The translations under genes and the position numbers were made by a program. A stretch of 20,596 nucleotides of DNA from a virus. How positions within the stretch are numbered: the stretch's first letter is position 1; every line of letters starts with the position of its first letter. Of this stretch, positions 1 to 20,596 are shown in pieces. Under the pieces are notes generated by a model. That model saw only the letters and a program-made list of their open reading frames with translations. It was not told where the DNA came from and ran no database searches. The stretch covers positions 1 through 20,596 of the IMG/VR virus record IMGVR_UViG_3300009000_000054; one strand, given 5' to 3'.

Positions 1-411
1 GTTGTTGTCTGCTCCTCCGATGTCGCTACGGCTCTCGCAGCTTCCGGTATGCTCGACTACACGCCCGCTATGTCCACCAACCTTCAGGTTGACGACACAG
101 GCAACACCTTCGCTGGTACGCTCAACGGTCGTATGCGTGTCTACATTGATCCCTATGCATCCACCGATTATGTTACGGTTGGCTACAAGGGCTCGAACGC
201 CTATGACGCTGGTCTCTTCTACTGCCCCTATGTCCCTCTTCAGATGGTCAAGGCAGTCGGCGAAGATACCTTCCAGCCGAAAATTGGCTTCAAGACTCGC
301 TACGGCATGGCTTCCAACCCCTTCGTTGGTGCTACTCCCGCAAACGGTCTTGCTGCAGCCAAGAGCAACCAGTACTACAGAATCTTCCGGGTCGACAACA
401 TCCTCGCCTAA
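1..411 (+). CDS. gp23: major capsid protein gp23, C-terminal part (5' end outside window)
   Basis: This is the last 136 codons of the T4-type major head protein, which assembles as hexamers into the icosahedral/prolate shell and is matured by the gp21 protease. The visible part holds the family's most conserved C-terminal block: GTLNGRMRVYIDPYA, TVGYKGSNAYDAGLFYCPYV and FQPKIGFKTRYGMASNPF, all close to the T4 gp23 counterparts (GTLQGRFKVYIDPYA, TVGYKGANEMDAGIFYAPY, MGFKTRYGI). It ends with TAA at 409-411 and is followed 40 bp later by a strong terminator. Codon use is richer in C-ending codons than in the neighbouring early genes, as expected of a very highly expressed gene. The start and prohead cleavage site are not in the window. 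Confidence 0.95.
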   Translation, partial: VVVCSSDVATALAASGMLDYTPAMSTNLQVDDTGNTFAGTLNGRMRVYIDPYASTDYVTVGYKGSNAYDAGLFYCPYVPLQMVKAVGEDTFQPKIGFKTRYGMASNPFVGATPANGLAAAKSNQYYRIFRVDNILA

Positions 412-450
412 TGATTCTAAAAAGAGTAGGGTCACACCTACCGCACTTCA

Positions 451-477
451 AGGGGGTCTTCGGACCCCCTTTCTTTT
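451..477 (+). terminator. rho-independent terminator after gp23
   Basis: A perfect 8-bp stem (AGGGGGTC 451-458 / GACCCCCT 463-470) with a TTCG tetraloop is followed by TTCTTTT at 471-477. It lies between the capsid gene and the late promoter of gp3 and should end the abundant capsid transcript. Confidence 0.93.
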
Positions 478-480
478 GCA

Positions 481-488
481 TATAAATA
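481..488 (+). promoter_or_regulatory. T4-type late promoter (TATAAATA)
   Basis: TATAAATA at 481-488 is an exact match to the T4 late-promoter -10 box read by gp55-bound polymerase with the sliding clamp. It lies 26 bp before the gp3 start and just after the gp23 terminator. No TTGACA-like -35 precedes it, as expected for this class. A TATAAT at 493-498 overlaps the likely start region but also has no -35 partner. Confidence 0.8.
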
Positions 489-513
489 ATGTTATAATAC
501 TACGGAGCTAGTC

Positions 514-1005
514 ATGGCTACACTTTCAACTAACAAGAACTATCTTCAGCCCACAGGCTTTAGAGTAGTTATCAGCAGAGAGAACTATCCGAACATTGAG
601 TATTTTGCTCAGTCGGTTACCCATCCGGGTGTGTCTATTCCACCTGTTGAGCTTGCTACTTTCAATATCAGGACTGTACCTCTTGCAGGTGATAAGCTTG
701 CCTATGATGAGTTGCTTCTTACATTGATTCTAGACGAAGACATGGAATCGTATAAAGAGATGTACACTTGGTTGGAAAGAATGTCTCTAGAAGGACAGGT
801 GAATAACACTGGTACTGGTGTTCCTACCTTTGCCGACATCACGCTAAGTGTTCTTACTTCGCATAACAATCAAGGCACTCAGTTTCGGTACAAAGATTGT
901 CTCCCGACAAATGTAAGTTCTATTCAGTTTAATGCGGCAGCGGGAGATGTTTCATATATAACCTTTGACGCAGGATTTAGATTTACTAAATTTGAAATTA
1001 TTTAA
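514..1005 (+). CDS. gp3: tail completion and sheath stabilizer protein gp3
   Basis: This 163-residue protein resembles T4 gp3 (176 aa), the hexameric terminator that caps the tail tube and helps fix the last sheath ring before head joining. Matching blocks are HPGVSIPPVEL (T4 IPGIRIPVTDT) near residue 37 and LAYDELLLTLILDEDMESY with MYTWLERM around 62-90 (T4 FEYDPLIVRFIVDEELKSW, MYEWML). The position directly after gp23 and before uvsY is the arrangement in cyanophage-type T4 relatives. ATG 514 follows CGGAG at 503-507. A tail-tube gp19-like protein is the main alternative, since gp3 and tube proteins share a fold, but the DEE/D-W block and gene order favour gp3. Confidence 0.85.
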   Translation: MATLSTNKNYLQPTGFRVVISRENYPNIEYFAQSVTHPGVSIPPVELATFNIRTVPLAGDKLAYDELLLTLILDEDMESYKEMYTWLERMSLEGQVNNTGTGVPTFADITLSVLTSHNNQGTQFRYKDCLPTNVSSIQFNAAAGDVSYITFDAGFRFTKFEII

Positions 1006-1019
1006 TATGGAGTTTTGAT

Positions 1020-1466
1020 ATGATTGATCTTGAATCCATTCTCAAAGAATGGGAAGAAGATTGTGAAATACCTCGTGATCAGTATGAGAAAGTTTCTCAA
1101 CTCACACCCAAGCTACACGCCAAGTATCTTCAATATCTCTCTTTGACTAAGTTACAGTTGAAGCGAGCAGAGCATTCTCAGAAGATTCTGCTGAAAGATA
1201 AGTGGCTTTACTACAACGGCAAGATGAGTCAAGAAGAGCTGGTCAGTAAAGGCTGGGAGCCTGACCCTTTCAATGGCTTGAAAGTTCTGAAAGGGGACAT
1301 GGAGCACTACTATGACTCTGACCCTGAGATTCAGCGCAGCGAAGAAAAAATCATGTATCTTAAGACCATCATAGATACTGTATCAGAAATTCTTGATAAT
1401 CTGAAATGGCGCCATCAGACTATCAAGAACATCATTGAATGGCGCAAGTTTGAGGCAGGAGCATAG
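1020..1466 (+). CDS. uvsY: UvsY recombination mediator
   Basis: UvsY loads the UvsX recombinase onto gp32-coated single-stranded DNA during recombination-dependent replication and repair. The 148-residue product is close to the T4 length (137) and keeps the helical layout: a basic segment LKRAEHSQKILLKDKWLYYNGK around residues 47-68 (T4 LRIEAQKKVALKARLDYYSGR), and the C-terminal end IIEWRKFEAGA matching T4 IQDMRAFEAGK. It begins 14 bp after gp3 with GGAG 1011-1014 upstream. It lies in the same run as uvsW, its functional partner. The family assignment rests on these two blocks and synteny. Confidence 0.9.
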   Translation: MIDLESILKEWEEDCEIPRDQYEKVSQLTPKLHAKYLQYLSLTKLQLKRAEHSQKILLKDKWLYYNGKMSQEELVSKGWEPDPFNGLKVLKGDMEHYYDSDPEIQRSEEKIMYLKTIIDTVSEILDNLKWRHQTIKNIIEWRKFEAGA

Positions 1467-1467
1467 C

Positions 1468-1737
1468 ATGGCAACTTTCTATATTAATGGCAGATTTTAT
1501 GCAACTCAAGAATATAATTATATTGATGAAGTCGAAGCAGACTCTCTAGAGGAAGCAGTTGAACTCCATAGGGCACAGTGCGAAGGTCTTAGATGGCCGA
1601 ATGTTGACGCAGACACTTGCGACAAACCTTTTAACATTGAGGGTCGATTTGATGTCTTTGAAACTGAAGAAGGTAGAGAAGATTGGGATCATGAAGATAT
1701 GCTCGTTGAAGCAGAAGAATGGACAGGGAGTAGATAA
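1468..1737 (+). CDS. small acidic protein of unknown function
   Basis: An 89-residue strongly acidic protein (many E/D, few K) that I do not recognise. It opens with a predicted beta segment (MATFYINGRFYATQEYNYI) and has a helical, Glu-rich tail. ATG 1468 follows AGGAGC and lies 1 bp after the uvsY stop. An upstream ATG at 1435 inside uvsY is less likely because it lacks a good ribosome site. Its stop overlaps the next start (TAATG at 1735-1739), so the two small genes and uvsW are probably translationally coupled. The acidity might suggest a DNA mimic or an inhibitor, but nothing specific shows this. Confidence 0.75.
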   Translation: MATFYINGRFYATQEYNYIDEVEADSLEEAVELHRAQCEGLRWPNVDADTCDKPFNIEGRFDVFETEEGREDWDHEDMLVEAEEWTGSR

Positions 1738-1889
1738 TGGCAAAACTTAAGATGGGAGAAAACAAAAAAGTTATTCTCCATAATAACAGTACTGGCAAGA
1801 GAACTTCTATCGGCATGTCTCATAACTCCAGACCTGCCAACAAGCATAAGCGGCGTAACTGGAAGCGTTACAGAGGGCAAGGTCGGTAG
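1737..1889 (+). CDS. small, highly basic protein
   Basis: A 50-residue protein ending in an Arg/Lys cluster (PANKHKRRNWKRYRGQGR). It overlaps its neighbours at both ends (TAATG upstream, TAGTG downstream into uvsW), which is strong evidence that it is translated. The charge suggests nucleic-acid contact, and the location between uvsY and uvsW suggests a link to recombination or repair, but no known domain is visible. It sits directly beside an acidic 89-residue neighbour, so an interaction between the pair is conceivable; that is speculation. Confidence 0.75.
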   Translation: MAKLKMGENKKVILHNNSTGKRTSIGMSHNSRPANKHKRRNWKRYRGQGR

Positions 1890-3382
1890 TGGAGAACACT
1901 ATCCGAGTACAGATGCGGGATCACTCTATGCTTGTCGTAGAGTGTAACCCTGCGCAGCAGCAAGAGTTGCGTGAGTACTTCTCATTCTTTGTACCCGGAT
2001 ATCGCTACATGCCTGCATTCAAGAGAAAAGTCTGGGATGGTAAGGTAAGACTGTTCAACCAAATCTCTAAAGAACTAAATGTAGGTCTATGGCTTCACCT
2101 TAAGAAGTTTTGTGCTGATAGATTCTACCCTCTACAGATTATTGATAACGAGCGTTACGGGCATCCAGAACTCAAGAACACTGTCAGGCACCAAGAGCTT
2201 GTCAAGTATCTTGAGTCTCTTGGTGCTCCCTTTGATGTGCGTGATTATCAGTACGATGCTATCTCACATGGCATCAAGAACAAGCGCTGTATTCTTCTCT
2301 CTCCTACAGGTTCTGGTAAATCTTTTATCATCTACAACCTCATGCGGTGGTACTTGGACAATCACGAGCAGAAAGTCCTTGTGATCGTGCCTACAACATC
2401 TTTGGTTGAGCAGATGTATAAAGACTTCGCAGACTATGGCTTTGATGTAGAAGATGCTTGCCATAGAGTCTATTCGGGCAAAGACAAGAACACAGACAAG
2501 CGTATTATCATCTCTACATGGCAGTCTATATACAAACTGAGTGGGGACTGGTTTCATCAGTTTGGTGCAATCTTCGGGGATGAGGTTCACGGGTTCAAGG
2601 CTAAGTCTTTGTCTGGAATCATGAACAAAGCTAAGAATGCAGAGTATAGATTCGGTACAACAGGAACTCTAGACGGCACTGAGACTAATAAGCTGGTGCT
2701 TGAAGGACTGTTTGGGTCTGTCTACAAAGTCACCACCACTGTAGAACTACAGAAGAAGAACACACTGGCAGGACTAGACATCAAGGTGATGCTTCTAAAC
2801 TATCACAATGATATCTGCCATTGGATGCAAAATAAAACGTACCAGGAAGAAATTGACTATATAGTTACAAACGAGAAGAGGAACAAGTTTATTACCAACT
2901 TAGCATTATCTCTAGAAGGTAATACACTTGTTCTTTTCCAATATGTAGAAAAGCACGGCAAAGTGCTGTACGACATGATGACGGAAAAGGCAGAGGATGG
3001 GCGTAGAATTTTCTATGTCTCGGGTGAGGTAGACACTGCGGACAGAGAACAAATCCGTGGTATCGTGGAGAAACAGAAAGATGCAATTATCGTCGCTTCT
3101 CTTGGAACTTTTTCTACTGGTATTAATATACGGAATCTCAGCAACATTTGTTTTGCTTCGCCATCGAAGTCTCAAATCAAAGTCCTCCAGAGTATCGGCA
3201 GAGGACTGAGAAAGTCTGACGATGGTAGAGACACAACGCTCTACGACATTGCTGACGATTTTCATGTAAAGAGTCATAAGAACTTTACTCTTCGCCACAG
3301 TGCAGAAAGAATAAAAATATATACTAAAGAAGGCTTTCAATATAAGATATACCCCATCAATTTAAAACAGGAAACATTATGA
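1889..3382 (+). CDS. uvsW: UvsW-type ATP-dependent RNA/DNA helicase
   Basis: UvsW is a superfamily-2 helicase that unwinds R-loops and branched DNA, switching replication from origin-primed to recombination-primed mode. Helicase motifs are in order: Walker A SPTGSGKS (138-145), DEVH box (231-234), motif III TTGTLDG (257-263) and motif VI with GRGLRKS near residue 433. The N-terminal domain (1-100) matches T4 UvsW: HSMLVVECN, LREYFSFFVPGYRYMPAF and WDGKVRLF. This supports the GTG start at 1889, overlapping the previous stop, over the internal ATG at 1913. Length is 497 residues against about 500 in T4. It overlaps the next gene by four bases (ATGA). Confidence 0.95.
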   Translation: MENTIRVQMRDHSMLVVECNPAQQQELREYFSFFVPGYRYMPAFKRKVWDGKVRLFNQISKELNVGLWLHLKKFCADRFYPLQIIDNERYGHPELKNTVRHQELVKYLESLGAPFDVRDYQYDAISHGIKNKRCILLSPTGSGKSFIIYNLMRWYLDNHEQKVLVIVPTTSLVEQMYKDFADYGFDVEDACHRVYSGKDKNTDKRIIISTWQSIYKLSGDWFHQFGAIFGDEVHGFKAKSLSGIMNKAKNAEYRFGTTGTLDGTETNKLVLEGLFGSVYKVTTTVELQKKNTLAGLDIKVMLLNYHNDICHWMQNKTYQEEIDYIVTNEKRNKFITNLALSLEGNTLVLFQYVEKHGKVLYDMMTEKAEDGRRIFYVSGEVDTADREQIRGIVEKQKDAIIVASLGTFSTGINIRNLSNICFASPSKSQIKVLQSIGRGLRKSDDGRDTTLYDIADDFHVKSHKNFTLRHSAERIKIYTKEGFQYKIYPINLKQETL

Positions 3383-3756
3383 ACATCAAGCAAATTAAAC
3401 TTGTCACGGGTGAAGAAGTAGTTTGCGAAGTTGTGTCTGAAGATGAGTGGGAGATTGTTATTCGGAATGCAGTGACTATCGTTTCTAGGGCTGCTCCTCA
3501 GGGCTATAGATTCTATACTTTCCGTGTGTTTATGGTTTACCAAGAGTCCAATGATAACCTTATCGTTCTGAGACAAGACAAGCTTGTCTCGTATGCTCAC
3601 CCCACAGAGGATCTTCTTCGTGAGTATGCAAAAGCAATTATTGAGTTGAATGATATTGATGAAAAATTGAGCCTCTCTAACAAAGAGGCCGATGATATGT
3701 TTTATGGTGGTAATGTAGATTCTGCATCTAATGTGATCCCATTTAAGATTCATTAA
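3379..3756 (+). CDS. small protein with Sm/LSm-like N-terminal motif
   Basis: A 125-residue protein whose N-terminus (IKLVTGEEVVCEVVSED) has the strand-turn-strand pattern of an Sm1 motif: 'lvtGeevvcev', then an acidic turn and a hydrophobic strand EIVIRNAVTIV. The C-terminal half is helical and acidic (YAKAIIELNDIDEKLSLSNKEA). Sm-like phage proteins of this size are common near the uvsW-gp55 junction in cyanophage relatives, but their role is not established; RNA binding would fit the fold. Its ATG overlaps the uvsW stop (ATGA 3379-3382), so expression is coupled. The fold call is by pattern only. Confidence 0.7.
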   Translation: MNIKQIKLVTGEEVVCEVVSEDEWEIVIRNAVTIVSRAAPQGYRFYTFRVFMVYQESNDNLIVLRQDKLVSYAHPTEDLLREYAKAIIELNDIDEKLSLSNKEADDMFYGGNVDSASNVIPFKIH

Positions 3757-3819
3757 TATTCAACCTCCCCCTAAGAGACTTAGAGATTATATCACATTTA
3801 TTATGTCCTGTCAAATGTG

Positions 3820-3848
3820 TTGACAAGAACTATAAAATAGTTTATAAT
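3820..3848 (+). promoter_or_regulatory. sigma-70-type promoter for gp55-gp47
   Basis: TTGACA 3820-3825 and TATAAT 3843-3848 are both perfect consensus and are separated by exactly 17 bp, in the 121-bp gap before gp55. The predicted start is near 3855, leaving a short leader. The rest of this gap holds only a weak 5-bp hairpin (3771-3783) that is not a convincing terminator. Confidence 0.92.
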
Positions 3849-3877
3849 AGTTGGCATATATTAACTGAGAGTGTGAA

Positions 3878-4468
3878 ATGAAACCAAAAGACAGACCACA
3901 TTATGTAAACAACAAAGAGTTTTCTCTAGCTGTTGTTAAGCACTGCGAGAAGGTTCAAGCTGCAAAGAAAAACAATAGAGAGATTCCTATTGTTCCCAAC
4001 TATATCGCAGAGTGCTTTCTCAAGATCGCTGAGGGTCTCTCCCATAAGTCCAACTTCGTTCGCTACACTTATCGTGAAGAGATGGTGATGGACGCTGTAG
4101 AGAACTGCCTCAAAGCCATTGAGAATTATAACATAGAAGCAGCGACTCGTACAGGGACTCCTAATGCGTTTGCTTACTTCACTCAAATTTCTTGGTATGC
4201 TTTTCTTCGTCGCATCAACCGTGAGAAGAAGCAGCAAGACATTCGTTTGAAGTATATTGCAGAAGCTGGCATTGAACAGCACATTGAGACTGGTGATGAA
4301 GATGCTGACTGGAGCAATGTGGTTCCTTTGGTTGAAGTTCTCAAGTATCGTATTGATGTGGTGAAAGAAGCTGACGAACACTTCAAAGAATATGCGAAAG
4401 AAGAACGAAAGCGCCGCCGGCGTACTGTCAAGGCTGATTCTGATCTCTCTGATTTCTTGGTAGACTAA
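3878..4468 (+). CDS. gp55: late sigma factor gp55
   Basis: gp55 is the small phage sigma factor that directs host RNA polymerase to TATAAATA late promoters, with the sliding clamp and gp33 as co-activators. The 196-residue product (T4: 185) has the sigma region 2-like helices seen in the family: YREEMVMDAVENCLKAIENYN (about 66-86) and PNAFAYFTQISWYAFLRRINREKKQQ (about 95-120). These correspond to the polymerase-binding and -10-recognition helices. A basic cluster ERKRRRR lies near the C-terminus. ATG 3878 follows GAGAGTG. It is first in the operon behind a consensus early promoter. It fits with the TATAAATA box found upstream of gp3 in this window. Confidence 0.92.
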   Translation: MKPKDRPHYVNNKEFSLAVVKHCEKVQAAKKNNREIPIVPNYIAECFLKIAEGLSHKSNFVRYTYREEMVMDAVENCLKAIENYNIEAATRTGTPNAFAYFTQISWYAFLRRINREKKQQDIRLKYIAEAGIEQHIETGDEDADWSNVVPLVEVLKYRIDVVKEADEHFKEYAKEERKRRRRTVKADSDLSDFLVD

Positions 4469-4469
4469 T

Positions 4470-5534
4470 ATGAAAATTGCTATTATCTCTGATACTCATG
4501 CGGGTATCCGTAACTCTTCTGATATCTTTATGGAGTACCAAAAGCGCTTCTATGAAGAAGTGTTTTTTCCGTATCTCTTAGAGAATAACATCACCAACAT
4601 CTTGCATCTTGGTGACTACTACGATAACCGCAAGACGATTAATTTCAAAGCACTCAACCTAAATCGTAAAGTCTTTCTAGACAAACTGCGAGAGTATGGC
4701 ATTCACATGGACATTATCATCGGTAACCATGATATGTTCTACAAGAACACTACTGAACTGAATGCATTGAAAGAGCTTCAAGGTCACTACATGAACGAAG
4801 TTAATCTCGTTCTAGAGCCTCGTGTGATGAACTACGATGGTCTCAAGGTTGGTCTGGTCCCGTGGATCTGCGCTGAGAATGAACAGAAGTGCATGAACTT
4901 CATCAAGTCTTGTGATGCTGACATCATCGGTGCACACCTAGAACTAGCTGGGTTTGATATGCATCTTGGCATGCCTTGTATTGATGGGATGAATCCTGAG
5001 CTTTTCAATCGCTTTGAGATGGTTCTGTCTGGTCACTTCCATACCAAGTCGTCAAAGGGCAATATTCACTATCTTGGCTCGCAGATGGAATTCTTCTGGA
5101 ATGATTGTAATGATAAAAAGTATTTTCATGTTCTAGACACTGAGACTCGGGAACTGACCGCTGTTCACAATCCCTTGACAATCTATGAGAAGATTTACTA
5201 CGACCACGAGAAGATGGGCAACTTCAAGTTCAAAGACATGCGCTATCTTGACAATAAGTTTGTTAAGCTGGTTGTGGTCAACAAGGGTGACCATTATGAC
5301 TTTGAGCGATTCATTGATCGTATTCAAGCCCAGAAGATTCATGAACTGAAGATTGCCGAGGACTTCAAAGAGTTTCTTGGTGATAATGTTGACACTGAAG
5401 AGATTTCTGTTGAAGATACCGATCAGTTGATGTATAATTACATTGATGCTGTACAGACAGAACTGGACAAGAATCGTATCAAAAAAGAGATTGCTGACCT
5501 CATGATCGAGGCTCAGACACTGGAGATTGCATGA
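4470..5534 (+). CDS. gp47: recombination endonuclease subunit gp47 (Mre11-like nuclease)
   Basis: gp47 is the calcineurin-like nuclease that pairs with the gp46 ATPase to resect DNA ends, making 3' overhangs for UvsX. All metallophosphoesterase motifs are visible: SDTH (D8, H10), GDYYD (D49), GNHD (N86, H87), GAH (H156) and SGHFH (H189, H191). Length is 354 residues, near T4's 339. It starts 1 bp after gp55 and its stop overlaps the next small ORF by ATGA. gp46 normally follows directly, but here the pair is split by about 2.8 kb of small ORFs. Confidence 0.96.
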   Translation: MKIAIISDTHAGIRNSSDIFMEYQKRFYEEVFFPYLLENNITNILHLGDYYDNRKTINFKALNLNRKVFLDKLREYGIHMDIIIGNHDMFYKNTTELNALKELQGHYMNEVNLVLEPRVMNYDGLKVGLVPWICAENEQKCMNFIKSCDADIIGAHLELAGFDMHLGMPCIDGMNPELFNRFEMVLSGHFHTKSSKGNIHYLGSQMEFFWNDCNDKKYFHVLDTETRELTAVHNPLTIYEKIYYDHEKMGNFKFKDMRYLDNKFVKLVVVNKGDHYDFERFIDRIQAQKIHELKIAEDFKEFLGDNVDTEEISVEDTDQLMYNYIDAVQTELDKNRIKKEIADLMIEAQTLEIA

Positions 5535-5656
5535 ACGGTAAAAAAGCAAAGATGCTTCGCCGTAGTGGCAAGCTTGACAAGAAAACTAAAAAGATGTATA
5601 ATAGTCTCAAACCTGACGACAAGCATATGCTGTCTCAGATATACGAAGAGATTTGA
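5531..5656 (+). CDS. 41-residue basic protein
   Basis: A Lys-rich 41-residue ORF (start MNGKKAKMLRRSGKLDKKTK) whose ATG overlaps the gp47 stop (ATGA 5531-5534). The overlap and the coding-like composition support translation. The function is unknown. A perfect TTGACA-17-TATAAT promoter lies inside the ORF (5574-5602), so part of this peptide's codon choice may be constrained by the promoter. Confidence 0.7.
   Translation: MNGKKAKMLRRSGKLDKKTKKMYNSLKPDDKHMLSQIYEEI
5574..5602 (+). promoter_or_regulatory. intragenic sigma-70-type promoter for the small-gene cassette
   Basis: TTGACA 5574-5579 and TATAAT 5597-5602 are separated by 17 bp, both perfect consensus, inside the 41-residue ORF after gp47. 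The predicted start is about 5609, roughly 50 bp before the ATG at 5661. It would drive the accessory small genes independently of gp55-gp47. Confidence 0.85.
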
Positions 5657-5660
5657 AAAG

Positions 5661-5810
5661 ATGGGAAGTAACTGGCATGGCGGAAAAGGAAGCAAACCCC
5701 GACCAATCAAAGACCAAAAGCAGTTCGACGATAACTGGGACAGAATCTTCGGTAGGAAGAAACCTCCTGTCGGTGATGAACTACGGGAAGACAGTGCAAT
5801 ACGTCTATAG
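5661..5810 (+). CDS. conserved phage small protein (GGKG...NWDRIFG motif)
   Basis: A 49-residue protein with the pattern NWHGGKGSKPRPIKD followed by FDDNWDRIFGRKK. I recognise this as a small conserved phage protein type (HGGKG then 'W..IFG.KK') found in many T-even-like and other phages, but its function is unknown. ATG 5661 lies 4 bp after the previous stop, with a weak GAAAAG ribosome site, and is preferred over in-frame upstream starts inside the preceding ORF. It is the first gene after the intragenic promoter. Confidence 0.75.
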   Translation: MGSNWHGGKGSKPRPIKDQKQFDDNWDRIFGRKKPPVGDELREDSAIRL

Positions 5811-5844
5811 TGATGGGTCAGTACATACAGTGAGAGTTGGATAA
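5776..5844 (+). CDS. possible 22-residue overlapping ORF
   Basis: An ORF starting at ATG 5776 in a different frame from the preceding gene encodes MNYGKTVQYVYSDGSVHTVRVG. Its stop overlaps the next ATG (TAATG 5842-5846), the same coupling used elsewhere in this cassette. It lacks a clear ribosome site and overlaps a better-supported gene for 35 bp, so it may instead be a relic or a coupling peptide. Confidence 0.3.
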   Translation: MNYGKTVQYVYSDGSVHTVRVG

Positions 5845-6131
5845 TGCGTAATCGACATGGTGTAGAATATAGTTTTGTGAAAGTTGGCGATAACCTGTAT
5901 CGCTTTGATATGTCCGAAGAAGGCATGGAGTATATGCGTCTCGGCGGTAAAGACGGTCAAGAGGGCATTGACTATCGTGATCTGGGCATGTTTGATCCGA
6001 GTGGCGGTCCTTATGTCGCAGTTGGAGAGCGAATCTACTGGGACGAGATTCAGGGCGCAACCGAACATCAACCGTTGACGGTGAAGCGGATCTATAAAGA
6101 GGAAAGTTTCTTTGTGGAGGTAGAGCAATGA
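5844..6131 (+). CDS. hypothetical small protein
   Basis: A 95-residue mixed alpha/beta protein with beta-rich ends (GVEYSFVKVGDNLYRFDM and VKRIYKEESFFVEVEQ). I do not recognise it. The upstream stop overlaps its ATG, and downstream its TGA overlaps ATG 6128, which opens a disrupted reading frame. It belongs to the run of tiny accessory genes between gp47 and gp46. Confidence 0.7.
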   Translation: MRNRHGVEYSFVKVGDNLYRFDMSEEGMEYMRLGGKDGQEGIDYRDLGMFDPSGGPYVAVGERIYWDEIQGATEHQPLTVKRIYKEESFFVEVEQ

Positions 6132-6243
6132 CTCTGACACTGGTGTAATATCAGTAGACTCAAATGAGTTAGCTCGCAGTAAAGCTGGTCGAAAACAAAT
6201 TGAGGCGTTAGGTCGCCTTTCTGAGGAAAAGGGAAAAGGATGA
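6128..6243 (+). pseudogene. disrupted or frameshifted small ORF
   Basis: ATG 6128 overlaps the preceding stop (ATGA), but the frame ends after six codons at TAA 6146-6148. The -1 frame then stays open with coding-like sequence (VISVDSNELARSKAGRKQIE and ALGRLSEEKGKG) and ends at TGA 6241-6243, overlapping the next ATG (ATGA 6240-6243). The open frame has no ATG, GTG or TTG of its own. A one-base deletion/insertion, a sequencing error or a -1 frameshift near 6143-6146 would restore a 38-residue protein, coupled at both ends. Confidence 0.5.
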
Positions 6244-6440
6244 ACCGTTTAGAAATCTTCGAAGAAGTTTATTGTAAGGATTATGTGTTTACCGAAACCG
6301 AACTAAGCCGTTTACAACAAGTCGCCGAGTTGATTGTTAGGGAATGTGCCGAGGTTGTTCAAGAAGGTAGATGGATGGTTCCGCCAACTCAAGAGCAATT
6401 GGCTAGAAGCATTAAACGACATTTCGGAGTTGAAGGGTGA
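6240..6440 (+). CDS. hypothetical small helical protein
   Basis: A 66-residue mostly helical protein. The segment LQQVAELIVRECAEVV resembles the 'IvreCa.v' helix common in small phage proteins of unknown role, and the end is IKRHFGVEG. ATG 6240 has a strong GGAAAAGGGAAAAGG ribosome site. Its stop overlaps the GTG of the next gene (GTGA). Confidence 0.72.
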   Translation: MNRLEIFEEVYCKDYVFTETELSRLQQVAELIVRECAEVVQEGRWMVPPTQEQLARSIKRHFGVEG

Positions 6441-6883
6441 AAGAATTGATCGAAGGCTTAGACGAACTGCGTGAAGCACAACAGAAAGCACATGCTGAGT
6501 ACGAAGCTAAGAACGATGCATGGTGGAACGGCCTCACCGAAGAAGAACGAGAAGATGCTTTCTATGCTGTTATCAAACGTATGTACAAAGCAGAAGCTGT
6601 GGACAAAGGCACTTATCGTTACGCACTGTATGATGTATTTGGCTTTGATCCGGGCATGTATGGTCGTGGTATGGATTGTGGTTATTTTAACTTGCACAAC
6701 ATGCTTTTCGATGCGTTTGAGCTTGAGGCAATGAAAGGTGTAAATCGTTTTGAAGTAATTGACGACACAGGACGAGCATACACTAAGTATCTCAAAGATG
6801 ATGAGCGTGTCAAGTTTGGTCTACAAGATGATGACCGTACACTGAAAGTGTTTATTGATAATCATATGTGGAAGGAAGAGTGA
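6437..6883 (+). CDS. hypothetical acidic protein
   Basis: A 148-residue protein with a long N-terminal helix (ELREAQQKAHAEYEAKNDAW) and an acidic helical middle (LTEEEREDAFYAVIKRMYKA). A C-terminal part is rich in aromatic residues and Asp (YGRGMDCGYFNLHNMLFDAF). No known domain is evident. The start is GTG 6437, overlapping the previous TGA, with GAAGG just upstream. It is the largest member of the small-gene cassette. Confidence 0.72.
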   Translation: MKELIEGLDELREAQQKAHAEYEAKNDAWWNGLTEEEREDAFYAVIKRMYKAEAVDKGTYRYALYDVFGFDPGMYGRGMDCGYFNLHNMLFDAFELEAMKGVNRFEVIDDTGRAYTKYLKDDERVKFGLQDDDRTLKVFIDNHMWKEE

Positions 6884-6886
6884 GTG

Positions 6887-7240
6887 ATGTTCGATAAACT
6901 GCGACGACAATTAGACGATGCATACCGTGACTCTGGCATGACGGTAGGGTTGCCCACAGTTAAAGTAGATGCCAGCCAACTCAAGCATCTACTTGATCAT
7001 TATGATGCACTGAACAGCAAAGTTTCTATTACAGATGAAGAGCATAAACTCTTTGAAAAACTCAAAAAGATATGGTTTCATGCTAAGGCAGAGGAGACGG
7101 GTACGTTTTTTATCTGTGGCGAATTAGGGAAGAAAGATGCTATGGGACTACCCCAGCATATTCTAGTCTGTCCTGCTTATGGATTAGATGGCATGGCAAT
7201 CTATACAATGAGTAGACCTTATTCAGCACCGGAGTGGTGA
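6887..7240 (+). CDS. hypothetical protein
   Basis: A 117-residue protein. The N-terminal half is helical (LRRQLDDAYRDSG; LLDHYDALNSKVSITDEEHK) and the C-terminal half has strands (GTFFICGELG, HILVCPAYG). ATG 6887 lies a good distance from GGAAGAG at 6874-6880; a GTG at 6884 is possible. The stop is immediately followed by the next ATG. The function is unknown. Confidence 0.7.
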   Translation: MFDKLRRQLDDAYRDSGMTVGLPTVKVDASQLKHLLDHYDALNSKVSITDEEHKLFEKLKKIWFHAKAEETGTFFICGELGKKDAMGLPQHILVCPAYGLDGMAIYTMSRPYSAPEW

Positions 7241-7528
7241 ATGGTAAATTATAGTACAAACTGGATGGGTCCAATTAACCAACAATGGATCGAAGAACAC
7301 GGTGATTGTTGGAGTGCTGGACGCATCGACATTTACGGCGTGCCTGGTGAGGATTATCCTATAGAGTATGGACTTCCTATTATGCACACTGAAGATTGGA
7401 ACGCTTTGAGTGATTTTCTTTGGGATTTAACAACACCAGAGAAATTATCGTACGATGAACTTGTTTATATGTTTGAATACGAGTATGGCAAAAAGATTAG
7501 GTGGTGGAAAAATGACAATGCCGATTGA
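7241..7528 (+). CDS. conserved phage hypothetical protein (NYSTNWMGP family)
   Basis: A 95-residue protein with the recognisable block NYSTNWMGPINQQWIEEHGD followed by CWSAGRIDIYG and EYGLPIMHTEDWNALSDFLW. I have seen this arrangement ('Y..NWMGP', 'D.W..GRIDI', 'DW..LS.WL') in hypothetical proteins of many phages and some bacteria. No function is known. It is rich in Trp and acidic residues. The next gene starts 17 bases before its stop. Confidence 0.75.
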   Translation: MVNYSTNWMGPINQQWIEEHGDCWSAGRIDIYGVPGEDYPIEYGLPIMHTEDWNALSDFLWDLTTPEKLSYDELVYMFEYEYGKKIRWWKNDNAD

Positions 7529-7730
7529 AAGAACGCAAGCAGTGTTGCGAGTCGAACGCTTTCTGCTTGACTTGCGAAACCCTAAGAAGTATCCTCGTGT
7601 ACCTAAGGCAGTTCGAGAAGAGGCAAGTCGTTTGCTTAAGCACTATCCTTCGCAGTTTGAAATGATGTATATTGATGAGAGTTTTGAACCTCTAGAGAAA
7701 ATAGATTATGAGCGACTACTACCCCGATAG
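7512..7730 (+). CDS. BPSL0761-family protein
   Basis: The product begins MTMPIERTQAVLRVERFLLD and continues with YPRVPKAVREEASRLLKHYP. It matches the signature of the BPSL0761 family (MTMP.ERT.AV......FL..L, then RVP..VR..A..LLRHYP), a small uncharacterised proteobacterial family. This start (72 residues) is chosen over an upstream ATG at 7455 because the family begins MTMP and GGTGG precedes it. It extends past the usual HYP end by about 25 residues. Its presence in a phage cassette suggests exchange with host or prophage genes. Confidence 0.75.
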   Translation: MTMPIERTQAVLRVERFLLDLRNPKKYPRVPKAVREEASRLLKHYPSQFEMMYIDESFEPLEKIDYERLLPR

Positions 7731-8040
7731 TTGGGTTGTTCTCAAAATAGAATACCAAGGCAACACCATCTACAAACTGCTCGCCGGATTGAGCGGGGGA
7801 TATACGCAGGGCGATAGTTGGCGCATGAATAGCGGTATTACCAAAGTAACGGAAAACGGTAATTTCTTAGAGTTCTGGGGGTATAGCGGCAGTTGTTATG
7901 TTTGCCCCAAAGATGCCTATCGCTTGACAATGGCTAGTGCTTCAGTGTATAATAAACTGAATGAAAACTTTGGTGTTGAAATGATGCCAGAAGATACTGA
8001 TTGGATGAATATGGAGTGGTTTGATTATGATAGAAGGTAA
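7708..8040 (+). CDS. conserved phage hypothetical protein
   Basis: A 110-residue protein with the pattern YYPDSWVVLKI, YKLLAGLSGGY, DSWRMNSGI and FWGYSGSCYVC. I recognise this small beta-rich, Trp/Gly-rich phage protein type from other phages but know no function. It overlaps the BPSL0761-family gene by 23 bp and the next gene by 14 bp. It also contains a TTGACA/TATAAT promoter at 7924-7953. Confidence 0.75.
   Translation: MSDYYPDSWVVLKIEYQGNTIYKLLAGLSGGYTQGDSWRMNSGITKVTENGNFLEFWGYSGSCYVCPKDAYRLTMASASVYNKLNENFGVEMMPEDTDWMNMEWFDYDRR
7924..7953 (+). promoter_or_regulatory. intragenic sigma-70-type promoter upstream of gp46
   Basis: TTGACA 7924-7929 and TATAAT 7948-7953 are both perfect hexamers separated by 18 bp, inside a coding region. 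The predicted start is near 7960. It would serve the small gene at 8027 and gp46. Confidence 0.75.
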
Positions 8041-8299
8041 AATTGATTTTGATGCTAGCATTTCTATTGAATCAAATGGAAAGGTTAATCTGCATCTCTA
8101 TATGGGAGAACGTTCTTGCGAACCAGTTGTTGAAGGGGGTGTGCATCTAAACGTTTTGATTGATGATATTCTCGATTCATTTATTAGTCCGCAAACGAAA
8201 AAGATTGCAGACTATCATATGGAAGAAGCACAACAGCTTGTCGCAGAACTTAAGTCTGCGGTAAAATACGCCAAACGGCGAATCAAGGAATTGTCATAG
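8027..8299 (+). CDS. hypothetical protein with coiled C-terminus
   Basis: A 90-residue protein: an N-terminal beta part (EGKIDFDASISIESNG, VNLHLYMGE) and a C-terminal helix (MEEAQQLVAELKSAVKYAKR). ATG 8027 with GGAG at 8013-8016 is preferred over TTG 8021. It lies 3 bp before gp46 and is likely co-transcribed with it from the promoter at 7924. The function is unknown. Confidence 0.7.
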   Translation: MIEGKIDFDASISIESNGKVNLHLYMGERSCEPVVEGGVHLNVLIDDILDSFISPQTKKIADYHMEEAQQLVAELKSAVKYAKRRIKELS

Positions 8300-8302
8300 A
8301 GT

Positions 8303-10024
8303 ATGATTAAATTTCAGAAACTCCGGTGGAAGAATTTTCTGTCCACCGGTAACAACTTTACTGAGATTGATTTTCAAGAATCTCCCACTACCCTTATCGT
8401 AGGGCACAATGGCTCTGGCAAGTCTACCTTGCTGGACGCTTTGTCGTTTGCTCTGTTCGGTAAGTCTCATCGCAAGATTTCTAAGCCTCAGCTAGTAAAC
8501 TCTATCAATAACAAGGGTCTGCTGGTCGAGGTAGAATTCTCTATTGGTAGCAGCAAGTACAAGATTGTTCGTGGCATGAAGCCCAATAAATTTGAGATTT
8601 GGGTCAATGGTAACATGCTCAATCAAGACTCGCATAACAAAGAGTACCAGTCTGTTCTTGAGAAGAACATCATCAAACTGAACCATAAATCTTTTCATCA
8701 AATTGTAGTCTTGGGTTCGTCTTCTTTTGTGCCCTTTATGCAGTTGCCTGCTCAAGCACGGCGTGAGGTGATTGAAGACCTACTTGACATCAATATGTTT
8801 TCTAAGATGAATCAGATTCTCAAAGAGAAGATTGCGGTACTCAAGGAGGATATTCGACAAAATGCTCATTCCACCGAAATCGTTAAGACGAAGATTAATG
8901 CTCAGAAAAAGTATCTTCGTGACCTTACCGCAATTAACTCGGCATATCGTAAAGAGAAAGAGGATTCTATCTCCGCAGCACAAGAAGAGATTAATACGAT
9001 CCAATCGCAGAACTTCAATTTATCTTTACAGATTAGCGATATCCTACCGTCCACGGAAACTAGTCTTACAAAAACAAGAACCCAACTTTCGCAGCTGGTT
9101 GATTTTGATACCTCGTTCAAGACAAAAGCAAAAACCATTGCAAAAGAAATTAAGTTCTTCTCGGAGAATGATGATTGTCCCACCTGCGGACAGGAAATTG
9201 ATGCGGAGACAAGAGATAAAAGGACAACTGAGGGTAAGGTAAAGGCAAAGGAACTTGCTGAAGCAATGTCTAAGGCACGAGAGCAGTTGGAAAAGCTTGG
9301 TAATGATGAGTCTGCTCTCAACAGTCAGATGGATAGGATTCGTGAATGGCAAAACACTATCAATAGTAATAACCATACCATTTCTCGTTTGCAGAAAAAC
9401 ATTGCTCAGATACAAGAAGAGATCAATGATCTTATCACAAATAATGATAGTCTAGAAGAGGCGAATAAGCAGCTAGAAGAACTGAACCAGCAGATTCATG
9501 AACTGCAAGATGTGAAGTACAAACTGCACGAGGACTTCTCATATCAGCAGGTGTGTTCTGAACTACTGAAAGACACTGGTATCAAGACGAAGATCATTAA
9601 GCAGTATCTGCCTGTGATCAACAATCTGACTAACCAGTATCTGCAGATTCTAGATTTCTTTGTTCACTTTGACCTAGACGAGTCTTTCACAGAAACGATT
9701 CGCTCTCGACATCGTGACAGTTTCTCCTACGACTCTTTCTCTGAAGGAGAGAAGCAGCGTATTGACCTCGCTCTACTCTTCACTTGGCGTCAAGTGGCTA
9801 AGATGAAGAACAGTGTAGCAACCAACCTACTGATTCTAGATGAGACCTTTGACTCTTCTCTAGATGATGACGGTGTTGATAACCTGATGAAGATTCTTCA
9901 CTCTCTTGGTGAAGACTCCAATATCTTTGTCATCTCTCACAAATCTGAATTGGAAGATGCTGCGTTTCAGAAGAAGATTCAGTTTGTGAAAGAAAAGAAC
10001 TTTTCTAAGATGAAAGCCGCTTGA
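8303..10024 (+). CDS. gp46: recombination endonuclease subunit gp46 (Rad50-like ATPase)
   Basis: gp46 is the SMC-like ATPase that works with gp47 to resect DNA ends for recombination-dependent replication. The order is Walker A GHNGSGKST (34-42), a long coiled coil broken by a zinc hook CPTC (292-295), ABC signature SFSEGEKQRID (478-488) and Walker B ILDETFD (511-517). The last helical part is ISHKSELED, a typical H-loop region. Length is 573 residues (T4 560). The zinc hook sits mid-coil, as in Rad50. The start ATG 8303 lies 3 bp after the previous stop. A strong RNA hairpin lies within the first codons (8323-8349). Confidence 0.97.
   Translation: MIKFQKLRWKNFLSTGNNFTEIDFQESPTTLIVGHNGSGKSTLLDALSFALFGKSHRKISKPQLVNSINNKGLLVEVEFSIGSSKYKIVRGMKPNKFEIWVNGNMLNQDSHNKEYQSVLEKNIIKLNHKSFHQIVVLGSSSFVPFMQLPAQARREVIEDLLDINMFSKMNQILKEKIAVLKEDIRQNAHSTEIVKTKINAQKKYLRDLTAINSAYRKEKEDSISAAQEEINTIQSQNFNLSLQISDILPSTETSLTKTRTQLSQLVDFDTSFKTKAKTIAKEIKFFSENDDCPTCGQEIDAETRDKRTTEGKVKAKELAEAMSKAREQLEKLGNDESALNSQMDRIREWQNTINSNNHTISRLQKNIAQIQEEINDLITNNDSLEEANKQLEELNQQIHELQDVKYKLHEDFSYQQVCSELLKDTGIKTKIIKQYLPVINNLTNQYLQILDFFVHFDLDESFTETIRSRHRDSFSYDSFSEGEKQRIDLALLFTWRQVAKMKNSVATNLLILDETFDSSLDDDGVDNLMKILHSLGEDSNIFVISHKSELEDAAFQKKIQFVKEKNFSKMKAA
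8323..8349 (+). repeat. inverted repeat/hairpin at start of gp46
   Basis: CCGGTGGA (8323-8330) and TCCACCGG (8342-8349) are perfect inverted 8-mers, and the 11-nt loop holds AGA/TCT, which could extend the stem past a bulged G. It begins 20 bp after the gp46 ATG, so it lies where it could slow early elongation or be an RNA-processing site. Confidence 0.6.
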
Positions 10025-10049
10025 CATTCTGTTTTGACTGTAGTATAAT
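10021..10049 (+). promoter_or_regulatory. sigma-70-type promoter for gp45
   Basis: TTGACA 10021-10026 overlaps the gp46 stop, and TATAAT 10044-10049 follows with a 17-bp spacer; both are perfect consensus. Transcription should begin near 10056, and AGTGAGG (10064-10070) precedes the gp45 ATG. Confidence 0.92.
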
Positions 10050-10077
10050 TCGTGTATCAATTAAGTGAGGATTCGTC

Positions 10078-10755
10078 ATGGAATTATCTGATCGTACTAT
10101 GCAAGTTCTCAAGAACTATGCAGCAATCAACCCTAACATTGTGATCTCTCAGGGTAAAGAACTGAAGACAGTCTCTGTGGCTCGGACTGTTTTTTCTAAG
10201 ACGACTCTTGATGAAGAGTTTCCGTCTGGGTTTGGTATCTATGATCTTAATGAGTTTCTCAATGTACTCAATCTGGTTGATCGTCCCAATCTGAAGTTTG
10301 ATAAGGATTATGTTGTCGTGGGTGATGCAACGGGTCGTTCTAAGGTCAAGTATTTCTTCTCTGACCCTGAAATGCTGACCTCCCCTAGCAAAGACATCGT
10401 AATGCCTGAGTGCGAAGTTAACTTCGTGCTAGATACTCGTACACTGAGTTCGCTGAAGAGTGCTGCTGCTGCCCTAGGGCACAGTGAGATTTCTATCACT
10501 CCAGCAAATGGTGCTGTCTGCCTCTCTGTGCTTGATAGCAAAGATGCAACCTCTAATGTGTTCTCGGTGGATGTAGATGGTTCATATGAGGAAGGTGTTA
10601 ATTTCAACTTCGTTCTGAATGTGAACAATCTCAAGATTGTGAATGAAGACTTTGATGTAGGTATTTCATCTCGTTTGATTTCTCAATTCAAGAGCAAGCA
10701 GTCTGATATTGAATACTTCATTGCACTAGAAAAAACGTCAACTTACGGAGAGTAA
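10078..10755 (+). CDS. gp45: DNA polymerase sliding clamp gp45
   Basis: gp45 forms the trimeric ring that tethers gp43 polymerase to DNA and also activates late transcription with gp55. The 225-residue product (T4 228) keeps the clamp pattern: LSDRTMQVLKNYAAINPNIV at the N-terminus (T4 LSKDTTALLKNFATINSGI), FGIYDLNEFLNVLNLVD (T4 VAIYDLNGFLGILSLVN) and near the end NFNFVLNVNNLKI (T4 FNFIINMANMKM) and YFIALEKTSTYGE (T4 VVALEADSTHDF). It has its own consensus promoter. gp44 lies some 3.3 kb downstream because of an inserted accessory block. Confidence 0.95.
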   Translation: MELSDRTMQVLKNYAAINPNIVISQGKELKTVSVARTVFSKTTLDEEFPSGFGIYDLNEFLNVLNLVDRPNLKFDKDYVVVGDATGRSKVKYFFSDPEMLTSPSKDIVMPECEVNFVLDTRTLSSLKSAAAALGHSEISITPANGAVCLSVLDSKDATSNVFSVDVDGSYEEGVNFNFVLNVNNLKIVNEDFDVGISSRLISQFKSKQSDIEYFIALEKTSTYGE

Positions 10756-10759
10756 TAAA

Positions 10760-10963
10760 ATGGCAGATGCAGCAAAGCAAGAAGATCACAGCAAGATGTA
10801 CGAGATGGGCAACCGTGTTGCTCGTTCTACGATTGCCGTGATTGATACGGTCGTCCAGCGTGGCGGTTTCAAAGGTGAAGAACTTTCCACCATCGGTCAA
10901 CTTCGTGACCAAGCAGTTCAAGTTGTTCAGATGGCAGAAGAGTTTCAGTCCCAGGGGGAGTAA
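10760..10963 (+). CDS. small helical protein downstream of gp45
   Basis: A 67-residue, probably all-helical protein (HSKMYEMGNRVARSTIAVID; LSTIGQLRDQAVQVVQMAEEF) 4 bp after gp45. I do not recognise it. The stop codon TAA lies in the loop of a GC-rich stem-loop (10954-10971). Co-transcription with the clamp suggests a replication or transcription accessory, but only by context. Confidence 0.72.
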   Translation: MADAAKQEDHSKMYEMGNRVARSTIAVIDTVVQRGGFKGEELSTIGQLRDQAVQVVQMAEEFQSQGE

Positions 10964-10971
10964 TCTCCCCC
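10954..10971 (+). repeat. GC-rich stem-loop between the gp45 unit and tRNA-Arg
   Basis: GGGGGAG (10954-10960) and CTCCCCC (10965-10971) form a 7-bp stem with a TAAT loop that contains the stop of the preceding gene. There is no T-run after it (GCCCCATGC follows, then the tRNA at 10979). It is more likely an mRNA 3'-end stabiliser or processing barrier ahead of the tRNA than an intrinsic terminator. Confidence 0.6.
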
Positions 10972-10978
10972 GCCCCAT

Positions 10979-11055
10979 GCGCCCATAGCTCAATTGGATA
11001 GAGCAACAGCCTTCTAAGCTGTAGGTTCCAGGTTCGAGTCCTGGTGGGTGCGCCA
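10979..11055 (+). tRNA. tRNA-Arg (anticodon UCU)
   Basis: A complete 77-nt cloverleaf with encoded CCA. Acceptor GCGCCCA pairs with TGGGTGC (one G-U), the D stem is GCTC/GAGC, the anticodon stem ACAGC/GCTGT with loop CTTCTAA gives anticodon TCT, and the T stem is CCAGG/CCTGG with loop TTCGAGT. It reads AGA codons, which this phage uses alongside CGT. No separate promoter is visible; it probably rides on the gp45 transcript. Confidence 0.96.
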
Positions 11056-11067
11056 ATTGGAGGTACT

Positions 11068-11271
11068 ATGTACTTGAAGCGTGACAATCGTGGTGCAGAG
11101 ATTCGTAGAACAAACACAGAGTCTTGCGAGATGTATGTGGTTGATCTTTATGAAAATGGTGCTATTGTAGAAGTACGAGAGCTTCCCGGCAAAAGCATCT
11201 ACTATGCCCAAGATACTGCAGAAAACTGGCTCAATGGCATTTTAGAAACTAAGCAGTTTTTAGCAGAGTAA
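11068..11271 (+). CDS. hypothetical small protein
   Basis: A 67-residue protein with a central strand-rich part (EMYVVDLYENGAIVEVREL) and a C-terminal helix (AENWLNGILETKQFLAE). ATG 11068 with GGAGG at 11059-11063 is chosen, as an upstream in-frame start lies inside the tRNA. It overlaps the sulfotransferase start (TAATG 11269-11273), so the two are probably coupled and may share a function. No family is recognised. Confidence 0.75.
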   Translation: MYLKRDNRGAEIRRTNTESCEMYVVDLYENGAIVEVRELPGKSIYYAQDTAENWLNGILETKQFLAE

Positions 11272-12083
11272 TGCAACTAAACATTTGCACAGGATTGCCT
11301 CGATCTGGCAGCACCGTACTGATGAATATCCTACAGCAGAATCCTAGGATCTTCACTTCAGGGACTTGTGTGCTTCCTCGTTTGCTCAAAGACTTGCTAA
11401 CCCGAGTCCGAGTGAAAGAGGAATTCCTGGCAATGAGTCAGAAGTCTTCCGACAAAGCACTCTATGGTTTTATTCGAGGATCTGCTCTTGGGTGGTACTC
11501 TGGACTTACTGACAAACCTGTTGTGTTCTCTAAGAGTCGCTACTGGTCTGAGTTTCTGCATCTGTTTCCTGATGCTAAGATTCTTGTGACTGTTCGTGAC
11601 CTACGAGACATCATTGAGAGCTTTGAGAAACTAGAAGGAAAGACTCTAGCAACGCACACATATACTGATGACAATACTGTTGTGGCATCTATGACCATGC
11701 AGGAGAAGTTTCAGTATTATGTGAATCGAATGAATCCCATGAATGCAACTCTGAGGACTGAGATTCCTCGTTGCATGGATTTATTTGAAAGTGGTCGTGT
11801 TATGTTTTTGCGATATGAAGACTTTACCAAAGAACCAGAGCATATGTTGAAGAAGATATATCGTTTTCTTGGTGAAGAATATTACGAGCACGATTTAAGT
11901 AATATTGAATTAAATGATAATTACGAGCATGATAATGTATATTATGCCGAGAAGATTAGTCATGTAACTGATCGTGAGTTTCAATATTATAAAGAACCAA
12001 ATAGACAATTACCTGATTGGTTTCATGAAGGGGTTGTAAGAGAGAATGAATGGTTCTACAATGCGTTTTATCCGCCGCTATAG
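11271..12083 (+). CDS. sulfotransferase-family protein
   Basis: A 270-residue PAPS-dependent sulfotransferase-like enzyme, which would move a sulfuryl group from 3'-phosphoadenosine-5'-phosphosulfate to an acceptor. The 5'-phosphosulfate loop is TGLPRSGSTVLMNIL (7-21) and the 3'-phosphate-binding motif is VTVRDLRDIIESFEKL (106-121). A C-terminal RYEDFTKEPEHMLKKIYRFL matches the family's 'YEDL...P...l..i..FLG' helix. The protein lacks a signal peptide, so it acts in the cytoplasm. The acceptor is unknown: a phage virion component, host surface glycan or small metabolite are all possible. The gene stop (TAG 12081-12083) lies inside the following tRNA-Thr gene. Confidence 0.88.
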   Translation: MQLNICTGLPRSGSTVLMNILQQNPRIFTSGTCVLPRLLKDLLTRVRVKEEFLAMSQKSSDKALYGFIRGSALGWYSGLTDKPVVFSKSRYWSEFLHLFPDAKILVTVRDLRDIIESFEKLEGKTLATHTYTDDNTVVASMTMQEKFQYYVNRMNPMNATLRTEIPRCMDLFESGRVMFLRYEDFTKEPEHMLKKIYRFLGEEYYEHDLSNIELNDNYEHDNVYYAEKISHVTDREFQYYKEPNRQLPDWFHEGVVRENEWFYNAFYPPL

Positions 12084-12149
12084 CTCAGCAGGTAGAGCAT
12101 CTGATTTGTAATCAGAGGGTCCCGGGTTCGATTCCTGGTGGCGGCACCA
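12074..12149 (+). tRNA. tRNA-Thr (anticodon UGU)
   Basis: A 76-nt cloverleaf with encoded CCA. Acceptor GCCGCTA pairs with TGGCGGC (one U-G), the D stem is GCTC/GAGC, the anticodon stem TCTGA/TCAGA with loop TTTGTAA gives anticodon TGT, and the T stem is CCGGG/CCTGG with loop TTCGATT. Its first ten bases are the last codons and stop of the sulfotransferase gene. It reads ACA. Confidence 0.96.
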
Positions 12150-12167
12150 TCATCCGACGAACGGGCA

Positions 12168-12196
12168 TTGACTCGTTCTAGCTAGTCTGATATAGT
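12168..12196 (+). promoter_or_regulatory. promoter upstream of the accessory block
   Basis: TTGACT 12168-12173 and TATAGT 12191-12196 with a 17-bp spacer and an extended -10 TGA at 12188-12190. It is in the 71-bp gap after tRNA-Thr. An RBS (TAGGAGA) follows before ATG 12221. Confidence 0.8.
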
Positions 12197-12220
12197 GTTC
12201 ATGACACTTAGGAGAAGACT

Positions 12221-12442
12221 ATGCAAATTCTGCAAGAAGTGACTGACTGGAAAGATGTTCATTATAATCAACCAAATCACATTTATTTTGTCTCCCGCAC
12301 GAAGCTAATAGGCTACATAAAAGAAGGCACTTTAGATATTATTCAACTAAAGACTCCTATGCCTTTCACTAAATCTCATCGTAAGTTCAATAAACTTTCA
12401 GAGGCTCAACTTAAGAAGTTATTAAAATGCTCCCTGATGTAA
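12221..12442 (+). CDS. hypothetical small basic protein
   Basis: A 73-residue Lys-rich protein (PNHIYFVSRTKLIGYIKEGT; SHRKFNKLSEAQLKKLLK) with a strand-rich N-terminus and a basic helical C-terminus. It is first in the accessory unit behind an extended -10 promoter and has a good AGGAGA ribosome site. No family is recognised. Its last 16 bp overlap the next ORF. Confidence 0.7.
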   Translation: MQILQEVTDWKDVHYNQPNHIYFVSRTKLIGYIKEGTLDIIQLKTPMPFTKSHRKFNKLSEAQLKKLLKCSLM

Positions 12443-12615
12443 CTTCCACTGTCCCTGTGACATATACAACACAAAGAACCTTGATCAATGTTTCTCCCGG
12501 AGAAGAAGTCGGAGAGAATAAGTACACTGAAGTCACTTTTGATACTATCGTTTATGATAAGAACGGACAAGTTGATCCTGTTGTTAGAGTAAACAAGGTA
12601 GACTACTATGCTTAG
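12427..12615 (+). CDS. hypothetical small protein
   Basis: A 62-residue, beta-rich, Val/Thr-rich protein (LPDVTSTVPVTYTTQRTLIN; YTEVTFDTIVYDKNG). The composition is more like a small virion or appendage component than an enzyme, but I have no firm match. Overlaps of 16 bp upstream and 8 bp downstream support translation within the unit. Confidence 0.65.
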   Translation: MLPDVTSTVPVTYTTQRTLINVSPGEEVGENKYTEVTFDTIVYDKNGQVDPVVRVNKVDYYA

Positions 12616-13216
12616 AATTTGGCTTTCTGCATTCGGTTTCATTCTTTTTCTTCTTTTTCTTCTTTTCATTACGACACAAGACGATGTTCCAGTGAAAGGT
12701 CCTATGGGACCAATGCCTACGGGTGCTAACATTGTCATAGAAGAACCTGAACTGGAGCCAGTAGAAGAATCTGAGCATCAGAAGAGAGGGGTTGACACAC
12801 CTAAAAATCGTCAATGTCTTGCAATCAACACATACTATGAAGCAAGAAATCAAAGCAAAGCTGGTCGCCTTGCCACGATGCAGGTTGTTATCAACAGAGT
12901 CTACAGCCATAAATTTCCTGACACTATCTGTGATGTCGTCACTCAGGGTCCGACATACACTAACTGGTTAGGCAATGAATGGCCTGTGAGAGATCAGTGT
13001 CAGTTCTCTTGGTACTGTGACGGCTTGTCTGACATACCAGTTGATGCTGAGACATTCTTTGAACTAGAAGAACTTATAGAAGTCTTTCTTTCTACTGATA
13101 TGATTGATATTACTGATGGTGCGCTATATTATCACGCAGATTATGTGCTTCCGGTGTGGAGTCAAGACTATATAGTTACTGCAGTAATTGATAATCATCT
13201 TTTTTATCGTCCGTGA
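12608..13216 (+). CDS. membrane-anchored SleB/CwlJ-type cell-wall hydrolase
   Basis: A 202-residue predicted peptidoglycan hydrolase. The C-terminal domain (about 66-202) matches the SleB/CwlJ (Hydrolase_2) family: NRQCLAINTYYEAR with E78 as the likely catalytic Glu, MQVVINRVYSHKFPDTICDVV, QCQFSWYCDG and GALYYHADYVLPVWS. The N-terminus has a very hydrophobic segment (LSAFGFILFLLFLLFIT, about 6-22) followed by a Pro/Glu-rich linker (about 25-60), so the enzyme is probably tethered on the outer face of the inner membrane. The segment is more hydrophobic than typical SAR endolysin anchors. It may act as the endolysin or in wall remodelling. It sits far from structural genes. Confidence 0.85.
   Translation: MLRIWLSAFGFILFLLFLLFITTQDDVPVKGPMGPMPTGANIVIEEPELEPVEESEHQKRGVDTPKNRQCLAINTYYEARNQSKAGRLATMQVVINRVYSHKFPDTICDVVTQGPTYTNWLGNEWPVRDQCQFSWYCDGLSDIPVDAETFFELEELIEVFLSTDMIDITDGALYYHADYVLPVWSQDYIVTAVIDNHLFYRP
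12642..12667 (+). repeat. 9-bp tandem repeat encoding the membrane anchor
   Basis: The 9-mer TTCTTTTTC is repeated twice exactly (12642-12650, 12651-12659), with a third near copy (12660-12667). The unit is three codons long, so gain or loss of copies would lengthen or shorten the hydrophobic segment without a frameshift. It is an unusual pyrimidine run for this window. Confidence 0.75.
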
Positions 13217-13232
13217 AAACTTGGAGGTTGAT

Positions 13233-13673
13233 ATGGATTTTGGACTTATTCTTGGTATTCTGGTAGTTGTTACAATTGGTGTGTACATTTGGCTAGCCCG
13301 TGAGAACGATAAGTTGGATGGTCTTGATGAGACTTTTCCTTCTGACTGCAGCGTTGATACGAAGCCCGAAGTAACGCCCGTTAATCCTGTGAAAGCTGAG
13401 GTTGTGTTTTCTAATGCAGTTATTGCTCCTGCTGTTACTCGGGAAGAACTTGAGTCTATTGAAGCAGCAGAAAACCCTGCTGTTGAAGAAGTTCTGACTC
13501 CGCCTCAAAAACCCAAGGCAAAGGCAAAGGCAAAAGCAGCTGCTGTTACTCGGGAAGAACTTGAGTCTATGACCAAGAAGCAGATTGACGAACTTGCAGT
13601 AAAGCACGGTGTTGAGCTTGACCGCCGTAAGACCAAGGCTGTTATGATTGACACTTTTTTGGAATCACTCTAA
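13233..13673 (+). CDS. membrane protein with Ala/Pro/Lys linker and SAP/HeH-like C-terminus
   Basis: A 146-residue protein. It has an N-terminal transmembrane segment (FGLILGILVVVTIGVYIWLA, about 3-22), an acidic, Pro/Ala/Val-rich middle, a KAKAKAKA run, and a C-terminal helix-extension-helix pattern (MTKKQIDELAVKHGVELDRR then KTKAVMIDTFLESL). This pattern resembles SAP/HeH/Rho-N DNA- or RNA-binding folds. The phrase AVTREELES occurs twice, encoded by a 31-bp exact repeat. ATG 13233 after TTGGAGG is preferred over a start inside the hydrolase. Topology is unknown: it could tether nucleic acid at the membrane, or be a spanin-like partner of the adjacent hydrolase, though there is no lipoprotein signal. 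Confidence 0.75.
   Translation: MDFGLILGILVVVTIGVYIWLARENDKLDGLDETFPSDCSVDTKPEVTPVNPVKAEVVFSNAVIAPAVTREELESIEAAENPAVEEVLTPPQKPKAKAKAKAAAVTREELESMTKKQIDELAVKHGVELDRRKTKAVMIDTFLESL
13429..13459 (+). repeat. 31-bp direct repeat, copy 1
   Basis: This stretch is identical to 13540-13570; it starts CTGCTGTTACTCGGGAAGAA. The copies are 111 bp (37 codons) apart and in frame, and both encode AVTREELES. Identity at every base, including third positions, points to a recent internal duplication or gene conversion. Confidence 0.9.
13540..13570 (+). repeat. 31-bp direct repeat, copy 2
   Basis: This is the second exact copy of the 31-bp repeat at 13429-13459. It immediately follows a (GGCAAA)-type Lys-Ala repeat (about 13517-13537) and opens the C-terminal SAP/HeH-like region. 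Confidence 0.9.
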
Positions 13674-13684
13674 GGTAAAAGAAA

Positions 13685-13810
13685 ATGCAAGCCGCTGCCC
13701 CTACGAGGAAAACTCGTAATTGGTATTCAGACTACCTACGGCATCCTACTGCTCAATATAAGATGACATTTATTGAGTATAAAAGGTTGCGTTCTGAGGG
13801 TAAAATCTGA
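13685..13810 (+). CDS. 41-residue basic peptide
   Basis: ATG 13685 to TGA 13808-13810 encodes a basic, aromatic-rich 41-residue peptide (start MQAAAPTRKTRNWYSDYLRH, end FIEYKRLRSEGKI). TAAGG lies about 10 bp upstream of the start. Coding support is its fit in the gap and its amino-acid composition; no family is recognised. Confidence 0.6.
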   Translation: MQAAAPTRKTRNWYSDYLRHPTAQYKMTFIEYKRLRSEGKI

Positions 13811-13816
13811 TATAAT
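13787..13816 (+). promoter_or_regulatory. extended -10 promoter overlapping a start codon
   Basis: TATAAT 13811-13816 is preceded by TGA (13808-13810, extended -10) with a weak TTGCGT (13787-13792) 18 bp upstream. The -10 box overlaps ATG 13815. If active, transcription would start near 13823-13824, serving either ATG 13824 without a leader or gp44. Confidence 0.5.
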
Positions 13817-13985
13817 GAAGCTTATGGAAAAAATTTGGACAGTGTGGAAGTACGCAATCGGCAGTTACAGCGATGAGAAGACTGCCGATTATGATGATGT
13901 TGTCGCTGTGATTCGTTCTGTGTTCGTGACTGTGAATTTTGTGACATGCTTCTTTATCATGTCAAACATCATTCACAATTGGTGA
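13815..13985 (+). CDS. small conserved phage membrane protein
   Basis: A 56-residue protein: an N-terminal amphipathic part (MEKIWTVWKYAIGSYSDEKT), then DYDDVVAVIRS and a C-terminal transmembrane segment (VFVTVNFVTCFFIMSNII). The pattern 'WKYA.GS.SD.KT..YD..V..IR....' with a hydrophobic tail ending H.W is one I associate with small hypothetical proteins of cyanophages and relatives, found just upstream of gp44. The start may be ATG 13815 or ATG 13824. The function is unknown. Confidence 0.72.
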   Translation: MKLMEKIWTVWKYAIGSYSDEKTADYDDVVAVIRSVFVTVNFVTCFFIMSNIIHNW

Positions 13986-14007
13986 CTACTATGTTATGGA
14001 GTAATTT

Positions 14008-14943
14008 ATGTCTAAAGAATTTCTATGGGTTGAGAAGTACCGTCCTCGTACTGTTGCAGAGACGGTGCTTCCGCCTGCCCTGAAGAAAACCTTTGAGAAT
14101 ATTGTTGCTGGCGGCGAACTGCCTAATATGCTCTTCAGTGGTACTGCTGGTCTAGGCAAGACTACAGTTGCTCGTGCTATCTGTGACCAGTTAGGACTAG
14201 ACTACATTGTTATCAATGGCTCTGAAGAGGGTAACATTGACACCCTGCGAGGCAAGATTAAGCAGTTTGCCTCTTCGGTGTCTCTGTCAGGTGGCTACAA
14301 GGTTGTGATTCTAGATGAGGCTGACTATCTGAATCCTCAGTCTACACAGCCTGCTCTGCGTGGATTCATTGAAGAATTCTCTAAGAACTGTCGGTTCATT
14401 CTAACCTGTAATTTCAAGAACAAGATTATTGAGCCCCTACACTCTCGGTGCGGTGTCTATGAATTCAACTGCACCAAGAAAGAACTTGCGAAGCTGTCCT
14501 CTGACTTCTTTGTTCGCATGATTCATATTCTAGAGGACGAAGGTGTTGAGTTTAACAAGGACACTGCTGCTCAGCTTATCATGAAGCATGCCCCAGACTG
14601 GCGGCGAGTGCTGAATGAAGCGCAGCGTGGTTCTCTCTCAGGTACGCTAAGCACAGAGGTTCTGATTGGTGGCAATGCCAGCTATTCTGACCTCTTCAAG
14701 GCTCTCAAGGACAAAGACTTCAAGAAGATGCGTTCTTGGGTTGTGAACAATATGGACACTGAGCCTGCTGCTGTCTTTCGTGGTATCTATGACGCCATGA
14801 GCGAAGCTGTTGCTCCTCAGTCTATTCCCCAGCTAGTTCTCATTCTGGCTGATTATCAATACAAGAATGCATTTGTCGCTGACCATGAACTGAATCTGGT
14901 GGCATGCATGACGGAGATTATGGCAAATGTCGAATTCACCTAA
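14008..14943 (+). CDS. gp44: clamp loader large subunit gp44
   Basis: gp44 is the AAA+ ATPase subunit that, with gp62, opens and loads the gp45 clamp at primer-template junctions. Motifs are VEKYRPRTV (8-16), Walker A GTAGLGKTT (45-53), Walker B ILDEAD (101-106), and LHSRC (144-148) bearing the SRC arginine finger. Length is 311 residues (T4 319). ATG 14008 follows TATGGAG. The last 17 bp overlap the next ORF. Unlike in T4, gp62 is not adjacent; four genes intervene. Confidence 0.96.
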   Translation: MSKEFLWVEKYRPRTVAETVLPPALKKTFENIVAGGELPNMLFSGTAGLGKTTVARAICDQLGLDYIVINGSEEGNIDTLRGKIKQFASSVSLSGGYKVVILDEADYLNPQSTQPALRGFIEEFSKNCRFILTCNFKNKIIEPLHSRCGVYEFNCTKKELAKLSSDFFVRMIHILEDEGVEFNKDTAAQLIMKHAPDWRRVLNEAQRGSLSGTLSTEVLIGGNASYSDLFKALKDKDFKKMRSWVVNNMDTEPAAVFRGIYDAMSEAVAPQSIPQLVLILADYQYKNAFVADHELNLVACMTEIMANVEFT

Positions 14944-15100
14944 GTATGCTGTAATGATTCCTCTTGAAGAAGCATGGCTGTATGTGACCGAAGGAGACAG
15001 CAAGTTTCAACTTCGGACTAAACTCTTTGACTCTTTTGAGGAAGCAAAGAAGCTCGGTGAATTGTATGGCGTTTACAAGATTGTGGAGTATAACGAATGA
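14927..15100 (+). CDS. hypothetical small protein overlapping gp44
   Basis: A 57-residue protein: MSNSPKYAVMIPLEEAWLYV then GDSKFQLRTKLFDSFEEAKK, ending GVYKIVEYNE. The N-terminal beta strand (KYAVMIP) and the ACGGAGA site 10 bp upstream favour ATG 14927 over ATG 14954. The stop overlaps the next gene by four bases. The layout (strand, loop, helix, strand) suggests a small alpha/beta fold, but no family is recognised. Confidence 0.7.
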   Translation: MSNSPKYAVMIPLEEAWLYVTEGDSKFQLRTKLFDSFEEAKKLGELYGVYKIVEYNE

Positions 15101-15504
15101 CTAGGGTTGCTTACGATTATCAAAATGATGTTGAAGAATTTATGAAGGCATGTGGGCAAGATGTCGTCTATGCTTCTGAGCGTGGAGTAGAGAACTTCAC
15201 TGAGCAAGCTGAACTGTACAAGAACCTTATTGTTGAAGAGTTTCATGAGACGATTGCCGCTTTTGCTGACAAGGACATCGTAGAGGTTGCTGATGGTCTG
15301 GCTGATATGGTCTGGGTAATCATGGGTCTTGCTTCTACTCTGGACATTCCTTTTCATAAAGTCTGGGACGAAGTCAAAGCCTCTAACATGAGCAAGACAG
15401 TCAAAGGCAAAGTCAAGCGGCGTGAGGATGGCAAGATTCTAAAACCTGATACATACTTTAGACCAGACATTCGTAAGGCAATGGATTTACATGAAACTAA
15501 CTAA
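15097..15504 (+). CDS. MazG/HisE-like NTP pyrophosphohydrolase
   Basis: A 135-residue all-alpha nucleotide pyrophosphohydrolase-like protein. Metal-binding motifs of the MazG/PRA-PH superfamily are visible: EEFHE (about 47-51) and EVADGLADMVWV (about 64-75), followed by the DEVKASNMSK helix. Cyanophage relatives carry similar genes annotated as phosphoribosyl-ATP pyrophosphohydrolase-like. The role is probably hydrolysis of non-canonical or selected NTPs/dNTPs, fitting the adjacent dCMP deaminase, with which it overlaps by 14 bp. The exact substrate cannot be read from sequence. Confidence 0.85.
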   Translation: MTRVAYDYQNDVEEFMKACGQDVVYASERGVENFTEQAELYKNLIVEEFHETIAAFADKDIVEVADGLADMVWVIMGLASTLDIPFHKVWDEVKASNMSKTVKGKVKRREDGKILKPDTYFRPDIRKAMDLHETN

Positions 15505-15925
15505 ATGGAATAAAGCCCATATGGAGGCTGCTGAGATTTACGCTCAGCTATCTTCTGCAAAGAGACTTCAAGTGGGCTGTGTGATTGCAAAAGACAATCG
15601 CATCATCAGCATCGGTTACAACGGCATGCCTTCTGGTTGGGATAACTGCTGTGAGCATCTAGACTACTTAGACGGCAAGTTGACTACTAAGCGAGAAGTT
15701 CTGCATGCTGAGACAAATGCAATTGCTAAGCTGGCGCAAAGCACTGAGAGTGGCAAAGATGCAGAACTCTATGTGACTGTCTCTCCATGTATTGAGTGTG
15801 CTAAGCTTATTCATCAGGTAGGTATTTCTAAAGTCTTTTACAAGTATGAGTATCGCAACTGCAGCGGACTTGATTTTTTATCGCAGTGTGATATAATTGT
15901 AAGGCAGATTTCTGATGAAAGTTAG
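15491..15925 (+). CDS. deoxycytidylate (dCMP) deaminase
   Basis: A 144-residue zinc-dependent deaminase that converts dCMP to dUMP, feeding dTTP synthesis. Zinc/catalytic motifs are HAETNAI (H72, E74) and PCIEC (C100, C103), with GCVIAKDNRI and GYNGMPSGWDN typical of the dCMP deaminase family (T4 cd type). The length is standard for a bacterial/phage enzyme without extra domains. It overlaps the MazG-like gene by 14 bp and the next gene by 11 bp. Together with the MazG-like gene it forms a small nucleotide-metabolism pair inserted between gp44 and gp62. Confidence 0.92.
   Translation: MKLTKWNKAHMEAAEIYAQLSSAKRLQVGCVIAKDNRIISIGYNGMPSGWDNCCEHLDYLDGKLTTKREVLHAETNAIAKLAQSTESGKDAELYVTVSPCIECAKLIHQVGISKVFYKYEYRNCSGLDFLSQCDIIVRQISDES
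15870..15897 (+). promoter_or_regulatory. intragenic extended -10 promoter
   Basis: TTGATT 15870-15875, a 16-bp spacer, and TATAAT 15892-15897 with TGA just before it (extended -10). It lies inside the dCMP deaminase 3' end, just upstream of the oxygenase-gp62-regA run; the predicted start is about 15904. Confidence 0.6.
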
Positions 15926-16415
15926 GGTCAATGACTATCCCTGGAAGCATTGGATAGTTGATGATTTTTTAGATGAGAATACTTTTCAACTGATTAAAGA
16001 CAGTATTGTCTCTTTTCCAAAAGCAGAAGAAAACTCTAGAGTAAACTTCTTCTTTCGTGATCGTGGCTATCACACTATTCATAATATTCTGAGAGAGAAT
16101 TTTTTAGAGTTTACAAAGACTCTGGGTGAAGACTTCACTAACACCACTGTGGGTGTTGAGTACATGAATGTAGGTAAGGGATTTAATTATGAAACACATT
16201 GCGATTCAAGTTGTAAGATATTCACGATTGTTCTTTATATTTCTGATCGTGGTAATGGTACAAAATTATATTCAAGCAAAGAAGTTTTTGAAAATGAAGT
16301 TGAGTGGAAACCAAACAGAGCAGTAGGCTTCTATAGGTCAGACAACTCCTGGCACTCTTACTATTCTGATATAAATGATAGAACTACAGTGAATATATTT
16401 GCGGATAAATTATGA
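15915..16415 (+). CDS. 2-oxoglutarate/Fe(II)-dependent oxygenase-like protein
   Basis: A 166-residue double-stranded beta-helix protein of the prolyl-hydroxylase-like class, common in cyanophages. Iron ligands are H95-x-D97 (in YETHCDS) and H147 (SWHSYYSD), with R156 (DRTTVNIF) as the probable 2-oxoglutarate salt-bridge residue. The core strands FTIVLYISD, GTKLYSS and NRAVGFYRSDNSWH follow the usual order. The substrate is unknown. Its stop overlaps the gp62 start (ATGA 16412-16415), so it is co-translated with the clamp loader subunit. Confidence 0.85.
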   Translation: MKVRVNDYPWKHWIVDDFLDENTFQLIKDSIVSFPKAEENSRVNFFFRDRGYHTIHNILRENFLEFTKTLGEDFTNTTVGVEYMNVGKGFNYETHCDSSCKIFTIVLYISDRGNGTKLYSSKEVFENEVEWKPNRAVGFYRSDNSWHSYYSDINDRTTVNIFADKL

Positions 16416-16789
16416 GCCCATTTGACTTTCTGAATGCAATTAATGACACTAAAAAAGATTTGATGCAAGACCCTGATAACGAAAAGAAGTATGTGCCCTT
16501 TGTGGTCAATCGCAGTCTTTCATATTTTTCTGATACGATTCATGTCGCAAATGCTATGAATCAGTATCATCACCTTGACAATAAGTTACAATTCCAATTT
16601 CTTATAAATATCGTTAGGAAGCGTAAACGCTTCTCTAAGTGGATGAAGCCCACTGAGATAGATGATATGGAAGCAGTGAAAGAGTATTATGGGTATAGTA
16701 ATGAAAAAGCCCGCCAAGTAATCCCTCTTCTCTCTTCTGACCAACTAACAATTATAAGAAATAAGGTGAGCAAAGGTGGAAGAAAATAA
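16412..16789 (+). CDS. gp62: clamp loader small subunit gp62
   Basis: gp62 is the single non-ATPase subunit of the gp44/62 clamp loader. The 125-residue product starts MSPFDFLNAINDTKKDLM and contains VPFVVNRSLSYFSDT, MNQYHHLDNKLQFQFLIN and KRKRFSKWMK. I recognise this as the short cyanophage-type gp62; T4 gp62 is longer (187). The assignment is supported by its place immediately before regA. It overlaps regA by 14 bp if regA begins at the GTG at 16776. Confidence 0.9.
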   Translation: MSPFDFLNAINDTKKDLMQDPDNEKKYVPFVVNRSLSYFSDTIHVANAMNQYHHLDNKLQFQFLINIVRKRKRFSKWMKPTEIDDMEAVKEYYGYSNEKARQVIPLLSSDQLTIIRNKVSKGGRK

Positions 16790-17186
16790 CATCGTCGAAT
16801 GGTCCCCAGCTAAGATGCTGGAAGTTACTCTGGCAGAACCAGATGACTTTTTGAAAGTAAGAGAAACTCTGACTCGCATTGGAGTTGCTTCTCGTAAAGA
16901 AAAGAAGTTGTTTCAGTCTTGCCATATTCTGCACAAGCAGGGTCGATACTTTATCGTGCATTTCAAAGAGTTATTTCTGTTAGACGGTAAAAAGTCTAAT
17001 CTGGAATTGTCTGATATTCAACGTAGAAATACAATTGCAACACTGTTAAGTGATTGGGGTCTAGTTGAAATTCAGAACAAAGAAGTTTCTCAAGATCAGG
17101 CGCCGATGCGTCAAGTCAAGATTATTGGCTATAAAGAAAAGGATGAATGGGAACTCTGCCCCAAATACAATATTGGAAATAAGTGA
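16776..17186 (+). CDS. regA: RegA translational repressor
   Basis: RegA binds ribosome-binding sites of early phage mRNAs and blocks initiation, including its own. The core matches T4 RegA closely: DDFLKVRETLTRIGVAS (T4 EDFLKVKETLTRMGIA), YQSCHIL-like FQSCHILHKQGRYFIVHFKE and WELCPKYNIGN at the end (T4 WKLVPKYTIGN). The GTG at 16776 has AAGGTGAG upstream and gives 136 residues. ATG 16815 aligns with the T4 N-terminus and would give 123 residues (T4 122) but has no clear ribosome site, so the start is uncertain. Confidence 0.93.
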   Translation: MEENNIVEWSPAKMLEVTLAEPDDFLKVRETLTRIGVASRKEKKLFQSCHILHKQGRYFIVHFKELFLLDGKKSNLELSDIQRRNTIATLLSDWGLVEIQNKEVSQDQAPMRQVKIIGYKEKDEWELCPKYNIGNK

Positions 17187-17716
17187 TGCTGAATATTTTT
17201 AAAGGAAAAGACGATTACATTGCTGATCGTCGACCTTTTTTTGGTAAACTACCTTTTCCTATTAGCGATCAATATAATTGGGATAGCCATATTTATTTAA
17301 TGGATTCTCATCCAGAAGACGCTACTAGAGAAAAGAACGATAAGATGAAAGTCGAGCTTAATTCTTTTCATAGCAGACCGTCTGCACCTCAGTTTGCCAA
17401 AGATATTGAGCAAGAGATGCAAGACACTTTTTCTTTGCACGGAAATAAAATCACGAACATTGCTTTTGCTGGGTTTGGTAGAGAGAGCGGAAGTTACCCA
17501 TGGCATAAAGACAGCATGGATGTTTTTCTTGTCCAGGTTCTGGGTCAGATTCGTTTTAGGCTAGAGGGCTTCAATAACGATGAGCCTATCTGGTTCAACC
17601 CCGGTGACTATGTGTGGATTCCTAGACAGACGCATCATCAGATTCTTCCTCACCATTCAAGAGTTACATTCTCATTTGGTGTCGAAGGCGATCCTGACCC
17701 GTCTATCTACTTCTAA
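17186..17716 (+). CDS. cupin/JmjC-like protein
   Basis: A 176-residue protein with a double-stranded beta-helix core: SGSYPWHKDSMDVFLVQVLG, FRLEGFNNDEPIWFNPGDYV and WIPRQTHHQILPHH. A HxD pair (H107, D109) and a distal H150/H151 could bind Fe(II), as in JmjC-type hydroxylases acting on ribosomal proteins (ROXY-like) or cupins. The 'NPGDYVWIP...HH' turn is typical of this group. ATG 17186 overlaps the regA stop (TGATG); a GTG at 17183 is an alternative. Substrate is unknown. The stop overlaps that of the convergent gene. Confidence 0.75.
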   Translation: MLNIFKGKDDYIADRRPFFGKLPFPISDQYNWDSHIYLMDSHPEDATREKNDKMKVELNSFHSRPSAPQFAKDIEQEMQDTFSLHGNKITNIAFAGFGRESGSYPWHKDSMDVFLVQVLGQIRFRLEGFNNDEPIWFNPGDYVWIPRQTHHQILPHHSRVTFSFGVEGDPDPSIYF

Positions 17717-18036
17717 GCAGGTCTTGAAACGATAACAATATCACCTTCAACCCCGGTGATTGTAAGAGACGTTCCATCTAGAGGACCAAAAACTTTACCT
17801 GAAGTTAAAGATTGACCAGAGAATCCTCCTCCAGAAACAGAGCCTCCGGAGCCTGAAATATAACTGCCGACAGCCGCAGAATCATAAGTGTATTCGCCAC
17901 CAGCGTCACCAAATTCAGAGAAAAGAACTGAGATAAAACCTGTAGATGCCCATTTCATTTTATCTGATGCTGAATCGTATATCAGTGCGTCGCCATCAGA
18001 AGGTGTGCTAGTTGTATCATATGTAATTGTAGCCAT
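17713..18036 (-). CDS. Gly/Ser-rich fibre-like virion protein (reverse strand)
   Basis: A 107-residue protein, the only reverse-strand gene in the window. The N-terminus (TITYDTTSTPSDGDALIYDS ASDKMKW) resembles the 'DG..L.YDS.S.KW' repeats of phage tail-fibre/appendage proteins. The middle is Gly/Ser-rich (SGSGGSVSGGGFSGQS) and the end is beta-rich (LTITGVEGDIVIVSRP). ATG at 18036 (reading left) with AGGA 18050-18047 upstream is preferred over TTG 18042. Its stop overlaps that of the convergent cupin-like gene by four bases. A virion role is inferred from composition only. Confidence 0.7.
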   Translation of the reverse strand: MATITYDTTSTPSDGDALIYDSASDKMKWASTGFISVLFSEFGDAGGEYTYDSAAVGSYISGSGGSVSGGGFSGQSLTSGKVFGPLDGTSLTITGVEGDIVIVSRPA

Positions 18037-18064
18037 TGACAAAAGATCCTAAAAAGTGTATAAT
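18036..18064 (+). promoter_or_regulatory. sigma-70-type promoter for hsp20
   Basis: TTGACA 18036-18041 and TATAAT 18059-18064 are perfect consensus with a 17-bp spacer. The -35 box overlaps the start codon region of the divergent reverse-strand gene. The predicted start is near 18071, the first base of a 20-bp palindrome. Confidence 0.9.
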
Positions 18065-18070
18065 ACCCTC

Positions 18071-18090
18071 GTTTATTTAGCTAAATAAAC
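18071..18090. repeat. 20-bp perfect palindrome at the hsp20 transcription start
   Basis: GTTTATTTAGCTAAATAAAC is a perfect palindrome located 7 bp after the -10 box, between two divergent genes. In RNA it makes an 8-bp stem with an AGCU loop at the very 5' end of the hsp20 mRNA. As DNA it could be an operator. Each strand reads CTAAATA, a near match to the late-promoter TATAAATA. Confidence 0.85.
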
Positions 18091-18091
18091 A

Positions 18092-18113
18092 TGGACGCAG
18101 CCTAGCTGGTCCA
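18092..18113 (+). repeat. second hairpin of hsp20 leader
   Basis: TGGAC-g-CAG (18092-18100) pairs with CTG-GTCCA (18106-18113) as an 8-bp stem with one bulged G97 and a CCTAG loop. CTTTTAA follows, so weak termination is conceivable, but its place between two other leader stem-loops suggests a structural role. Confidence 0.6.
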
Positions 18114-18119
18114 CTTTTA

Positions 18120-18147
18120 ATCTTGCTTAACTTAAGGAGATACAATC
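18120..18147 (+). promoter_or_regulatory. ROSE-like RNA thermometer candidate covering the hsp20 Shine-Dalgarno
   Basis: In the RNA, AUCUUGCUUA (18120-18129) can pair with UAAGGAGAU (18133-18141), closing on a 3-nt loop ACU. The pairs are A120-U141, U121-A140, C122-G139, U123-A138, U124-G137, C126-G136, U127-A135, U128-A134 and A129-U133, with G125 bulged. This hides the whole AAGGAG ribosome site (18134-18139). The UUGCU strand with a bulged G opposite AGGA is the hallmark of ROSE thermometers, which control small heat-shock genes. ATG follows at 18148. The pairing was made by hand; activity is inferred. Confidence 0.6.
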
Positions 18148-18576
18148 ATGACTAACCATGATCTTTTGCCCTTTGCTGGGGCACTTCCCCGCCTCGTTGG
18201 TTTTGAGAACCTGCTTCGTGATATGGAACTACTTAGCAAACCCTCTAACCAACAAAACTACCCTCCGCACAATCTAGTCAAGTACGACGAGTACACCTAT
18301 CAACTAGAGTTTGCACTGGCGGGTTTTGAGAAAGACGAGTTGAAGGTTGAGCATCACGGCACTGACCTCCACATTTCTGGTGAGCAGTCCCCTCGTGATG
18401 ACGAACCCTGTGAGTTTCTTCACAAGGGCATTTCTACTAAGAAGTTCCGTAAGTCCTTCAAAGTCAATGAGCATGTGACTGTCGTTAGTTCGTCCTATAC
18501 GAACGGCATCCTATATGTACTACTGAAGGTTGAACTTCCTGAAGAGAAGAAACCTAAGATCGTCCCGATTCAGTAA
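18148..18576 (+). CDS. hsp20: small heat-shock protein Hsp20
   Basis: A 142-residue ATP-independent holdase chaperone of the alpha-crystallin/IbpA family, probably protecting phage or host proteins during infection. The core domain (about 42-130) shows YDEYTYQLEFALAGFEKDEL (family 'Y.i...laGf.ke.i'), VEHHGTDLHISGEQ, EFLHKGISTKKFRKSFKVNE (matching IbpA 'YLHrGIa.R.FerkF.LAd') and SYTNGILYVLLKVELPEE (matching the 'NGLL.I.l.reiPE' strand). It ends with a C-terminal PKIVPIQ (I-x-I-like tail motif). It has its own promoter and structured leader and a terminator behind it. Hsp20 genes are frequent in cyanophage-type T4 relatives. Confidence 0.95.
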   Translation: MTNHDLLPFAGALPRLVGFENLLRDMELLSKPSNQQNYPPHNLVKYDEYTYQLEFALAGFEKDELKVEHHGTDLHISGEQSPRDDEPCEFLHKGISTKKFRKSFKVNEHVTVVSSSYTNGILYVLLKVELPEEKKPKIVPIQ

Positions 18577-18584
18577 TGGATCAT

Positions 18585-18616
18585 GGTGCCCCTCCGGGGG
18601 CACCTATTGACTTTTC
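18585..18616 (+). terminator. terminator after hsp20
   Basis: GGTGCCCC (18585-18592) and GGGGCACC (18597-18604) form a perfect 8-bp stem with a TCCG loop, 8 bp after the hsp20 stop. The T-tract is poor (TATTGACTTTT) because it doubles as the -35 box of the gp43 promoter, so termination may be partial. Confidence 0.75.
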
Positions 18617-18635
18617 GTGATGAGCCATGTATAAT
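18607..18635 (+). promoter_or_regulatory. promoter for gp43
   Basis: TTGACT 18607-18612 and TATAAT 18630-18635 have a 17-bp spacer. It starts immediately after the hsp20 terminator stem; TGGAG at 18652-18656 is the gp43 ribosome site. RegA normally represses polymerase genes at the ribosome site, but no specific RegA target can be proven here. Confidence 0.85.
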
Positions 18636-18661
18636 GTATGTCATATTGAAATGGAGCATGC

Positions 18662-20596
18662 ATGAATCAAATGAACTTCTATACCTCTGTCGCCCGTCAA
18701 GGTAATAATATCTTGATGCGTGGCTACCGGGCTGACGGCAAGCGCCTGCAGTCCAAGATTCCCTTCAAGCCCACGATGTATGTCCAGTCGAATACGAATC
18801 AAACCACCTGGAAAGGTCTAGACGGTACTCCTGTAGAGCCTGTGAAGTTTGACTCTATGTCGGAGACACAAGACTTCATTGCCCGATACGAAGGTGTTCA
18901 GAACTTCAAAGTCTTTGGCATGAACAACTATGTCTATCAGTATATTACTGAGATGATGCCAGACAAAATTTCTTTTAATCGTGAGTGGATTGATGTCTGC
19001 ACGATTGATATTGAGGTCGCATCAGACGAAGGCTTTCCAGAGCCTAATGTAGCTGATCATCCTGTTATTGCTATCACTATGAAAACGCCGACAGGTCCCT
19101 ATCGTGTTTGGGGTCTGTATGAATATGATGTCAAGAATTCTGATGTGATCTACGAGCGATGCACCACTGAGACTGAACTGCTGATGAAGTTTACTCAAGC
19201 CTGGGCGCATCGTCATCCCGACATCGTGACGGGCTGGAACACCAAACTATTTGATATTCCCTATCTGGTCAATCGTATCACCAAGGTGATTGGTAACGAT
19301 ACTGCCAAGAAGCTGTCGCCCTGGGGTATTCTGCGTGAGCGGAAAGCCTCTGGTATGAATGGCCGTGAGGAGAAATACTATGATGTTGTCGGCATTGAGC
19401 AGTTAGACTATCTGGATATCTTTCGTAAGTTTACTCTGAACACGTTAGGGCAGCAAGAGTCCTATCGCCTTGATCATATTGCAAATGTTGTTCTAGGAGA
19501 AAGAAAGCTATCGTATGATGAGCATGGCTCTCTTCACGCTCTGTACAAGCATGACTTTCAAAAATTCATTGATTATAATATCAAAGATGTTGAGCTTGTC
19601 GAGCGGCTTGACGAGAAGCTTGATCTTATCTCTCTTGTATTGACTATGGCGTATCGTGGTGGTGTCAACTATACAGATACTTTGGGCACCACAAACATCT
19701 GGGACTCTATCATCTATCGGGTTCTGAATCAGCGAAAGATTGCTTGTCCTCAGAAAGTAGAGAAAGCCAAGACTCAGTATCCTGGGGGATATGTAAAGGA
19801 GCCCCAAGTTGGCTCGCATGATTGGGTTGTGTCTTTTGACCTCAACTCTCTCTATCCAAACATTATCGTGCAATACAACATGTCTCCTGAGACTGTCATT
19901 GACGGAATCTACGAAAATGTATCAGTCCAATCATATCTGAAAGGAGAAGTTAAACCTGGGGGACTCGGATTACCTTTCTCTATTGCTCCTACGGGAGTTA
20001 GGTTCTCGCATGAAAAGGAAGGAGTAATTCCTAGTGTCATCAAGCAGTACTATGATGAGCGTCGAGTCATTAAGAAAGAGATGCTTACGGCTAAGCAAAT
20101 CTTTGAGAAAGAGAAGACAAAGGAACTTGAGAATAAGATTGCTTCCCTAGATAACCAACAGATGGCAATCAAGATTCTGATGAACTCGCTTTATGGTGCG
20201 CTGGGCAATCGATGGTTTCGTTACTTTGACCAGAGAGTTGCTGAGTCCATCACGCTTGCGGGTCAGTTGTCAATCAAGTGGGCGCAACGTGCCGTTAACG
20301 AGGAGATGAATAAACTCCTTAAGACAGACGATGACTACGTTGTTGCGATTGACACTGACTCCTTATACATTCGGATGAACGATCTCGTCAAGAAGTTTAA
20401 TCCGAAGGACCCCGTGAAATTTCTGGACAAGATATGTTCAGAACATTTTGAGAAAGTCTTAGAGAAGTCTTATGCAGAGCTTGCACGAGTTACTTCATCC
20501 TATGACAATCGTATGGAAATGGGGCGGGAGGTTATCGCAGACCGGGGTATCTGGGTTGCCAAGAAGCGATACATTCTGAATGTTCATAACAACGAA
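18662..20596 (+). CDS. gp43: DNA polymerase gp43, N-terminal 645 residues (3' end outside window)
   Basis: gp43 is the family-B replicative polymerase with 3'-5' proofreading. It is open from ATG 18662 to the window edge. Exonuclease motifs: Exo I DIE (D116, E118), Exo II GWNTKLFDIPYLVNR (D198) and Exo III YNIKDVE (D309). Polymerase motifs: A SFDLNSLYPNII (D393), B KILMNSLYGALGN (K504) and C DTDS (D564, D566). All catalytic acids are present. Motif A has N where T4 has T or S (DLTSLYPSII). The T4 protein is 898 residues, so about 250 residues are missing at the edge. It is preceded by its own promoter. Confidence 0.97.
   Translation, partial: MNQMNFYTSVARQGNNILMRGYRADGKRLQSKIPFKPTMYVQSNTNQTTWKGLDGTPVEPVKFDSMSETQDFIARYEGVQNFKVFGMNNYVYQYITEMMPDKISFNREWIDVCTIDIEVASDEGFPEPNVADHPVIAITMKTPTGPYRVWGLYEYDVKNSDVIYERCTTETELLMKFTQAWAHRHPDIVTGWNTKLFDIPYLVNRITKVIGNDTAKKLSPWGILRERKASGMNGREEKYYDVVGIEQLDYLDIFRKFTLNTLGQQESYRLDHIANVVLGERKLSYDEHGSLHALYKHDFQKFIDYNIKDVELVERLDEKLDLISLVLTMAYRGGVNYTDTLGTTNIWDSIIYRVLNQRKIACPQKVEKAKTQYPGGYVKEPQVGSHDWVVSFDLNSLYPNIIVQYNMSPETVIDGIYENVSVQSYLKGEVKPGGLGLPFSIAPTGVRFSHEKEGVIPSVIKQYYDERRVIKKEMLTAKQIFEKEKTKELENKIASLDNQQMAIKILMNSLYGALGNRWFRYFDQRVAESITLAGQLSIKWAQRAVNEEMNKLLKTDDDYVVAIDTDSLYIRMNDLVKKFNPKDPVKFLDKICSEHFEKVLEKSYAELARVTSSYDNRMEMGREVIADRGIWVAKKRYILNVHNNE

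Follow-up and report, generated by a model that had tools for sequence, protein, structure and literature searches.

How is the small heat-shock gene of a lytic T4-like phage controlled, and does its leader hold an RNA thermometer? We addressed this question in a stretch of 20,596 nucleotides, hereafter the window. The window is a 20.6-kb T4-like phage record, in which profile searches identified UvsW, gp46/47, gp45, gp44, gp62, and RegA. A sequence-only reading of this DNA had described the hsp20 leader as ROSE-like, with three stem-loops ahead of the gene and a ribosome binding site closed by the last of them. The features that bear on this description are collected in Table 1. Elsewhere in the window, a sulfotransferase gene (11271–12083) was found in the replication gene cluster, between tRNA-Arg(TCT) (10979–11055) and tRNA-Thr(TGT) (12074–12149).

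Table 1. Features of the window related to the hsp20 leader and its transcription (SD, Shine-Dalgarno; MFE, minimum free energy)
Feature	Position	Strand	Basis or detail
Late sigma factor, T4 gp55 type	3878–4468	+	PHROG 234 late sigma transcription factor, E 5e-49; would read TATAAATA promoters
Sigma70-type promoter, perfect consensus TTGACA(18036)-N17-TATAAT(18059)	18036–18064	+	Exact pattern
AT-rich palindrome (first stem-loop of the sequence-only reading)	18071–18090	+	Holds GCTAAATA (18080–18087)
Hairpin I	18092–18113	+	MFE fold; outer stem 18092–18096/18109–18113, inner stem 18098–18101/18105–18108
Hairpin II, ROSE-type	18120–18141	+	Anti-SD AUCUUGCUUA (18120–18129), loop 18130–18132, partner UAAGGAGAU (18133–18141)
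Shine-Dalgarno AAGGAG, sequestered within hairpin II	18134–18139	+	
hsp20, small heat-shock protein of 142 aa	18148–18576	+	Pfam HSP20 PF00011, E 7e-16; PHROG 432 Hsp20, E 6e-30

Fold of the hsp20 leader and covariance models

The sigma70-type promoter predicts a transcript start at about 18071, the same position as proposed earlier. Perfect TTGACA-N17/18-TATAAT sites occur six times in the 20.6-kb window (3786, 3820, 5574, 7924, 10021, and 18036), against 0.02 expected. A divergent ORF without family matches (17713–18042, minus strand) overlaps the –35 box of the hsp20 promoter with its start.

The MFE fold of the leader contained all three of the proposed stem-loops, but only the last two turned out to be conserved (see below). 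In hairpin I, a single bulged base, G18097, separates the outer and inner stems. In hairpin II, A18120–U18124 pair with G18137–U18141 and C18126–A18129 with U18133–G18136, leaving G18125 bulged. The fold therefore bears out the pairing of AAGGAG with the AUCUUGCUUA strand around one bulged G. The AUG of hsp20 lies outside hairpin II and is unpaired. Two hallmarks of ROSE elements were found in the window: a 3′ hairpin in which the pairing between a U(U/C)GCU strand and the SD is imperfect (AUCUUGCUUA/UAAGGAGAU), and a place in the leader of a small heat-shock gene, with two to four hairpins and a length of about 60 to more than 100 nt. Of 200 dinucleotide shuffles, 2 reached an MFE as good as that of 18071–18150 (z = –3.1), and 6 of 200 did so for hairpins I and II alone (z = –2.4). 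This support from shuffling is only moderate; the comparative evidence is the strong part.

Within 18000–18250, the best Rfam match was ROSE_3 (RF02523) at 18089–18153 (E = 0.0015). The ROSE family was thus recovered as the best match, but with 25.9 bits the leader misses the gathering score of 43 bits. At the gathering threshold, Rfam returned two tRNAs only for the window, and the leader was not among the matches of rhizobial ROSE (RF00435) or ROSE_2 (RF01832) up to E = 10. The hsp20 leader of a related phage (L605:6017-6083) passes the ROSE_3 gathering score, with 44.4 against 43 bits.

A covariance model built from four cyanophage leaders only (R1) found 26 leaders at E < 0.025 in 237 kb, the window leader included. 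Its match at 18092–18141 (18.7 bits, E = 0.014 over 237 kb) was the top match of the window. We then used the 26 leaders to build a second model, R2. When whole phage genomes were searched with R2, the hsp20 leader was the single clear match in 13 of 14 (E = 4e-4 to 9e-13), and the next-best match in those 13 genomes had an E value of 0.32. Melnitz, HTVC008M, Mosig, C48C1, HTVC115P, S-IOM18, and AG-345-P14 were outside the R2 training set. The ROSE-like character of the leader is upheld by the ROSE_3 match, by the independent R1 match, and by anti-SD pairing that is conserved in relatives.

Conservation of two hairpins among phage relatives

Of 152 distinct phage hsp20 leaders, 138 have the anti-SD strand Y(U/C)GC(U/G) just 5′ of the SD, one of the 138 being a bacterial contaminant (L076). 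For other genes from the same loci, the strand was present in 4 leaders out of 196. The contaminant is the record of the Campylobacter "phage" A11a (MG065691.1, unverified); it scored 100 bits with ROSE_2, but its ibpA region is apparently E. coli DNA. It was therefore removed before the phage Hsp20 proteins were clustered at 75% identity, which yielded 47 lineages. The U(U/C)GC strand is kept in 40 of these, and the exact motif is absent in 7, some of which read UCGUCU or CUGUCU instead. In the phage hsp20 leaders L022, L029, L039, and L174, these motifs replace U(U/C)GCU, and the thermometer there may be a variant or decayed one.

Isolate cyanophages with the anti-SD strand include S-SZBM1, S-CAM7, S-CRM01, P-RSM4, and S-RIM44. 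The strand was also found in the pelagiphages HTVC008M, Mosig, and HTVC103P, in the Methylophilales phage Melnitz, and in the Pseudomonas jumbo phage PA5oct. An IMG/VR scan with the PA5oct Hsp20 as query found nothing. Because Synechococcus and Prochlorococcus cyanophages have the element, the earlier suggestion that the host is probably proteobacterial does not follow.

Hairpin I has a common plan in 45 of 47 lineages, namely a variable stem, a single bulged base on the 5′ side, and a short inner stem. Although any base was allowed at the bulge, 44 of 46 lineages had a G there; the share in shuffles was 21%. All four Watson–Crick pair types occur in the outer stem, with the pairing kept. For a 26-row alignment of the leaders, 98.2% of the cells were paired, and sliding the partners lowered the pairing to 47–61%. 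The alignment held 39 double-change cells, against 7.9 in shuffled versions, and 9 of the 13 pairs had double changes; none of 500 shuffles scored as high. The hairpin I counts matter here because they were unfitted, whereas the 26-row alignment was fitted to the structure. Pairing is thus conserved by covariation among the relatives, as is expected of a ROSE element. This includes the UUGCU/AGGA pairing, whose conservation in related phages had been put forward as a check on the ROSE assignment.

The first stem-loop was kept only in the nearest relatives (L001–L004), and it was absent in L005 and in L006–L016. Where the window has GCTAAATA, the stem-loop of L003 and L004 contains the T4-type late promoter TATAAATA; in L006–L016, the promoter is present without the hairpin. 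The conserved element is two hairpins, not three, and the palindrome is probably not part of the thermometer. Early transcripts from the sigma70 promoter of the window would include the palindrome as well. A NNTAAATA box whose end lies –1 to +5 nt before hairpin I was found in 18 of 45 lineages (background, 1.9% of slots), and several other lineages have TATAAT 4–7 nt 5′ of hairpin I. Since these boxes adjoin hairpin I, the transcript would usually start at or near it, with a leader of about 55–60 nt.

The late promoters raise the possibility of a control by infection stage. In T4 gene e, the ribosome binding site is hidden in long early transcripts and exposed in late transcripts, which start inside the structure. 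The hsp20 leader could work in the same way, given that T4-type late promoters lie directly 5′ in many relatives and that the window phage has a gene for a gp55-type sigma factor. However, with the late promoters located 5′ of hairpin I, both hairpins are still part of the late transcripts. The same two hairpins also occur on the chromosomes of marine alphaproteobacteria, where there are no phage late promoters. We consider stage control of this type extremely unlikely.

Cellular relatives and further genes with the element

The nearest cellular Hsp20s found were mostly alphaproteobacterial, Pelagibacteraceae included. Marine alphaproteobacterial hsp20 leaders carry the same two hairpins, with R2 scores of up to 52.5 bits, and the hsp20 leader was the best R2 match in five marine alphaproteobacterial genomes. 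Leaders such as L321, L305, and L320 closely resemble those of the phages in both hairpins, with GUAGAC-G-CC...GGGUCUAC followed by AUCUUGCUUAAUAAAGGAGAU as an example; unlike the phage leaders, they are chromosomal, and they are unannotated. Among 20 bacterial loci, Rfam gave ROSE-family matches at E ≤ 0.1 in three, and no ROSE match at E ≤ 0.1 in the marine alphaproteobacterial loci L305, L320, L334, and L279.

Strongly supported branches of the Hsp20 tree intermix phage with Pelagibacteraceae sequences, which indicates that the exchange has been repeated. The phage Hsp20s did not resolve to a single origin: the well-supported branches force at least five label changes, in a tree where some "bacterial" contigs look like phage contigs (e.g., L297). 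The clade of the window's Hsp20 sits on a long branch, and its placement is unsure. An earlier study put the Hsp20s of cyanophages close to bacterial class A (PMC3827213), and class A small heat-shock genes carry ROSE in Mesorhizobium loti (PMC3989490). Most likely, the leader is a ROSE-type thermometer that was acquired together with the hsp20 gene.

We carried out two protein-blind scans of IMG/VR, in which the pattern consisted of the hairpin II strand and the SD, and sites were required to have a start codon and an open frame; the resulting counts are samples. The scans yielded at least 234 leaders, which belonged to at least 205 hsp20, at least 12 dnaK, and at least 17 other genes (Hsp20 or DnaK in 217 of 234 among the matches listed). 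Hairpin I with the bulged G, which the pattern did not demand, was present in 183 of 205 hsp20, 9 of 12 dnaK, and 11 of 17 other leaders among the matches listed. About nine of the 17 other matches listed encode phasin-like proteins of 63–97 residues, whose best Pfam match, Phasin_2, had an E value of 0.013, below the cut-off. The element precedes phasin-like genes at L386:10492-10538, L421:3593-3636, L444:2968-3013, L512:973-1017, L531:6261-6314, L553:10460-10506, and L592:793-842. One more of the 17, in another viral contig, precedes an AhpC/TSA peroxiredoxin gene (L478:2477-2523).

Eight contigs have dnaK followed by hsp20, and every hsp20 has its own R2-scored element, with E ≤ 2e-5 in seven and 4e-4 in L391. 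Two viral contigs (25,986 and 57,368 bases) carry the element before each of dnaK, groES, and hsp20. The contigs with ROSE-type leaders on dnaK or groES besides hsp20, up to three per contig, include L605 (G016; leaders at 2115–2153, 4033–4077, and 6020–6070), L606 (G015), L384, L387, L391, L415, L426, L427, L438, and L588. A 278-kb contig with the element on dnaK and hsp20 is a phage, since it encodes a T4-type major capsid protein (E = 6e-99), portal (6e-114), and terminase (1e-18). In the remaining dnaK contigs, which IMG/VR classes as viral, these T4-type hallmarks were not found; their neighboring genes match PHROG families. We regard it as rather probable that phages run their own RNA-only heat-shock regulon, with separate ROSE-type leaders on hsp20, dnaK, groES, and some phasin-like genes.

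Proposed temperature control and comparison with known systems

With these results in hand, we consider it highly probable that the leader of hsp20 forms a compact ROSE-type element of two hairpins through which warming raises the Hsp20 output, and that the gene and its leader came from marine alphaproteobacteria. The temperature control of the window gene is proposed on ROSE precedent. At low temperature, hairpin II would block the 30S subunit. Warming would open it gradually, and the output of phage Hsp20 would rise with temperature. Hairpin I would stay folded and act as a scaffold or a protein-binding site. The gene and leader would have entered the phages jointly from a marine alphaproteobacterial class A hsp20, and exchange would have recurred. 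The element may also serve dnaK and groES in some phages, resulting in a small chaperone regulon. The rarity of sharp heat shock in the seas that many of these phages inhabit counts against a thermometer.

The nearest-neighbor model, which also fails on the E. coli ibpA ROSE, predicts that the unpaired share of the SD of the window climbs from 4% (25 °C) through 11% (42 °C) to 21% (50 °C). Nor do these energies set thermometer leaders apart from others: from 20 to 45 °C, their SD opening grew by 0.10, only slightly more than the 0.06 of controls (p = 0.07), in a model that keeps the E. coli ibpA ROSE closed too. Because the known E. coli leader is not predicted to open, these energies do not decide the question. 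An SD predicted to be mostly closed up to 50 °C would also suit a constitutive translation attenuator or an mRNA-stabilizing 5′ hairpin that senses nothing, and 5′ hairpins often stabilize mRNA. Against this explanation, the element is restricted to heat-shock genes of three unrelated families, and the conserved pairing is imperfect and bulged, with no perfect stem. We find it very unlikely.

Alternatively, the leader could be chiefly a binding site for Hsp20. Free Hsp20 would repress its own mRNA, aggregates would titrate Hsp20, and the signal would be aggregation. The IbpAs of E. coli and other gamma-proteobacteria repress their own translation via the ROSE-bearing 5′ UTR; this depends on Arg93 together with an aromatic residue 34, and R93K abolishes the repression in E. 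coli (PMC10474464). An Arg matching IbpA Arg93 was found in 40 of the 47 phage Hsp20 lineages. Hairpin I, which is temperature-insensitive in Pseudomonas (PMC3669281), is yet very well conserved in the phages, including its bulged G. The Hsp20 of the window keeps a Tyr matching IbpA Y34 (YPPHN) but has Lys at the Arg93 site (GISTKKFRKSF), and therefore lacks the full combination of Arg93 and aromatic residue. All four Lys lineages retain both hairpins, and the element on dnaK and groES would be unexplained unless Hsp20 represses those genes too. As the chief role of the leader, autorepression seems unlikely to us. It could act alongside the thermometer, with aggregates formed, e.g., by unassembled virion proteins.

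The thermometer reading would provide a role and a control mechanism for phage hsp20, a gene that is common in T4-like marine phages and has no settled function. Should the leaders prove heat-responsive, thermosensors of a proteobacterial type are widespread in marine and freshwater phages, cyanophages included, and phage chaperone output, perhaps even burst size, would be tied directly to water temperature. Cyanophages with the element on hsp20 would then carry such a sensor into cyanobacteria. If the regulon is true, the virus could raise several chaperones jointly in a warmed or aggregation-stressed host, with no need for a host heat-shock sigma factor. It can also be tested whether a virus connects several genes through copies of a single RNA sensor. 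To our knowledge, ROSE control of the major chaperone machines (dnaK, groES) would be the first of its kind. Phage dnaK and hsp20 were reported earlier with no regulation described (PMC12619734). Our search of the open-access literature (subscription papers and preprints lay outside it) found no paper that connects RNA thermometers with hsp20, dnaK, or groES of phages or cyanophages, and the sequence-only reading had likewise been aware of no ROSE element described in a T4-like phage.

Among known systems, a temperature-labile structure at a phage ribosome site is shared with lambda cIII and with the fourU RNA thermometer in the SPbeta blyA leader (PMC10586365). Both differ from the window leader in fold and gene, and have no U(U/C)GCU strand and no heat-shock gene. 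The rhizobial ROSE (RF00435) and the enterobacterial ibpA ROSE_2 (RF01832) have the anti-SD motif with a bulged G in the last hairpin and belong to class A small heat-shock genes, like the window leader, but they contain three or four hairpins. The short ROSE-like thermometers of Pseudomonas ibpA were experimentally tested and have leaders of 61–62 nt (Krajewski 2013, PMC3669281). They share with the window two hairpins, a leader of about 60 nt, a free AUG, a small heat-shock gene on the 3′ side, and U(U/C)GCU placed against AGGA with an unpaired G. The Rfam ROSE_3 consensus also has the bulged G in hairpin I (GAU-G-CCG...CGGGUC), as do the phage leaders. Unlike Pseudomonas ibpA and ROSE_3, the window leader is AT-rich, belongs to a lytic T4-like phage, and stays under the 43-bit cut-off; its phage relatives are driven by a T4-type late promoter, and some phages have the element on dnaK and groES as well. 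The phage leader belongs to the ROSE kind, and a chaperone regulon built from ROSE-type leaders would be a new use of it.

Follow-up and report, generated by a model that had tools for sequence, protein, structure and literature searches.

The late promoter of phage T4 (the gp55/gp33/gp45 system) has the consensus TATAAATA, an octamer described as lying at -13 to -6 relative to the transcription start, +1 (PMC1524935). In the Aeromonas phage Aeh1, the late consensus is reported to have a/gC instead of TA at -13/-12 (PMC2988020, PMC1524935). Overlapping early and late promoters are described to yield 'middle' expression in RB49 and S-PM2 (PMC2984593). Our literature search, with subscription papers and preprints mostly outside its reach, found no description of two-way late promoters, including in the available part of PMC2988020. 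As for RNA thermometers in phages, a 2024 paper, according to its available text, treated the blyA element as only the second phage-encoded thermometer and added one on a sigma-70 gene (PMC11182007). The paper on phage Melnitz mentions hsp20 and riboswitches, and the word 'thermometer' does not occur in the available part of its text (PMC9004378). The literature search, within the same reach, found neither ROSE elements nor hsp20 thermometers in phages.

In the present study, we analyzed a fragmentary virus record of 20,596 bases (the window) in which an initial annotation had pointed out a perfect 20-bp palindrome between hsp20 and a divergent gene. We confirmed that the palindrome is a genuine element. 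It is most likely a compact two-way T4-type late promoter, a prediction from sequence that we consider somewhat better than an even bet.

The palindrome and its neighborhood

The gene order of the window is that of a T4-like marine phage, with family matches (Pfam/PHROG) for the end of gene 23, the tail tube, a regA-type repressor, hsp20, and gene 43. No named phage matched the window in DNA similarity; by the clamp-loader protein, the nearest named genome is Phage C48C1 (75% identity), which has a similar gene order. The late sigma factor, the processivity factor, and the late promoter regulator are annotated in C48C1. As to gp55, gp45, and gp33 in the window, the ORFs at 3878-4468 and 10078-10755 stand in the same order as in C48C1 (compared by order only), and the place of gp33 in C48C1 falls outside the stretch corresponding to the window. 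Near regA, two proteins resembling 2-oxoglutarate-type oxygenases are encoded at 15915-16415 and 17183-17716; the product of the latter matches JmjC_2, while that of the former was judged by eye, its single PHROG match being a marginal one to endonuclease V. The features around the palindrome are as follows.

17713-18036, minus strand: divergent gene, 107 amino acids, tail/fibre-like by composition only (ORF)
18036-18064, plus strand: consensus sigma-70 (early) promoter for hsp20, TTGACA-N17-TATAAT, 12/12 match
18071-18090, both strands: perfect 20-bp palindrome GTTTATTTAGCTAAATAAAC, an exact dyad with two versions in relatives; proposed two-way late promoter
18148-18576, plus strand: hsp20, small heat-shock protein, 142 amino acids (Pfam PF00011, E 7e-16; PHROG 432)
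18585-18604, plus strand: terminator-like hairpin after hsp20 (promoter/terminator scan)

The strong terminator-like hairpin after hsp20 is directly followed, within 18585-18635, by an 11/12 sigma-70 promoter ahead of gene 43.

GTTTATTTAGCTAAATAAAC lies where it was initially annotated and is perfect and spacer-free, with arms of 10 + 10 bases; it is the longest such palindrome of the window, the next longest having 7-bp arms. When the 111-bp gap (18037-18147) was dinucleotide-shuffled 20,000 times, a perfect 20-bp palindrome arose in 8 of the shuffles; for the whole window, 5 of 300 shuffles contained one. These rates bear out the earlier remark that it is improbable by chance. A terminator scan found no terminator at the site, and that reading was set aside. 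In the 20,596-base record, itself a fragment, GTTTATTTAGCTAAATAAAC has no second copy even when three mismatches are allowed, and CTAAATAAAC does not recur at one mismatch, yet the half-site is shared with relatives as a proposed late promoter. The absence of other copies, which the initial annotation would have counted towards a refutation, is thus too strict a standard.

From the 12/12 promoter at 18036-18064, the expected +1 of hsp20 is about 18071, the first base of the palindrome, in agreement with the start proposed earlier. We collected related hsp20 loci by protein similarity (65 loci, of which the 16 close ones are L002-L017). The TTGACA and TATAAT hexamers are unchanged in L002-L005. 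The GC-centred palindrome of the window is shared by L002 and L003. L004 and L005 have GTTTATTTATATAAATAAAC instead, which is also perfect and reads exactly TATAAATA on both strands; neither record (20,906 and 4,057 bases, respectively) contains TATAAATA anywhere else. A scan of viral_contigs with GTTTATTTANNTAAATAAAC (a 20-mer with a free centre) gave five stretches, four at the hsp20 locus and one, L389, with a TA-centred 20-mer between terminase-like and tail-sheath-like genes (names by eye), before the sheath-like gene. L389 has no divergent gene at the 20-mer; thus, the dyad need not imply two-way use. Only two versions of the dyad, with GC or TA at the centre, are known from the five hsp20-locus contigs, including the window. 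Outside L389, the full 20-mer was found only beside the divergent gene or its remnant (all four hsp20-locus stretches and the window).

The divergent gene encodes 238 and 235 amino acids in L004 and L005, 107 in the window, and a 22-amino-acid remnant in L002, where the gene is nearly lost and the palindrome is intact; in this stepwise shrinkage among close relatives, the C-terminal part is kept. Between L004 and L005, the gene differs at 93 synonymous and 58 nonsynonymous codons, which indicates a real gene under purifying selection. Its AGGA Shine-Dalgarno sequence lies 10 nt before the ATG, and the start is 32 nt downstream of the putative late +1 at 18068. A sigma-70 scan found no promoter-like site upstream of the gene on its strand; the nearest minus-strand site, at 17957-17985, is inside the gene. 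No Pfam match was obtained for the protein, and the one PHROG match, to a minor tail protein, is very weak (E 0.037); the longer L004 and L005 versions had no PHROG match. When the divergent gene was used as a query, the sole hit was the contig of L003. Of the earlier label 'fibre-like gene', the gene itself therefore stands on the codon differences (93 vs 58), while a fibre or tail nature is merely suggested by the weak match.

The ROSE-like leader of hsp20

Downstream of the palindrome, the hsp20 leader contains the following elements.

18089-18153, plus strand: candidate ROSE-like RNA thermometer (Rfam ROSE_3, 25.9 bits, E 0.0021)
18092-18113, plus strand: hairpin I, with a single bulged G (G18097) on the 5' side (predicted fold; ROSE_3 match)
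18120-18141, plus strand: Shine-Dalgarno hairpin, with TTGCT at 18123-18127 and AAGGAG at 18134-18139 (predicted fold; kept in aligned relatives)

The score of the window leader is below the ROSE_3 gathering threshold of 43 bits. In its predicted fold, UUGCU is opposite the Shine-Dalgarno site in the last hairpin, and a stable bulged-G hairpin is present upstream, as in the ROSE_3 model. Among 20 loci searched with Rfam, none reached the gathering threshold; at a permissive threshold, ROSE_3 was found in 3 of 16 sources, namely Melnitz (L391, 34.1 bits), L365 (34.1 bits), and L327 (24.0 bits). In ViennaRNA calculations, the unpaired probability of AAGGAG was 0.01 at 5 C and 0.12 at 42 C, an increase that is only suggestive of a rise in translation with heat.

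A scan of viral_contigs with CTTGCTTAAN{0,4}AAGGAG gave at least 120 loci and at least 124 matches. Among the 124 matches listed, 110 had an ORF of more than 40 amino acids starting within 22 nt downstream, and these ORFs were hsp20-like in 97 of the 110 and DnaK in 7; the 6 others were, by eye, one truncated hsp20 and ORFs that are phasin-like or without an assigned identity. These loci were chosen on the Shine-Dalgarno-hairpin motif, so that only hairpin I, the promoter spacing, and the gene identity are independent of the choice. Of 84 hsp20 leaders (at most 75% identical, among the matches listed), 63 fold into a hairpin with 8 or more pairs and a single-base bulge on the 5' side, as do 107 of 1,680 shuffles. 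The bulged base is G in 61 of the 63, and the outer stem shows all Watson-Crick pair types in these leaders; as the stem pairs by construction, what counts as evidence is the constancy of the bulged G, the variety of pair types, and the comparison with shuffles. RNAalifold predicted no base pair from a heavily gapped MAFFT alignment of 64 leaders. This alignment was too gapped, and covariation was therefore counted on individually folded hairpins; a covariance model (R1) built from it was sequence-only and was dropped.

In loci chosen by protein only, UYGCU was present in 24 of 31 non-redundant hsp20 leaders vs 3 of 121 control leaders, and both leader features were present in 17 of the 31 vs 0 of 121 leaders of other genes. 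UYGCU is at the right place in 10 of the 11 named phages checked (Melnitz, HTVC008M, Mosig, S-CAM7, S-SZBM1, S-CRM01, P-RSM4, HTVC103P, S-RIM44, and C48C1), Paride being the exception. The ROSE-like leader is common in marine phages. In the phage contigs L277, L358, L368, and L380, dnaK is followed by hsp20, each gene with a separate ROSE-like leader. Phasin-like small genes (L378, L379, L271, and L384; by eye) likewise have the motif.

A putative two-way late promoter and its alternatives

The palindrome can be read as two octamers.

18074-18081, minus strand: GCTAAATA, putative late promoter reading leftward into the divergent gene (predicted late +1 at 18068)
18080-18087, plus strand: GCTAAATA (-13 to -6), putative late promoter reading rightward into hsp20 (predicted late +1 at G18093)

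Two gp55-type -10 octamers would thus stand back to back, overlapping at their -13/-12 bases, and a self-complementary central dinucleotide (GC in the window, TA in L004 and L005) would serve both directions. The two centres correspond to the two published consensus types, both of which are self-complementary, as a shared two-way element needs. The palindrome of the window does not contain an exact TATAAATA; both of its strands read GCTAAATA and match the Aeh1 variant only. An octamer of the TATAAATA kind is at a place consistent with -13 to -6, exact in L004 and L005 and Aeh1-type in the window. The rightward octamer is 4 nt from hairpin I in the window, within the usual range, and this spacing and the -13 to -6 rule place the putative late +1, 18093, at the base of hairpin I. 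What the analysis shows is the sequences, how they are conserved and spaced, and how the RNA is predicted to fold; that the promoters are active, where and when both transcripts start, and that the leader responds to temperature are inferred. The sigma-70 promoter, with its start at the first base of the palindrome, would supply hsp20 transcripts until the late phase begins. Rightward late transcription from 18093 would then produce an hsp20 message headed by the two-hairpin ROSE-like leader hiding the Shine-Dalgarno site, and leftward late transcription from 18068 would read the divergent gene, crossing the hsp20 early promoter.

Among the matches listed, 44 of 83 distinct leaders have NATAAATA at -3 to +14 nt from hairpin I, most often 3-5 nt; 10 have TATAAT near hairpin I and 29 have neither. 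In control windows, NATAAATA occurred in 1 of 220, of which 110 were only about half as long, being cut short where the leader sequence ended. It was present in 9 of 31 hsp20 leaders vs 1 of 121 leaders of other genes, the hsp20 loci being chosen by protein similarity. In the complete C48C1 genome (coding fraction 96%), TATAAATA occurs 25 times, with at least 5 bases outside coding DNA in 16 cases and within 110 nt of a same-strand start in 19; the other NNTAAATA octamers each have at most 4 occurrences in non-coding DNA and at most 3 near a start. C48C1 has two GCTAAATA, neither in non-coding DNA. In the window, the tail-tube gene has TATAAATA at 481-488, so GC is not the general consensus of this phage. 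A second TATAAATA of the window, at 16603, was taken as coding and set aside; relatives vary in its first two bases (AC, CC, AA). Among the matches listed, NNTAAATA lies near the hairpin in 45 leaders, and its -12 base is A in 43 of them, C in 1, and G in 1. GC at -13/-12 is rare among relatives, and the GC form may be weak.

In L007-L017 (11 loci), the divergent gene and the mirror half are both absent, and TATAAATA stands at the aligned place before the hairpin, preceded by a TTGACA-like hexamer (TTGACT in L010) and a 17-nt spacer. The divergent gene is likewise absent from L006, where this place holds only a degenerate TATAAGTA. The alignment with L007-L017 indicates that the rightward half is a late-type -10 common to relatives and that the leftward half accompanies the divergent gene. 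Palindromic late promoters are not general: a mirror (palindromic TATTTA) extension was found at 4 of 298 distinct TATAAATA contexts (0.62 expected), all four being the two strands of L004 and L005, and the idea of a common habit was rejected. The loci for these 298 contexts were chosen independently of the palindrome, with at least 120 stretches from the TTTAGCTAAATAAA scan left out. In C48C1 (OQ984149.1, 117582-117606; the L187/L199 region), a convergent pair of TATAAATA lies between divergent genes whose starts are at 117569 (minus strand) and 117625 (plus strand); two late transcripts from this pair would overlap.

The rightward half alone may be the late promoter, of hsp20, with the mirror half arisen by local inverted duplication or chance and not driving the divergent gene. 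Late promoters do not require bases beyond the octamer on each side, and the dyad, which reaches 3 bp past the octamers on either side, goes beyond what they explain; the one-way late promoter of L389 has a TA-centred 20-mer, and the palindrome of L002 outlives the divergent gene. However, every other full 20-mer (4/4 and the window) adjoins the divergent gene or its remnant, and this gene is under purifying selection, has a Shine-Dalgarno sequence 10 nt before its ATG, and has no alternative promoter-like site upstream in the sigma-70 scan. We regard one-way use as unlikely. Chance alone, leaving the palindrome functionless, is extremely improbable: the gap is AT-rich and the whole-window shuffles gave 5/300, but the gap shuffles gave 8/20,000, and the perfect dyad is kept in five contigs with two different centres.

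Of the three roles in the initial annotation, the two-way late promoter gained support from the exact TATAAATA on both strands in relatives, the agreement of GCTAAATA with the Aeh1 consensus, and the usual hairpin spacing; the other two fared less well. An operator at which a dimeric repressor shuts off the early hsp20 promoter would suit a perfect dyad over +1 to +20 of a consensus promoter, symmetric in both versions. This role found no positive support, as the window has no second site with up to three mismatches, the directly adjoining genes include no recognized regulator, and the late-promoter octamers already explain the sequence; we consider it very unlikely. A 5'-terminal hairpin stabilizing the early hsp20 transcript would agree with +1 at about 18071 and with a predicted 8-bp hairpin with an AGCU loop, of about -4.6 kcal/mol (the difference of two leader folds), and is possible for the early transcript only. 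Against it, the GC and TA versions differ solely in the loop, so that stem covariation is absent (the centre change, once considered as such, was dropped), the palindrome is missing in the 11 relatives without the divergent gene, and the stronger conserved hairpin I is directly downstream. Such a hairpin is also very unlikely as the role of the palindrome.

Comparison with known systems

A late promoter read both ways off a shared dyad would be an economical regulatory design; as a type, it would be an unusual arrangement of a known kind. The larger point is the leaders: cultured phages of Synechococcus, Prochlorococcus, Pelagibacter, and Methylophilales have ROSE-like ones ahead of hsp20. Should heat act on these leaders, the development of the phages would be coupled directly to the temperature of the sea surface. 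We give about equal odds for and against the broader proposal that T4-like phages (Kyanoviridae and related) carry widespread unannotated ROSE-type thermometers on late-promoter-driven hsp20 and dnaK messages, that temperature gates the chaperone supply at virion assembly, and that the late promoter here has been mirrored into a palindrome also driving the divergent gene.

Like the T4 late promoter, the palindrome has the -13 to -6 octamer, which L004 and L005 carry in exact form on either strand; unlike it, two octamers are fused head-to-head into a perfect palindrome, and GC replaces TA in the window. The Aeh1 late promoter, (a/g)CTAAATA, is matched by GCTAAATA on both strands of the window, whereas the tail-tube gene of the window has TATAAATA. 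As with the overlapping promoters of RB49 and S-PM2, hsp20 has a sigma-70 promoter and a late-type promoter; in the window, however, these are about 22 bp apart, and in L007-L017 they are fused in one -10 (TTGACA...TATAAATA).

The leader resembles ROSE thermometers (ROSE_3, RF02523; for Pseudomonas ibpA, see the available text of PMC3669281) in that a small heat-shock gene is preceded by two hairpins, the Shine-Dalgarno site lies opposite U(U/C)GCU, and hairpin I has the bulged G of the ROSE_3 model. Unlike them, the candidates here are in phage genomes, follow a putative phage late promoter, also precede dnaK, and score below the gathering threshold. They share a position on phage mRNA with the thermometers described for lambda cIII, SPbeta blyA, and a Caudoviricetes sigma-70 gene (PMC11182007, PMC4166951). 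The lambda cIII element is reported to work in the opposite sense, with the ribosome binding site open below 37 C, and the Caudoviricetes sigma-70 thermometer is described as a fourU element (PMC11182007), unlike the present ROSE-like candidates on chaperone genes.
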